Positions 1 to 64,000 of a DNA stretch of 64,000 nt are shown here, piece after piece (positions within the stretch are counted from its first letter, which is position 1; each line of letters opens with the position of its first letter). A program made the position numbers and the translations under genes. Under the pieces are notes generated by a model, which made no database searches, was not told the DNA's origin, and saw only the letters and a list, made by a program, of their open reading frames with translations. Origin of the DNA: Rhizobiales bacterium Ga0077545 (lineage in GTDB: Bacteria; Pseudomonadota; Alphaproteobacteria; Rhizobiales; Methylopilaceae); the NCBI GenBank assembly GCA_001464335.1, contig LNEV01000019.1, positions 1-64,000 of the forward strand, in the 5' to 3' direction.

Positions 1-221
1 CTTCGAAAGGGAGTGCCCACGGGGTCAGCGCCAGAGGCGAAGAACACCGCGCGCGGAGCGCCGGCGTGCCGGTCTTTCGTGGGACTTTCTTCGCGCTTTT
101 CCGTTTCCGCCCTGCGGAAGGCGGAGGCGCCCGACGCTCCGCGCATCCCTCCGGGAAGCGCCCGAACGAGCCCAAGCACCACTCCCGCCGGGAGGCATTC
201 GCGCATGTCCGAAGCTCAGCG
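1..221. other. Non-coding, no gene seen
   Basis: No convincing gene lies here. Open frames exist on both strands only because the region is very GC-rich; none has a ribosome-binding site plus a recognisable product, and the long ones run on antisense to tenA. This stretch forms the left part of a 392-base gap between the window edge and the tenA stop codon. Confidence 0.5.
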
Positions 222-370
222 TTCCCCGGACGGCGTGCGCGCAGCGCATCGCCCGATCCGGGGCCCAGCGCACAAAAGCGGCGCAGCCGCACTTGGCTTT
301 CGAGCGCCTCCGGCGCACTCACCCCTGGGACCCGGATCGGCGCGCGGCTGCGCCGCGCTTGTCCGGGAAA
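222..370. repeat. Dispersed palindromic repeat, copy 1
   Basis: The segment opens with TTCCCCGGACGGCGTGCGC, continues through AGCGCATCGC and GATCCGGGG, and closes with CCCGGATCGGCG ... CTTGTCCGGG. Each half can fold on itself (CCCCGGA with TCCGGGG, then CCCGGA with TCCGGG). The same blocks recur in the same order at 56192-56314 with a diverged middle. This is the style of the short palindromic repeats scattered through Hyphomicrobiales genomes. It lies just downstream of tenA, where it may also act as an RNA 3' structure; that role is inference. Confidence 0.75.
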
Positions 371-392
371 CGCCAGCCTTCGCGTCAGGCGC

Positions 393-1055
393 TTACACCG
401 GCCACTCGCCGAGAGTCCACGCCGAATTCCAGAACATCCATTCGAGCTGCGTCGCGCGCGTAAAGGCGTGGTGCATCGCCTTCAGGGTCTCGGGCGAAGC
501 CTTCGCCGCCGCGCGGTCGGTCGTCGCGATGACGGCGCGCACCGCCTCGTGGAATTCATCTCCCGCATAGGTGTCGATCCAGGCCTGATAGGGATTGTTC
601 GCCGCCGCGCGGGCATGAATGTCGCGGCCGACCTCGGCATAGATCCAGAAGCAGGGCAGCAGCGCCGCCAGCACGACGGGATAGCTCTCCGACCAGGCGG
701 TCGCGATGAGATAGTTCGAATAATGGTGGCAGGCGGGCGAGAGCGGGATCGCCTCGAAATCCTGTGCCGACACGCCGAAGCGCTGGAAGAAATCGCCGTG
801 CAGCGCCCGCTCGACGATGATCGCGACCTTCGCGCCTTCCGAGAACTGCACGATGCCGTCCGCATCGTCGGCCTTCGCGGCGGCCACAGCCAGCGCGCGG
901 CCGAACGCGATCAGGTAATGGGCGTCCTGGATGATGTAATGCTTGAAACGATCCTCGGAGAGCGTGCCCTCCGCCAGCGCCGCGTTGAACGGCATGGTGC
1001 GGATCGTCTCATAAAGCGCCGCATTGGCGGCCCAGGCGTCCTTGCTGAACGTCAT
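393..1055 (-). CDS. tenA: TenA-family aminopyrimidine aminohydrolase / thiaminase II
   Basis: This 220-residue protein is a TenA-family enzyme. The family hydrolyses thiamine or its degradation product formylaminopyrimidine to salvage the HMP moiety for thiamine synthesis in the cytoplasm. All the active-site residues known from Bacillus TenA fall at the same numbers: D44, Y112, C135 (in LLPCFWIYAEVG), Y139, Y163 and E205 (in QLEWMFW), so the enzyme should be active. The start chosen is the ATG at 1055, giving MTFSKDAW; it overlaps the upstream gene's stop as ATGA, implying translational coupling. A longer frame begins 16 codons earlier but lies wholly inside the neighbour. No other thiamine gene is nearby, and the gene sits at the tail of the atp cluster. 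Confidence 0.93.
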   Translation of the reverse strand: MTFSKDAWAANAALYETIRTMPFNAALAEGTLSEDRFKHYIIQDAHYLIAFGRALAVAAAKADDADGIVQFSEGAKVAIIVERALHGDFFQRFGVSAQDFEAIPLSPACHHYSNYLIATAWSESYPVVLAALLPCFWIYAEVGRDIHARAAANNPYQAWIDTYAGDEFHEAVRAVIATTDRAAAKASPETLKAMHHAFTRATQLEWMFWNSAWTLGEWPV

Positions 1056-1486
1056 TGAACGAGTGCTCCATAGAAGGCTGTGTCGAGGCGGGGAGGGGCG
1101 CAATCAAAGTAAGGACGGACCAGATCGACGGCGCGCGGATCCACGGAAAACAGGTCCACGAACGAACTGTCGACGACAATTATGATCAGAAAGGGGTGCT
1201 CGTCCGCCTCGGATCGGAACGCTCGGAATTCGCCCCAGACGACTTGACGGAGCTCCCCGCAGAGGCTTTCGAACTCGGGAGTGGACAGTCTCGCACGGGA
1301 CGTCAGTGCCGAATCAAATCCGGCAGTCGCTGCGGTGTCGAATGCGTCGCCGACCGCTGAGCCTTCATTCTCGAAAGGCAATATCTGCCAAAAGGCAGAC
1401 GGCAGAACCGGCCCCAGGATCGATAACAGCTCGCATATGTCGAGAACAAAACCCGGAGAGGGCCGTGTCAGCGAGATTGCGTGCAT
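1052..1486 (-). CDS. Hypothetical protein coupled to tenA
   Basis: This 144-residue protein is not recognised. It has no signal peptide, no membrane segment and no obvious catalytic motif; the C-terminal half contains a hydrophobic strand (FLIIIVVDSSFVDLF). The gene follows atpC after 31 bases, has a good Shine-Dalgarno (GAGG four bases before ATG), and its TGA overlaps the tenA start as ATGA. That layout argues it is a real gene translated together with tenA. By eye its base composition is somewhat less GC-rich than its neighbours. It could be a small regulator, partner or immunity-like protein; there is no evidence to choose. Confidence 0.6.
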   Translation of the reverse strand: MHAISLTRPSPGFVLDICELLSILGPVLPSAFWQILPFENEGSAVGDAFDTAATAGFDSALTSRARLSTPEFESLCGELRQVVWGEFRAFRSEADEHPFLIIIVVDSSFVDLFSVDPRAVDLVRPYFDCAPPRLDTAFYGALVQ

Positions 1487-1517
1487 GTCACCTCAATCAT
1501 GCTGAGGTCGGAAGACG

Positions 1518-1922
1518 TCAGTGAACGGTGACGCCCGCGGCGCGGATATCCTTGATCCACGCAATGTTCTGCGCGGCCTTGGCGCGCGTCTCGTCGCTCG
1601 TCGCGTGGCCGAGGGCGGCTTCCGCAACCGCGATCTCGCGGGCAAGCGCCTCGCTGTCCAGCTCGGCGGCCGGGAGGGCGAAGTCCGCGAGGATCGTCAG
1701 GCCGTCCGCGTTCACTTCGGCAAAGCCGCCGCGCACGTAGAAGCTCTGGACCGAGGAGCCCGTCTTGATGGTCACGACACCGGGCCGCAGCACGGTGATG
1801 AACGGCGCGTGGTTGGCGAGGACCGTGAATTCGCCCTCGACGCCCGGCACCGTCACTTCATCGGCCTGTTCGGAGATGAGAAGACGCTCGGGCGAAACCA
1901 GTTCGAACGCGAAAGAGGCCAT
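1518..1922 (-). CDS. atpC: F1-ATPase epsilon subunit
   Basis: This 134-residue epsilon subunit is part of the F1 central stalk; it couples rotation to catalysis and inhibits ATP hydrolysis. The N-terminal beta-sandwich is plain (FELVSPERLL, then VPGVEGEFTVLANHAP, then VRGGFAEV), followed by the two-helix C-terminal region with the alanine-rich stretch around residues 88-115. Its length matches the alphaproteobacterial family. It is the last F1 gene of the operon, 12 bases after a small membrane-protein gene that normally is not there, with GGGA upstream of its ATG. Expected location: cytoplasmic face of the inner membrane. Confidence 0.97.
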   Translation of the reverse strand: MASFAFELVSPERLLISEQADEVTVPGVEGEFTVLANHAPFITVLRPGVVTIKTGSSVQSFYVRGGFAEVNADGLTILADFALPAAELDSEALAREIAVAEAALGHATSDETRAKAAQNIAWIKDIRAAGVTVH

Positions 1923-1934
1923 GACAATGTTCCC

Positions 1935-2174
1935 TTAGCGCCGCCCGACGACGATCCCGGCCCCAAGGCCGAGGATCGCGCCGATGGCGGCGAAGATGCC
2001 GATATGTTGCCACTGGTCGGAGGTGATCTCGCCACCCCCGCGCGCGGGCTGATCGCCGGTGATCTCGATGTTCAGCGGGCCGATATTGATCTCCGCCGAT
2101 TCCGGACGGGTGACATAGCCGGCGAGCGCTCCCGCGAGGAGCCCAAGAACAAGCAGCATGGCCTTCGAGTTCAT
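1935..2174 (-). CDS. Small two-helix membrane protein inside the atp operon
   Basis: This 79-residue unrecognised protein has two clear membrane segments: residues about 6-22 (LLVLGLLAGALAGYV) and about 57-77 (IGIFAAIGAILGLGAGIVVG, glycine-zipper-like). They are joined by a polar loop of about 34 residues containing EINIGPLNIEITG. It starts with ATG at 2174, 22 bases after the atpD stop, and stops 12 bases before atpC, so it is embedded in the operon on the same strand. It has no overlap with either neighbour. The Shine-Dalgarno is modest. The position suggests an accessory or assembly role for ATP synthase, but that is inference; it is not AtpI, which sits by atpB. Confidence 0.7.
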   Translation of the reverse strand: MNSKAMLLVLGLLAGALAGYVTRPESAEINIGPLNIEITGDQPARGGGEITSDQWQHIGIFAAIGAILGLGAGIVVGRR

Positions 2175-2196
2175 CGGCTGGTCCCGCGGTGAGAGA

Positions 2197-4570
<2,374 letters not shown>

Positions 4571-4584
4571 TCGCGGTCAACCCC

Positions 4585-6114
4585 TCAGGCGAAGGTCTTG
4601 GCGAAGGCGTCGACGGCGGCCTTCAGTTTGTCGCCGGTGTCCTTCGAGAGTTCCTTCGACGTGCGGATCGCATCGAGGATGTCGGTGTGCTGGGTGCGCA
4701 GGAAGTTGAGCAGACCCTGCTCGAACGGACGCACCTGAGCGACCGGCAGGCTGTCGAGATAGCCGTTGGTGCCGGCCCAGATGACCGCGACCTGCTCTTC
4801 GACCTTGAGCGGCGAGAACTGGCCCTGCTTGAGCAGCTCCGTCAGGCGCGCGCCGCGGTTGAGGAGCTTCTGGGTCGTGGCGTCGAGGTCCGAGCCGAAC
4901 TGCGCGAACGCCGCCATTTCGCGGTACTGCGCGAGTTCGCCTTTGATCTTGCCGGCAACCTGCTTCATCGCCTTGATCTGGGCGGCCGAGCCGACGCGCG
5001 ACACCGAGAGGCCGACGTTCACCGCCGGACGGATGCCCTGGTAGAACAGATCGGTCTCGAGGAAGATCTGGCCGTCGGTGATCGAGATCACGTTGGTCGG
5101 GATGTAGGCCGACACGTCGTTGGCCTGCGTCTCGATGACGGGAAGGGCAGTCAGCGAACCGGCGCCGTTGTCGTCGTTGAGCTTCGCCGCGCGCTCGAGA
5201 AGACGCGAATGGAGATAGAAGACGTCGCCCGGATAGGCTTCGCGGCCCGGCGGACGGCGCAGAAGCAGCGACATCTGACGGTAGGCGACGGCCTGCTTGG
5301 AAAGATCGTCATAGGCGATGAGGGCATGGAGGCCGTTGTCGCGGAAATATTCGCCCATGGCGCAGCCGGCGAAGGGCGCCAGGAACTGCATCGGCGCCGG
5401 ATCGGACGCGGTCGCGGCGACGACGATCGAATATTCGAGCGCGCCCTGCTCTTCGAGCACCTTTACGAACTGCGCGACGGTCGAGCGCTTCTGGCCGATG
5501 GCGACATAGACGCAGTAGAGCTTGGCCTTCTCGTCCGTGCCCTTGTTGATGGGCTTCTGGTTGAGAATGGTGTCGAGGATGACGGCGGTCTTGCCGGTCT
5601 GGCGGTCGCCGATGACGAGCTCGCGCTGGCCGCGGCCGACCGGGATCAGCGCATCGATGGCCTTGAGGCCGGTCTGCATCGGCTCATGAACCGATTTGCG
5701 CGGAATGATGCCCGGCGCCTTGACGTCCACGCGGGCGCGCTTCTTGGCGTTGATCGGGCCCTTGCCGTCGATCGGATTGCCGAGCGCGTCGACGACGCGG
5801 CCGAGCAGTTCGGGACCGACCGGAACATCGACGATCGAGCCTGTGCGCTTGACCGTGTCGCCCTCTTTGATGTCGCGGTCCGACCCGAAGATGACGACGC
5901 CGACATTGTCGGTTTCGAGGTTGAGGGCCATGCCGCGGATGCCGCCTGGGAACTCAACCATCTCGCCGGCCTGAACCTGGTCGAGACCGTAGATGCGGGC
6001 GATGCCGTCGCCGACGGACAGAACCTGTCCGACTTCGGAAACTTCGGCTTCTTCACCGAAATTCTTGATCTGATCCTTGAGGATCGCGGAAATTTCAGCG
6101 GCGCGGATGTCCAT
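4585..6114 (-). CDS. atpA: F1-ATPase alpha subunit
   Basis: This 509-residue non-catalytic nucleotide-binding alpha subunit of F1 has Walker A motif GDRQTGKT at residues 169-176 and the conserved arginine-finger region [10 protein letters not shown] toward the C-terminal third. The N-terminus ([19 protein letters not shown]) is the segment that contacts the delta subunit. Its ATG overlaps the atpH TGA by one base (TGATG), so translation of the two is coupled. Confidence 0.98.
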
Positions 6115-6674
6115 CAGCGCACCTCTTTCATGGCGTGTTGGATGGCGGAAAGGCGAGTTTTCAGGGAGGCGTCGACCATGCGGCTGCCAAGCTGCACGAT
6201 GATGCCTCCGATGATCGAAGGATCAACCTTGATGTCGATCGCGACGTCCTTCTTGGTGACGTCGGCGAGAGCGGCCTTGATGTCCTTGATGCGGGCATCG
6301 TTCAGCTCTTCGGCGACGGTCACCTTGGCCGTCAGCTCGCCGCGTGCCTTGGCGACGATCGCGCGGAAAGCGCGGATCATCGCATCGACCGAGAACAGGC
6401 GCCTGTTCTTGGCAGCGAGCTTGATGAAATTGGCGGCAAGGCCCGAAATCTTGGCCTTGTCGAGAATGGCAGTGATGGCTCCGAGCTGTTCTCCGGCGCT
6501 GAACACCGGGCTCTTCACCAGCCGCTTAAGGTCGTCGCTGCCGGAGACAAGGGCCTCGAAGCGCTGCAGATCCTTCAGGACGGCGTCGGTCGATTTCGCG
6601 TCTTCGGCAAGCTCATACAGCGCCGTCGCGTAACGTCCGGCCATGCTTGTCGGTGTCGCGTCGATTTCTGACAC
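6114..6674 (-). CDS. atpH: F1-ATPase delta subunit
   Basis: This 186-residue delta subunit (OSCP family) anchors the F1 head to the peripheral stalk. It shows the helical N-terminal domain ([22 protein letters not shown]) and the conserved C-terminal block ([13 protein letters not shown]-like: [30 protein letters not shown]). The longest start is a GTG at 6674 with no clear Shine-Dalgarno; the ATG ten codons in (MAGRYATAL) is the alternative. It is the first gene of the F1 operon. The 215-base gap behind it, up to priA, should carry the operon promoter, which I could not place with confidence. Confidence 0.96.
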
Positions 6675-6889
6675 GGAGGGCGGTCTTTCGTCGGTTCATT
6701 CAGACCCTTTGCCCGGTCCGATGATCGGGTGGGCAAGAGACTGAAATATCGAGATAATTTGGCCGCGATTGGCCCGGCCAGCAGGGGCTGCCCCCGCGCG
6801 CCGGAGGTTGACTAACACACGCTCTATGGCCGTGCAACCGGCGTTGGCCACGCGCACGTGCGACGGTTTGGCATGCGTATATCTGCAGG

Positions 6890-9058
6890 TTACAAAAACG
6901 AGATCGGGTCCATATCGATCTGTAGGGAAAGCGAACCCGGCGCCTTCGGCGCGCGGCTCAGCCAGTCGCGGATCAGGGATGGCACATCGGTCGTTCTGGG
7001 GGCCTTTACGATGAGGCGCAGGCGGTGCCGTCCGCGAATGAGCGCCAGCGGCGGCTCGGCCGGGCCGAGCAGGCGGGCATCGGCGTCTTGCGGGAAAATT
7101 TGCGCAAGGCCGCGGGCGTAAAGCTCGGCATCCGTTTTCATCGGCGATGAGACGATCACGCTTGCGAGGCGCCCGAACGGCGGCAAGGCTGCATCGGAGC
7201 GCGCCGCGATCTCGGCTTCGTAGAACGAGACCGAATCGTGCGTCTTCAGGGCCTGCATCACGGGATGGCCGGGATCGTAGGTCTGGACGAAGCCGCGCCC
7301 GGGTCGCGCGCCGCGTCCAGCGCGGCCCGTCACCTGTTCGAGAAGCTGGAACGTGCGTTCGGCCGCGCGCGGGTCCGAGGTCGACAGCCCGAGATCACCG
7401 TCGACCACGCCGACATGCGTCAGGTGCGGAAAGTTGTGCCCCTTGGTGACCAGTTGCGTACCGATGACGAGATCGACCTCGTGCCGCGTGATGGCATCGA
7501 GCTCCGCGCGCATGCGCTCGGCACCCACCGTGATGTCGCTCGACAAGAGTGAAATCCGCGCCTCGGGGAAAAGCTTCGCGGCCTCGTCGCGGATTCGCTC
7601 GACGCCGGGGCCGACGGCCGCGAGTTTTCCGGGCGTCGCGCATTTCGGGCAGGCGGGCGGCACGTCCTCGTGATGGCCGCAATGATGGCAGACGAGCTTG
7701 CGGCGAAACCGATGCTCGACAAGCCAGGACGTGCAATTGGGACACTGGAAGCGGTGGCCGCACGCGCGGCACAGGGTCAGCGGAGCAAAGCCCCGGCGGT
7801 TGAGAAACAGAAGCGCCTGTTCGCCGCGTCTGAGCGTGTCGCGGATATCCTGTTCGAGCGAGGGGGCGATCCAGCGCCCCTGTTCGGGCGGGTCCGCGCG
7901 CAGATCGACCAATGTGATGTCCGGCAGCGCGCGCCCGCCGAAGCGCGAGGGCAGGATGTGATGTATGTATCGTCCCGCCTGCGCGTTGACGAGCGTCTCG
8001 ATGCTCGGCGTTGCCGAGACGAGCAGCGCGGGCGCTTTGGATATCTGCGCGCGCACCACGGCCATGTCGCGGGCGTGATAGATCGGCGTGTCGTCCTGCT
8101 TGAAACCAGCATCGTGTTCCTCGTCGACGACGATTAGGCCGAGATCGCGGAAGGGCAGGAACAGAGCCGAGCGTGCGCCGACCACGATCTGCGTGTCGCC
8201 GGTCGTCACGCCTTCCCAGGTGCGGGCGCGGCGCTTGGCCGAAACCGTCGAGTGCCATTCGCCGGGTGCTGCGCCGAATCGCTGGGTGACGCGATCCATG
8301 ATCGCGCGCGTCAGCGCGATTTCGGGCAGCAGAATGAGCGCCTGCCGGCCGATTCGCAGGGCTTCGGCGGCGGCTTCGAGATAGACCTCGGTCTTGCCTG
8401 CGCCGGTGACGCCTTCGAGCAGATGGGTCGAGAAGCTGCGCGTACGCACCGTTTTTATCAGCGCCTCGGCGGTCGCCGCCTGATCCTCGCTGAGTTTCGG
8501 CGGGGCGAAATCGGCATCGAGGCCGGAGCCGATCGGTTCGGGCGGCAGTTCGACAATCCGCAGCGCGCCGTCCTTGACGAGGCCGTCGATGACGCCGCTG
8601 GATGCGCCGGAGAGCCGAGCGAGATCGGCTTTCGTGCGGGCCAGATTGTCGGCGGAGACCTCCAGCACGCGCGTGCGTGCGGCGGTCATGCGCGCGGGCT
8701 GTTCGCCGGTCGTAACGACGGCGCGTTTCGGGCTCTCCTCACCGACATGCCGCGCCCCGCGCAGCGCGATGCGCAGCACCATGCCGGCCGGGGAGAGCGT
8801 GTAGTTCGCCACCCAGTCGACGAAGCGCAGCACTTCGGGCGTCAGTGCCGGAAGATCGTAGACGCCGGAAATCGGCTTCAACTTTTTCTCGGGAACCTCA
8901 GGATCTCCGGGTCCCCAGACGACACCCGCCTGCATCTGGCGGCCGAGGGGCACCTCCACGATCGTTCCCGGCGCCGCCTCCATGCTCTCGGGAACGAGAT
9001 AGGTGAAGCTGCGATCAAGGGCGACCGGCAGAAGGACTTCAACGCGCGCTTTGCTCAT
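6890..9058 (-). CDS. priA: Primosomal protein N' (replication restart helicase)
   Basis: This 722-residue PriA is a superfamily 2 DNA helicase that reloads the replisome at stalled or repaired forks. Its Walker A motif GVTGAGKT is at 216-223 and the DEEH box at 312-315. Two zinc-binding sites are built from eight cysteines at about 430, 433, 439, 442, 457, 460, 470 and 473. The N-terminal 3'-DNA-binding domain (RVEVLLPVALDRSFTYLVP) is present. Its ATG overlaps the stop of the upstream glyoxalase-fold gene as ATGA. The product should be fully functional. Confidence 0.98.
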   Translation of the reverse strand: MSKARVEVLLPVALDRSFTYLVPESMEAAPGTIVEVPLGRQMQAGVVWGPGDPEVPEKKLKPISGVYDLPALTPEVLRFVDWVANYTLSPAGMVLRIALRGARHVGEESPKRAVVTTGEQPARMTAARTRVLEVSADNLARTKADLARLSGASSGVIDGLVKDGALRIVELPPEPIGSGLDADFAPPKLSEDQAATAEALIKTVRTRSFSTHLLEGVTGAGKTEVYLEAAAEALRIGRQALILLPEIALTRAIMDRVTQRFGAAPGEWHSTVSAKRRARTWEGVTTGDTQIVVGARSALFLPFRDLGLIVVDEEHDAGFKQDDTPIYHARDMAVVRAQISKAPALLVSATPSIETLVNAQAGRYIHHILPSRFGGRALPDITLVDLRADPPEQGRWIAPSLEQDIRDTLRRGEQALLFLNRRGFAPLTLCRACGHRFQCPNCTSWLVEHRFRRKLVCHHCGHHEDVPPACPKCATPGKLAAVGPGVERIRDEAAKLFPEARISLLSSDITVGAERMRAELDAITRHEVDLVIGTQLVTKGHNFPHLTHVGVVDGDLGLSTSDPRAAERTFQLLEQVTGRAGRGARPGRGFVQTYDPGHPVMQALKTHDSVSFYEAEIAARSDAALPPFGRLASVIVSSPMKTDAELYARGLAQIFPQDADARLLGPAEPPLALIRGRHRLRLIVKAPRTTDVPSLIRDWLSRAPKAPGSLSLQIDMDPISFL

Positions 9059-9444
9059 TCTGGCTTCAGGCAGACGGCTTCGATGTTATGCCCGTCGGGA
9101 TCGAAAACGAACGCGGCATAATAATTCGGCTGATAGTGCGGGCGCAGTCCGGGAGACCCGTTGTCGCGACCGCCGGCGGCAATCGCCGCTTTGTAAAAGG
9201 CGTCCACGTCGGCACGGGATCCGGCGCGAAAGGCAACGTGCAGTGCAGGCTTGGTCGCGCCTTCCGAGCCGATCCAGAAGCGCGCTTCGTCCCAGCTCTC
9301 GCCGAAGGAGGCGGCCCGAAAGCGCGGATCGGACTGCGGCTCGTCGCTGAGAAGTTTTATGCCGAGCGGTGCAAGTGCCGCGGCATAAAAAGCTTTTGCC
9401 TTCTCATAATCGTCAACGCCTAGACCTATATGATCGAGGATCAT
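9055..9444 (-). CDS. VOC-family (glyoxalase/bleomycin-resistance fold) protein
   Basis: This 129-residue cytoplasmic protein of the vicinal oxygen chelate superfamily starts with the typical [20 protein letters not shown] and ends with [17 protein letters not shown]. The two conserved positions that bind metal in active members are here as His5 and the C-terminal Glu of NIEAV. Proteins of this subgroup are often annotated as glyoxalase-like; the substrate cannot be deduced. It is directly upstream of priA with an ATGA overlap, so the two are likely co-translated, although the functions do not suggest a link. Confidence 0.88.
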
Positions 9445-9514
9445 CCGTTCCTGCTTGCAAATGAACGCCGGTCGCGCGATTCACGGCAGGACCAGCTGTG
9501 AGGGACATTACGCC

Positions 9515-10171
9515 ATGAAGTTTTTCGTCGATACCGCCGATGTGGGTGAAATCCGCGATCTTGCCGAAACCGGGCTGATCGACGGCGTGACGACCAATCC
9601 CTCGCTCGTGCTGAAGGCGAACCGACCCTATCGCGAAATTCTCGAAGAGATCTGCGCCGTCGTACCCGGCCCCGTCTCGGCGGAAGTGGCCGCGACCGAT
9701 CTCGAGGGCATGCTGAAAGAGGGCCGCACGCTTGCGAAGATCGCGAGCAACATCGTCATCAAGGTCCCGCTTACCTGGGACGGCCTCAAGGCCTGCCGCG
9801 CATTCCGCTCCGAAGGCACGATGGTGAATGTCACGCTCTGCTTTTCGGCCAATCAGGCTCTGCTTGCGGCGAAAGCCGGGGCAAGCTTCATCTCGCCGTT
9901 TGTCGGCCGTCTCGACGACATCAATCTCGATGGCATGGAACTGATCCAGGAAATCCGGACCATCTACGACAATTACGGGGACCTCGAGACCGAGATTCTC
10001 GCCGCCTCGATCCGCTCGCCCAATCATGTGAAGGAAGCCGCGCTGATCGGTGCCGATGTCGCCACCTGCCCGGCGTCCGTCATCAAGAGCCTCGTCAATC
10101 ATCCGCTGACCGACAAGGGCCTCGCCCAGTTCGTCGCCGACTGGAAGAAGACCGGCCAGTCGATCGCGTAA
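9515..10171 (+). CDS. tal: Transaldolase / fructose-6-phosphate aldolase family protein
   Basis: This 218-residue TIM-barrel protein is of the small transaldolase (TalC/FSA) family, acting in the pentose phosphate pathway to move a dihydroxyacetone unit between sugar phosphates. The Schiff-base lysine is K83 in IVIKVPLT; other family blocks are [21 protein letters not shown] and PFVGRLDDI. Size alone does not separate transaldolase from fructose-6-phosphate aldolase. The start chosen is the ATG at 9515, preceded by GAGGGA; the frame is open 20 codons further upstream, but only MKFF fits the family. It is divergent from the priA pair. Confidence 0.94.
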
Positions 10172-10198
10172 CGGCGACCGGCTGACCGGCAGGATGTC

Positions 10199-10732
10199 TC
10201 AGGCTTCAGCCTGCCGTGCATCCCGGCGCGCCTGCGCGACGGCACCGGCCTTGCGCTGGCGCCCGCGCTCCATCGGGCGGATCAGGTCTTGCCGCTTCTG
10301 GCTCTTGATGGCGCGCATGCCATCATGGGCGTGGCGGGTGTTGTAGGCGCTTTCGTCCTTTTCGGCCTCTTTCTTCATCTCAAGGGCCTTCCGCGCCGAA
10401 GCGCGGAGATCAATCCGCGCCGCCAATTGTTTGCGGCGCGTGCTCTCGCTGTTGAGGCGCGCCATTGCCTTGGCCAGCACCTGCGTCTTCAGCCGGTTGC
10501 CCGTATCGCCGGCGGCGGGGGCTGCGCCCTTCGGCTCGCTCTTGCGCCGCATTTCCCGGCGCTGCTGATTCGCCTGGCTCTGGGCGCGGTTGCGCCTCTC
10601 GCGCAGAAGCGCGACGAGCTTGCCGATGTCGCTATCGCTCAGATCCTGCAAGGCGGGATGGCGCGTCTGATCGACGAGGTCATTTTCCTCCGAGGTGAGG
10701 GCGCGGGCTTCGGCCTTGCTGTTGATCGCCAT
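10199..10732 (-). CDS. Charged helical protein of unknown function
   Basis: This 177-residue protein is strongly charged and rich in Arg, Lys, Gln, Glu and Ala, with no hydrophobic segment and no cysteine. Most of it should be helical or coiled coil (LVALLRERRNRAQSQANQQRREMRRK), and the C-terminus is basic. Not recognised as a characterised family. It is convergent with the transaldolase gene (27-base gap) and divergent from xerC. The basic character could suit nucleic-acid or ribosome binding, but nothing in the sequence proves it. Confidence 0.75.
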   Translation of the reverse strand: MAINSKAEARALTSEENDLVDQTRHPALQDLSDSDIGKLVALLRERRNRAQSQANQQRREMRRKSEPKGAAPAAGDTGNRLKTQVLAKAMARLNSESTRRKQLAARIDLRASARKALEMKKEAEKDESAYNTRHAHDGMRAIKSQKRQDLIRPMERGRQRKAGAVAQARRDARQAEA

Positions 10733-10846
10733 GCGGTGTCCTTTCCGGATCGAATTGCAATTGCTTTTATCTGGGGCAAGGCGGCGCCAAGGCGAGACGC
10801 TCCGGCGCGAGAGGCTTTGTTAAGCGGGCAGGGCCATCGTGGTTCA

Positions 10847-11803
10847 ATGAACATTCCCGAGATCGCTCTTCCGGCCGCGCCCGATGCGCAGCGCGAATTC
10901 CGCGCCTGGCTCGTCCATCTTGCGGCCGAGCGGCGGCTGTCCGCGCTGTCGGTCGAGGCGTATGGGCGCGATGTGCGGTTTTTCCTCGGTTTCCTGCAGG
11001 AACATCTCGGCGGGCCGCCCTCGCTGGCCGATCTGGAGGCGCTACAGCCGCGTGACATCCGCGCGTTTCTGGCGCGCCGCAGATCGGAAGGACTGTCGAG
11101 CCGGTCGGTGATGCGGGCGCTGGCCGCGGCGCGCAGTTTTGCACGTTTTCTGGAACGGCAGGGGCGGGGCTCGGCCTCGGCGCTCGCGGCGGTCCGCGCG
11201 CCGAAGATCGCGCGCAGTCTGCCAAAGCCCGTGCCGGCAAGCGCCGCGCGGCAGATCGTGGATGCGGAAACCCGCGCAGGAGACGCGCGCGAGCCCTGGA
11301 TCCTTGCCCGCGACGCGGCCGTTCTGTCTCTTCTCTATGGCTGCGGCCTGCGCATCGCCGAGGCGTTGTCGCTGACGCGTGCGGAAGTTCCGCTTGCCGG
11401 GCGGCCTTTGACCGTAACCGGCAAGGGCGGCAAGACCCGTCAGGTGCCCGTCATTCCGGCGGTGGCCGACGCGGTGACGGCCTATCTCGACACCTGTCCG
11501 TGGACGCTGAAACCCGATGGTCCCTTGTTCGTCGGGGCCAAAGGCGGCCCGCTCTCCCCGCGCATCGTCCAGCGCGCCATGCAGGAAATGCGCGGCGCGC
11601 TCGGCCTGCCGGAAACCGCGACGCCCCACGCGCTGCGCCATTCCTTCGCGACACATCTTCTGGCGCGCGGCGGCGACCTCCGCTCGATCCAGGAACTGCT
11701 CGGCCATGCCAGCCTGTCGACCACGCAGATCTACACCGAGGTCGATGCGGCCCGGCTGATCGCGGTGCACGCGGCGACGCATCCGCGCGCGCGAAGCGCC
11801 TGA
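10847..11803 (+). CDS. xerC: Tyrosine recombinase XerC
   Basis: This 318-residue tyrosine recombinase works with XerD to resolve chromosome dimers at dif. All catalytic residues are visible: R169 (CGLRIAEAL), K193/K196 region (GKGGKTR), H261 and R264 (HALRHSFATHLL), H287 (LLGHASLSTTQIY) and nucleophile Y296. The N-terminal SAM-like DNA-binding domain covers residues about 15-105. The setting beside priA and the atp operon is core chromosome, with no phage genes, so it is the housekeeping enzyme rather than an integrase. XerC rather than XerD is assigned from family resemblance and position. The ATG at 10847 is chosen; the frame upstream is antisense to the neighbour. Confidence 0.93.
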   Translation: MNIPEIALPAAPDAQREFRAWLVHLAAERRLSALSVEAYGRDVRFFLGFLQEHLGGPPSLADLEALQPRDIRAFLARRRSEGLSSRSVMRALAAARSFARFLERQGRGSASALAAVRAPKIARSLPKPVPASAARQIVDAETRAGDAREPWILARDAAVLSLLYGCGLRIAEALSLTRAEVPLAGRPLTVTGKGGKTRQVPVIPAVADAVTAYLDTCPWTLKPDGPLFVGAKGGPLSPRIVQRAMQEMRGALGLPETATPHALRHSFATHLLARGGDLRSIQELLGHASLSTTQIYTEVDAARLIAVHAATHPRARSA

Positions 11804-11897
11804 ACCCGAATCATTTCAGCGGCGACACATGCAAAGACATTCGCCGGAAATGCAGGCTCGCTACATCCGGCGCCACTCGACAAAGCCGGAGGCGACC

Positions 11898-12029
11898 ATG
11901 TCGCTCAAACGAAATCTTCTGATGCTGGCGGCCTATGTCGGCGCCCTGGTTTTCATGTCCCTGCCGTTCGCGATGATCGAGGCAAAGGGCCCGCCCATGA
12001 CGTTCGCCGATGTCGAGCGGGCGCGCTGA
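11898..12029 (+). CDS. Tiny single-helix membrane protein
   Basis: This is a 43-residue protein starting at an ATG with an excellent ribosome-binding site (GGAGGCGACC). After MSLKRN comes one hydrophobic helix (about residues 7-27, LLMLAAYVGALVFMSLPFAMI) and a short polar tail. It has no recognised family. It could be an inner-membrane micropeptide or a secreted peptide with an uncleaved signal. It lies downstream of xerC with a gap of 94 bases. Confidence 0.6.
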   Translation: MSLKRNLLMLAAYVGALVFMSLPFAMIEAKGPPMTFADVERAR

Positions 12030-12119
12030 GTTCACGAAGCCGTCAGACCGGCATCCCGCGGGTTGCGTCCTGCGTTGAATGAGCGAGACTTGGCCCCGCA
12101 CACACCGAGAGGGAAACCG

Positions 12120-12242
12120 ATGAAAACTCTTGCTGCGATGTTGGCGCTTGTTGCGCTTGCCGCTTTTGCGGCTCCGGCTTCGGCGGATTGCCCCGCCCAC
12201 GCCGCTCAGAAAGAGAACCCGGACAAGCCGGTCGGTACCTGA
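12120..12242 (+). CDS. Tiny exported peptide
   Basis: This gene encodes a 40-residue protein with a textbook signal peptide: MKTLAAMLALVALAAFAAPASA followed by D, predicting cleavage after ASA. That leaves a mature peptide of only 18 residues (DCPAHAAQKENPDKPVGT) with one cysteine. The ribosome-binding site GAGAGGG precedes the ATG and a strong intrinsic terminator follows 31 bases after the stop, so the unit looks like a true small gene. Function unknown. Confidence 0.65.
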   Translation: MKTLAAMLALVALAAFAAPASADCPAHAAQKENPDKPVGT

Positions 12243-12273
12243 GAAGGGCTCTCGAGACCCTGCCACACATATT

Positions 12274-12300
12274 GCCCGGCTTTTTAGCCGGGCTTTTTTT
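12274..12300 (+). terminator. Intrinsic terminator
   Basis: A perfect 8-base stem GCCCGGCT / AGCCGGGC (12274-12281 with 12286-12293), a four-base loop and seven T residues. It ends the transcript carrying the tiny exported peptide and probably the 43-residue gene. Confidence 0.9.
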
Positions 12301-12438
12301 ATGCGGATGATGTTGAAAGTCGCGCATGGGGTCCGCGGCATCAACATCAAGAACAACGTTCCGGGGCTGCGGCACGTCTGATGGAGATAGGAAGCGCGCG
12401 CCACGCTTCAAGGACTATTTTCTTAAATACGGAGAGCG

Positions 12439-12472
12439 ATCCCGGATCGCGCCTCGCGCGTCCGGGATGACG
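12439..12472. repeat. Palindromic repeat half-site (TCCGGGATGACG type)
   Basis: ATCCCGGATCGCGC pairs with GCGCGTCCGGGAT with one bulged base and is followed by GACG, giving the same TCCGGGATGACG end that bounds the larger element at 38471-38624. It lies 19 bases beyond the lpdA stop, so on the minus strand it could also serve as a 3' end structure. The remaining sequence between 12300 and 12439 shows nothing recognisable. Confidence 0.6.
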
Positions 12473-12491
12473 TGCGCGCTCGCCATGCCGA

Positions 12492-13895
12492 TCACATATG
12501 GATGGCGCGCTTCTCGACGGCGAGCGCGGCTTCCTTGACCGCTTCGTTGAGCGTTGGATGGGCGTGGCAGGTGCGGGCGATGTCTTCGGAGGAGGCTCCG
12601 AATTCCATCGCGAGCGCGGCCTCGGCGATGAGCGTTCCGGCGTCCGGTCCGATGATGTGGACGCCGAGCACCTTGTCGGTCGCGGCATCTGCGAGGATCT
12701 TCACGAAGCCGTCCGTCGTCTCGTTGACCTTGGCGCGCGCGGTGGCGGTGAACGGGAACTTGCCGACCGCATAGTCCACGCCTTCCGCCTTCAGCTCTTC
12801 CTCGGTCTTGCCGACGGAGGCCACTTCGGGCGCGGTGTAGATGACGTTGGGGATGACGGCGTAATTCACATGTCCGGCCTTGCCCGCGATGATTTCCGCG
12901 ACGGCGATGCCTTCATCTTCGGCCTTGTGGGCGAGCATGGGCCCGGTGATGACATCGCCGATGGCATAGATGCCGTCGGCGGATGTCTTGTAATGATCGT
13001 CGGTCTTGACGCGCCCGCGCTCGTCGAGCGCGACGCCGACATTCTCAAGACCCAGCCCCGATGTGTAGGGCACACGGCCCGTCGCAACGAGAACCACATC
13101 CGCCTCGATGGTCTCGGAGCTGCCGCCCGCGACCGGCTCGACCACGGCTTTCACCGTCTTGCCGGACGCATCGGCGGAGGTGACCTTGGAGGCGAGCTTG
13201 AAGACCATGCCCTGCTTGGCGAGAATGCGCTCGAACTGGCGCGCGACCTCGCCGTCGATGCCGGGGACGATGCGGTCGGCGAATTCGACGACGGTGACGT
13301 CGGCACCGAGGCGGCGCCAGACCGAGCCGAGCTCGAGGCCAATGACGCCCGCGCCGATGACGAGCAGCTTGCCGGGAACCTTGGTGAGCTCGAGCGCGCC
13401 GGTGGAGGAGACGATTTTCTTCTCGTCGATCTCGACGCCCTTCAGCTTTGCGACGTCCGAGCCCGTGGCGATGACGATGTTTTTCGTCAGCACGTCCTGC
13501 TCGCCCTTTTCTCCTTTCACGGAAATCTTGCCGGCAGCGGAGATCGTGCCGGTGCCGCTGAAGACATCGATCTTATTCTTGCGGAACAGGAAATCGATGC
13601 CCTTCACATTGCCGTCGACGCCTTTCTGCTTGAAGTCCTGCATGGTCTTCAGGTCGAGCTTGGGCGTGCCGACGCCGATGCCCATCCCGGCAAATTTGTG
13701 CCCGGCATCCTCGAAGGCGTGCGAGGCGTAGAGCAGGGCTTTCGAGGGGATGCAGCCCACATTGAGGCAGGTGCCGCCATGGGTCGCGCGCTTTTCGATG
13801 ACGGCGACTTTCAGCCCGAGCTGTGCCGCGCGAATGGCGCAGACATAGCCGCCGGGGCCGGTGCCGATGACAGCAAGATCGTACATATCGGACAT
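12492..13895 (-). CDS. lpdA: Dihydrolipoyl dehydrogenase (E3)
   Basis: This 467-residue flavoprotein disulfide reductase re-oxidises the lipoyl arm of 2-oxoacid dehydrogenase complexes with NAD+. FAD-binding GTGPGGY lies at the N-terminus, the redox disulfide is C43/C48 in [13 protein letters not shown], the NAD-binding fold begins near [14 protein letters not shown], and the C-terminal catalytic His-Glu pair sits in [11 protein letters not shown] (about H446 and E451). It is the last gene of the odhA-odhB-lysE-MAPEG-lpdA run, 7 bases after the MAPEG gene, so it is probably the E3 of 2-oxoglutarate dehydrogenase. Confidence 0.98.
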
Positions 13896-13902
13896 GTTCA
13901 GC

Positions 13903-14304
13903 TCACAAAAAGACCGCGACGAACATCAAAGTGAGCCCGATGGCGGACACGACCCAGATGAGCGAGCGGATATAGGGGATGCCAAGAAGATAAAGCGGAA
14001 TGTAGACAAGACGCGCGCCGAACCACAGCCAGGCCCCGACCGCGCCGAGGCCGCCCGTCTTGCCGGCCAGCAGGAGAGCTGCGGCAAGGGCGACAAGCGC
14101 GGGGAATGTTTCGAGGTAGTTGCGGAGCGCACGCTCGGCGCGGCCTGCGAGCGGCGATTGCGGGCGGATGCCCTCATCGCGCGGGCCCGCATTCCATGTT
14201 GTGCCGAGTTCCTTGGTCGCCAGCATGCCCTGCAGAGCGATGTGGAACATCAAAAGCGCGGAGCCGAGCGCCAGCACCAATATTTCGGACGACAGCCCGC
14301 TCAT
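13903..14304 (-). CDS. MAPEG-family membrane protein
   Basis: This is a 133-residue protein with four hydrophobic segments (about 7-27, 65-80, 83-105, 110-132) and the MAPEG signature region ([20 protein letters not shown]). Eukaryotic members act in eicosanoid and glutathione metabolism; bacterial members are mostly uncharacterised. Its ATG overlaps the stop of the LysE gene as ATGA. The position between 2-oxoglutarate dehydrogenase E2 and E3 suggests co-transcription, but no metabolic link is obvious. Confidence 0.88.
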
Positions 14305-14933
14305 GGCGTGGCCCGCTGAAAGGCGAGGCGGACGCCGAGGCCAATGAAGACGAGGCCGGTGACGCGGTTGATCCAGCGACCGAAGCGCTGGAAGGCCAAG
14401 CGCACTTTCGGCGTGGTGAAAAAGACCGCAACCAGAGTGAACCAGGTCGCGACCATGAGCGCCATCGTGACGCCGTATCCCGCCTTCACGGCCGCGGGCG
14501 TGCCGTGGGAGACGATGACGGTGAACAGCGACACGAAAAACAGAGCCGCTTTTGGATTGAGAAGATTCGTCAGGACACCGATGCCGAAAGAGCGTCGTGC
14601 GCTGCGGGCGCCGGACGCCGGTGTTCCCACGATGTCGACCGGCTTCGGCGCCTCGGCCTTCAGCGACAGGATGCCAATGAAGACGAGGTAGGCCGCGCCC
14701 GCCCATTTGATGAGATTGAAGGCAAGAATCGACTGCGAAACGAGGATGCCGAGGCCCAGCACCGTATAGGTGACGTGAAAGAGGATCGCCGAGCCGATTC
14801 CGAGCGCCGCGAGCACGCCCGCGCGCCGTCCATACATCACGCTCTCGCGCACGACGCAGGCGAAATCCGCCCCCGGCATGACGAGAGTGAGAAGGAACAC
14901 GCCAAGCAGCGTCAGCGCCTCGGGCAGGATCAT
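14301..14933 (-). CDS. LysE/RhtB-family amino-acid exporter
   Basis: This 210-residue inner-membrane protein is of the LysE/RhtB translocator family, with about six hydrophobic segments and the family features PGADFACVVRESVMYGRRAGVLAALGI near residues 20-45 and NPKAALFF near 128. Members export small amino acids or their derivatives; the substrate is not predictable. It begins 3 bases after the odhB stop and overlaps the MAPEG start, so it is part of the odh operon. Confidence 0.92.
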   Translation of the reverse strand: MILPEALTLLGVFLLTLVMPGADFACVVRESVMYGRRAGVLAALGIGSAILFHVTYTVLGLGILVSQSILAFNLIKWAGAAYLVFIGILSLKAEAPKPVDIVGTPASGARSARRSFGIGVLTNLLNPKAALFFVSLFTVIVSHGTPAAVKAGYGVTMALMVATWFTLVAVFFTTPKVRLAFQRFGRWINRVTGLVFIGLGVRLAFQRATP

Positions 14934-14936
14934 CTT

Positions 14937-16202
14937 TTACATGTCCAGAACGAGACGGGCCGGATCCTCCAGAGCTTCCTTGACGCGCACGAGGAAGGTG
15001 ACCGCGCCCTGTCCGTCGACCACGCGGTGGTCGTAGGTCAGAGCCAGATACATCATCGGCCGCGCGACGATCTCACCGTTGCGGACGACCGGGCGCTGCT
15101 CGATGCGATGCATTCCCAGAATGCCCGATTGCGGGGCGTTCAGAATCGGCATGGACATCAGCGAGCCGTAGACGCCGCCATTGGAGATGGTGAACGTTCC
15201 ACCCTGCATGTCCTGAATAGAGAGCTGGCCGTCGCGCGCCTTCTTGCCGAGCGCGCCGATCTCCTTTTCGATCTCGGCGACGCTTTTCTGGTCGGCATCG
15301 CGCACGACCGGAACGACGAGACCGCGTTCGGTCCCGACGGCGACGCCGATATGGTAGTAATTCTTGAAGACGAGATCCTCGCCGTCGATCTCGGCGTTGA
15401 CGGCTGGAATTTCCTTCAACGCATGGACGCAGGCTTTCGCGAACAGGCCCATGAAGCCCAGCTTGACGCCGTGGCGCTTCTCGAAGCTGTCCTTGTACTT
15501 CGTGCGCAGCTCCATGATCTCGGTCATGTCGACATCGTTGTAGGTCGTCAGCAGCGCCGCGCTGTTCTGCGCGTCCTTGAGACGCCGCGCGATGGTCTGG
15601 CGCAGGCGTGTCATGCGCACGCGCTCCTCGCGTTCGGCATCGTCCGGAGCCGAAGGCGCGCGCGGCGCGGCGGGCGCGGCCGGTTTCGCCGTGGCGCCAC
15701 CCTGAATGACGGACAGCATGTCGCCCTTGGTGACGCGGCCGTCCTTGCCGGTGCCGGAGACCGAGGAGGGGCTGACGCCGCTCTCGGCGGCAAGACGCCG
15801 TACGGACGGGGCGGTATCTTCGGAAACCTTGGCGGCGGGCGCGTCCTTGGCCACGGCGCGCGGCTGCGGCTCTTCCTCGGCGGCGTTGATGGGCTTTGTC
15901 GTATCGTTCTTCTCGGTCGGCTTGCCGGTCGCACCGGCCTTCGGAGGGGAGGCCGCCGCACCGGCGCCGGCGTCGAGCGAGCCGAGCAGGGCGCCGACAT
16001 TCACCGTCTCGCCTTCCTTGGCCTCGATCGCGGCAAGAACGCCCGCCGAGGGGGCGGGCACTTCGACGGTGACCTTGTCGGTCTCAAGCTCGACCAGCGG
16101 TTCGTCGACCTTGACGGCATCGCCCGGTTTCTTGAACCATTTCCCGATCGTGGCCTCGGTGACGCTTTCGCCGAGTGTCGGGACGCGGATTTCGGTTGCC
16201 AT
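14937..16202 (-). CDS. odhB: 2-oxoglutarate dehydrogenase E2 (dihydrolipoyl succinyltransferase)
   Basis: This 421-residue E2 core transfers the succinyl group to CoA. The lipoyl domain occupies residues 1-77 with the lipoylated K43 in [12 protein letters not shown]. An alanine/proline-rich linker follows, then the peripheral subunit-binding domain at about 130-170 ([11 protein letters not shown]...[10 protein letters not shown]). The catalytic domain ends with [10 protein letters not shown] (H392, D396). It is 34 bases downstream of odhA. Substrate type is inferred from pairing with odhA. Confidence 0.97.
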
Positions 16203-16236
16203 TTTTCACCTTCTGCGGCGCGCTCGCCGCCGTCAT

Positions 16237-19161
16237 TCACGCAAAAGCTTCGTCGAGGAAGGCGCGGAGCTGCGCCTGGTGCTTGGACATCTGGCCGACC
16301 GCGGTCGAGGCGGCCGGGGGACGGCCGACATAACGCGCGCGGCGCCCGCCGCCCTGCTTGTCGGATGCCCAGTTGATGTACTGATCCACGAAGAACCAGC
16401 CGCCCATATTGCGCGGTTCCTCCTGACACCAGATCAGCTCGGCATTCTTGAACAGACTCAGTTCCTGGGTGAGCGATTTGGCCGGGAACGGGTAAAGCTG
16501 TTCGATGCGCAGGATGTAGACATCGTCAATACCGCGCTTCTCGCGCTCTTCCAGCAGATCGTAATAGACCTTGCCCGAGCACAGAACGAGGCGGCGGATC
16601 TTGTCCGGTTCCACAAGGCCCGTGCCGCCGACGCGCGGGTCGGCGTCGTCGTGCAGCCAGCGGTGGAAATAGGTTCCGGCCTCGAAGCGCGACAGCGGAG
16701 AGACGGCGCGCTTGTGGCGGAGCAGGCTCTTCGGCGTCATCAGGATCAGCGGCTTGCGGAAGTCGCGGTTCAACTGGCGGCGCAGAACGTGGAAATAGTT
16801 CGACGGCGTCGTCAGATTGCAGACCTGCATGTTGTCTTCTGCGCACATCTGCAGATAGCGCTCGAGGCGTGCGGACGAATGCTCCGGTCCCTGGCCTTCA
16901 TAGCCGTGCGGCAGCAGCATGACGAGGCCGGACATACGCAGCCATTTCTTCTCTGAGGAGGAAATGAACTGGTCGATGATGACCTGCGCGCCGTTCGCAA
17001 AATCGCCGAACTGCGCTTCCCACAGAGTCAGGCAATCGGGCTCGGCGAGCGTGTAGCCGTATTCGAAGCCGAGCACGGCCTCTTCCGAGAGCATCGAATT
17101 GATGACCTCGTAGCGGGCCTGTCCCTCGCGCACATGATTGAAGGGCTTGTAGCGCGTCTCGTCTTCCTGATCCGTCAGAACCGAATGACGCTGCGAGAAG
17201 GTGCCGCGCTCAACGTCCTGTCCGGACAGGCGCACCGGATGGCCTTCGATGAGGATGGAGCTGAACGCCAGCGCCTCCGCCGTCGCCCAGTCGATGCCCT
17301 GGCCCGTTTCGATCGCCGTGCGGCGGTTTTCGAGGAAGCGGGCAATCGTGCGGTGCAGATGGAAGCCCTCCGGAACGGAGGTGATCTTGTTGCCGATCTC
17401 GCGCAGCACATCGGCGTCGACGCCCGTCGTTCCGCGGCGTGCGTCCTCGACGTCCTTGCCCGCGGGCTTGAGGCCCGACCAGCGGCCATCGAGCCAGTCG
17501 GCCTTGTTGGGCAGATAGGCCTGGCCGATGTCGAATTCGCTGTCGAGCCGCGTGCGCCACGCGCTCTTCATCTCGTCCGCCTCGGCTTCCGTCAGGACGC
17601 CTTCGGAAACAAGCTTCCTCGAATAGATTTCGAGCGTCGTCGGGTGCTGGCGGATCGCCTTGTACATGCCCGGCTGCGTGAACGACGGCTCGTCGCCTTC
17701 GTTGTGGCCGAACCGGCGGTAGCAGAACATGTCGATGACGACCGGCTTCCTGAACTTCTGCCGGAACTCGGTCGCCACCTTCGCGCAGAACACGACCGCT
17801 TCCGGATCGTCGCCGTTGACGTGGAACACGGGCGCTTCGACCATCTTCGCCACATCCGACGGATAGGGCGAGGAGCGCGCAACGCGCGGGCTGGTCGTGA
17901 AGCCGATCTGGTTGTTGATGATGAAATGCAAGGAGCCGCCTGTGCGGTGGCCCTTCAGTCCGGACAGGCCGAAGCACTCGGCGATGACGCCCTGGCCGGC
18001 GAACGCCGCGTCGCCGTGCAGAAGCAGCGGCAGCACTTTGGTGCGCTCAGTGTCTTTCAGTTGGTCTTGCTTGGCGCGGACCTTTCCGAGAACCACCGGA
18101 TCGACGATTTCGAGATGCGAGGGGTTCGCGGTCAGCGACAGGTGAACCTTGTTGTTGTCGAACTCGCGGTCGCTCGATGCGCCGAGATGGTATTTGACGT
18201 CGCCCGATCCCTCGACTTCGTTCGGGGTGGAGGAACCGCCCTTGAACTCGTGGAACAGAGCGCGGTGCGGTTTGCCCATCACTTGCGTAAGGACATTGAG
18301 GCGGCCGCGATGGGCCATGCCGAGCACGATCTCCTGAACGCCCAGATTGCCGCCGCGCTTGATGATCTGCTCGAGCGCCGGAATGAGGCTTTCGCCGCCG
18401 TCGAGACCGAAGCGCTTGGTGCCGGTGAATTTGACGTCGAGAAACTTCTCGAAGCCTTCGGCCTCCACCAGCTTGTTGAGGATCGCGCGCTTGCCTTCGC
18501 GGGTAAATTCAACGCCCTTTTCGGGCCCTTCGATGCGCTCCTGCAGCCAGGCCTTCTCGGCCGGGTCGGAGATGTGCATGAACTCGATGCCGATGGTCGA
18601 GCAATAGGTCCGCTTCAGGATCGCGATGATCTCGCGCATCGTGCCGAATTCGACGCCGAGCACGTGGTCGAGGAAGATCGGACGGTCGAGATCGGCTTCC
18701 GAGAAGCCGTAGCTCGCCGGATCGAGTTCGGGATGATCGGCCGGTTTTTCGATTTTCAGCGGGTCGAGGTCGGCGGCGAGATGCCCGCGCATGCGATAGG
18801 CGCGAATGAGCATGAGAGCGCGGACGCTGTCGCGCGTGGCGCGCTGGACCTCTTCGGGGCTGGCGGCTTGGCCGTTCGCTGCGGCGCGTTCGGAGACTTT
18901 CTGGCTGACGCTTTTCTCGGTCGAGACAGCACCGTTCGCGGCGCCGTCCGCACTCTCATCGCGGCCCCAGCTTGCGCCCCGCGCAAGCTTTACGGCGTCG
19001 GCCGGACGATCGTTGAAGCTGGAAAAGAATTCCCGCCATTCGGAATCGACCGAGGCCGGATTTTCCTGAAAGCGCGCGTAGAGCTCTTCGATGTAGGGCG
19101 CGTTGGCGCCGTAAAGGAAAGCTGTGTTTAAAAAGGCCTCGTTCGCCTGCTGGCGTGACAT
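16237..19161 (-). CDS. odhA: 2-oxoglutarate dehydrogenase E1
   Basis: This thiamine-diphosphate enzyme of 974 residues decarboxylates 2-oxoglutarate in the TCA cycle. It starts with the family-typical MSRQQANEAFLNTAFLYGAN, continues through the TPP domain (HRGRLNVL) and ends with the conserved VDQYINWASDK and transketolase-like C-terminus. The frame is open 17 codons further upstream to a TTG, with another ATG five codons before; the MSRQ start is preferred from family alignment. Its usual upstream partners sucC and sucD are absent: mdh ends 156 bases upstream. Confidence 0.96.
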   Translation of the reverse strand: MSRQQANEAFLNTAFLYGANAPYIEELYARFQENPASVDSEWREFFSSFNDRPADAVKLARGASWGRDESADGAANGAVSTEKSVSQKVSERAAANGQAASPEEVQRATRDSVRALMLIRAYRMRGHLAADLDPLKIEKPADHPELDPASYGFSEADLDRPIFLDHVLGVEFGTMREIIAILKRTYCSTIGIEFMHISDPAEKAWLQERIEGPEKGVEFTREGKRAILNKLVEAEGFEKFLDVKFTGTKRFGLDGGESLIPALEQIIKRGGNLGVQEIVLGMAHRGRLNVLTQVMGKPHRALFHEFKGGSSTPNEVEGSGDVKYHLGASSDREFDNNKVHLSLTANPSHLEIVDPVVLGKVRAKQDQLKDTERTKVLPLLLHGDAAFAGQGVIAECFGLSGLKGHRTGGSLHFIINNQIGFTTSPRVARSSPYPSDVAKMVEAPVFHVNGDDPEAVVFCAKVATEFRQKFRKPVVIDMFCYRRFGHNEGDEPSFTQPGMYKAIRQHPTTLEIYSRKLVSEGVLTEAEADEMKSAWRTRLDSEFDIGQAYLPNKADWLDGRWSGLKPAGKDVEDARRGTTGVDADVLREIGNKITSVPEGFHLHRTIARFLENRRTAIETGQGIDWATAEALAFSSILIEGHPVRLSGQDVERGTFSQRHSVLTDQEDETRYKPFNHVREGQARYEVINSMLSEEAVLGFEYGYTLAEPDCLTLWEAQFGDFANGAQVIIDQFISSSEKKWLRMSGLVMLLPHGYEGQGPEHSSARLERYLQMCAEDNMQVCNLTTPSNYFHVLRRQLNRDFRKPLILMTPKSLLRHKRAVSPLSRFEAGTYFHRWLHDDADPRVGGTGLVEPDKIRRLVLCSGKVYYDLLEEREKRGIDDVYILRIEQLYPFPAKSLTQELSLFKNAELIWCQEEPRNMGGWFFVDQYINWASDKQGGGRRARYVGRPPAASTAVGQMSKHQAQLRAFLDEAFA

Positions 19162-19317
19162 ATCGAAATTCCGCATTTGCGACGGCCCACCAGCCGCCGC
19201 GGAGATAACCAACCCCCTTCGGGCAAAGTCCGCGATTACGCTGCGCGTTTCAACCCTTAAGGACGCCGCAGTGCTGGTATATCAGCAATACGGCGCCCCT
19301 GTGTCGCCCCGTGCGCG

Positions 19318-20313
<996 letters not shown>

Positions 20314-21408
20314 CTATCGCGCTTCCTGCGCGCCATTCAAGTCGACTTCCGGCCCATGGGGCAGGCCAAGCCAGTGTTCTGTACCCATTTCGGCGAGGCG
20401 GGATGCCGTACGGCGGAAATCCCAGGCTTGCCGGCCGTTGGTCAGCAGCTTATCGCGCCCGATTTGCGCGGATGCGACAAGCTTGACGCGGTATTCGTAA
20501 AGCTCGTCGATCAGAATGATGAAGCGCCGGACGGCGTCCTGTGCGGCGGTGTCGAGCGGCGGAATGTCGTCGACCATGACCGTGTGGTACGTACGCGCGA
20601 TGGCGGCATAGTCGGCCGGGCCGCGCGCCTCTTCGCACAATTGTCCGAATGTGAGCCGGGCGACACCGTTCAACGCCTCGGGAATGACGACATCGCGGCC
20701 CTGGACCCGCAGCACCTCGCGCGTGCCGCGGGGGGAGCCGGCAAGCGCGAGGAAAGCTGCGTCCATGGCCGCTCTGTCGACCGGAGTGGACCACACCGGG
20801 GCTGCGCGAAGCTTGCGCAGGCGATAATCCGTCGGCACCTCGATGCGGACGACATCCATGCGTTTGTTCACGAGCGCAATGAACGGCAGGAAGAGATGGC
20901 GGTTGAGGCCCTTGTAATAGAGGTCTTCCGGCGGTGCGTTCGAAGTTGCGACGATCACGGTCCCGGTTTCGATCAGGATCGTGAAAAGCCGGTTCAGAAC
21001 GGTCGCGTCCGCAATGTCCTTGACCTGAAGTTCATCGAGGCACAGGAGGCGCGCTTCTTTCGCGATGGCCTCGGCGAGGCCCTCAATGGGCTGTCGATCT
21101 TCTTCGGCGCGGAAATCCCTCAGCCGCTCGTGCACCTCGCTCATGAAGGCGTGAAAATGCACGCGGCGTTTGCGCGGTTCGTCGGTGGTCTGAAACAGAA
21201 TGTCCATCAGCAGCGTCTTGCCGCGTCCCGCCTCTCCCCAAAGGTAGACGCCACGAACATCCACTTTGCGGCGAAACAGGCCGGGTTTCTTTCTCAGGTC
21301 GGCGATGAGTGCGTCGAACCGCGCGGCGACGTTCTCCTGAGCCGGATCTGCGGCCAGTTGACCCGCACGGACGAGCGCGGACAGCCGGGAAGACACGGTT
21401 TCAACCAC
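20314..21408 (-). CDS. zapE: Cell division protein ZapE (AFG1-like ATPase)
   Basis: This 364-residue AAA-like ATPase belongs to the ZapE/AFG1 family, which in Escherichia coli acts at the Z-ring and in mitochondria in respiratory-complex quality control. Walker A GEAGRGKT is at about 58-65, with Walker B LLCLDELQVKD and sensor VATSNAPPEDLYYKGLNR. The start is taken as GTG at 21408 because a near-perfect Shine-Dalgarno (GGGAGGTGG) lies a few bases upstream; an ATG 11 codons earlier has none. Its place before mdh and odhA is conserved in related bacteria. Confidence 0.93.
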   Translation of the reverse strand: MVETVSSRLSALVRAGQLAADPAQENVAARFDALIADLRKKPGLFRRKVDVRGVYLWGEAGRGKTLLMDILFQTTDEPRKRRVHFHAFMSEVHERLRDFRAEEDRQPIEGLAEAIAKEARLLCLDELQVKDIADATVLNRLFTILIETGTVIVATSNAPPEDLYYKGLNRHLFLPFIALVNKRMDVVRIEVPTDYRLRKLRAAPVWSTPVDRAAMDAAFLALAGSPRGTREVLRVQGRDVVIPEALNGVARLTFGQLCEEARGPADYAAIARTYHTVMVDDIPPLDTAAQDAVRRFIILIDELYEYRVKLVASAQIGRDKLLTNGRQAWDFRRTASRLAEMGTEHWLGLPHGPEVDLNGAQEAR

Positions 21409-21604
21409 GCTGCACCACCTCCCGAAGCGGCTGCCGGCCATGAAAGATAAGATTCAGCAAATATTTGACTGAGTCCTTACAGTCCGGGGGAAGGATGATG
21501 GAACTTTTTTGCGACACCCGGAACGATTCCATCAGCATTGCGTTACCTGCGCTTGACGGATTTTTCTGATCCCGCATGCTGTTGCCAGTGCGGGGATTAG
21601 AAAC

Positions 21605-22468
21605 GTGCGGCACGGGCTGATTTTTGCGATTTCCCTGATCTGCGGGGTCGGAGCGGCGGTGGGCGGCGCCGGTGCGGTGACGATTTCGTCCGATGCGCGG
21701 CTGACCTTGCCGGAATTCGCGGCAAAGACCGGGCAGGATCCGGACCTCTTCGAAAAGCGTTATGCGGCGACCGGCATGATCGTTTGCTCGGGCGTCTATT
21801 CGACGGCCCAGCTCACCATCCGCAACGATGTCGTGACGACGGCAGCTCATGCTTTCTTCGATGCAGACGGAAGCCCTCGGGGCAGTCTTTCGGAGTGCAC
21901 CTTCAATGTCATGGTCGAAGGAAAGCAGAAGGCGATCGGGCTCGATGTCAGTTCGCTGCGCGTCGGCTCCCGCAATCCTTACGCGGTGGCGCCGGTTCAC
22001 GACTGGGCGGTGATTCGGCTGGCCGAAGCCGTGCCCTCGGCGCAGCCCTACGCAATCGGCAATCCGGGACCTGTCGGCATGCCGATCGTGCTCCTGGCCA
22101 ACCGCCATCGCGGCTGGGTGCATGACGGCCTCAAGGCCATCGAGCCCTGCGCGATTCGAATCGAGCGCCGCGTCGACGCGAAGAGCGCGCGCGAGATTGC
22201 CATCGATTGTTCGGCAGGCGAGGGCGCTTCGGGCAGCGCGATCATGTCGCCGGGCGCCGCAACGACCATGGTCGGCATTTATGTCGGCTGGCGGTCCACC
22301 CATCCGGACCGGCCGGGCCCGTTTTCCTCGACGCATATGAATTTCGGTGTGGCGATCGAAGGCCCGTTCAAACTGGCGCTTTCCGCCATGACCGCCGAGC
22401 CGATCCTCGAAGCAACGCGCGCGCCCAAGGAGCACGCTTCGGCGACCTCCGCCGCTGTTGTTCACTGA
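21605..22468 (+). CDS. Secreted trypsin-like serine protease
   Basis: This 287-residue exported protein starts with a GTG behind GGGGATTA. A signal peptide (MRHGLIFAISLICGVGAAVGGAGA) is followed by an S1-family fold: His82 in TTAAHAFF, Asp133 in VHDWAVIRL and Ser209 in EGASGSA, in the right order and spacing for a catalytic triad. Four or more cysteines (61, 98, 182, 202) could form disulfides in the periplasm. The gene stands alone, divergent from zapE and convergent with sdhB. Substrate unknown. Confidence 0.87.
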   Translation: MRHGLIFAISLICGVGAAVGGAGAVTISSDARLTLPEFAAKTGQDPDLFEKRYAATGMIVCSGVYSTAQLTIRNDVVTTAAHAFFDADGSPRGSLSECTFNVMVEGKQKAIGLDVSSLRVGSRNPYAVAPVHDWAVIRLAEAVPSAQPYAIGNPGPVGMPIVLLANRHRGWVHDGLKAIEPCAIRIERRVDAKSAREIAIDCSAGEGASGSAIMSPGAATTMVGIYVGWRSTHPDRPGPFSSTHMNFGVAIEGPFKLALSAMTAEPILEATRAPKEHASATSAAVVH

Positions 22469-22491
22469 TCGAAGCCGGCAGCGGGTCAAGG

Positions 22492-23271
22492 TCAGACTTC
22501 GCGTTCCTGCATCAGCTTCTTGATCTCGATAATGGCCGCCGCCGGATTGAGGCCCTTGGGGCAGACATTGGCGCAGTTCATGATCGTGTGGCAGCGATAA
22601 AGCCGGAAGGGGTCTTCCAGCGTGTCGAGACGTTCGCCGAGGCCTTCGTCGCGGCTGTCGATCATCCAGCGATAGGCCTGCAGAAGCGCGGCCGGACCGA
22701 GATATTTCTCCCCGTTCCACCAATAGCTCGGGCAGGCGGTGGTGCAGCAGGCGCACAGGATGCATTCGTAAAGACCATCGAGCTTGTCGCGGTCTTCCGG
22801 TGACTGCTTCCACTCGGTGTCGGGCGGCATGGTCTCGGTCTTGAGATAGGGCTCGATCAACGCATGCTGGCCGTAGAAAGCCGACAGGTCCGGTACGAGA
22901 TCCTTGATCACCGACATATGCGGCAGCGGATAGATCTTGAGGACGTCCGAGCCGACATCGTCCATGCCCTTGGTGCAGGCCAGGGTGTTCGCGCCGTTGA
23001 TGTTCATCGAGCAGGAACCGCAGATCCCCTCTCGGCAGGAGCGGCGGAAGGTGAGCGAGGGATCGATCTCGTTCTTGATCTGGATAAGACCGTCCAGAAT
23101 CATCGGTCCGCAATTTTCGCGGTCGACATAATAGGTGTCGATGCTGGGGTTCTCCCCATCGTCCGGGTTCCAGCGGTAGATGCGGAATTCCGTCAGGCGG
23201 GCGCTGTCCGGTTTCGGCCAGACCTTGCCGGGCTTGATCCTGGAATTCTTCGGCAGCGTGAATTCAGCCAT
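22492..23271 (-). CDS. sdhB: Succinate dehydrogenase iron-sulfur subunit
   Basis: This 259-residue subunit of complex II carries electrons from FAD to ubiquinone. Three cluster motifs are intact: the 2Fe-2S ligands in CREGICGSC with a downstream Cys, and the 4Fe-4S/3Fe-4S ligands in [12 protein letters not shown] and [14 protein letters not shown]. It is the last gene of sdhCDAB, 80 bases after sdhA; the gap contains a short GGTCCC...GGGACC inverted repeat. Confidence 0.98.
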
Positions 23272-23351
23272 GTCGGATCGTCGTTCTCTCGAGGGCGCGA
23301 GGCCTTAAAGGGGTCGGTCCCGATGACATATGGGACCGGACACGGGACATT

Positions 23352-25148
23352 TCAGTAAACGCGCTTCTTCGGCGCGATGTATTCGACATCGTCGGTCAAG
23401 GTGTAGGAATGCACAGGCCGGTAATCGATGTGGACCTCGCGCTTCTCGGTGTCGGCCCACGACAGCGTGTGCTTCATCCATTCGCCGTCGTCGCGGTCGG
23501 GGAAGTCCTCGCGGGCATGGGCGCCGCGGCTTTCCGTGCGGTTCAGCGCGCTCTCGACCGTTACGGTCGCCTGGGCGATCAGATTGTCGAATTCGAGCGT
23601 TTCGATCAGGTCCGAATTCCACACGAGAGAACGGTCGGAGACGCTGATATCGTCCCGCGCGGCCCACACTTTGTGGATCAGTTCCTTGCCTTCGGCCAGG
23701 ATATCGCCCGTGCGGAAGACGGCGCAGTTCGATTGCATGACCTTCTGCATATCGAGGCGCAGCTGCGCGGTCGGCGTTGAACCCGAGGCGTAGCGGAAGC
23801 GGTCGAGGCGGGACAGCGCCAGGTCTGCCGAATCTGCGGGAAGGTCCGGCTGCGCCGCGCCGGGCTTGAGAATTTCCGCGCACCGCTGACCGGCGGCACG
23901 TCCGAACACGATGAGGTCGGTGAGGGAGTTCGAGCCGAGGCGGTTTGCGCCGTGCACCGACACGCAGGCGCCCTCGCCCAGCGCCATCAGGCCGGGGACG
24001 ACGAAATCGGGATCGCCGTTCTTCTTCGTCAGCACTTCGCCGTGATAATTCGTCGGGATGCCGCCCATATTGTAATGCACGGTCGGCAGAACCGGGATCG
24101 GCTCGCGCGTGATGTCGACGCCCGCGAAGATCTTGGCGCTTTCCGAAATGCCCGGCAGGCGCTCGTGCAGGACGGCGGGGTCGATATGTTCGAGGTGCAG
24201 ATGGATGTGATCCTTCTGCCGCCCGACACCGCGGCCTTCGCGGATCTCGATCGTCATCGCGCGTGAGACAACGTCGCGCGAGGCGAGGTCCTTGGCGTGC
24301 GGTGCGTAGCGCTCCATGAAGCGCTCGTTCTCGGAATTCGTCAGATAGCCGCCTTCGCCGCGCGCGCCCTCGGTGATGAGGCAGCCCGAGCCGTAAATGC
24401 CCGACGGATGGAACTGCACGAATTCCATGTCCTGCAGCGGCAGGCCGGCGCGCAGCACCATGCCGCCGCCATCGCCCGTGCAGGTATGGGCGGAGGTGGC
24501 CGAGAAATAGGCGCGGCCATAGCCGCCGGTGGCGAGCACTGTCGTCTGGGCGCGGAAGCGGTGAATCGTGCCGTCGTCCATCTTCAGGGCGATGACGCCG
24601 CGGCAGCGGCCTTCGCTGTCCATGATGAGGTCGAGCGCGAAATATTCGATGAAGAATTCCGAGGAATGCTTCACGCACTGTCCGTACAGCGTGTGCAGGA
24701 TCGCGTGGCCGGTGCGGTCGGCTGCAGCGCAGGTGCGCTGCGCGGCGCCGCCCTCGCCGTACTCGGTGGTCATGCCGCCGAACGGCCGCTGGTAGATCTT
24801 GCCTTCCTCGGTGCGCGAGAAGGGCACGCCCCAATGTTCCAGCTCGTAGACGGCGGCGGGCGCGTTGCGGCACAGATATTCGATGGCGTCCTGATCGCCG
24901 AGCCAGTCCGATCCCTTGATGGTGTCGAACATGTGCCATTGCCAGCGGTCTTCGCTCATATTCCCCAGCGCGGCCGACATGCCGCCCTGTGCCGCGACCG
25001 TGTGCGAGCGGGTCGGGAAAACCTTGGTCAGGCAGGCGGTGCGCAGGCCCGCCGAGGACGAGCCGAGAACGGCGCGCAGGCCCGCGCCACCGGCGCCGAC
25101 GACGACCACATCATAGGTGTGGTCCTGAATGGGGTACGTGGCCGGCAT
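23352..25148 (-). CDS. sdhA: Succinate dehydrogenase flavoprotein subunit
   Basis: This 598-residue catalytic subunit of complex II oxidises succinate to fumarate. FAD-binding GAGGAGLRA is near residues 18-26 and the covalent FAD histidine is H49 in [11 protein letters not shown]. The substrate region EGARGEGG and the C-terminal arginine region are present. It is one base downstream of sdhD, so coupled. Confidence 0.98.
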
Positions 25149-25149
25149 G

Positions 25150-25530
25150 TCAGGCCCCGATGCCGAGCTTGAGAAGGAAATAGAGCGCGACGCCCGAAGC
25201 GCCCCACGAGAAGAGTGTGTTGGCGCCGGAGGAGATCTTTCGGAGACCCTTCGAATGCACGTAGTCGTCGATCACGTTCTGCATCCCGATCCGCATATGG
25301 ATCGCGTTGGCGAGAATGAAGAAAAACAGCGGCAGCGCGACCCACGCTGAAGCGATGGCCGCGGCCATTTCCGCATGGCTCGCATGGCGCAGCGCAACGA
25401 GGACGCCGATGAGATAGAGCGTCAGCGGGAGCAGCACGACCGATGTCAGCTTTATGAGCCAGTATTCCCGCGAGCCGGTGCCGGCGGCGCCGAGGCCGCG
25501 GATGCGGGCATGTTGCGTACGCGCGACCAC
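25150..25530 (-). CDS. sdhD: Succinate dehydrogenase membrane anchor subunit
   Basis: This 126-residue protein has three membrane helices (about 27-48, 57-77, 98-122) and anchors complex II. The conserved [15 protein letters not shown] motif supplies the heme-ligand histidine and quinone-site residues. The gene is tightly packed between sdhC (1-base gap) and sdhA (1-base gap). Confidence 0.95.
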
Positions 25531-25531
25531 A

Positions 25532-25933
25532 TCAATCTCCGAGCAAAACGAACAGCCACAGAAGCGTCGTCAGGGCGACCGAGCCGATCAATGTGCCCTG
25601 CGCCCACAGATAGCGCGAGGCACGGTCGACCCCGGTGCCGGTGTCCCACACGATGTGGCGGACCCCGCCGATGGCGTGATGAATGAGGGACCAGCTGAGG
25701 CCGATGAGAACGAGGATGCCGAACCAGGAGCCTGCGACGGCGGCGAACAGCTCGTACATATCGGGACCGGCCAGAAGCGCACCGAGGAACACCGCGATAA
25801 GCGGCACGGCAAAATACAGGGCCATGCCCGTCGCGCGGTGAAAGATCGACATCGCCATCGTCCAGGTGAAGCGATAGATCGACAGATGCGGCGAGAGGGG
25901 CCGGTTAGGCAGGCGTCGGGACTGATCGGCCAT
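25532..25933 (-). CDS. sdhC: Succinate dehydrogenase cytochrome b556 subunit
   Basis: This 133-residue subunit has three membrane helices and the family blocks RPLSPHLSIYRF, SIFHRATG (quinone site Ser/Arg) and HHAIGGVRHIVWD (heme ligand). The ATG at 25933 is chosen because MADQSRRLPNRPLSPH matches the family; the 19 extra codons upstream look non-coding. First gene of the sdh operon. TTGCCA and TACCAA, 17 bases apart, lie upstream as a weak promoter candidate. Confidence 0.95.
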   Translation of the reverse strand: MADQSRRLPNRPLSPHLSIYRFTWTMAMSIFHRATGMALYFAVPLIAVFLGALLAGPDMYELFAAVAGSWFGILVLIGLSWSLIHHAIGGVRHIVWDTGTGVDRASRYLWAQGTLIGSVALTTLLWLFVLLGD

Positions 25934-26054
25934 TAGAACGATTCCGCCTTTCGTGCGGCGTTTGGTAGCGCACGAAACCGGGACTGGCAACGCAGGGCTG
26001 CTATGTGCTTTGGACTTATCCCATTTGGGAAATGTGCCCAGAATGCCTGAAAAT

Positions 26055-26954
26055 TCAGTGCTGAGCGGTGATTAGCTCGTGGAGCTTCAAAGTCCGCTCG
26101 GCGATCTGCGCGTGAAGCCGTTCAACCATGCGCCCACGGACGGCAATGACACCGCGTTTTTCGTTCTCGGGCATCTCGAAGGCATGGATGATTTCGCGCG
26201 CTTCGGAAATTTCAGCCGGGCTCGGCGCGAACAGGCGGTTCGCGGCCTCGATCTGGTTGGGATGTATGATCGTCTTGCCGTCCATACCGAGCGCGCGCCC
26301 CTGCTCGCATTCGGCATCGAAGCCCTTGATGTCCTGGAAATCGTTGTAGACGCCGTCGAGGATGAAGAGTTTCTCGGCCCGCGCCGCCAGAACCGCCATG
26401 GACAGCCACGGCAGGACAGGGGTGCGGTCGCCGCCCGCCTTCACGGCGGTTTCGCGCACGATGTCGTTCGTGCCGAGCACGAGGCCGCGCAGGCGATGGC
26501 CTTCCGGCGTGCGCGTGGAAGCGGCGATCTTGGCGATGTCGAGAAGACCGCGCGCGGTTTCCACCATGGCCCACAGCGCGATGCCGTGCGTTTCCGGCCG
26601 GCCGCGAAGATGGCGTTCGGCGGCGAAGATCTCGTCGATCGATTCGACCTTGGACAACAGAACGGCATCGGGCCGCGCCTTGACCGCGGCGCTCATGTCG
26701 TCCTCGAAATATTCGGTGCGGGCGGGGTTCACGCGCATGACGATCTCGCGGTGGCCGAAGCCGCCGTCGCGAATCATCGCGACGACCTGGTCGCGCGCCT
26801 CGCCCTTCACCTCGTCGGCAACCGAATCCTCAAGGTCGAAGATCACCGCATCGACCGGCAGGCTCTTGGCCTTTTCCTGGGCGCGGGAGTTGGAGCCGGG
26901 AATGTAGAGGGCGCTGCGGCGCGGGCGGGGTGTGCCATTGGAGGTGTCTGTCAT
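26055..26954 (-). CDS. CoA-ester lyase of the HpcH/CitE family
   Basis: This 299-residue TIM-barrel protein belongs to the citrate lyase beta / malyl-CoA lyase family. Family blocks are RSALYIPGSNSRAQEKA, DAVIFDLEDSV (metal-binding acidic pair), VMRVNPARTEYFEDD and the C-terminal GMDGKTIIHPNQI. Members cleave or hydrolyse malyl-CoA, methylmalyl-CoA, citramalyl-CoA or similar; these cannot be told apart by reading. No citrate-lyase alpha or gamma genes are present, so it is not part of citrate lyase. It lies upstream of sdhC on the same strand. ATG at 26954 preferred over one six codons earlier. Confidence 0.9.
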   Translation of the reverse strand: MTDTSNGTPRPRRSALYIPGSNSRAQEKAKSLPVDAVIFDLEDSVADEVKGEARDQVVAMIRDGGFGHREIVMRVNPARTEYFEDDMSAAVKARPDAVLLSKVESIDEIFAAERHLRGRPETHGIALWAMVETARGLLDIAKIAASTRTPEGHRLRGLVLGTNDIVRETAVKAGGDRTPVLPWLSMAVLAARAEKLFILDGVYNDFQDIKGFDAECEQGRALGMDGKTIIHPNQIEAANRLFAPSPAEISEAREIIHAFEMPENEKRGVIAVRGRMVERLHAQIAERTLKLHELITAQH

Positions 26955-27087
26955 CGAGCAAGACCTAATCATCCGGACGTGGCGCTGCCAAGCGGCTTTG
27001 GGCTCGACAATGGGCGAAGGGCAAGCCCGCCGAACCTCTGGACCAGACGCGGCAGCTTGTCTACCAAGACGCCAAAGAGAGTGGCAG

Positions 27088-27717
27088 ATGTTTCCTAAAG
27101 AACTCGAAGACGGCTACCGTCAGTGGCGCGACGAGCGCCTTCCCCATGAGAGGGGCCGCCTGGCCCAGCTCGCAGCGCTCGGGCAGGCGCCCATCGCGCT
27201 CATCATCGGCTGTTGCGACAGCCGCGTCTCGCCCGAGACCATCTTCTCCGCCGGGCCGGGTGAGCTTTTCGTGCTGCGCAATGTGGCGAACGTCATTCCA
27301 CCCTACCGGCCGGATGGAAAGCATCACGGCACTTCGGCGGCCATCGAGTTCGCACTGGGCGGTCTTGCCGTCCCGCACATCGTCGTGATGGGGCATTCGC
27401 AGTGTGGCGGCGTGCGGGCCTATCTCAATCCGGATTTCGACAAGGCCGGCGAATTCATCGGACCGTGGATGAGCCTGATCGAAGGGGCGAAGGAGGATGC
27501 GCTGGCGCGCAATCCGGATCTGAAAGGCAAGGCACTGGAGACGGCGGTGGAAGAGGCGGCGATTCGCGTTTCGATCCGCAATCTGCGGACCTTCCCGGAA
27601 ATCCAGCGCCGCGAGGCCGAGGGGCTCATCTCGATTTCGGGCGGGCACCTCGACATCGCCAACGGCAATCTGCGGGTCATGGACGAAGAGACGGGCAATT
27701 TCTCGCCCGCTCTCTGA
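27088..27717 (+). CDS. Beta-class carbonic anhydrase
   Basis: This 209-residue enzyme interconverts CO2 and bicarbonate. Zinc ligands and the Asp-Arg dyad are clear: C42, D44, R46 in CCDSRVSP, and H103 and C106 in GHSQCGGV. It begins MFPKELEDGYRQW at the ATG at 27088; a longer frame starts upstream but would overlap the divergent CoA-ester lyase. No signal peptide, so cytoplasmic. Its role is probably bicarbonate supply for carboxylases. Confidence 0.96.
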   Translation: MFPKELEDGYRQWRDERLPHERGRLAQLAALGQAPIALIIGCCDSRVSPETIFSAGPGELFVLRNVANVIPPYRPDGKHHGTSAAIEFALGGLAVPHIVVMGHSQCGGVRAYLNPDFDKAGEFIGPWMSLIEGAKEDALARNPDLKGKALETAVEEAAIRVSIRNLRTFPEIQRREAEGLISISGGHLDIANGNLRVMDEETGNFSPAL

Positions 27718-27733
27718 GCGTTTCGATCGATGA

Positions 27734-27762
27734 CGGGTCCTGCGGCGGCGCCGCAGAACCCG
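27734..27762. terminator. Hairpin between convergent genes
   Basis: CGGGT-C-CTGCGGC, loop GGC, GCCGCAG-A-ACCCG: a 12-pair stem with one mismatch, filling the 46-base gap between the convergent carbonic anhydrase and asd genes. There is no T-run on either side, so it may be a bidirectional 3' end structure rather than a classical intrinsic terminator. Confidence 0.45.
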
Positions 27763-27763
27763 C

Positions 27764-28789
27764 TCAGGCAGCCTTTTTCAGGAAGCCGCGATTGATCAGG
27801 CTTTCGGCAATCTGCACCGCGTTGAGCGCCGCGCCCTTGCGCAGATTGTCCGAGACAACCCACATGCTGAGGCCGTTCTCGACCGTGAAGTCTTCGCGGA
27901 TGCGGGAGATGAAGGTGGCGTCGTCGCCGGTCGCTTCATACGGCGTGATGTAGCCACCCGGCTCGCGCTTGTCGATCACGAGGCAGCCCGGGGCTTCGCG
28001 GAGAATGTCGCGCGCTTCGTCCGCCGAAATCGGACGCTCGAACTCGATGTTGACGGCCTCGGAATGGCCGACGAACACCGGAACGCGCACGGCGGTGCAG
28101 GTGAGCTTGATCTTCGGGTCGAGGATTTTCTTGGTCTCGACCATGACCTTCCACTCTTCCTTCGTGTAGCCGTCGTCCATGAACACGTCGATGTGCGGAA
28201 TGACGTTGAAGGCGATGCGCTTCGGGAACTTGGCCGGGGTCGGCTCGTCGTTCACGAAAATGCCCTTGGTCTGGTTCCACAGCTCGTCCATGGCGTCCTT
28301 GCCGGCACCGGAAACCGACTGATAGGTCGCAACAACCACGCGCTTGATGGTCGCCGCGTCGTGCAGCGGCTTCAGCGCGACGACGAGCTGGGCGGTCGAG
28401 CAGTTCGGATTGGCGATGATGCCCTTTTTGGTGTAGCCGGCGATGGCGTCGGCGTTCACTTCGGGCACGATCAGCGGCACGTCGGGGTCGTAGCGGAACG
28501 CCGAGGAATTATCGATGACGACGGGGCCGAGCGCGGCGATCTTCGGAGACCATTCCTTGGAGACATCGCCGCCAGCCGACATCAGCACGATGTCGACCTT
28601 CGTGAAGTCGAAATTCTCGAGAGCCTGGCATTTGATCGTTTTATCGCCGAACGACACTTCCGAGCCCTGCGACCGGCGCGAGGCGACGGCGTACAGCTCA
28701 TCGACGGGGAATTCCCGCTCGTCGAGGATGTTCAGCATTTCGCGGCCCACATTGCCTGTGGCGCCGACGACGGCAATCCGATAGCCCAT
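27764..28789 (-). CDS. asd: Aspartate-semialdehyde dehydrogenase
   Basis: This 341-residue NADP-dependent enzyme makes aspartate semialdehyde for lysine, threonine, methionine and diaminopimelate synthesis. The NADP motif GATGNVGREM is at 9-18, nucleophile C130 is in NPNCSTAQLV, and substrate residues R235 and H242 are in VRVPVFVGHSE. It works in the same pathway as dapF at 43802 in this window. Single gene, divergent from a small exported protein. Confidence 0.98.
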   Translation of the reverse strand: MGYRIAVVGATGNVGREMLNILDEREFPVDELYAVASRRSQGSEVSFGDKTIKCQALENFDFTKVDIVLMSAGGDVSKEWSPKIAALGPVVIDNSSAFRYDPDVPLIVPEVNADAIAGYTKKGIIANPNCSTAQLVVALKPLHDAATIKRVVVATYQSVSGAGKDAMDELWNQTKGIFVNDEPTPAKFPKRIAFNVIPHIDVFMDDGYTKEEWKVMVETKKILDPKIKLTCTAVRVPVFVGHSEAVNIEFERPISADEARDILREAPGCLVIDKREPGGYITPYEATGDDATFISRIREDFTVENGLSMWVVSDNLRKGAALNAVQIAESLINRGFLKKAA

Positions 28790-28984
28790 TTTCTGCTCCA
28801 GAGATCTCAGTCCGGCCGAGCCGGTGCGCGTTATATGGGGGCCCTGAGCGGCCCGCGCCCTCCCTTAGCCCAATTTCAGAAAAACGCAATTCAGCACGCT
28901 GTTGCCCAAAGACGCTTGCGGAACATTAACCGGCGAGGGACATTGTGCCCAAAGTGGATTCTCTCCGATCGGAGCCGGTACATC

Positions 28985-29302
28985 ATGCGCAGTCTTTCCG
29001 CCGTTGCCCTGTCAGCCCTGATGCTGTCGGGCGTATTCGCCCTTCCGGCCGTCGCGCAGGAAGATCCCGAGCTTCCGGGCGTGCGCGTGACCATCACGCC
29101 GCGTTCGTATCTGAGCCCCGGCAATCAGGTTCGCCCGCAGTCGGCGCGCGACTATGCCAAGTCGAACCTGTCGGGAAATACGTTCCTGTCATCGAACTAC
29201 AACGGCGTGAAGGGCTTCGAGCGCTATCCGCTGCACGACACGCTTGATCTGCCTTACAGCAGTTCGCGTTACGTGCTCCGCGCGCCCGACCGCGTTCGCT
29301 GA
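28985..29302 (+). CDS. Small exported protein of unknown function
   Basis: This 105-residue protein has a signal peptide (MRSLSAVALSALMLSGVFALPAVAQ, cleavage after AVA). The mature part of about 80 residues is polar, rich in Ser, Tyr, Arg and Pro (PRSYLSPGNQVRPQSARDYAKS), without cysteines or a membrane helix. No family recognised. A strong terminator follows directly, so it is a monocistronic unit. Likely periplasmic. Confidence 0.75.
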   Translation: MRSLSAVALSALMLSGVFALPAVAQEDPELPGVRVTITPRSYLSPGNQVRPQSARDYAKSNLSGNTFLSSNYNGVKGFERYPLHDTLDLPYSSSRYVLRAPDRVR

Positions 29303-29322
29303 TCCAGCGGGGCCACAGACGC

Positions 29323-29351
29323 AAAACCCGGAGCTTGCTCCGGGTTTTTTT
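29323..29351 (+). terminator. Intrinsic terminator, probably bidirectional
   Basis: AAAACCCGGAGC and GCTCCGGGTTTT pair over 12 bases around a TT loop and are followed by further T residues. It ends the small exported gene; the A-run on the other side lets it serve the minus-strand Nudix-like gene as well. Confidence 0.9.
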
Positions 29352-29375
29352 GTGTCCGAACGGGGCCATCGGAGG

Positions 29376-30305
29376 TCAGGCGCTGAACGCGCTCTCGGCC
29401 TGAGGCGAGGCGGGCGCCGGGACATAGCCCGACGGATAGGTCATGTCCGGGTTTTCCTTGCCGAACATGTCGCAGCATTTGACCCAGCGCTGAAGCATGC
29501 GGCCCGCGAGGGTGCGGTGATCGGGCAGGTCGAAGCCGAGGTCTTCATGCGCGAAGATTTCTTCGCGCGTCAGCCAGCGGGCCTCGGCGATGCGGTCGTC
29601 ATGAACCGCGATCTGCGTGTCCTCGATAAGGATGTGGAAGCCCATGAGCATGGCGCTCGGGAACGGCCATGGCTGGCTGGCATAATATTGCAGGCGCTTC
29701 GGCCGCAGCCTGAAATTCAGTAGCATGTCGCGCGTTGCCGCCTGTTCGACCATTTCGCCCGGCTCGACGGGCGCCGGCAATATCGTCAGCGTGCGGCCCG
29801 CCGTGTCCCGGCTGCGCGCGAGCAGGACGCGGTCGGCCGTCACCGGCATGGCCAGAGCAACAAGATCGATCCTCGGAATGGATGCGTCGCGGTCCCAATC
29901 GGCCAGACCTCGCAGCATGGCGGCGAGGGCGGCGTCTTCTTCGCCGAGGAAGAAGTGCTGCGGGCCGATCTCGGTAAAGATGAAGCCGTCCGGCACGGGC
30001 GGCGCGGACAGCGGGCTGAGGTCGAGCCCGAACAGAAGGCCGTCATCGTCACGGCCGAGGAATGGCTTGCGGCAGCCTTCGAGATCGTAGGGGCGGACGC
30101 CCAATTCCTCGCGCGTCAGGCGCGCGAGGACCGACCCGGTGCGCGCAATGAGATGGCGGCCGCGCCAGAAAACGACGAAGCGGGTGTCGCTCTGGCGCGC
30201 CAGAACGGCGAGGCTTGCGGGGTTTTCGCGCAGGTCCGGTGCGCGGTCGAAATTCAGGCTGGCGAAATAGGGTACCAGACGATAGGGGCCCCGCTTCTGC
30301 GACAT
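29376..30305 (-). CDS. NudC-like Nudix protein with degenerate catalytic box
   Basis: This 309-residue protein has the architecture of NAD(H) pyrophosphatase NudC: an N-terminal domain (1-145), then a Nudix domain (about 146-285) with the NADH-specificity motif SQPWPFP at 210-216. Two defects stand out. The zinc ribbon with four cysteines that normally precedes the Nudix domain is missing; DWDRDASIPRID runs straight on. The Nudix box (REVMEESG in E. coli NudC) reads RDMLLNFR at 192-199, so the metal-binding glutamates are lost. It may bind but not cleave dinucleotides, or have another function. The gene stands alone upstream of leuB on the same strand (117-base gap). Confidence 0.85.
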   Translation of the reverse strand: MSQKRGPYRLVPYFASLNFDRAPDLRENPASLAVLARQSDTRFVVFWRGRHLIARTGSVLARLTREELGVRPYDLEGCRKPFLGRDDDGLLFGLDLSPLSAPPVPDGFIFTEIGPQHFFLGEEDAALAAMLRGLADWDRDASIPRIDLVALAMPVTADRVLLARSRDTAGRTLTILPAPVEPGEMVEQAATRDMLLNFRLRPKRLQYYASQPWPFPSAMLMGFHILIEDTQIAVHDDRIAEARWLTREEIFAHEDLGFDLPDHRTLAGRMLQRWVKCCDMFGKENPDMTYPSGYVPAPASPQAESAFSA

Positions 30306-30422
30306 CGGCGATCTCCGGATTGCCCGTGAGATCTGACGCAGGGACGAGGCCCCTTCAAATCATTTGCTTTCATTGGCCGATAGCCCGGAGCTATCAAGTC
30401 CAGTCAAACGATAGGAAGTGAC

Positions 30423-31529
30423 TTAGGCCAGTTCCTTGCCGAGGGCCGCGATGACGGCGTCTCCCATTTCGGCCGTTCCGATGGTCTTCTGCCCCGCCGA
30501 CGCGATGTCGCCGGTGCGCAGCCCGTCATTGAGAACACGCGAAATGGCGCGTTCGATGCCGTCGGCGAGGTCGGTCCGGCCGAACGAATAGCGCAGCGCC
30601 ATTCCGAGGCTGCCGATGACGGCGATCGGGTTGGCGACGCCCTTGCCCGCAATGTCCGGCGCCGAGCCGTGAACCGGCTCGTACATCGCGGCGCGCTTGC
30701 CGTTGATCTCCGCGCCGAGCGAGGCCGAGGGCAGCATGCCCAGCGAGCCCGTCAGCATGCTCGCGGCGTCCGAGAGGATGTCGCCGAACAGATTGTCGGT
30801 GACGAGGACGTCGAACTGCTTGGGGTTGCGCACGAGCTGCATGGCGCAATTGTCGGCAAGGATGTGTTCGAGCTTCACGTCGGAGAACTTCTCCTTGTGA
30901 AGGTTCGTGACGACCTCCTTCCAGAGCAGGCCCGAAATCATGACATTGTGCTTCTCGGCCGAGTGGACGAGGTTCTTGCGGACACGCGCCAGATCGAAAG
31001 CCACGGCGGCGATGCGCTCGATCTCGCTCGTCGTGTAGACCTGCGTGTCGACGGCGCGCTTCTGGCCGTTCGCGAGCGTCACGACTTCCTTCGGCTCGCC
31101 GAAATACGTGCCGCCCGTCAGTTCGCGGACGATGAGGATATCGAGACCTTCGACGATCTCGCGCTTCAGCGAGGAGGAGTCGGCCAGCGCCGGATAGCAG
31201 ATCGCCGGGCGCAGATTGGCGAACAGATCGAGATCCTTGCGAAGCCGCAGAAGACCCATTTCCGGACGCTTGTCATAGGCGACACCCGCCCATTTGGGGC
31301 CGCCGACCGCGCCGAGGATGATCGCGTCGGCCGCAAACGCCTTCTTCATGGCGTCTTCGGAAATCGGCGCGCCGCCGGCGTCGAAGGCGCAGCCGCCGAC
31401 GAGATCTTCTTCGATCTCGAAGCTTGCCGCGCCCGTCTTGCCGAGCCAGGCGATGAGCTTCTTCACCTCGGCCATGACCTCAGGGCCGATTCCGTCGCCG
31501 GGAAGGAGAAGAAGCTTGTGCGTCGCCAT
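30423..31529 (-). CDS. leuB: 3-isopropylmalate dehydrogenase
   Basis: This 368-residue enzyme oxidises and decarboxylates 3-isopropylmalate in leucine synthesis. It opens [14 protein letters not shown], has the substrate arginine region [17 protein letters not shown], the catalytic Lys/Tyr region and the metal/NAD block [30 protein letters not shown], then [20 protein letters not shown]. Normal length. Part of the dispersed leuC, leuD, leuB set all on the minus strand here. Confidence 0.98.
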
Positions 31530-31615
31530 GTCGGGAAATCCTTGAAAAGGCTGAAAAGGAAGGTGGCGATCCCCTAAAGAACGGGGACCGCCTTTTCAAG
31601 CGATGGATGTCGCTC

Positions 31616-32002
31616 TCAGCCCTGCTTCTTGGCGGTGAGTTCGATCTCGACCTTCATCTCTTCGCGGTAGAGGCCGGAAACGATGTAGATGCCCGCCGCG
31701 GGGCGGATGTCGCCGAGGAATTCGCCGCAGACGCCGAACACCGCTTCCGCATCCTCGCGGCTCGTCACGAAATACTGCACGCGCACGGCATCCTTCAGGC
31801 TCGACCCGGCCTCGTCGAGTGCCTTGTTGATCGTCGCGAAGCAGTTGCGCGTCTGCTCGATCACGTTGTCCGGCATCTGCTTCGTGACCGGATCATAACC
31901 CGTGGTTCCGGCGACGAAGACCCAATCGCCCTGCACGACGGCGCGCGAATAGCCGGCGATCTTTTCGAAGTCGGAACCGGAGGAGATCAGGCGACGGGTC
32001 AT
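31616..32002 (-). CDS. RidA/YjgF-family protein lacking the usual arginine
   Basis: This 128-residue protein is of the Rid family (YjgF/YER057c/UK114), whose archetype deaminates reactive enamine/imine intermediates. It has the fold markers (SGYSRAVVQGDWVFVAGTTG-like start, C-terminal VEIELTA). However, the motif PAR that carries the catalytic carboxylate-binding arginine reads PAAG (residues 101-104), with R100 one step before. It is therefore probably one of the Rid subfamilies without imine deaminase activity. ATG at 32002 preferred; an upstream extension of 15 codons is possible. 86 bases upstream of leuB. Confidence 0.88.
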   Translation of the reverse strand: MTRRLISSGSDFEKIAGYSRAVVQGDWVFVAGTTGYDPVTKQMPDNVIEQTRNCFATINKALDEAGSSLKDAVRVQYFVTSREDAEAVFGVCGEFLGDIRPAAGIYIVSGLYREEMKVEIELTAKKQG

Positions 32003-32102
32003 GAGCGTGCTCTTTTCGTTTGTTGTGGGGACAGCAGATTGCGCCAAACGGCGAAGGGCGCAAGACCTGTTCGCGCCTGGACGGCGGTGCTAGGCAGAAG
32101 GC

Positions 32103-32675
32103 ATGTCCGCTCTTCCGCCCGCCATCCCGCTCGACGGCGAAACGATCCGTCTCGAACCTCTCGCACCCCGCCATCTTGCCGCGCTCGCGCAGGCGGCGAG
32201 TGATGAGCGCATCTGGGGTTACTCGGTGCGCGGGGATACGGACGCCTATCTGGCGGCGGCGCTGAAAAGCATGGAGAGCGGCGAGGCTGTGCCCTTCGTG
32301 GCGATCGAGAAGGCGAACGGACGCGTGATCGGGATGTCGCGTCTTTTCGAAATCGACGATGCACACAAGCGCCTCGAGATCGGTTATACGTGGTACATAC
32401 CGAAATTCTGGGGCACGAAGGTCAACCCGGAAGCGAAGCTGCTTTTGATGACGCACGCCTTCGAGGTCTGGGGCGCGCGGCGCGTGCAATACAAAATTCA
32501 CTCCGCAAATCTGAGGAGCCGCGCCGCGGTCGAAAAACTCGGCGGCGTTTTCGAGGGCATCATGCGGCGGCACATGATCCAGCCGGATGGCTCCCAGCGC
32601 GACACGGCCGTCTATTCGATTCTCGACGATGAATGGCCCGCCGCGAAAGAAAAACTGCGCGCGCGCCTCGCGTGA
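32103..32675 (+). CDS. GNAT acetyltransferase (RimJ-like)
   Basis: This 190-residue GNAT-fold N-acetyltransferase begins LDGETIRLEPLAPRHLAALAQAA, as RimJ/RimL-type enzymes do, with the central strand and acetyl-CoA region GYTWYIPKFWGTKVNPEAKLLLMTHAFE and the following NLRSRAAVEKLGGVFEG. The P-loop arginine/glycine motif of classical GNATs is altered (WGTKVNPE), as is common in this branch. Substrate unknown. Divergent from the RidA-family gene. Confidence 0.9.
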   Translation: MSALPPAIPLDGETIRLEPLAPRHLAALAQAASDERIWGYSVRGDTDAYLAAALKSMESGEAVPFVAIEKANGRVIGMSRLFEIDDAHKRLEIGYTWYIPKFWGTKVNPEAKLLLMTHAFEVWGARRVQYKIHSANLRSRAAVEKLGGVFEGIMRRHMIQPDGSQRDTAVYSILDDEWPAAKEKLRARLA

Positions 32676-32782
32676 GCTGCCTGCTCACATAAATGCGATC
32701 AGCGTTCGCCGCAGGAACGCATGGCCTTTCAGCGAGTTGTGTTCCTGAGCGGCCGTCAGCCGCAGCAATCATGGAGCGTCAC

Positions 32783-32977
32783 ATGGGCGGGACCACCGAC
32801 AAGATCAAAGGCATGGCCAACGAGGCCGCCGGCAATATCAAGCAGGGCGTCGGCAAGATGACCGACAACGAGCGGCTTGAGGCCGAAGGCAAGGCGCAGG
32901 AGCTTAAGGGCGAAGCGCAGCAGACCGTCGGCGATGTGAAGAACAAGGTCAAAGGCGCCGCCAACCGCCATCTCTGA
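32783..32977 (+). CDS. CsbD-family stress-response protein
   Basis: This 64-residue hydrophilic helical protein is of the CsbD family (MGGTTDKIKGMANEAAGNIKQG...LEAEGKAQELKGEAQQ...VKNKVKGA). Bacillus CsbD is under the general stress regulon; the molecular role is unknown. ATG at 32783 chosen because GGAGCG lies six bases upstream; an ATG four codons earlier is within the ribosome-binding site. It is followed by a strong terminator. Confidence 0.92.
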   Translation: MGGTTDKIKGMANEAAGNIKQGVGKMTDNERLEAEGKAQELKGEAQQTVGDVKNKVKGAANRHL

Positions 32978-32999
32978 TGGTCGAACTGGCGTGCTGCCG

Positions 33000-33032
33000 C
33001 TCCCGGTCCTCCCACGAGGGCCGGGAGTTTTT
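33000..33032 (+). terminator. Intrinsic terminator
   Basis: CTCCCGGTCCT pairs with AGGGCCGGGAG (one G-U) around the loop CCCACG, followed by TTTTT. It ends the CsbD transcript before the convergent leuD. Confidence 0.9.
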
Positions 33033-33040
33033 CGTTGCAC

Positions 33041-33646
33041 TCAGGCCCAGGGGCGCGCTTCGCCGATCCGCGCCTCGTAGTCGACGATCTTCGGCGTCTT
33101 CTCCAATGTAAGGCCAATCGCGTCCAGACCGTTCAGCAGGCAATGCTTGCGGTAGGGATCGACGTCGAACTGGATCGTGCCGCCGTCCGGTCCGGAAATC
33201 GTCTGCGCCTCAAGATCGACCGTCAGTCGGGCGTTCGCGCCGCGCTCGGCATCGTCCATCAGTTTTTCCAGCTGTTCGGGCGTGACCCGGATCGGCAGAA
33301 TGCCGTTCTGGAAGCAGTTGTTGTAGAAAATGTCCGCAAAGCTCGTGGCGATCACGCAGCGGATGCCGAAATCCAGCAAGGCCCAAGGCGCGTGTTCACG
33401 CGAGGAGCCGCAGCCGAAGTTTTCGCCGGCCACAAGGATTTCCGCGTTGCGGTAAGCGGGCTTGTTGAGGACGAAATCTTCTTTCTCCCGGCCGTTCTCG
33501 TCGAAGCGCATTTCCGCAAAGAGGCCCTGTCCGAGACCCGTTCGCTTGATCGTCTTCAGGTATTGCTTCGGGATGATCATGTCGGTGTCGATGTTGACGA
33601 GCGGCAGCGGCGCGGCAACTCCGGTCAGCTTTGTAAAGGGCTGCAT
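33041..33646 (-). CDS. leuD: 3-isopropylmalate dehydratase small subunit
   Basis: This 201-residue small subunit of isopropylmalate isomerase partners with LeuC. Family blocks: [33 protein letters not shown] at the N-terminus, then [28 protein letters not shown] (substrate-binding SSREH). Normal length. Separated from leuC by two small genes, so probably expressed apart from it. Confidence 0.98.
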
Positions 33647-33675
33647 GTCTTCGTCTCCTTCAGGTGCGCTGCGCG

Positions 33676-34077
33676 CTAAACATTGGCCTCGATCGATTCC
33701 ATGTCTTCGTCCGACAGGCCGAAATGGTGGCCGATTTCGTGGATCAGGACATGGGAGACGATCTCGCCGAGTGTCTCTTCGTGTTCCGCCCAGTAGTCCA
33801 GGATCGGCCGTCTGTACAGGAAGATCATGTTGGGCATCTGGCCCGTCTGTCCGGTCGCGGCGCCCTGTGCGAGGCCGATGCCCTGAAACAGGCCGAGCAG
33901 ATCGAACTCGTTTTCGAGGCCGAGTTCCTCGAGGGCATCCTCGTCCGGAAAATCGGCGACGCGAATAACCACGCCCTTCGTCAGTTCGCGAAAGCTCTCG
34001 GGAAGATCCGCATAGGCGGCTCTGGAGAGTTTCTCGAATTCATCGAGGCTGGGGGCGAAGGTCCTGTTCCAGTCCAT
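33676..34077 (-). CDS. Zincin-like metallopeptidase-family protein
   Basis: This 133-residue protein is of the small bacterial metallopeptidase-like family with the zinc signature [14 protein letters not shown] near its C-terminus (HExxHxxG, two His plus a further acidic ligand). No signal peptide, so cytoplasmic. The family is conserved in alphaproteobacteria but its substrates are unknown. It is 29 bases upstream of leuD on the same strand and probably co-transcribed. Confidence 0.9.
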
Positions 34078-34216
34078 ATCCTGCCTGTTCTGCAGAAGTC
34101 TTGTGTCGTGCAGGGAAAAGTTCCTTGTCGAAAAAGGAATAATTTTCTAGCCCGCCTGCAACTTCTGCCGCCTTTCCTCCGTTGTCCCGCCGGAAAACAT
34201 TCACGGAGGGAACCAC

Positions 34217-34492
34217 ATGACCAAATATCTCGCTTCCGCCGCCTTGGCAGCGGCCATCGCTGTCGCCGCGTTCGCCGCCCCGGCCTCGGCCCAGGTCGGC
34301 ATCGGCATCAACATCGGCCCCGATCGCCCCCATTACGGCGAGCGCCACTACGGAGACCGCCATTACCGCGACCGTCGTCCGGTCCGGGTTTATTCCGGCC
34401 GCAACGCCTACAGGAACGAGTGTGAAACCCGTCGCACGGTCCGGTGGGTCAACGGCCGCAAGGTCGTCCGCACGGTTCGCGCCTGCGACTGA
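34217..34492 (+). CDS. Small basic exported protein with HY/R repeats
   Basis: This 91-residue protein has a signal peptide (MTKYLASAALAAAIAVAAFAAPASA, cleavage before QVG). The mature part holds tandem HYGERHYGDRHYRDR units and two cysteines (C69 in NECETR and C90 in VRACD) that could form a disulfide. A strong Shine-Dalgarno (GGAGGG) precedes the ATG and a terminator follows. Such small basic periplasmic proteins are frequent in Hyphomicrobiales; function unknown. Confidence 0.8.
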   Translation: MTKYLASAALAAAIAVAAFAAPASAQVGIGINIGPDRPHYGERHYGDRHYRDRRPVRVYSGRNAYRNECETRRTVRWVNGRKVVRTVRACD

Positions 34493-34500
34493 CGTCTCGA

Positions 34501-34537
34501 AAGCCGGCCGCCGGAACAAGGCGGCCGGCTTGTTTTT
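34501..34537 (+). terminator. Intrinsic terminator
   Basis: GCCGGCCGCC (34503-34512) pairs perfectly with GGCGGCCGGC (34520-34529), followed by TTGTTTTT. It separates the small basic exported gene from convergent leuC; the leuC stop codon begins at its very end. Confidence 0.9.
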
Positions 34538-35958
34538 CAGTGTCCCCAGTCGCGGATATCGACGAAGCGGCCCGCGATCGCAGCCGCAGCCGCCATTGCC
34601 GGGGAAACGAGGTGCGTACGCCCCTTGAAGCCTTGACGTCCCTCGAAATTGCGATTTGAGGTCGACGCGCAGCGCTCTTCCGGCAGCAGCTTGTCCGGGT
34701 TCATGGCAAGGCACATGGAGCAACCCGGCTCGCGCCAGTCGAAGCCCGCCGCCTTGAAGATCCTGTCCAGACCTTCCGCTTCCGCCTGCGCTTTCACATT
34801 GCCTGAGCCCGGCACGATCATCGCGCTGACGTCCCCATGCACGCTGCGGCCTTCGATGACTTTCGCGGCCGCGCGCAGATCCTCGATGCGCCCGTTCGTG
34901 CAGGAGCCGATGAAGATGCGATCGACCTTGATGTCGGTGATCTTCGTTCCCGGCGTCAGACCCATATACTGAAGGGCGCGCCATTTGGCGGCGCGGATGT
35001 TCTCGTCTTCGATGTCGTCGGGGTTCGGAACGATGCCCTGTACGGACGCGACGTCTTCGGGGCTCGTGCCCCAGGTGACGATCGGCGGCAGCTTGGCGGC
35101 GTCGAGCTTCACCTCGCGGTCGAAATGGGCGCCCTCATCGGAGTGCAGCGTGTCCCAATAGCGGCGCGCGGCATCCCAGGCCTCGCCTTTCGGGGTGCGC
35201 GGGCGGTCCTTGATGTAATCATAGGTCGTTTCGTCGGCCGCGATGAGGCCCGCGCGGGCGCCGCCTTCGATCGACATGTTGCAGATCGTCATGCGGCCCT
35301 CCATCGAGAGCGCACGGACAGCCTCGCCGGCATATTCGAGCACCGAGCCGGTGCCGCCGGCGGTGCCGATTTCGCCGATGATCGCCAGAACAATGTCCTT
35401 CGCCGTCACGCCGTCCGGCAGCTTGCCGTCGACGGTCACGCGCATGTTCTTGGCTTTTCTCTGGATCAAAGTCTGCGTGGCGAGCACATGCTCGACCTCG
35501 GACGTGCCGATGCCGTGCGCCAGCGCGCCGAATGCGCCGTGCGTCGACGTATGGCTATCACCGCACACGATGGTCGTGCCGGGCAGCGTGAAGCCCTGCT
35601 CGGGGCCGACGATGTGGACGATGCCCTGATTGCGGTCGAATTCGTCGAAATATTCGATGCCGAATTCGCGCGTGTTCTCGGCGAGCGCGGCGATCTGCGT
35701 TGCGCTCTCGGGATCGGGATTGGGCAATGTGCGGTCGGATGTCGGCACATTGTGGTCGACCACCGCCAGCGTTCTCTGCGGCGAGTGCACCTTGCGGCCG
35801 GTCATGCGCAGGCCTTCGAAAGCCTGCGGGCTGGTCACTTCATGGACCAGGTGACGATCGATGTAGAGGAGGCACGTACCGTCGTCCTGACGGTCGACGA
35901 CGTGATCGTCGAAAATCTTGTCGTACAAGGTTTTGGGGGGGGCGTTGCGGGCGTTCAT
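34537..35958 (-). CDS. leuC: 3-isopropylmalate dehydratase large subunit
   Basis: This 473-residue aconitase-family enzyme isomerises 2- to 3-isopropylmalate with LeuD. The 4Fe-4S ligands lie in FIGSCTNGR and [25 protein letters not shown] is the conserved active-site loop. The start [19 protein letters not shown] is normal. Upstream is a 310-base gap with a good promoter, a possible 38-residue leader ORF and a hairpin (listed separately). Confidence 0.98.
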
Positions 35959-35992
35959 CTGGCGTCTCTGTTCGTTCGCTGAATAAGGAAGA

Positions 35993-36009
35993 GTCCGCCG
36001 GGGGCGGAC
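35993..36009 (-). promoter_or_regulatory. Hairpin in the leuC leader
   Basis: On the minus strand GTCCGCC, loop CCC, GGCGGAC, followed by the pyrimidine-rich TCTTCCTTATT. The stem is perfect and lies 35 bases before the leuC ATG, downstream of the candidate leader ORF. It could be a weak attenuator or an RNA-processing structure; the T-run is broken, so this is a candidate only. Confidence 0.4.
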
Positions 36010-36036
36010 GGCAGTCGCACGGTCTGGCCGCGAAAA

Positions 36037-36153
36037 TCAGAGCGAACGGAGGCCTGCGGCGACAGCCGCGGTGAAGCGCCCGAAGAAGCGGGCGGGCAGC
36101 CGCGCGTGATCGTCGATCGCGGCAAACAGAAGGGTCGAGCGGGCCGATACCAT
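36037..36153 (-). CDS. Candidate 38-residue leader ORF before leuC
   Basis: This is a short open frame starting at an ATG that coincides with the predicted transcription start, so it would be leaderless; there is no Shine-Dalgarno. The peptide starts MVSARSTLLFAAIDDHARL and ends FTAAVAAGLRSL, with five leucines among 38 residues but no run of Leu codons. It could be a regulatory leader peptide, an unrelated small protein, or chance. Confidence 0.3.
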   Translation of the reverse strand: MVSARSTLLFAAIDDHARLPARFFGRFTAAVAAGLRSL

Positions 36154-36159
36154 GGCTAC

Positions 36160-36188
36160 AATATAGCAATTCCAGAAACGGGCGGCAA
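36160..36188 (-). promoter_or_regulatory. Predicted sigma70-type promoter for leuC
   Basis: On the minus strand TTGCCG (36188-36183) is followed after exactly 17 bases by TATATT (36165-36160). These match the -35 and -10 consensus at 4 and 5 of 6 positions. The start would fall near 36153, about 195 bases before the leuC ATG. The element lies just past the rplS terminator. Confidence 0.6.
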
Positions 36189-36203
36189 ATGGGCCCGGAA
36201 AAC

Positions 36204-36230
36204 AAAAAGCGCGGCCGAGGCCGCGCTTTT
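36204..36230 (-). terminator. Intrinsic terminator of the ffh/rpsP/rplS run
   Basis: AAAAGCGCGGCC and GGCCGCGCTTTT form a perfect 12-pair stem around a two-base loop. On the minus strand it is followed by TTTTGTTTT-like sequence. It lies 39 bases after the rplS stop and ends that transcript. Confidence 0.88.
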
Positions 36231-36268
36231 GAACTTGGGTGCCGGAGGCGCCTGAAGCGCCCGGATGC

Positions 36269-36649
36269 TCAGCGAGCGGCCGTGCCCGTGGTCTTCTCGA
36301 CGATACGGGCTTTCTTGCCGCGAAGCTCGCGCAGGTAATAGAGCTTGGCGCGACGCACCTTGCCGCGGCGCACGACCTTCAGCGAATCGATGATGGGCGA
36401 GTAGAGCGGGAACACGCGCTCGACGCCTTCGCCGTAGGAAATCTTGCGGACCGTGAAGGTCTCGTTGACGCCGCCGCCGGACTTGGCGATGACGACGCCT
36501 TCATAGGCCTGAACACGTGTGCGCTCGCCTTCGCGAACCTTCACGTTCACCTGAACCGTGTCGCCGGGGGCGAAATCCGGAATCTGGCGCTGGGCGGCAA
36601 TGACCGCCATCTGCTCGCGGTCCAGCTCCTGAATGATGTCGATGGCCAT
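36269..36649 (-). CDS. rplS: Ribosomal protein L19
   Basis: This 126-residue 50S protein sits at the 30S-50S interface. Typical blocks are [48 protein letters not shown] and the C-terminal [40 protein letters not shown] at 36649 has the Shine-Dalgarno GGAGAAG; the frame extends upstream without support. 76 bases after trmD. Confidence 0.98.
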
Positions 36650-36725
36650 AACACTTCTCCGAAGCGCCGCGCCCGACATGCGGGGGCGCTGATCCTCTGC
36701 GAAATTCGCGATTGAGCGGCGGCTA

Positions 36726-37454
36726 TTACCCGCTTTTGTCCGGCTTGTCGACGCCTGAGGTGAGGCCCGCGACATATTTTGCGAAAAGATCGGGCCTGCG
36801 CGTCCGCGTTGCCCTCAGGGCCTCGGCCTTGCGCCAGGCCGCGATGGCCTTGTGATCGCCCGACAGCAGCACCTCCGGCACGCCGTCGCCGTTCCAGTCC
36901 TGCGGTTTGGTAAATTGCGGATATTCCAGAAGGTTCTTCTCGAAACTCTCGTCCTCGCCCGAACCGTCATGCCCCATGACGCCGGGCAGGAGGCGCACGC
37001 AGGCATCGAGGACCAGAAGCGCGGCAGGCTCTCCACCCGACAGAACGACATCGCCGACCGAAATTTCTTCCAGCCCGCACGCGGACATCACGCGCTCGTC
37101 CATTCCCTCGAAGCGCCCGCAAACGACGATCACGCCGGGACCGTTGGCGAGGGCGCGCACGCGCTCCTGCGAGATGGCTTTGCCGCGCGGCGTCATCACG
37201 AGGCGCGGGCGGTCGTCCCCGGCCGCTGCGGCGGCGATCGCCGCCGCAAGCACGTCGGGCTTGAGCACCATGCCCGGCCCGCCGCCGAAAGGGGTGTCGT
37301 CCACGCTGCGGTGTCTGTCGGTCGTGAAATCACGCGGGTTGACGGTGTCGAGCGACCACGCGCCTTCGCCAAGCGCGCGGCCCGCGAGAGAGAGGCCGAG
37401 CGAGCCGGGAAACATGTCCGGGTAGAGGGTGACGACCGACGCGCGCCAGCCCAT
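36726..37454 (-). CDS. trmD: tRNA (guanine37-N1)-methyltransferase
   Basis: This 242-residue SPOUT-class enzyme methylates G37 next to the anticodon and prevents frameshifting. Family blocks: [50 protein letters not shown] and the knot region [32 protein letters not shown]. The ATG overlaps the rimM TGA by one base (TGATG). Confidence 0.98.
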
Positions 37455-37993
37455 CAGCCGCGCTCTTCGTCGAGATTCTCGGCCTCGGTGTCGAGCAACC
37501 CTTCGGGGGGCGCGATGACGATGCGGCCGCCGGAAACGTCCACGACCGGCACGAACTCATCGGTGAAGGGAATGTGGAAGCTCGGGGCGCCGGAGCGCGC
37601 GATGTCGAGAAGATCGCCCGCGCCGAAATCGTCCACGGCGACGACGGTGCCGATGTCGTTGCCCGCTTCGTCCTCGACGCGCAGACCGATCAGGTCGGAA
37701 TGGTAATATTCGCCCTCATCGGGCGCCGGCAGGCGCTCGCGCGGCACGAAAAGCCGGGTGTTGGTGAGCGTGGCGGCACGGTCGCGGTCGCTCACGCCGT
37801 CCAGTTTGGCAACGAGCATGTCGCCCTGAAGGCGGGCGGAAATGATCTTGAAGCTCTGACGCCCGTCCTCGCTTTCGAGCGGGCCGTAAGCCTTCAGCGC
37901 GAGCGGGTCGGACGTGTAGGGCTTGATGCGCACATCGCCCCGCACGCCGTGCGGCGCGCCGACAATGCCGACGAGGATGCGGGCGGGAGCCAT
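37454..37993 (-). CDS. rimM: 16S rRNA processing protein RimM
   Basis: This 179-residue 30S maturation factor has an N-terminal beta-barrel ([23 protein letters not shown]) and a PRC-barrel domain ([37 protein letters not shown]) that binds S19. It is coupled to trmD. The 55-base gap to rpsP is filled by a long hairpin. Confidence 0.97.
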
Positions 37994-37999
37994 GGATCA

Positions 38000-38050
38000 G
38001 AGCCAAGCGATCCGGGCTCGCCTCAGGCGAGCCCGGGTCATGATTGGCTC
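38000..38050 (-). promoter_or_regulatory. Long hairpin between rpsP and rimM
   Basis: GAGCCAA (38000-38006) pairs with TTGGCTC (38044-38050). Inside it CCGGGCTCGCC (38012-38022) pairs with GGCGAGCCCGG (38026-38036), extended by three more pairs. The structure covers the whole intercistronic gap and touches the rpsP stop codon. It has no T-run, so it is more likely a partial-termination, processing or mRNA-stability element than a full terminator. Confidence 0.6.
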
Positions 38051-38450
38051 AGGCCTCGGCCGGGGCTTCTTCAGCCGGAGCGGCCTCGGCGGGAGCGGCA
38101 GCCTTGGCAGCCTTCTCTTCTTCGGCGGCCTTGGCGGCGTCCAGGCGCTCCTGCGCCTTCTTCTTCGGCTTGGACTTTTCCGGGTTGCTCTTGGCCGAAC
38201 GCTTCAGCAGGCCGCGCTCGTCGAGGAAGCGGGCGACGCGGTCCGTCGGCTGGGCGCCCTTGGCGAGCCATTCCTTGGCCTTGTCGAGGTCGAGCGTCAC
38301 GCGTTCGGCGTCCTTCGGCAGGATCGGGTTGAATGTGCCGATCCGGTCGATGAAGCGGCCATCGCGCGGGTAACGCGAGTCGGCGACGACGATGCGGTAG
38401 AACGGGCGCTTCTTGGCGCCGCCACGGGACAGACGGATCTTAAGGGACAT
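38049..38450 (-). CDS. rpsP: Ribosomal protein S16
   Basis: This 133-residue S16 has a conserved first 80 residues ([43 protein letters not shown]) and a Lys/Ala/Glu/Pro tail of about 50 residues (ending [12 protein letters not shown]), an extension common in alphaproteobacteria. ATG at 38450 follows GGAAGAG. First gene of the rpsP-rimM-trmD-rplS run; separated from ffh by a palindromic repeat element. Confidence 0.98.
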
Positions 38451-38470
38451 ATTCTCTTCCTTCTTTCTTT

Positions 38471-38624
38471 CGTCATCCCGGAACCGCGCAGCGGCATCCG
38501 GGATCGTTTTCGAGTGATCCTGCGAGCGGTCCCGGAAAATTGCCCGAACCCGGATAAATCCGGGGTTCGGTAACTCATACTCAACTTGGCGACAGCCAAG
38601 TTGAGCGCAATGTCCGGGATGACG
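38471..38624. repeat. Palindromic element with 12-base terminal inverted repeats
   Basis: This is a 154-base unit bounded by CGTCATCCCGGA and its exact inverse TCCGGGATGACG. Inside are three hairpins: ATCCCGGA/TCCGGGAT (38475-38504), CCGAACCCGGAT/ATCCGGGGTTCGG with one bulge (38544-38570), and a perfect 11-pair stem CTCAACTTGGC/GCCAAGTTGAG (38580-38605). It has no coding capacity. It occupies nearly the whole ffh-rpsP gap. It resembles REP/BIME-type or MITE-like elements; the shared end at 12461-12472 supports a dispersed family. Confidence 0.8.
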
Positions 38625-38631
38625 CCCGTAT

Positions 38632-40164
38632 TTACTTCTTCTTTCCGAACGGGTTCGGGCCGAGGCCGGGAAGACCGCCAGGCGCCCCGGGGAAACCGGG
38701 AGGCAGTCCACCGCCGCCGGGCGCGCCGGGGAAATTGGGTGGCAGAGAGGGCATTCCGCCCTTCTGCAATTGTTTCAGCGCATTGGGGTCGATGCCCGGC
38801 ATGCCGGGCGGCATTCCGCCGCCGCCGAACAGTTTGCCCGCCATGCCCGCAAGACCGCCGCGTCCGCCTTTGCCCATCATCTTCATCATGTCCGCCATCT
38901 GGCGGTGCATTTTGAGGAGACGGTTGACCTCCTCGACCTTGGTGCCCGAGCCCGCCGCGACGCGCTTCTTGCGCGAGGCCTTGAGAATGTCGGGGTTCTT
39001 GCGCTCCGCTTTCGTCATCGAATCGATGATCGCGATCTGACGCTTGAGCAGGGTGTCGTCGAGATTGGCGGAATCGATCTGCTTCTTGATCTGGCCCATG
39101 CCCGGCAGAAGGCCCATGACGCCCGACATGCCGCCGAGCCTCTGCATCTGCTGGACCTGATTTTTCAGATCGTTCAGATCGAACAGGCCCTTTCGCATGC
39201 GCTCGGCGGCGCGCGCGGCCTGTTCGGCATCGATCTGTTCCGCGGCACGTTCGACGAGGGCGACGATGTCGCCCATGCCCAGAATGCGCCCGGCAATACG
39301 CTGCGGATCGAAATCCTCCAGCGCGTCCATCTTTTCGCCGACGCCGATCAGCTTGATCGGCTTGCCGGTCACGGCGCGCATGGAGAGCGCGGCACCGCCA
39401 CGGCCGTCGCCGTCGACGCGTGTCAGCACAAGGCCGGTAATGCCCAGAGCCCCGTCGAAGGCGCGGGCCGTATTCACGGCGTCCTGACCCGTCAGCGCAT
39501 CGGCGACAAGCAGCACTTCATGCGGCTTGGCGATCTTCTTCACCGCGACGGCTTCGGCCATCAATTCTTCATCGACCGTTGTGCGGCCGGCGGTGTCGAG
39601 GATGAGGACGTCGTAGCCGCCGAGCTTCGCGGCGGTCAGCGCGCGCTCCGCGATCTGCACGGCCGACTGGCCGGCAACGATCGGCAGTGTCGCGACATTA
39701 GTCTGCTGGCCGAGGATCTGCAGCTGCTCCATCGCCGCCGGACGGCGCGTGTCGAGCGAGGCCAGAAGAACCTTCTTCTTGTCGCGGTCCTGCAGGCGTT
39801 TTGCGATTTTCGCGGTCGTTGTCGTCTTGCCCGAGCCCTGAAGGCCGACCATCAGGATCGGCACGGGCGCCGCGGCAGCCAGCGAGATCGGCTGGTTGTC
39901 GGTTCCGAGCGTGTTGACGAGTTCGTCATGGACGATCTTGACGACCATCTGGCCTGGCGTGACGGATTTGACGACCGTCGCGCCGATCGCCTGTTCGCTC
40001 ACCCGCGCCACGAATTCGCGGACCACGTCGAGCGCCACATCGGCCTCGAGAAGCGCCCGGCGCACTTCGCGCATGGCCTCGCCGACGTCGGCCTCCGACA
40101 GAGAGCCGCGTCCACGAAGTCTGTCGAGTACGCCGGAAAGGCGTTCCTGCAGGGTCTCGAACAT
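38632..40164 (-). CDS. ffh: Signal recognition particle protein
   Basis: This 510-residue SRP54 GTPase binds signal sequences and SRP RNA and docks with FtsY. NG domain: Walker-type GLQGSGKT at 107-114, [18 protein letters not shown], and the [10 protein letters not shown] region. The M domain starts near 300 and is Met-rich, with RRVAAGSGT-like [11 protein letters not shown] and a long Gly/Pro/Met tail. The ATG at 40164 with AGAGGA six bases upstream is preferred to a GTG four codons earlier. Confidence 0.98.
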
Positions 40165-40398
40165 GTTTCCTCTCACCTCATCTGCGGGTCATTCCGGCAT
40201 GAGGTAGGTGCCCGAACGCCCAACGCAAAGCGCGCCCGAGGGCGCATCCGCGCTGTCGGGCGTTGACCTCCGGCCTCTCGGGCCGGTCGGTTGCTCAGGC
40301 GTCAGGTCGCTTGAGAACGGTTGCGGAGGTACCCTCCGAAAGGCTGAGAGTCAAGAAAGTGAACTGCTCGGGCGATCGATCTATCTTAAGAGACGATC

Positions 40399-41454
40399 AT
40401 GAACAGACGCAATTTCCTGAAATTCCTGGCCGCTCCCTTCGTCCTGGCCGGTGGGCTTTTCGGCTCCTCCCCGGCGAAGGCGGCCCGCGGCGCGTATTAT
40501 TCCGGGCCGGTCTCCGACCATTTCGACGGCACGCAATTCTTCAATCCGGGCTTTCCGACGGACAAGAGCCGGGCCGATCTTTTTCGCTTCATGGTGATGG
40601 AAGGGAAAGAGAAATGGCCGTCGAGCTGGCCGAGCCCGTTCCGCGACGTGCCTCCGGCATCGTCGCGTCGGCTGCGGGTCACCCTGATCGGCCACGCCTC
40701 CTATCTCGTGCAGGTCGCCGGTCTGAACATCCTGCTCGATCCGGTTTATTCCGAACGGTGCTCGCCGTTCACGTTTGCCGGTCCCAAACGGGTCAATCCG
40801 CCGGGCATTGCGTTCGACGATCTGCCGAAGATCCATGCCGTCATCGTCACGCACAACCATTACGACCATCTCGACACCGACACGCTGTCGCGCCTTGTCG
40901 CGCGCGATGCGCCGCGCATCGTCACGCCGCTCGGCAACGACACCATCATGCGCAATCACGACGCGGCCGTGCAGGCGGAGATCCATGATTGGGGCGACCG
41001 GGTCGAGCTGGGAGCGGGCGTTTCCGCGATGCTCGTGCCGACGGCGCACTGGTCGGCGCGGACGCTCGGAGACCGCCGCAAGGCGCTCTGGGCAAGCTTC
41101 GTGATCGATACGCCGGACGGGCGCATCTATCATGTCGGCGACAGCGGGTTTGCGAACGGCATGAACTTCCGCGCCCACCGCGAGCTCGGGCCGTTCCGCC
41201 TCGCGCTTCTGCCCATCGGGGCCTATGAGCCACGCTGGTTCATGGAAACGAACCACATGAACCCGGCGGATGCGGTCGAGGCTTTCCGTCTTCTTGGAGC
41301 TCAGCATGCCATCGGGCACCATTGGGGCACGTTCCAGCTGACGGCCGAAGCGGTGGAGGCGCCCGAACAGGCGCTCGCGGCGGCGCTTCAGGCAGCGGAC
41401 ATCGCGGCGGAACGCTTCGTCGCTTTCAGGCCGGGCCAGGTGTTCGCGCTCTGA
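40399..41454 (+). CDS. Exported metallo-beta-lactamase-fold hydrolase (NAPE-PLD/UlaG-like)
   Basis: This 351-residue protein starts with a probable twin-arginine signal (MNRRNFLKFLAAPFVLAGG, then AKA). The fold has the metal motif THNHYDHLD (HxHxDH), a further His in VPTAHWSAR, GDSGF (Asp ligand) and GHHWGTF near the C-terminus, as in NAPE-type phospholipase D and related MBL-fold proteins. The substrate may be a lipid or lactone. Its last 29 bases overlap the convergent Pr6Pr gene. Confidence 0.9.
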   Translation: MNRRNFLKFLAAPFVLAGGLFGSSPAKAARGAYYSGPVSDHFDGTQFFNPGFPTDKSRADLFRFMVMEGKEKWPSSWPSPFRDVPPASSRRLRVTLIGHASYLVQVAGLNILLDPVYSERCSPFTFAGPKRVNPPGIAFDDLPKIHAVIVTHNHYDHLDTDTLSRLVARDAPRIVTPLGNDTIMRNHDAAVQAEIHDWGDRVELGAGVSAMLVPTAHWSARTLGDRRKALWASFVIDTPDGRIYHVGDSGFANGMNFRAHRELGPFRLALLPIGAYEPRWFMETNHMNPADAVEAFRLLGAQHAIGHHWGTFQLTAEAVEAPEQALAAALQAADIAAERFVAFRPGQVFAL

Positions 41455-42067
41455 CGAGCAGCCGATCGGCCGCGATGACGATCAGCATCAGCGCGCCGAG
41501 CCCAAGAGCGACCCAGAAGACATTGGCCGCGACCTGCAAGGCCGGGAGCTTTCCGAGATCGATGATCCCGTAGGGATAGGCGCCGGTAAGCGCGCCGACG
41601 ATCAGCGCATAGGGCAGATAGAGCAGCGGCGGCAGCAGCATCAGCGGCAGATCGCGGATGCGCAGCACGCCGTGCTTCTGCGTCACCGCCCACCACACCA
41701 CGTAAAATGTCGGCAGCAGATAGTGCAGGAACGTGTCCGCAAGCAGCCACAGACCCTGCCAGTTCTTCAGCGGCGACAAGATGAGATGGAAGAAGATCAT
41801 CACGAGCAGGATGACCGCCGCCATCAGCCCCCGTGTCTGAGGCCTGCGGAAAACCGCGAGCTGTGGCGTTTGCGTGAGCGCCGACAGATAGATCAGCACC
41901 AGCGCTCCGTTCGTCAGGATGGTGAAGAACGAAAAGAACAGAACGAGCGCGCGGCCAAGGCTTGCCCCGTTCGCCATCGAAGCGGGTATCGACAGGCTGA
42001 ACTGAAGTGCCAGCGCCCCGGCGCCGAACATAAATCCGCAAAGGGTCAGAAGCCGGGACAGGTGCAT
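41426..42067 (-). CDS. Pr6Pr-family membrane protein (FAR-17a/AIG1-like)
   Basis: This 213-residue protein has about six hydrophobic segments and the look of the Pr6Pr family (FFSFFTILTNGALVLIYL; FYVVWWAVTQKHG; YPYGIIDLGK), related to eukaryotic FAR-17a/AIG1 proteins that hydrolyse fatty-acid esters. Bacterial roles are unknown. It starts 7 bases after msrQ, so it likely shares the msrPQ transcript. ATG at 42067 chosen; the longer frame runs antisense into msrQ. Confidence 0.88.
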   Translation of the reverse strand: MHLSRLLTLCGFMFGAGALALQFSLSIPASMANGASLGRALVLFFSFFTILTNGALVLIYLSALTQTPQLAVFRRPQTRGLMAAVILLVMIFFHLILSPLKNWQGLWLLADTFLHYLLPTFYVVWWAVTQKHGVLRIRDLPLMLLPPLLYLPYALIVGALTGAYPYGIIDLGKLPALQVAANVFWVALGLGALMLIVIAADRLLVRARTPGPA

Positions 42068-42074
42068 GGATCTC

Positions 42075-42724
42075 TCAGCGGGACCGCAAACGCATTGCGA
42101 TCCTAAAGCTGAGAAGCACAACAAGCACGGCGAGAAAGATGCCCGCGTCCAGAAAATCGTTCTTTCCCGCCTTGATCCACCACAGATGCAAGAGGCCGAG
42201 CGGCGCAATCACATAGACGAGGCGGTGAAGCCGCTGCCAGTTGGCGCCGCCGAGCCGCCGCACCCATCCTTTGGTGGAGGTCAAAGCGAGGGGAACGAGC
42301 AGCAGAAAGGCGGCGAAGCCGACGGTGATGAAGGGCCGCTTCCAGATGTCGGCGGCGATGGAGACCGGGTCGAACCACTGATCCCACCAGACATAAGTCA
42401 TCAGATGCAGGCAGACATAGAAAAAGGCGAACAGCCCGGCCATGCGCCGCAGCCGGATGAACCCGGCCTGTTTCGTGATGCGCGCAAGCGGCGTGATGGC
42501 CAGCGCAACGAGCAGAAGGATCAGCGCCCAGGTGCCGGACGAGCGGGTGAGGAACTCGATGGGATTGGCGCCGAGATCGTTCGTCGCAATGAGAACGGCC
42601 CAGCGAATGAGCGGGACAAGGCCGAGCGCGAACGCAATGGCCCACGCAATCCCGAACGGCAGACCGAGCAGGCGGGGTCCAGTGCGCCTGCGCGGCGCCG
42701 TGCGGGGAAGTGCGGTGTCGCTCA

Positions 42725-42725
<1 letters not shown>
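42075..42725 (-). CDS. msrQ: Heme-binding membrane subunit of periplasmic methionine sulfoxide reductase
   Basis: This 216-residue six-helix ferric-reductase-like membrane protein passes electrons from the quinone pool to MsrP. Conserved histidine regions are LHLMTYVWWDQWFD and WQRLHRLVYVIAPLGLLHLWW. The ATG overlaps the msrP TGA by one base (TGATG), which couples the two subunits. Confidence 0.96.
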
Positions 42726-43672
<947 letters not shown>

Positions 43673-43801
43673 GACGGCCTCCATGCCGTAGATGTACGCC
43701 ATCTGGGGCTTTGCGGATGCACCGTGCAATCACAAAGCTGCGCGCAGCCCCGCCCGCGAAAGCTGGCGCTCGACCGTTCCTTCGCCATATAAGCGCGGAT
43801 C

Positions 43802-44653
43802 ATGAGCGCGCTCGCAAACCACGCCTTCATCAAGATGAACGGGCTCGGCAACGAGATCCTGATTCTCGATCTGCGCGACGGCACACCCTTGCCGACGCCG
43901 GAGGAAGCGCGCGCCATCCACCGATCGGGCCTGACTTTCGATCAGCTGATGACGCTGGAGCCGGGGCGCGGGACGGACTTTTCGACGACCATTCTCAACA
44001 ATGACGGCTCGGAAAGCGCGGCTTGCGGAAACGGCACGCGCTGCATCGCCTGGCTTCTGATGAACGAGACCGGCAAAGACCGCCTGACCATCGCCACCAA
44101 GGCTGGGCCGCTGGTGGCCACATCCGGGAGCGCGCCGCACACGATCACCGTCGATATGGGCTTGCCCCGGTTCGGCTGGAAGGACATTCCGCTGTCGCGC
44201 GATGCGGGCGATGCGCGGGCGATTGATTTCGAGCCGGCACCGGGACTGAGCGCTCCCTCCGTCGTCAATGTCGGCAATCCGCATGCGATCTTCTGGGTCG
44301 ACGACATCGCGGCCTACGACTTCGCGACCCTCGGCCCGAAGATCGAGCACGATCCGATCTTTCCCGAACGCGCGAACATCTCGCTCGCCCATGTGACGGC
44401 GCCCGACGCGCTGACATTGAAAGTGTGGGAGCGCGGCGCTGGGCTGACGCGCGCCTGCGGCACGGCGGCGTGCGCGGCGGCCGTTACGGCCGCGCGCACG
44501 AACCGGACCGGCCGCTCGGTGACGGTGACGCTTCCCGGCGGGCCGCTGCACATTCAGTGGCGCGACGACGATCACATTCTGATGACCGGCTCGATCGAAA
44601 GTGAATTCGAGGGCCGTTTCGATCCCGCGATCTTCGCCGGAACAGCGGCATGA
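43802..44653 (+). CDS. dapF: Diaminopimelate epimerase
   Basis: This 283-residue enzyme converts LL- to meso-diaminopimelate for lysine and peptidoglycan. The two catalytic cysteines are C75 (ACGNGTRC) and C219 (ACGTAAC), each in its conserved setting, with FIKMNGLGNE at the N-terminus. Its stop overlaps the mtaB start as ATGA. First of the dapF-mtaB-ftsY-yciB run. Confidence 0.97.
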   Translation: MSALANHAFIKMNGLGNEILILDLRDGTPLPTPEEARAIHRSGLTFDQLMTLEPGRGTDFSTTILNNDGSESAACGNGTRCIAWLLMNETGKDRLTIATKAGPLVATSGSAPHTITVDMGLPRFGWKDIPLSRDAGDARAIDFEPAPGLSAPSVVNVGNPHAIFWVDDIAAYDFATLGPKIEHDPIFPERANISLAHVTAPDALTLKVWERGAGLTRACGTAACAAAVTAARTNRTGRSVTVTLPGGPLHIQWRDDDHILMTGSIESEFEGRFDPAIFAGTAA

Positions 44654-45897
44654 CAGTCGAGGTCGTCACCTTCGGCTGCCGCCTCAACGCCAACGAATCC
44701 GAGGCCATCCGCGCGGCTGCGCTTTCCGCCAATCGCGACAATCTCATTGTCGTCAATACATGCGCGGTGACGGCGGAAGCAACCGCGCAGGCGCGTCAGA
44801 CGATCCGCAAATTGCGGCGCCTCAACCCGTCGTCCGAGATCGTCGTGACGGGATGCGCCGCGCAGGTCGAACCCGACATGTTCGCGGCGATGCCGGAAGT
44901 CTCCCAGGTGCTCGGCAATGCCGAGAAGATGAAGGCCGAAACCTGGGCGCGGCCGTTCGGTCTGGACAACGCCGAGCGCGTGCGTGTCGACGACATCATG
45001 TCGGTCAGGGAGACGGCGCTTCATCTCATCGACGGCATGCAGGGCATGGCCCGCGCCTTCGTGCAGGTGCAGAACGGCTGCGATCACCGCTGCACTTTCT
45101 GCATCATTCCTTATGGACGCGGCCCCTCGCGCTCCGTTGCGATGGGTGCGGTGGTCGATCAGGTGCGGCGTCTCGCCGAAAACGGATGCCGCGAAATCGT
45201 TCTGACGGGTGTCGATCTCACGAGTTATGGCGCGGACCTTCCGGGCACGCCGAAGCTCGGAATGCTCGTGCGGACGATTCTCAAGCTCGTTCCCGAGCTG
45301 CCGCGGCTGCGGATTTCCTCCATCGACGCGGTCGAGGCGGACGATGATCTGATCCGCGCCTTTGCCGAGGAAGAGCGGCTGATGGCGCACCTGCACATCT
45401 CGCTTCAGGCCGGAGACGATCTCGTGCTGAAGCGTATGAAGCGGCGCCATCTGCGCGCGGACGCGGTGCGTTTCTGCAAGGAGATTCGTGCGCTTCGTCC
45501 CGACATCGTGTTCGGTGCCGATTTCATCACGGGCTTTCCCACCGAAACGGAAATGCAGTTCCGCCGTACGCTCGATCTCGTCGGCGAATGCGGGCTGACG
45601 CATCTGCATGTTTTCCCGTTCTCACCGCGCCCGGGCACGCCCGCTGCCAAGATGCGGCAGGTCGGGCGCGATGTTGCGAAGGAACGCGCCGCGCGGCTTC
45701 GCGCGCGTGGCGAGGACATGCTGCGGCGGCACCTTGCCGGAGAGATCGGCCGCACACGCATGGCGCTGGCCGAAAACGAAGGCGTCGGGCGCACCGAAGG
45801 GTTCGCGATGGTGAAGTTCGCGCGCCCGGCTGAGACAGGCACGCTTGTTCCGGTGACGATTGCCGGACATGACGGAACGAGGCTTCTGGCAGCGTAA
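44650..45897 (+). CDS. mtaB: tRNA t6A37 methylthiotransferase
   Basis: This 415-residue radical-SAM methylthiotransferase converts t6A37 to ms2t6A in tRNAs. The N-terminal UPF0004 domain binds a 4Fe-4S cluster through C10, C38 and C69; the radical-SAM cluster motif CDHRCTFC has C144, C148 and C151; a TRAM-like domain closes the protein. MtaB rather than MiaB or RimO is judged from length and FGCRLNANESE. Its stop overlaps the ftsY start (TAATG). Confidence 0.95.
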   Translation: MTVEVVTFGCRLNANESEAIRAAALSANRDNLIVVNTCAVTAEATAQARQTIRKLRRLNPSSEIVVTGCAAQVEPDMFAAMPEVSQVLGNAEKMKAETWARPFGLDNAERVRVDDIMSVRETALHLIDGMQGMARAFVQVQNGCDHRCTFCIIPYGRGPSRSVAMGAVVDQVRRLAENGCREIVLTGVDLTSYGADLPGTPKLGMLVRTILKLVPELPRLRISSIDAVEADDDLIRAFAEEERLMAHLHISLQAGDDLVLKRMKRRHLRADAVRFCKEIRALRPDIVFGADFITGFPTETEMQFRRTLDLVGECGLTHLHVFPFSPRPGTPAAKMRQVGRDVAKERAARLRARGEDMLRRHLAGEIGRTRMALAENEGVGRTEGFAMVKFARPAETGTLVPVTIAGHDGTRLLAA

Positions 45898-47120
45898 TGA
45901 CGGAAGAAAAGAAATCAGGATTTTTCGGCCGCCTGTTCGGTGGCGGCAAGCCCGCCGAGCCGGAAGCGATGGAGCCGCGGCAGGACGTTGTCGGCGCGCC
46001 GGAGCCGGATGCCGAGCTGCCTGCGCGGGTCGCGCTCGAGGATGTGCCTGCGCCGCTGGAAGCGCCTCCGCCACCTGCTCCGGAACCCGAGCCGGAAGCG
46101 CGCGTCATGGAAAAGGTCGAGATCGAGGATCGCATCATCCTGCGTCCCGCGGCGGACGAAGCCGAAGAAACCTTCGCGCCCGAAGTCGAACCTCCGCGCG
46201 AAAGCGGCGGCTGGTTCGCGCGTCTGCGGCGCGGGCTTGCACGTACGAGCGAAAAGCTCGGCGGCGGCATCTCCGATCTTTTCAACAAGTCGAAGTTCGA
46301 TGCGGCGACGCTCGATGAACTCGAGGACATTCTCATCCAGGCCGATCTCGGCATCGACGCCGCTGCGCGCGTCACCAAGGAAGTCGGACGCCAGCGGCAT
46401 GAGCGCGGGCTCGATGGCGACGGCGTGCGCGCCGTCGTGGCAAGTGAAGTCGAGAAGGCGCTTTCGGATGTGGCGAAGCCGCTCGACATCAACACGGGCG
46501 CGAAGCCCTTCGTGATCCTGATGGCGGGCGTCAACGGATCGGGCAAGACGACGACCATCGGCAAGCTTGCGCGCAAATACACCGACGAGGGAAAATCGGT
46601 CATGCTCGCGGCCGGCGACACGTTCCGCGCGGCGGCGGTCGAGCAGCTTCGCGTCTGGGCCGAGCGGATCGGCGTTCCCATCGTTACGAAGGATGTCGGG
46701 GCGGATGCGTCGGGCCTCGCCTATGAGGCGGTCGAGAAAGCGCGCGCAGCGGGCGTGGATATCCTGCTCATCGACACCGCCGGGCGGCTTCAGAACCGCA
46801 CGGAGCTGATGCAGGAGCTTGAGAAGATCACGCGCGTGATCCGCAAGGTCATGCCCGATGCCCCGCATGCCGCGCTGCTCGTTCTCGACGCGACCGTCGG
46901 CCAGAACGCCATCAGCCAGGTCGAGCTTTTCCAGAAGACCGCCGGGATCACGGGGCTTGTCATGACCAAGCTCGACGGTACGGCGCGCGGCGGCATTCTG
47001 GTCGCATTGGCCGACAGGTTCAGCCTGCCCATACATTTCATCGGCGTCGGCGAAAGCGTCGGAGACCTCGAACCGTTCGATGCGCGCGATTTTTCACGCG
47101 CGCTTGTGGGACTGGATTAA
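45897..47120 (+). CDS. ftsY: Signal recognition particle receptor FtsY
   Basis: This 407-residue SRP receptor GTPase docks SRP-ribosome complexes at the membrane. It has an acidic, Pro/Glu-rich N-terminal A domain (1-100), then the N domain. The G domain carries GVNGSGKT at 211-218, [24 protein letters not shown] and [10 protein letters not shown]. Partner of ffh in this window. Coupled to mtaB and followed after two bases by yciB. Confidence 0.98.
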
Positions 47121-47122
47121 GC

Positions 47123-47710
47123 ATGACCATCAAGACCACGGCGGAAGGTGCGCCGAAGAAGCTGAACCCCTGGCTGAAATTCGCGCTCGAGATCGGGCCG
47201 CTTGTCGCCTTTTTCTTCGTGAATTCGCGCGCGGGCCTGTTCTGGGGCACCGGCGTTTTCATGGCCGCGACGGCGGTGTCGCTGCTTGTTTCGTGGCTGC
47301 TGATCCGCCGTCTTCCGATCATGCCGCTGGTGACGGGCGTGGTCGTTCTGATTTTCGGCGGGCTGACGCTCTATCTGCAGGATGAGCTGTTCATCAAGCT
47401 GAAGCCCACCATCGTGAATACGATGTTCGGTGTGGTTCTGCTGGTCGGTCTTGCGTTCGGAAAATCGCTGCTGGCCGTGGTCTTCGACGCCGCGTTCAGC
47501 CTGACGGACGAGGGCTGGAAGAAGCTCACCTTCCGCTGGGCGCTGTTTTTCTTCGCGCTCGCGATCATAAATGAAGTGGTGTGGCGCAATTTTTCGACGG
47601 ATTTCTGGGTCGCGTTCAAGGTGTGGGGCATCATGCCTCTCACCTTCGTCTTCGCGCTGGCGCAACTGCCGCTGCTGCAGCGTTATGAGGCCAAGACGGA
47701 CGACGCCTAA
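47123..47710 (+). CDS. yciB: Inner-membrane septation protein A (YciB/IspZ family)
   Basis: This 195-residue protein has about six hydrophobic segments and family markers ([72 protein letters not shown]). YciB proteins affect septation and envelope integrity. Two bases downstream of ftsY, conserved in many alphaproteobacteria. Its TAA overlaps the stop of the convergent cNMP-binding gene. Confidence 0.95.
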
Positions 47711-48423
47711 CGGCTGGTCAGGCCGGCCGCGCGCGCTTCGGCGTCGACCAGCGCGTCGTTGGTGGTGGCCAGTTTTTGGCGCAGGCCTTTCCGGAAGCTC
47801 AGATCGATGGCCTGTTCGATGGCGGGTTCCCGCTCGATCAGTTTCTGCAGCGCCTGACGCTCGAATGCGAGGTAGCGCGTTTCGCTGCGGGCCGTCACCG
47901 TTGCCGTCGCGGGCATATCGGTAAGTACGCTGATCTCGCCGACGAGCGTGCCGGGGTCGCAATAGCCGACCAGAACGTCGTTGACGGTCACGATCACCTC
48001 GCCCGAAGCGACGAAAATCATATACGTCACCATCTCGCCGCGGCGGATGAGGATCGTTCCGGGCTTCACGTCGTGCCATTCGCCAAGATCGAGCAGGCGG
48101 CGTGCGAGGGGCGGCTCGAGCAGGGGAACGACGTGCTCGCGGAACATGCGCTCCTCGGGAGTAAAGTGCGCGGCGCGATTGCGGTGCAGCAGGAGCGCAA
48201 GCTGGCCGAGGTTGACGGCGACGAACAGAAATTCCCAGAACACGCTGACGAAATCGCCGATCATCACCGAATAGACGATGCTGAGAGCGCCGGCACCGAT
48301 CGCGATGATGCGCAGATAGAACATCCGCGTCATCAGCATCGACAGGATCAACAGCACATAGCTGGCATGGCCGATGAGGCCCTCGGGCGAGAGGGCGGAC
48401 TCGGAGATCGTCGCAAGTTCCAT
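47707..48423 (-). CDS. Membrane protein with C-terminal cyclic-nucleotide-binding domain
   Basis: This 238-residue protein has three N-terminal hydrophobic segments (about 19-34, 38-55, 60-80), then a cNMP-binding beta-roll at about 105-220 ([12 protein letters not shown]...[13 protein letters not shown]...[21 protein letters not shown]). The phosphate-binding cassette reads [15 protein letters not shown]: the Glu is kept but the usual Arg is absent, so nucleotide binding is uncertain. It lies 14 bases after ccmG on the same strand. Confidence 0.88.
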
Positions 48424-48437
48424 CTTGCCAGAATGTC

Positions 48438-49040
48438 TTACCGGCCCGTCACGTGCAATCGGTCATGGGCGGCGATGGCGGTGCCGCGTTCGGCCTTGGC
48501 GATTTCCGGAAGCAGCACATCGGCGAGCGAGGCATCCGTCAGCGGGCCGATATGCTTGTAGGCGATGCGTCCGTCCTTGCCGATGACGAAGGTTTCCGGG
48601 ACCCCGTAGACACCCCAGTCGATCGCCGCCCGCCCATTGGCATCCGTGCCGACCGAGGAGAACGGATTGCCCATTTCCTTGAGGAACCCCAGCGCGTTGT
48701 CCGCCGCGTCCTTGTAATTGATGCCGACGAGCTGGACGCGATTCATGGCCGCGAGTCTTTCGAGCACGGGGTGCTCATTACGGCAGGGCGCGCACCAGGA
48801 CGCCCAGACATTGACGACGGTGACGCGGCCATTTCCGAGGTCCGCGCGAGAGAGCCCCGGAACGGGCGAGCCGTCGGCATTCGTCAGCCCCTCAAGCGGC
48901 GCGAGCGTGAATTCGGGCGCCTCGCGTCCGATCAAGGCCGAGGGAAGCTGCGACGGGTCCCCGGCGTAAAGACGCAGGTAGAAAAGGCCGGCCAGCGCGA
49001 CGAACAGGACAAGCGGGATGAGGACAACGAGGCGCCGCAT
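48438..49040 (-). CDS. ccmG: Cytochrome c biogenesis thioredoxin CcmG/DsbE
   Basis: This 200-residue membrane-anchored periplasmic thioredoxin keeps the apocytochrome c heme-binding cysteines reduced. One N-terminal helix (4-24) is followed by a thioredoxin fold with C83 and C86 in WASWCAPCRNEHP, GINYKD and the cis-proline region YGVPETFVI. Its start overlaps the ccmD stop (TGATG). Confidence 0.97.
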   Translation of the reverse strand: MRRLVVLIPLVLFVALAGLFYLRLYAGDPSQLPSALIGREAPEFTLAPLEGLTNADGSPVPGLSRADLGNGRVTVVNVWASWCAPCRNEHPVLERLAAMNRVQLVGINYKDAADNALGFLKEMGNPFSSVGTDANGRAAIDWGVYGVPETFVIGKDGRIAYKHIGPLTDASLADVLLPEIAKAERGTAIAAHDRLHVTGR

Positions 49041-49183
49041 CAGTCGGTCCTGCCGAGTTTTGCCTCAAGCGCTTCAAGCGCGCGGCGCTGGCTTCGATAT
49101 TCCGCAAGGCTCCAGACGATCAGGCCCAAAACGACGAGCCCCGTGAATCCGTAGGCGGCGAGGATATAGCCGGAATGCGTCAT
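49040..49183 (-). CDS. ccmD: Heme exporter protein CcmD
   Basis: This is a 47-residue single-helix membrane protein (MTHSGYILAAYGFTGLVVLG, then a basic EYRSQRRALEALE tail), typical of CcmD, which helps release holo-CcmE from the CcmABC complex. It overlaps ccmC as ATGA at its start and ccmG as TGATG at its end. Confidence 0.93.
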   Translation of the reverse strand: MTHSGYILAAYGFTGLVVLGLIVWSLAEYRSQRRALEALEAKLGRTD

Positions 49184-49905
49184 CGGGCGGCCTCCGCCGC
49201 GCGCAGGCGAAGCCCGCGCAGGCGCCGTTTCATCAGCTCCGTGCGCATCAGCAGAAGATGCAGCGTCACGAACAGCAGCGTGAAGGCAAGAGCGTTCACC
49301 AGGAGCGGCGTCAGGATCGCCGGATGGATGCTCGGCCCGTCCATACGGAAAACGGAGGCGGGCTGGTGCAGCGTGTTCCACCAGTCGACCGAAAATTTGA
49401 TGATCGGGACATTGATGAACCCGACAAGCGTGAGGATCGCGACGAGCCGCGCGGCCTTGGCGGGCTCGTCGAGCGCCGCCCGCAGCGCGATGACGCCGAG
49501 ATACATCAGAAAGAGAACGAGAACCGAGGTGAGCCGGGCATCCCATTCCCACCACGTGCCCCACATGGGCCGCCCCCAGAGAGAGCCGGTGACGAGGGCG
49601 ATCAGGGTGAAGGCCGCGCCGATGGGAGCGGCCGCCTGCGCCGCGACATCGGCGAGCGGGTGCCGCCAGACGAGGACGCCGAGGCTCGACACCGACATCA
49701 CGCCCCATCCGAACATGCAGAGCCAGGCGGCGGGAACATGCACGAACATGATGCGGACGGTGTCGCCCTGCTGGTAATCGGCGGGCGCGACGAAGAACGC
49801 CTGCCACATGCCGACGACGAACAGAAGGGCGGTCAGCCCGGCGAGCCAAGGCAATGCCCGGTCGGCGAGGCTGGAAAAGCGGGCGGGGTTCGCAAGAGCG
49901 ATCAT
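49180..49905 (-). CDS. ccmC: Heme exporter protein CcmC
   Basis: This 241-residue six-helix member of the heme-handling protein family attaches heme to CcmE. The tryptophan-rich periplasmic motif WGTWWEWDARLTS lies at about 115-127 and the flanking histidines are in VHVPAAW and WWNTLHQPAS. ATG at 49905. 47 bases after ccmB. Confidence 0.97.
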   Translation of the reverse strand: MIALANPARFSSLADRALPWLAGLTALLFVVGMWQAFFVAPADYQQGDTVRIMFVHVPAAWLCMFGWGVMSVSSLGVLVWRHPLADVAAQAAAPIGAAFTLIALVTGSLWGRPMWGTWWEWDARLTSVLVLFLMYLGVIALRAALDEPAKAARLVAILTLVGFINVPIIKFSVDWWNTLHQPASVFRMDGPSIHPAILTPLLVNALAFTLLFVTLHLLLMRTELMKRRLRGLRLRAAEAAR

Positions 49906-49952
49906 CGGGCGCGATGTAGCCTCCGCCTGCGGCACTGGCAATCTCCGGTCTG

Positions 49953-50621
49953 TCACGAGCGCGCGGATCTGAGCGCGCCGGCCGCCGCGAGCGGCGCCAG
50001 AACAAAGGCCGCCAATGTGACGGCAAGAAGGAGCGACAGCGAAGAGGCGGCCGGATCGCCCGCGATCAGCGCGTTCGTGGTCGAGACCCCGAAGATCAGA
50101 ACCGGCACCGTCATGGGCAGAACGAGGACGGGCAACAGGAGCCCGCCACGTCTGAGGCCGACCGTCAGCGCCGCGCCGATCATGCCCAGAAGCGTCAAAG
50201 CAGGGGTTCCGATCAGCAAAGTGAAGGCCGTGGCGGCAAGCGCATGCGGCGGCAGGTTCAGCATCAGGCCGAGCAGCGGGGCGATGGCGGCGAGCGGCAG
50301 CCCCGTCACGACCCAGTGCGAAAGCGCCTTGGCCAGGACGAGAACCGGCAGCGGGGCGGGCGCTGAAAAGAGAAGGTCGAGACTGCCGTCCTCGGCGTCG
50401 GCGCCGAACAGACGGTCGAGGCCGATCAGGGTCGAGAGCAGGGCCCCGATCCACAGAACCGCTGCGCCGATGCGCCCCAGCAAAACGAGATCGGGCCCGA
50501 CGGCGAAGGGGATGACGGCGACGACGGAGAGAAAGAAGACCAGTGGAAGGCCGAACCCGCCGCCCGAGCGGACGGCAAGACGAAAATCGCGACGGATGAG
50601 GGCGAGAAGCGTCGAGGTCAC
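49953..50621 (-). CDS. ccmB: Heme exporter permease CcmB
   Basis: This 222-residue permease with six membrane helices is a component of the CcmAB ABC transporter for c-type cytochrome maturation. Family blocks: LIRRDFRLAVRSGG and DGSLDLLFSAPAPLPVLVLAKALSHW. The start is GTG at 50621, overlapping the ccmA stop as GTGA. Confidence 0.96.
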   Translation of the reverse strand: MTSTLLALIRRDFRLAVRSGGGFGLPLVFFLSVVAVIPFAVGPDLVLLGRIGAAVLWIGALLSTLIGLDRLFGADAEDGSLDLLFSAPAPLPVLVLAKALSHWVVTGLPLAAIAPLLGLMLNLPPHALAATAFTLLIGTPALTLLGMIGAALTVGLRRGGLLLPVLVLPMTVPVLIFGVSTTNALIAGDPAASSLSLLLAVTLAAFVLAPLAAAGALRSARS

Positions 50622-51229
50622 ACCGCGCTCCCCAGAACCATGCGTTTCAGGTTCGGCCATCCGAGGTCCGAATGGGTTGCGGCGATGACGATGCCCCCGG
50701 TTTCCCGGTGCGTCTCGACCAGTGTTCCGAGCCGGGAGAGCCCGTCGGTGTCGAGCGCGGTCGCGGGCTCGTCGAGAAGCCAGATGCCGCGTCTGGCGAC
50801 GATCAGGCGGGTAAGCCCGAGACGCCTTTTCTGCCCGGCAGACAGGGAGGCGGCGGGAAGATCGGCGGCATGGCCGAGCCCCACGGCCTTTAGCGCCTCC
50901 GGCACGGCCGATGGATCGCCGCCCAGAAACTCGGCCCAGAACACCGCATTTTCCGTTGCGGAGAGCGCCGTTTTGACCCCGTCCGCATGGCCGATGAGAT
51001 GAACATGCTCGGCGCGCGGGGTCTCCGGGTCTCCACTCTCGATCTGCACGGTGCCGGATGCGACAGGCAGCAGGCCCGCAAGCGCCCGCAGCAGAGTGGA
51101 CTTTCCGGCGCCGTTCGGGCCGATCAGCACCAGCGCCTCTCCCGCCTGCAGGTTGAAGGAGACCGCGTTGAGCACGACGCGCTCGTTGCGCTCGATGCGG
51201 AGGCTTTCGGCCGTCAGGCGCACGGCCAT
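50618..51229 (-). CDS. ccmA: Heme exporter ATP-binding protein CcmA
   Basis: This 203-residue ABC ATPase has Walker A GPNGAGKST at 37-45, signature SLSAGQKRRLGL, and Walker B IWLLDEPATALD. It drives release of heme from CcmC to CcmE. ATG at 51229; the frame extends 51 codons upstream without support. First gene of ccmABCDG, divergent from acnA across 189 bases. Confidence 0.96.
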   Translation of the reverse strand: MAVRLTAESLRIERNERVVLNAVSFNLQAGEALVLIGPNGAGKSTLLRALAGLLPVASGTVQIESGDPETPRAEHVHLIGHADGVKTALSATENAVFWAEFLGGDPSAVPEALKAVGLGHAADLPAASLSAGQKRRLGLTRLIVARRGIWLLDEPATALDTDGLSRLGTLVETHRETGGIVIAATHSDLGWPNLKRMVLGSAV

Positions 51230-51418
51230 GCTGCCCAAGTATGAGGCAGGAAGCGCCGGGTGCCCGCATTTCCTGTCTGGAAGAGTTCGAAGCTTCCGCC
51301 TATATTCCGGCCAGGCTCGACGATTTCCCCAACAGGGGAGCGGCCCCGGAAGCTCCCGCTTCCCCCGTGACGGAGTGCACACGCTCCCGCCGAGTGTCTG
51401 GTATGGAGATCAGCACTC

Positions 51419-54106
51419 GTGTCCACAAAATCCCTCGACAGTTTCAAATCCAAGAAAACACTCACCGCCGGCGGCAAGACCTACACCTATTACAGCCTGA
51501 AGGAAGCCGAAAAGAACGGCCTGACGGGCATTTCGCGCCTTCCGGTTTCGCTCAAGGTCTTGCTCGAAAACCTTCTGCGGTTCGAAGACGGCAGGACGGT
51601 GAAGGCCGAGGACATTCGCGCCATCGCGGCGTGGATGGCCGAACGCACATCCAGCCATGAAATCGCGTTTCGCCCGGCGCGCGTCCTGATGCAGGACTTC
51701 ACCGGCGTTCCGGCGGTGGTGGATCTGGCGGCCATGCGCGACGCCATGAACGCGCTTGGCGGCGATCCGAAACGCATCAACCCGCTCGTTCCGGTCGATC
51801 TCGTCATCGACCATTCGGTCATCGTCGACGAATTCGGCACGCCGCAGGCCTTCGCCCACAATGTCGAAAAGGAATATGAGCGCAACGGCGAGCGCTACCG
51901 CTTCCTGAAATGGGCGCAGGGCTCGTTCGACAATTTCCGCGTCGTGCCGCCCGGCACCGGCATCTGCCACCAGGTCAATCTCGAATATCTGTCTCAGGTC
52001 GTCTGGACGAAGGACGAAGGCGGCGAGACGACTGCCTATTGCGACACGCTTGTCGGCACCGACAGTCACACCACAATGGTCAACGGCCTGTCCGTGCTTG
52101 GCTGGGGCGTCGGCGGCATCGAGGCGGAGGCGGCCATGCTGGGCCAGCCTTTGTCCATGCTTATTCCCGAAGTCGTCGGCTTCCGCATCCACGGCAGGCT
52201 GAAGGAGGGCGTGACGGCGACGGACCTCGTTCTGACCGTCACCGAAATGCTGCGCAAGAAGGGCGTTGTCGGAAAGTTCGTCGAATTCTTCGGCCCCGGC
52301 ATCGGCACGATGGCGCTCGAAGACCGCGCGACGATCGGCAATATGGCGCCCGAATATGGCGCGACCTGCGGCTTCTTCCCGGTCGATCAGGAAACGTTGC
52401 GCTATCTCGACGAAACCGCCCGCACGCCCGAGCGGCTGGCCCTGGTCGAGGAATATCAGAAGGCGCAGGGCATGTTCTGGACGCCCGACGTCGAGGACCC
52501 TGTCTTTACGGATGTGCTGGAGCTCGACCTGTCGACGGTAGAACCATCGCTGGCCGGTCCCAAGCGTCCGCAGGACCGCGTTCTCCTGTCCGGCACAAAG
52601 GCCGGTTTCCTCAAGGCGCTGGAAGGCGAGTTCGGCAAGGCCGGCAAGACCGCCGAGCGCTTCCCGGTCGAGGGCGCGGACTACACGATCGGCCACGGCG
52701 ACGTCGTTCTTGCGGCGATCACCTCCTGTACCAACACGTCGAACCCGAATGTCATGATCGCGGCGGGCCTCCTTGCCCGCAATGCGGTGGCGAAGGGCCT
52801 GAAGACCAAGCCCTGGGTCAAGACATCGGTCGCGCCGGGCAGCCAGGTGGTCGAGGATTACTTCAAGAGCGCCGACCTGCAGAAGGATCTCGACGCGCTC
52901 GGCTTCAACCTTGTCGGTTTCGGCTGCACGTCGTGCATCGGCAATTCCGGCCCGCTGCCGGAGGCGATTTCGGAATCGATCAACGGCAACGACGTGGTCG
53001 GCGGCGCCGTCATCTCCGGCAACCGCAATTTCGAAGGCCGCGTGAACCCGGATGTACGGGCAAACTATCTCGCCTCGCCGCCGCTCGTCGTCGCGTACGC
53101 ACTGGCGGGCTCGCTGCAGATCGATCTGGCCACCGAGCCGCTCGGCACCGGGTCGGACGGCAAGCCGGTCTATCTCAAGGATGTCTGGCCGAGCTCGAAG
53201 GAAGTCGCCGAATTCGTCCGTGCCAACGTCACCAAGAAGATATTCCAGACCCGCTATGCGGACGTCTTCAAGGGCGACGAGCACTGGCAGAAGATTTCGG
53301 TGTCGAAGGGCCTGACCTATGAGTGGGACAATCGTTCCACCTATGTGCAGAACCCGCCCTATTTCGAGGGCATCACGCGCGAGCCCGAGCCGCTCACGGA
53401 CATCGAGAATGCCCGCATTCTCGGCCTCTTCCTCGATTCGATCACGACCGACCACATCTCGCCGGCCGGCTCGATCAAGGTCGAAAGCCCGGCCGGTCAT
53501 TACCTGCGCGATCATCAGGTGCGCCCGGTCGATTTCAACCAGTACGGCACGCGGCGCGGCAATCATCAGATCATGATGCGCGGCACGTTCGCCAATATCC
53601 GCATCAAGAACCAGATGCTGGCGGGAATCGAAGGCGGCCTCACCCGTCACTATCCGGACGGCGAGCAGATGCCGATCTACGACGCGGCGATGAAGTACAA
53701 GGAAGAGGGCGTGCCGCTCGTCGTCTTCGCGGGCAAGGAATATGGCACGGGCTCCTCGCGCGACTGGGCGGCCAAGGGCACGGTTCTGCTCGGCATCCGC
53801 GCGGTCATCGCCGAGAGCTTCGAGCGCATCCATCGCTCCAATCTCGTCGGCATGGGCGTTGTGCCTCTGGTGTTCGAGGCCGGGACGACTTGGAAGTCGC
53901 TCGGGCTCACCGGTGAGGAGAGCGTCACGCTCCACGGCATCGCCGAGGGGCTGAAAGTGCGCCAGATCATGACCGCCGAGATCACCTATGGATCGGGCGA
54001 AGTGAAGAAGGTGCCTTTGATCTGCCGGATCGACACGCTCGAAGAGCTCGAATATTTCAAGAACGGCGGCATTCTTCACTATGTCTTGAGGTCGCTGGCG
54101 GCGTGA
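51419..54106 (+). CDS. acnA: Aconitate hydratase A
   Basis: This 895-residue aconitase interconverts citrate and isocitrate; AcnA/IRP type. It starts with a GTG ([15 protein letters not shown]) behind GGAG. The 4Fe-4S ligands lie in TSCTNTSNP and [11 protein letters not shown]; substrate loops include [21 protein letters not shown] and the swivel-domain [12 protein letters not shown]. Complete. The ccm and acn pair is a conserved divergent arrangement. Confidence 0.98.
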
Positions 54107-54164
54107 GGCCGATCTCGTCCTCGTGACTGGTGAAAGTGTGCGTTTGTGGCCATTGATCCCTGAG

Positions 54165-54887
54165 ATGAGATTAGCTGTACCTCTTCTTGGTCTGGTCCTC
54201 GGCCTGATATCGGCACCGGCCTCGGCTCAAACGCCGAGGGCGGTGCTCGAGCTTTTCACGAGCCAGGGCTGTTCCTCCTGCCCAAAAGCGGACGAGCTCG
54301 CGATGGAGCTTGCCCGCGACAAGGACGTCCTCGTTCTGACATTCCCCGTCGATTACTGGGATTATCTCGGCTGGAAGGACACGCTCGGCTCCTCCGCCAA
54401 TTCCGCGCGCCAACGCGCCTATGCGAATGTGCGCGGCGACCGCAAGGTCTTTACGCCGCAGATGGTCGTCAACGGCCGCGCCTCGGCCATCGGCAGCGAT
54501 CGCGCGGCGATCCTGAACGCGGTGCGGGACACGTCGGGCGATCGCGAACTTCTGTCCGTGCCGGTGTCGATCAGCGAGGCGGATGGCAAGATCGAGGTCG
54601 AGCTCGCGGGAAGCAAGGACTGCGAAAGCGAAGTCTGGCTGATCGCGGTGACGTCCGAGAGGTCGGTCCGGATCGAGGGCGGCGAGAACAAGGATCGCAC
54701 CGTCAACTACACGAATGTGGTGCGGCGCATGACGCGCCTCGGCGCCTGGACCGGCAAGGCCGCGCATTTCACGGTGTCGCGCGCGGATGCGGTTCCAGGC
54801 GATGCTGACCGCTATTTCGTGCTGGTGCAGAAGGGATCGGGCTCGATGCCGGGCACGATTCTCGGCGTTCACCTCGCCTCACGTTGA
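54165..54887 (+). CDS. DUF1223 exported thioredoxin-like protein
   Basis: This 240-residue protein has a signal peptide (MRLAVPLLGLVLGLISAPASA) and, at residues 30-42, LFTSQGCSSCPKAD, a CxxC motif in a thioredoxin-like fold (C36, C39). The family DUF1223 is often next to acnA in alphaproteobacteria; function unknown, possibly periplasmic redox. A GTG 14 codons upstream is an alternative start, but only the ATG at 54165 gives a clean signal peptide. Confidence 0.88.
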   Translation: MRLAVPLLGLVLGLISAPASAQTPRAVLELFTSQGCSSCPKADELAMELARDKDVLVLTFPVDYWDYLGWKDTLGSSANSARQRAYANVRGDRKVFTPQMVVNGRASAIGSDRAAILNAVRDTSGDRELLSVPVSISEADGKIEVELAGSKDCESEVWLIAVTSERSVRIEGGENKDRTVNYTNVVRRMTRLGAWTGKAAHFTVSRADAVPGDADRYFVLVQKGSGSMPGTILGVHLASR

Positions 54888-55208
54888 CCTTCGTGGCAGG
54901 CCGGCGTGCAGACAAAAAGAAGGGCCGGACAAGCCGACCCTTCTCAAAGTCCGCTGCGAATTTCTTCGCAGCCTGTACGGTTGGTCCGATCATCAACCCC
55001 ATGGGGCTGGGGGGCTGGTAACAGGGCTAACGACCGGACCCCGAGGCAACGATTGGAGTGTCGCGCTGCGCTGAGGCGCGGAATTGTCCGGAAAAGGGCA
55101 TTTTTGTGATGTGGTTTTATACCCTTGGTTTACCGCCAAAGGTAGAACGGAAAAGGCTTGCGTCACTTTTGTGACGGCGCGAAGATTGGCATCTCGCACG
55201 AGGTGTTC
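54888..55208. other. Intergenic region with two hairpins, no gene
   Basis: This gap of 321 bases holds two inverted repeats: AGAAGGG/CCCTTCT with an inner CGG/CCG (54918-54944), and a perfect eight-pair stem GCTGCGAA/TTCGCAGC (54953-54972). Neither has a T-run on the plus strand; the first would have one on the minus strand. The promoter of the DUF2794 gene should lie near 55090-55160, but no hexamer pair is convincing. Confidence 0.45.
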
Positions 55209-55592
55209 ATGGGCGACGTTGTCGAGCCGATAAATCAGTTCCGGGGTGCCGGGTTTGCAAAGACAGACACGAAGATCCCGCCTCCGGCACCACAGGCCGT
55301 CTCCTTCGACCGCACAGAACTTCGCGAAATCCTCAATGTTTACGGACGGCTGGTCGCCTCCGGCGAAATGCGCGATTACGCCATCGACATGATGCGCGAG
55401 AAGGCCGTGTTCTCGCTGTTCCGGCGCATGGGCGAAGTGCCGACCTATCGGATCGAGAAGGACCCGAAGCTGCGCAACCGGCAGGGGGCCTATTCGGTCA
55501 TTACGGCGACGGGGCTCATCCTCAAGCGGGGGCACGATCTGGCCCGGGTGCTTTCGGTGCTCGACAAAAGGCTCAAGCTCGTCACCAACTGA
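55209..55592 (+). CDS. DUF2794-family protein
   Basis: This 127-residue protein is of the DUF2794 family, found in alphaproteobacteria (VSFDRTELREILNVYGRLVASGEMRDYAIDMMREKAVFSLFRR...YRIEKDPKL...GAYSVI). No signal peptide or membrane helix. Function unknown. The ATG at 55209 is chosen because GAGGTG lies just upstream; the frame runs 17 codons further. Confidence 0.9.
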   Translation: MGDVVEPINQFRGAGFAKTDTKIPPPAPQAVSFDRTELREILNVYGRLVASGEMRDYAIDMMREKAVFSLFRRMGEVPTYRIEKDPKLRNRQGAYSVITATGLILKRGHDLARVLSVLDKRLKLVTN

Positions 55593-55640
55593 TCGCTAAG
55601 CCCTCACCCGCACGCACGGCGCGCGATCCTGCGACGTCGG

Positions 55641-56171
55641 TCAAGGCTCCGGTTCGTAAGGCGGATCGTCCCTGTCGCCCGAGCCGAGCGCCTTTTGCAT
55701 CTCGATCGTGTCGAGCCATGTCTCGAATTTGCGCCCGACGGATCTGTGCGTGCCGATCATCGTGAACCCGGCCTTCTCGTGCAGCGCGATAGAGCCGGCA
55801 TTGCGGCTGTCGCCGATCACCGCGATCATCTGGCGGAAGCCCCGGTTCTCGCAATCGGCGATCAGCGCATTCAGCAGCGCGCGGCCGACGCCTTTGCCCT
55901 GCCAGACCGGCGCCACATAGATCGAGTTCTCGACGGTGAAGGCATAGGCCTTTCGCGGCCGGTAGGGGCCTGCATAGGCGTAGCCCGCGACCTCGTTTCC
56001 AGCCGCGGCGACGAGATAGGGATAGCCGCCCGACACCGCTTTCTCGAATCGGGCCTGCATCTCGGCAAGATCGGGCGGCACAAGCTCGAAGCTCGCGGTG
56101 CCGGTGCGGACGGCCTCGGCATAGATGGCGGCGATGGCGGGAAGGTCGGAGAGCTGGCCGGGGCGGATCAT
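55641..56171 (-). CDS. GNAT acetyltransferase (phosphinothricin-type)
   Basis: This 176-residue GNAT enzyme resembles the phosphinothricin/methionine-derivative N-acetyltransferases: MIRPGQLSDLPAIAAIYAEAV, ENSIYVAPVWQGKGVGRALLNAL (acetyl-CoA loop Q/R-x-x-G-x-G), and NAGSIALHEKAGFTMIGT. Substrate unproven. ATG at 56171; codons upstream belong to the repeat at 56192-56314, so the longer start is rejected. Confidence 0.92.
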   Translation of the reverse strand: MIRPGQLSDLPAIAAIYAEAVRTGTASFELVPPDLAEMQARFEKAVSGGYPYLVAAAGNEVAGYAYAGPYRPRKAYAFTVENSIYVAPVWQGKGVGRALLNALIADCENRGFRQMIAVIGDSRNAGSIALHEKAGFTMIGTHRSVGRKFETWLDTIEMQKALGSGDRDDPPYEPEP

Positions 56172-56191
56172 GGGGGCAGACCACGTGAATG

Positions 56192-56314
56192 TTCCCCGGA
56201 CGGCGTGCGCAAAGCGCATCGCGTGATCCGGGGTCCAGAGAATATGTGCGGCGAAGCCGCTCTCTTATCCTGGCTCCCGGATCGGCGCCATACGTCGCAT
56301 GGCTTGTCCGGGAC
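56192..56314. repeat. Dispersed palindromic repeat, copy 2
   Basis: It shares with 222-370 the blocks TTCCCCGGACGGCGTGCGC, AGCGCATCGC, GATCCGGGG and the closing CCCGGATCGGCG ... CTTGTCCGGG, in the same order, with a diverged and shorter middle. It lies between the GNAT start and the terminator of the BI-1 gene. Confidence 0.75.
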
Positions 56315-56316
56315 AC

Positions 56317-56343
56317 AAAAAAGCCCCGGCTTTCGCCGGGGCT
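56317..56343 (-). terminator. Intrinsic terminator of the BI-1 gene
   Basis: AGCCCCGGC pairs perfectly with GCCGGGGCT around a four-base loop; on the minus strand a run of T follows. It lies 22 bases after the BI-1 stop. Confidence 0.9.
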
Positions 56344-56365
56344 CTGAATGTTCATTCGGGGTCGC

Positions 56366-57127
56366 TTACTCGCGATTGCCGAACAGCTGCAGCATCATCA
56401 TGAACAGGTTGATGAAGTCGAGGTAGAGCGACAGGGCACCCATGATGGCCTTGCGGCCCATGACTTCGCTGTCGTCGACCGCGTCGTACATCTCCTTGAT
56501 GCGCTGCGTGTCGTAGGCGGTGAGGCCCGAGAACACGAGCACGCCGACCACCGAGATGACGAACTGCACCATCGTCGAGCCGATGAAGATGTTCACCAGC
56601 GAGGCGATGACAATGCCGATCAGGCCCATGAACAGGAAGGTGCCCATGCCCGACAGGTTGCGCTTCGTCGTGTAGCCGTAGAGGCTCAGCGCGCCGAAGG
56701 CGGCTGCGGTGATGAAGAACACGCGCGCGATCGAGCTACCCGTGTAAACGAGGAAGATCGTCGAGAGCGACAGACCCATCAGGGCGGCGAACACCCAGAA
56801 CGCGACCTGCGCCGCGGAGGCCGACATCTTGTGGACGCGCGCCGACAGGAAGAACACCATGCCGAGCGGCGCGAGCGCGACAACCCATTTCAGCGGGCTG
56901 GCGTAAAGCGCCTGACCGAGCGCGGTCAGTGCCTGCGCGCCGGACGCATCCTGCGTGACGGCCATCTTGAACATGCCGATCGCGACAAGGCCGGTGATGG
57001 CCAGGCCGATCGTCATGTAGTTGTAGACGGAGACCATGTAGGCGCGAAGGCCCTGGTCGATGACAGCGGCCTCCTGGCGAGCGGTGCCGCCTACGCGAGC
57101 CGTCCCATAGCGGTCGAAGTCGGACAT
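56366..57127 (-). CDS. Bax inhibitor-1 / YbhL-YccA family membrane protein
   Basis: This 253-residue protein has seven hydrophobic segments after a soluble N-terminus (MSDFDRYGTARVGGTARQEAAVID), as in BI-1 proteins, which form pH-sensitive ion leaks or interact with membrane proteases. C-terminal markers are GLTAYDTQRIKEMYD and MGALSLYLDFINLFMMMLQLFG. Preceded by a candidate ybhL leader RNA and followed by a strong terminator; monocistronic. Confidence 0.95.
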   Translation of the reverse strand: MSDFDRYGTARVGGTARQEAAVIDQGLRAYMVSVYNYMTIGLAITGLVAIGMFKMAVTQDASGAQALTALGQALYASPLKWVVALAPLGMVFFLSARVHKMSASAAQVAFWVFAALMGLSLSTIFLVYTGSSIARVFFITAAAFGALSLYGYTTKRNLSGMGTFLFMGLIGIVIASLVNIFIGSTMVQFVISVVGVLVFSGLTAYDTQRIKEMYDAVDDSEVMGRKAIMGALSLYLDFINLFMMMLQLFGNRE

Positions 57128-57136
57128 ATTCGTTTA

Positions 57137-57190
57137 TCCCTTGCGTTATCCCGCATTCATGCGCGGGGTCTCGTTCCCCAATATGGGAAA
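57137..57190 (-). promoter_or_regulatory. Candidate ybhL leader RNA
   Basis: On the minus strand the leader reads TTTCCC-ATATT-GGGGAA (hairpin), then CGAGACCCCGC ... GCGGG (second hairpin), then AACGCAAGGGA, which includes the Shine-Dalgarno nine bases before the BI-1 ATG. The ybhL motif is an established conserved RNA structure upstream of ybhL (BI-1 family) genes in Hyphomicrobiales; the gene, position and paired elements agree. I assign it from memory of the motif, without a covariance-model search. Confidence 0.6.
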
Positions 57191-57263
57191 TCTCGCGAAA
57201 TCGCACAAGCGTAGGTCTACGGATTTCCGGCCGCCGACCCTGACGATGTCGCGACCTGCAAAT

Positions 57264-59849
57264 TTACAGATTGCGAAGCACTGGAGCGGGTTTGAGACGA
57301 ACGAGCCGCCAGGTTCCGGCCAGCCCGAGCACGATGGTTAACACCAGCGCGAAGAGGGCGGCGCCGAGCCCTCCCACCCAGTCGAGATAAAACGCGATCT
57401 TCATGACCTGGGTCACCACGACATAGGCCGCGAGGGTGCCGGCAACAAGGCCGAACAAGGCGGTCGCAAAACCGATCATCATGTATTCGAGCGCAAACGC
57501 CCCGATGATGCGGCCCCGGGTGGCGCCGAGGGTCTTGAGGATCATCGCATCGTAGACGCGGTAGCGGTGTCCGGCGGCCAGCGCCCCGCCAAGAACCAGA
57601 ACGCTGGCCAGCAAGGTCACGCCGCTCGCGCCGCGAATGGCGAGCGCAAGATCGGTGACGATTTCGGCAATGCTCGACAGCGCGTCCTTTACGCGGACGA
57701 TGAGAATGGCGGGAAAGCGCGCGGCGGTGTCGCGCAGCAAGGAAAGCTCGCTTGCGGTGTCCGTGCCGTCGGGGAAGGCGAGCGTCGCGAGATATTGGTA
57801 GGGTGCACCCGCAAAGGTGTTCGGCGAGAAGACGAGCACGAAATTGATGCCGAGGCTTTCCCATTCCACTTCACGCAGATTGGCGATCTTCGCGCTGATC
57901 TCCCGGCCGAGCACATTGACCTTGATCTCGTCGCCGAGGGACAGGCCGAGGCGGCGTGCGCTCTCGGCCTCGAAGGACACGAGATTGTCGCCGCTGTAGC
58001 CCGGCTCCCACCAGGTGCCTTCCACGACCTTCGAGCCCTCGGGCGCGGCATCGGCAAACGTGATGCCGCGGTCGCCGCGCAGCACCCAGGCGGCTTCGCC
58101 CGCCGGGTAATTCTCGGTGGTCCGGCCTTTCAGCTCGGTGATCTGGCCGCGCAGCATGGGCACCTGCTCGACCTCGGAGCTGGGCGCCTTCTCCTTCAGG
58201 AAAGCGACGAAATCGCTCGCTTCGGCATTCGGAATGTCGGCGAAGAAGAAGCTCGGCGCCCGCTCGGGCAGGGACGCGGTGAGCTGATTGCGGATCGAGG
58301 AATCGATCAGGGTCAGCGCCACGAGCAGCGCAAGGCCGAGCCCGAGCGAGAGCACGACCGAGGGCGTCAGCGCGCCGGGCCGATGCACGTTCGCGAGCGC
58401 GATGCGCAGTTCGGTGCGCTTCGGGCGTGGCAGGCGCCGGGCCACGGCCATGATCGCGGAGGCCACGGCGCGGAGCACGAGAAAGATCGCGGCGGCGGCC
58501 CCGATAAATGTGAGCGCCACCACTTTCTGCGCGGCGGCCGCGACCATCAGTGCGACCAGCACGGTCAGTGCAAGGACCGTCAGAACAAGATAGCGGCGGC
58601 GCGGCAGGCGAAGTCTGGAACTGCCCAGATGGTCGCGGAAGAGCGCCGTGACCGGCAGATCGTGCGCGCGCCCGAGCGGCCACAGCGCAAAGACAAGCGC
58701 GATCAGAAATCCGAACACGGCCGCAAGGACCAACTGCACCGGCTGAAGCGAGGCCACGAAAGGCAGCGGGATGATCGCGCCGAAGGCCCATTGCACAAGG
58801 AAGGGCAACGCCGCGCCAAGGACGAGACCCAAGGCGATGCCGACGCAGGCCAGCGCCAGAATCTGGACGAGATAGATCTGGAAAATGCGGCTGCCCGGCG
58901 CGCCGAGGCATTTCAAAACCGCGATCGTCTCGCGCCGTTTCTCGATATAGGCGTTGACCGCGTTGGCGACGCCGACACCGCCGACCAAGAGGGCGGTCAG
59001 GCCGACAAGCGTCAGGAACTGGCTGAAACGGTCGATGTTCTGTTCGAGACGCTCGGAGGCGGAATTGCGCGTGCGCTCACGCCAGCCCGCGTCGGGAAAG
59101 GCGGTTTTTGCGTCCTCGGTCAGTCGTGCAAGATCGGCATCGCTGGACGCGTCCGGCGGAAGCGCAAGGCGGTAATCCCAGCGCACGAGGCTCCCGGGAA
59201 CGACGAGCCCGGTCGCGTCGAGCGCCGCGCGCGTCACATACATATGCGGCGCGAAACCGAAGCCGCCGGAAAGATTGTCCGGCTCCTTCACAAGGGCCGC
59301 ACGAATTTCGAGCGTGGCGTCGCCGACCTCGACCCGGTCGCCGACCTTCGCCTCCAGCCGCGCGAGCAGGGCCTGGTCCATCGCCGTGCCGAACACGCCG
59401 TCTTTTTCGGCAAGAAGATCCTGCAACGGGGCAGCCGGTTCGGTTTCCATCTGGCCGAACAGCGGATGAAGATCGGTGACGGCCTTCAGTTCGCCCAGCG
59501 CGGCATCGCCGCTCGCCGTCCGCGCCATCGCGCGAAGGCTCGCGACCGGCGAGACCGTGCCGCGCGCGGACAGGAAATCCAGCTCTTCCGGGCTCGCTTC
59601 ACGATGGATGAGCTGAAAGCTGGCATCGCCGCCAAGGATGGTGCGGCCCTCGCGCGCGAGCCCGTCGTAAAGACCGCCGGCAATCGAGCCGACACCTGCA
59701 ATGCTGGCGACGCCAAGCGCAAGACAGGCGATGAAGATGCGAAAGCCGGACAGCCCGCCGCGCAGTTCGCGCAGCGCAAGCCTCAGCGAGAGGCCGAATC
59801 CGGGTTGTCCGGGTTCGGGCCGGGCGGACGTCGGAACGAAGGCGCTCAC
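57264..59849 (-). CDS. ybbP: FtsX-like ABC transporter permease (YbbP type)
   Basis: This 861-residue permease has N-terminal and central FtsX domains with large periplasmic loops and about ten hydrophobic segments: helix 1 near 30-55, a cluster at 275-480, and the last three at 740-850. Family blocks: RELRGGLSGFRIFIACLALGV and VNAYIEKRRETIAVLKCLGAPG. The start is GTG at 59849, overlapping the ATPase stop as GTGA. In E. coli the equivalent ybbAP lies divergent from tesA, as here. Confidence 0.93.
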   Translation of the reverse strand: MSAFVPTSARPEPGQPGFGLSLRLALRELRGGLSGFRIFIACLALGVASIAGVGSIAGGLYDGLAREGRTILGGDASFQLIHREASPEELDFLSARGTVSPVASLRAMARTASGDAALGELKAVTDLHPLFGQMETEPAAPLQDLLAEKDGVFGTAMDQALLARLEAKVGDRVEVGDATLEIRAALVKEPDNLSGGFGFAPHMYVTRAALDATGLVVPGSLVRWDYRLALPPDASSDADLARLTEDAKTAFPDAGWRERTRNSASERLEQNIDRFSQFLTLVGLTALLVGGVGVANAVNAYIEKRRETIAVLKCLGAPGSRIFQIYLVQILALACVGIALGLVLGAALPFLVQWAFGAIIPLPFVASLQPVQLVLAAVFGFLIALVFALWPLGRAHDLPVTALFRDHLGSSRLRLPRRRYLVLTVLALTVLVALMVAAAAQKVVALTFIGAAAAIFLVLRAVASAIMAVARRLPRPKRTELRIALANVHRPGALTPSVVLSLGLGLALLVALTLIDSSIRNQLTASLPERAPSFFFADIPNAEASDFVAFLKEKAPSSEVEQVPMLRGQITELKGRTTENYPAGEAAWVLRGDRGITFADAAPEGSKVVEGTWWEPGYSGDNLVSFEAESARRLGLSLGDEIKVNVLGREISAKIANLREVEWESLGINFVLVFSPNTFAGAPYQYLATLAFPDGTDTASELSLLRDTAARFPAILIVRVKDALSSIAEIVTDLALAIRGASGVTLLASVLVLGGALAAGHRYRVYDAMILKTLGATRGRIIGAFALEYMMIGFATALFGLVAGTLAAYVVVTQVMKIAFYLDWVGGLGAALFALVLTIVLGLAGTWRLVRLKPAPVLRNL

Positions 59850-60535
59850 GCCGTCAACACCTCGGCGGGCGCCTCCTCGATCACGCCGGAGCGCATCCGC
59901 ACGACACGGTCGCAGCGCCGCGCGAGGGACAGGTCGTGGGTGACGAGAACGAGCGTCGTGCCGCGTTCCTTCGTCTTGGCGAAGAGGAGGTCGGCGATGC
60001 TTTTGCCGGTCGTCTCGTCGAGGTTGCCGGTCGGCTCGTCGGCGACAAGGATGGGCGCGCCCGGCGCGAGCGCGCGGGCAAGGGCGACGCGCTGCTGCTC
60101 GCCGCCGGAAAGCTCGGCGGGATAGTGCGATGTCCGGTGGCCGAGGCCGACTTCCTCTAATTCCTTCTCGGCGTGCTCGAAGGCATCGGCATGGCCCGCC
60201 AGTTCAAGCGGCACCGCGACGTTTTCGAGCGCCGTCATCGTGGGGATGAGATGGAAGCTCTGGAATACGACCCCGATGTTCTTGCCGCGGAACCGCGCCA
60301 GTGCGTCCTCGTCCAACGCGCCGAAATCTGCATCGAGCACGCGCACCGTCCCGGAATCGGCACGCTCCAGCCCGGCCAGCACCATCAGGAGCGAGGATTT
60401 TCCCGAGCCTGACGGACCTGTGAGGCCAACACGCTCGCCACGACCTATATGAAGGGACACGTTCTTGAGGATGTGAACTCTGGCGGCGCCGCGACCAAGG
60501 CTTAAGTTGATGTCCTCAAGATCGATCATCGGCAT
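59846..60535 (-). CDS. ybbA: ABC transporter ATP-binding protein (YbbA type)
   Basis: This 229-residue ATPase of the LolD/MacB-like group has Walker A GPSGSGKS at 40-47, signature ELSGGEQQRVALARAL, Walker B ILVADEPTGNLD and the H-loop LVTHD. It pairs with the FtsX-like permease. ATG at 60535 chosen (GGGAATG upstream); 17 further codons are open but would overlap the divergent esterase gene. Confidence 0.95.
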   Translation of the reverse strand: MPMIDLEDINLSLGRGAARVHILKNVSLHIGRGERVGLTGPSGSGKSSLLMVLAGLERADSGTVRVLDADFGALDEDALARFRGKNIGVVFQSFHLIPTMTALENVAVPLELAGHADAFEHAEKELEEVGLGHRTSHYPAELSGGEQQRVALARALAPGAPILVADEPTGNLDETTGKSIADLLFAKTKERGTTLVLVTHDLSLARRCDRVVRMRSGVIEEAPAEVLTA

Positions 60536-60565
60536 GTCACATTCCCGTACAGTGGAGAGGACCAT

Positions 60566-61249
60566 ATGGAGAGCCCAGCGGCGCACCGCCAGTCACAAAC
60601 GCTTGGGCGCCATCGCCTCTTTGCCGCAGCCGTTTTCGCTCTTGCCGTGAGTTTCGTCGGTCTTTCGACCTCCGCCGAAGCCCGCACCATTCGTCTCGTT
60701 GCTTTGGGCGACAGCCTGACGGCGGGGTATGGCCTTAATCCCGGTGAGGCCTTCCCGGCTGTGCTGGAGAAGGCGCTGAAGGACAAGGGGTTCGATGTTT
60801 CCATCGCGAATGCGGGCGTCTCGGGAGACACCGCAAGCGCGGGCGCAGCGCGCGTCGACTGGTCGGTTCCCGACGGCACCGACGGCGTGATCCTGGAGCT
60901 TGGGGCCAACGACGCCCTGCGCGGGCTCGACCCGGCCGGAACCGACAAGGCACTCCGGCAGGCGCTCGATCGCCTGAAGGCGCGCAACATCCCGGTTCTG
61001 CTCGCGGGCATGTATGCGCCGCGCAGTCTCGGCGCCGTCTATTACGAGAAATTCGATGCGATCTACCCCAAGCTCGCCACCGATTACGGTGTCGATCTGT
61101 ACCCGTTTTTCCTCGACGGCGTGGCCGGCGATGTGAAGCTCAATCTGCCGGACGGAATGCACCCGACCGCCGAAGGCATACGTACAGTCGTGGAACGGAT
61201 GCTGCCGACGGTGGAGTCTTTCCTCCGTCGCATCCAGCCGCCATCCTGA
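60566..61249 (+). CDS. tesA: GDSL arylesterase / TesA-type lysophospholipase
   Basis: This 227-residue exported SGNH hydrolase has a signal peptide (RHRLFAAAVFALAVSFVGLSTSAEA) and all four SGNH blocks: S50 in ALGDSLTAGYG, G in NAGVSGDT, N115 in LGANDALRG, and D195/H198 in LPDGMHPTAEG. E. coli TesA cleaves acyl-CoA and esters in the periplasm. Only 30 bases separate its ATG from that of the divergent ABC ATPase. Confidence 0.95.
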   Translation: MESPAAHRQSQTLGRHRLFAAAVFALAVSFVGLSTSAEARTIRLVALGDSLTAGYGLNPGEAFPAVLEKALKDKGFDVSIANAGVSGDTASAGAARVDWSVPDGTDGVILELGANDALRGLDPAGTDKALRQALDRLKARNIPVLLAGMYAPRSLGAVYYEKFDAIYPKLATDYGVDLYPFFLDGVAGDVKLNLPDGMHPTAEGIRTVVERMLPTVESFLRRIQPPS

Positions 61250-61270
61250 ACCCTGCGAATCGGTTCTGCC

Positions 61271-61855
61271 ATGCCACGTCTGTTCACGGCCCTCGAAGTC
61301 CCCTCCGTCATCGGCGAGCGCCTGTCGTTCCTGCGCGGTGGATTGCCGGGCGCCCGCTGGATCGATGCCGAGAATTATCACGTCACGTTGCGCTTTCTCG
61401 GCGACGTGGATGAGCGCACCGCGAGCGAGGCGGCCGATCTGCTGGTCGGGGTCAAACGCGATCCCGTGCAGGTCTCGATCACCGAGCTTGGCGTGTTCGG
61501 CGGTGACCGGCCGCGCTCGATCATCGCCCGCGTGCAGCCGAACACGGAGCTGACCGAGCTTCAGGCCGAGCATGAACGGCTGATGCGCCGCGCGGGTCTG
61601 GCGCCGGAAGGGCGTAAATTCACACCGCATGTCACGCTGGCGCGGTTGCGCGATGTCAGCGCTCATGCCGTGGCCGACTGGCTGTCGCTGCGCGGCGGTG
61701 GCCCGGCCCTCGACTACGAGGCCGACCGTTTCGTCCTTCTGTCATCGCGTGCTTCGACGGGCGGCGGGCCCTACATGGTCGAAGAAGCCTATCCGCTCGG
61801 ATTCGGCGTGGATGACGAAGAAGGAGAGACAGAGGATGACGAAACTCTCTGGTGA
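61271..61855 (+). CDS. thpR: RNA 2',3'-cyclic phosphodiesterase (2H family)
   Basis: This 194-residue 2H-phosphoesterase is of the ThpR/LigT family. Both catalytic HxTx motifs are present: HVTL at 37-40 and HVTL at 121-124, with conserved spacing. It hydrolyses 2',3'-cyclic phosphates and can join 2'-5' RNA in vitro. Followed by phhB with a 20-base overlap. Confidence 0.95.
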   Translation: MPRLFTALEVPSVIGERLSFLRGGLPGARWIDAENYHVTLRFLGDVDERTASEAADLLVGVKRDPVQVSITELGVFGGDRPRSIIARVQPNTELTELQAEHERLMRRAGLAPEGRKFTPHVTLARLRDVSAHAVADWLSLRGGGPALDYEADRFVLLSSRASTGGGPYMVEEAYPLGFGVDDEEGETEDDETLW

Positions 61856-62123
61856 GGCGCGCGCATCGGCGCTCGCGCAGCTCGACGGCTGGGCGGAGGT
61901 GGATGGACGAGATGCGATTTCCCGCACATTCCACTTCAAGAATTTCTCCGAAGCCTTCGCCTTCATGACCCGAGTCGCGCTCGCGGCGGAAAAAATGGAC
62001 CACCACCCCGACTGGTCGAACACCTACGATCGGGTCGCTATCGAACTGTCGAGCCACGATCTCGGAGGTGTGAGCGAGCGGGACACAAAACTTGCCGCAA
62101 TTATCAACAAGATGGCGGCGTGA
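61836..62123 (+). CDS. phhB: Pterin-4a-carbinolamine dehydratase
   Basis: This 95-residue enzyme recycles the pterin cofactor after aromatic hydroxylation. The active-site motif HHPDW (H56, H57) and the third histidine in SSHDLGG (H74) are intact. ATG at 61836 with GGAGAGACAGAGG just upstream; the first codons lie inside the end of thpR, so the two are translationally coupled. No phenylalanine hydroxylase gene lies nearby. Confidence 0.95.
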   Translation: MTKLSGEARASALAQLDGWAEVDGRDAISRTFHFKNFSEAFAFMTRVALAAEKMDHHPDWSNTYDRVAIELSSHDLGGVSERDTKLAAIINKMAA

Positions 62124-62142
62124 TCGCGAGATGAGGGTGGGA

Positions 62143-62502
62143 ATGGATACGAAAGGCGAGTTCGTCGGGCGGATGGACGACGACGAAACACAAGTTCGTG
62201 AGGGCTTCTGGCCCAAAATGGGTCGTTTCGCGGCCTCTGTCCCCTTTGCGGAAGACGCTCTCGCCGCATGGTACTGCGCCTTTGATCGCGATACGCCGAA
62301 CCGCGTGCGCTTTACGCTTCTAGGCGCTTTGGCCTATTTCATCCTCCCCATGGATGTCATACCCGACCTCCTGCCGATCATCGGTTTCGCCGATGACGCA
62401 TCCATCCTGTCGGCCGCGCTTCTGGCGGTCGGCGCCAGCATCAACGAAACCCACCGTACCGCTGCCGGTGAGGCGCTCTCACGCCTGAAGGCGGCGCGCT
62501 GA
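62143..62502 (+). CDS. DUF1232 (YkvA-like) membrane protein
   Basis: This 119-residue protein has the DUF1232 core RFTLLGALAYFILPMDVIPDLLPIIGFADDASIL, containing one hydrophobic hairpin. Function unknown. The ATG at 62143 has GAGG six bases upstream; an ATG four codons earlier is possible. 19 bases after phhB, so likely the same operon. Confidence 0.9.
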   Translation: MDTKGEFVGRMDDDETQVREGFWPKMGRFAASVPFAEDALAAWYCAFDRDTPNRVRFTLLGALAYFILPMDVIPDLLPIIGFADDASILSAALLAVGASINETHRTAAGEALSRLKAAR

Positions 62503-62671
62503 AAGTTCAGGAACCGTGTTGGTCGTTAGCAAATCCTTTCCGAAATCCCTCAATTTTTACGAATTGTTCGTAACTCCGGTCGCAAGATTCACCCTGCTCG
62601 GCAGACGCACCGCTTGCCGTGCTGTGTCCATCGCTGGCCCGTTGCCAGTGGCGAAGGGTGTTTTCGACCAG

Positions 62672-63181
62672 ATGATTTTGCGCCGTCTCGTTCTCGCACT
62701 GCTCCTCACGGCTCACGCGCCGGATGTGTCCAATGCGCAAAACAGCCAGCAGCAGCTGCTCGGCCAGTTTTCGGACTGGAGCGCCTATACTGCCAATGGT
62801 GCGCAGGGCAAGGTCTGCTTCGTGATCTCGCAGCCGAAAAGCCGCGCGCCGGACGGGCTCAATCGGGACCCGGCCTATTTCTATGTGTCGCACCGCCCGG
62901 GTGAAGGCGTCCGCAACGAGGTCTACACGCTCGTGGGCTTTCCGCTGCGCCAAGGCTCGGTGATGGACCTGTCCATCAATGGTGCGCCGTTCCAGCTCGT
63001 GACGCAGGACCAGCGCGGCTGGTCCAACGGTCAGGACGACACGCGGATCGTCGAGGCCATGCGGTCTGGTGCGGAAATGAGTGTGAAGTCGACGTCCGGA
63101 CGCGGCAATGTCACGACAGACACCTATTCGCTGCGCGGGGTTTCCGCCGCGCTGGATGCCGCAAACACGGCTTGCCCTTAA
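62672..63181 (+). CDS. Invasion-associated locus B (IalB) family exported protein
   Basis: This 169-residue protein has a signal peptide (MILRRLVLALLLTAHAPDVSNAQ) and an IalB-type domain (FSDWSAYTANGAQGKVCFVISQP...AYFYVSHRP...VYTLVGFPLRQGS). In Bartonella IalB affects erythrocyte invasion; most members in environmental bacteria have no known virulence role. The frame extends 52 codons upstream, but MILRR gives the only good signal peptide. The 169-base gap before it shows nothing else. Confidence 0.9.
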   Translation: MILRRLVLALLLTAHAPDVSNAQNSQQQLLGQFSDWSAYTANGAQGKVCFVISQPKSRAPDGLNRDPAYFYVSHRPGEGVRNEVYTLVGFPLRQGSVMDLSINGAPFQLVTQDQRGWSNGQDDTRIVEAMRSGAEMSVKSTSGRGNVTTDTYSLRGVSAALDAANTACP

Positions 63182-63269
63182 GCGCTCGGTAATTCCGATC
63201 AGGCAGGAACAAGCCGCGAGGTCATGTGTTTCCCTGTGGGGCCCGAAAGAGCCAGACAGGGAGAACATC

Positions 63270-63593
63270 ATGAACCTCAAGATTTTCGCGCCGGCGCTTG
63301 CCACTCTCATGCTTGCCGGAACGGCTTATGCGCAGAGCCCGTCCCCGGCGGCGGACTGTAAGACGGGCGATCTGAACTGCCCGACCCCGATGAACCAGGA
63401 CAACACCGCTCCGGTCGGAACGGGCCGTTCCGCCACGGAAGCGGGTAATCCCGACGGTACCGGAATGGGCGCCGGTGGCGCGGCAGGCGCGGGCGGCATG
63501 TCCGAGCAGGGCACTCCGGCCGAGCGGAACTCTCCGGCCGCTCAGGAAACCAACCCGACGGTCCAGCCTAACGACCAGGGCAGCAGCAAGTAA
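63270..63593 (+). CDS. Small exported low-complexity protein
   Basis: This 107-residue protein starts with a signal peptide (MNLKIFAPALATLMLAGTAYAQ). The mature part of about 85 residues is low-complexity, rich in Gly, Ala, Pro, Thr and Asn (GTGMGAGGAAGAGGMSEQG), with two cysteines in DCKTGDLNCPTP. Shine-Dalgarno GGGAGAA upstream. Likely intrinsically disordered in the periplasm. Function unknown. Confidence 0.75.
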   Translation: MNLKIFAPALATLMLAGTAYAQSPSPAADCKTGDLNCPTPMNQDNTAPVGTGRSATEAGNPDGTGMGAGGAAGAGGMSEQGTPAERNSPAAQETNPTVQPNDQGSSK

Positions 63594-63614
63594 TTTTTCG
63601 GCAAGCCGAATCGC

Positions 63615-63651
63615 GGGGCCGTCGCCTTCGGGCGGTGGCCTCGTGCTTTTT
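63615..63651 (+). terminator. Intrinsic terminator with UUCG loop
   Basis: GGCCGTCGCC pairs with GGCGGTGGCC (two G-U pairs) around a TTCG tetraloop closed by C-G, followed after a few bases by GCTTTTT. It ends the small exported gene 28 bases before rlmN. Confidence 0.8.
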
Positions 63652-63678
63652 GAACGATTTTACCTTATATGAGCGGCA

Positions 63679-64000
63679 ATGCTGACCTCTGCCGCCACCA
63701 TAGACGCCGTTCCGGCGATCTCATCGCCCATCGTCCCATCTCTCGTCGGGATGACGCGAAGTGAAATCGCGTCCGCCCTTGAAGCGGCCGACGTGTCGCC
63801 CCGCGAGGTGCGCATGCGCGCCGCCCAGATCTGGCACTGGATCTATCATCGCGGTGTCACGGATTTTGCGGCGATGACCAATATCGGAAAGCCCCTGCGG
63901 GCCGTTCTCGAAGAACGTTTCTCGCTTGCGCGTCCCGAAATCGTCACCCAGCAGATATCGACCGACGGCACCCGCAAATGGCTCATCCGCCTCCCGCCGC
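63679..64000 (+). CDS. rlmN: 23S rRNA/tRNA (adenine-C2)-methyltransferase RlmN, N-terminal part
   Basis: The frame runs open from the ATG at 63679 to the window edge, 107 codons. After a variable N-terminus come [51 protein letters not shown] and [15 protein letters not shown]. These are the N-terminal accessory domain and first barrel strand of RlmN, which methylates A2503 of 23S rRNA and A37 of some tRNAs. The radical-SAM cysteines lie beyond the edge. The position after an IalB-family gene is conserved in related bacteria. Confidence 0.93.

Follow-up and report, generated by a model that had tools for sequence, protein, structure and literature searches.

Between atpD and atpC, the F1 operon in the 64,000-nucleotide stretch analyzed here (the window) carries a small gene, orfX, that is almost certainly real and whose product belongs to a new, narrow protein family. 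Its genomic position, on which the claim is based, suggests that orfX is probably tied functionally to ATP synthase. We consider the chances about even that it encodes a non-essential, lineage-specific F1Fo accessory factor that helps the membrane sector to assemble or to stay stable, a role assigned by analogy with AtpI-type proteins.

The F1 operon in the window has the order atpH-atpA-atpG-atpD-orfX-atpC, with all genes on the minus strand:

6674..6114, minus strand: atpH (open reading frame and translation)
6114..4585, minus strand: atpA (open reading frame and translation)
4570..3698, minus strand: atpG (open reading frame and translation)
2197..3678, minus strand: atpD, F1 beta subunit, upstream neighbor of orfX (TIGR01039, E 3e-249)
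1935..2174, minus strand: orfX, gene for a 79-aa two-helix membrane protein, MNSKAMLL...VVGRR (open reading frame, same-place homologues, dN/dS mostly 0.05–0.39)
1518..1922, minus strand: atpC, F1 epsilon subunit, downstream neighbor of orfX (NF001851, E 4e-47)

The names atpH, atpA, and atpG are presumed from general sequence knowledge; HMM matches were used only for atpD and atpC. orfX begins with an ATG at 2174 and its stop codon ends at 1935, giving a product of 79 aa, MNSKAMLLVLGLLAGALAGYVTRPESAEINIGPLNIEITGDQPARGGGEITSDQWQHIGIFAAIGAILGLGAGIVVGRR. The gene is separated from atpD by 22 bases (2196–2175) and from atpC by 12 bases (1934–1923), and it overlaps neither, in agreement with the earlier note on this DNA, which had described a 79-codon frame with these gaps and given no strand. 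Upstream, no stop interrupts the frame before it runs into atpD, and counted from a TTG it would have 237 codons; despite this, the start was placed at ATG 2174 because the homologues fix it there. Downstream of the atp operon lies a TenA/THI-4 family gene (393–1103, minus strand; PF03070, E 1e-43), and between this gene and atpC is a 144-aa open reading frame (1052–1486, minus strand) with no Pfam match.

Homologues were searched for by protein sequence only, ignoring genomic context. A single-sequence search of 61 relatives identified orfX in 14 genomes of its own family, with 48–78% identity. When 397 genomes of the order were searched with a profile, two more families proved to have members, and about 20 of the 397 carry the gene. 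A pattern-based and hence not exhaustive scan, run without regard to context on 84,980 species genomes, gave 45 loci. The homologues fall in four clades of Hyphomicrobiales, namely Methylopilaceae, Methylobacteriaceae and their kin, Kaistiaceae (Bauldia), and deep MAGs labeled Xanthobacteraceae. Named hosts are Methylopila, Hansschlegelia, Chenggangzhangella, Agaricicola, Methylobacterium, Methylorubrum, Enterovirga, and Bauldia, and further hosts are MAGs with the labels Xanthobacteraceae, Bradyrhizobiaceae, and Beijerinckiaceae. The homologues keep the frame, the glycine spacing, and the position of orfX, and some of the Kaistiaceae proteins are strongly diverged. A class-wide search yielded no convincing member outside the order. 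Weak matches outside the clade (L021 and L146–L152, E 1e-3 to 1e-2) were taken as low-complexity membrane matches; among the first 66 loci fetched, L021 was the only one outside an atp operon. In a plasmid collection, one partial match was found, on a Methylobacterium bullatum megaplasmid without annotation. Judged by dN/dS (Nei-Gojobori), which lay at 0.05–0.39 for 16 of the 17 pairs and at 0.68 for the remaining one, the orfX protein is under purifying selection. These values resemble those of atpC in the same pairs and exceed those of the very conserved atpD.

The atpD-orfX-atpC order and strand are invariant in all 57 distinct loci measured, which is the conserved linkage with atp genes looked for in the class of ATP synthase accessory proteins. 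Together with the dN/dS values, this bears out both signs that the earlier note had proposed to look for, a conserved position and low dN/dS. orfX starts 1–106 bp past the atpD stop (median 5), a spacing well suited to co-transcription and to translational coupling. None of the genomes searched showed an unlinked copy; the examined loci with clear matches all lie at the atpD-atpC junction and no genome has a second match. Pairwise protein distances of orfX track those of atpD (Spearman 0.57) and atpC (0.38), with none of 1000 permutations as high, as fits co-inheritance with the operon.

Most of the order is without orfX. The statement that this junction normally holds no extra gene applies to the greater part of the order: in about 30 other families, the gap is mostly about 5–130 bp and without such a frame. 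The gene was detected in 14 of 199 sampled genomes of the family of Methylobacterium and in 7 of 28 of the family of Bauldia. The sister genus g2 has 13 genomes, and orfX is missing from four of them (G010, G011, G015, and G016). The atpD-atpC gap in these four is 81–174 bp with hairpin-like sequence inside, compared with about 270–380 bp in the presence of orfX, and no remnant of the gene was seen in it; an absent frame with unchanged spacing, the outcome named earlier as speaking against the gene, was thus not what was found, and the shrinking of the gap points to whole-gene loss. On an atpD tree, the g2 genomes without orfX sit among carriers in two or more separate positions, and orfX has therefore probably been lost repeatedly. 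About ten changes of state are needed on this tree, and well-supported branches make four of these unavoidable. Many of its nodes are weak, and it does not tell repeated loss apart from a degree of horizontal operon transfer. The operon is otherwise intact in the g2 genomes that have lost orfX. Because the gene is missing from most of the order and from 4 of the 13 g2 genomes, ATP synthase works without it and orfX is not a core subunit; it is non-essential and dispensable.

Hydropathy analysis gave two hydrophobic stretches, at approximately residues 3–21 and 55–77, with a polar loop between them. The elements of the protein are as follows:

2115..2168 (codons 3–20), minus strand: helix 1, predicted transmembrane, with the glycine zipper G11-x3-G15-x3-G19 (AlphaFold2 helix 3–21; hydropathy)
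2091..2111 (codons 22–28), minus strand: TRPESAE motif directly past helix 1 (P24 invariant; T22, R23, A27, and E28 at least 90%)
2046..2105 (codons 24–43), minus strand: beta-hairpin in the loop, predicted and uncertain (AlphaFold2 strands 24–31 and 34–43, first model)
2004..2024 (codons 51–57), minus strand: polar TSDQWQH motif directly ahead of helix 2 (T51, Q54, and H57 at least 90%)
1944..2021 (codons 52–77), minus strand: helix 2, predicted, with the glycine zipper G65-x3-G69-x3-G73 (AlphaFold2 helix 52–77)

G11, G15, and G19 are invariant both in 25 and in 29 diverse members, and G65, G69, and G73 are invariant in 25. AlphaFold2 with 25 sequences predicted a helix at 3–21, a beta-hairpin at 24–43, and a helix at 52–77 (mean pLDDT 85). 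For the Methylorubrum protein, two helices were again predicted, with an unstructured loop (pLDDT 70, low loop confidence), and the beta-hairpin is considered uncertain because it is missing from this second model. The two glycine-rich membrane helices proposed earlier are thus recovered in hydropathy, in two conserved zippers, and in the models of two members. The loop, which the earlier note had called conserved-looking and polar, is conserved at its two ends (TRPxxAE and TxxQxQH), whereas its middle varies in length and sequence. By the positive-inside rule, the average charge in 49 members (N about +1, loop about −1, C about +2) favors an N-in/C-in topology with both ends cytoplasmic.

The description of the protein as unrecognised was correct for Pfam and NCBIfam, in which the window protein has no match above cut-off. 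The family as a whole gave scattered sub-threshold or single-member matches to Pfam, NCBIfam, and PHROGs, none of them convincing. No sequence match was found in the PDB, and searches with the orfX model reached a best E of 0.32 in Foldseek and a best Z of 6.3 in VIA, within the background for helical models. Glycine-zipper, bPH_10, and similar models (PF13488, PF13441, and PF23494) share glycine-spaced transmembrane segments with orfX, but their matches to the window protein are all partial and below curated cut-offs; YqeB-like bPH_10 (PF23494) scored 21.6 bits against 27 and covered only profile positions 60–97 of 151. Subunit c (AtpE, PF00137) resembles orfX in having two helices, a glycine zipper in helix 1, and a short R-x-P-like motif past helix 1. 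However, subunit c has its proton-binding carboxylate in helix 2, where orfX has no conserved D or E; the hhalign probability is 0.9%, PF00137 is not among the Pfam matches, and a normal atpE is present elsewhere in the genome. AtpI and the zeta inhibitor are known alphaproteobacterial assembly and inhibitor proteins. Zeta, like orfX, is alphaproteobacterial, and it is an accessory protein of ATP synthase; it is soluble, unlike the membrane-predicted orfX. No match to PF07345 was obtained for orfX, the zeta gene of this genome is on contig C17, and 58 of 61 relatives have zeta, whether they carry orfX or not. In a further difference from orfX, zeta is encoded outside both atp operons (PMC9317440). 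A second, divergent zeta gene (PF07345) was observed in five relatives (G008, G009, G011, G015, and G056). A literature search, with most subscription journals outside its coverage, found no paper describing orfX. In a figure of a survey of atp operons, hypothetical intervening ORFs are marked 'X' (PMC4154653).

We propose that orfX would be a small inner-membrane protein with two glycine-zipper helices, cytoplasmic ends, and a short periplasmic loop. With its two zippers, the hairpin would be expected to pack tightly in the membrane, plausibly also against a partner in Fo (subunits a, b/b′, or the c-ring), and such packing may help the membrane sector to assemble or remain stable. An ATP synthase accessory protein is the best account of a gene that is tied exclusively to the F1 operon in several families, is under purifying selection, and is dispensable. 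The earlier proposal of an accessory, assembly, or regulatory factor is plausible and in part supported: a genuine, selected gene that several families of a single order always have at the atpD-atpC junction is what such a protein would predict. The loss of the gene at least two times in g2 and its absence from most of the order speak against a core role. That orfX is a stoichiometric supernumerary Fo subunit, lineage-specific and having arisen in, and been repeatedly lost from, one order, appears unlikely. The main rival, which we hold to be possible at best, is that orfX, a small membrane protein co-expressed with the operon, serves some other purpose, for example in a membrane or pmf stress response, owes its place there to expression level only, and does not touch ATP synthase. 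A glycine-zipper two-helix design is common to many unrelated membrane proteins, and the weak Pfam similarities are of that sort. Moreover, unrelated small ORFs are found in the atpD-atpC gap of other families, so that the junction may simply tolerate insertions. Nevertheless, with no unlinked copy found, such exclusive linkage over several families would be unusual for a hitch-hiker.

Two further explanations are both improbable. One is that orfX is a second AtpI-type c-ring assembly chaperone and thus a diverged AtpI/ATPase_gene1 paralogue. AtpI/UncI is likewise a small, two-helix, glycine-rich, non-core membrane protein of similar size, encoded with ATP synthase genes, and two of 25 orfX members have a sub-threshold match to PF09527 (best E 0.036), and the profile comparison shows a 14-residue GxxxG match. 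It differs in belonging to another sequence family: the score of 13.2 bits is below the gathering score of 26.6, and hhalign against the AtpI profile gave a probability of 20% over 14 columns. The place differs too: the AtpI gene precedes atpB in the Fo operon, here on another contig, and in the six such operons inspected it comes before both atpB and atpE. Of 61 relatives, 60 have a regular AtpI, whether or not they carry orfX. Because AtpI and zeta are both present alongside orfX, it is no replacement for either. The other explanation is a cis-acting or regulatory element, in which the short frame, by being translated, would set the atpD:atpC expression ratio and the peptide itself is of minor importance. 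The short spacings, often 2–5 bp past atpD, and the place just ahead of epsilon, whose level affects inhibition, would suit this, but the protein is under selection with invariant residues inside its helices, no Rfam element was found in this stretch, and no consistent substitute was seen in genomes without orfX. Finally, many spurious ORFs are present in the GC-rich window, as would be expected if orfX were a chance open frame, but this explanation has a negligible probability and is refuted by homologues across families, in the same place and under purifying selection.

The usual view of bacterial ATP synthase is that of eight fixed subunits with a few known helpers (AtpI, AtpZ, and zeta). 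If orfX is an accessory factor as proposed, it suggests that the parts list of ATP synthase still lacks lineage-specific factors, and its hosts include genetically tractable methylotrophs such as Methylorubrum/Methylobacterium.

The atpD-atpC junction seems to take in small genes repeatedly. In three other families of the order (L097, L109, and L113), it holds an unrelated small, zinc-ribbon-like protein with an F/HCPFCGTxLQ motif, and the one such protein tested had no Pfam match. The gaps of L114 and L201 contain other unrelated ORFs, a weakly YHS-domain-like protein (PF04945, below cut-off) and a matchless 64-aa protein. In a genome of the Methylobacterium family (G058, L205/L111), atpD was not found near atpC and the operon may be split. 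Inverted-repeat sequence is frequent in gaps without orfX (L076, L094–L096, L185, and L187–L189).
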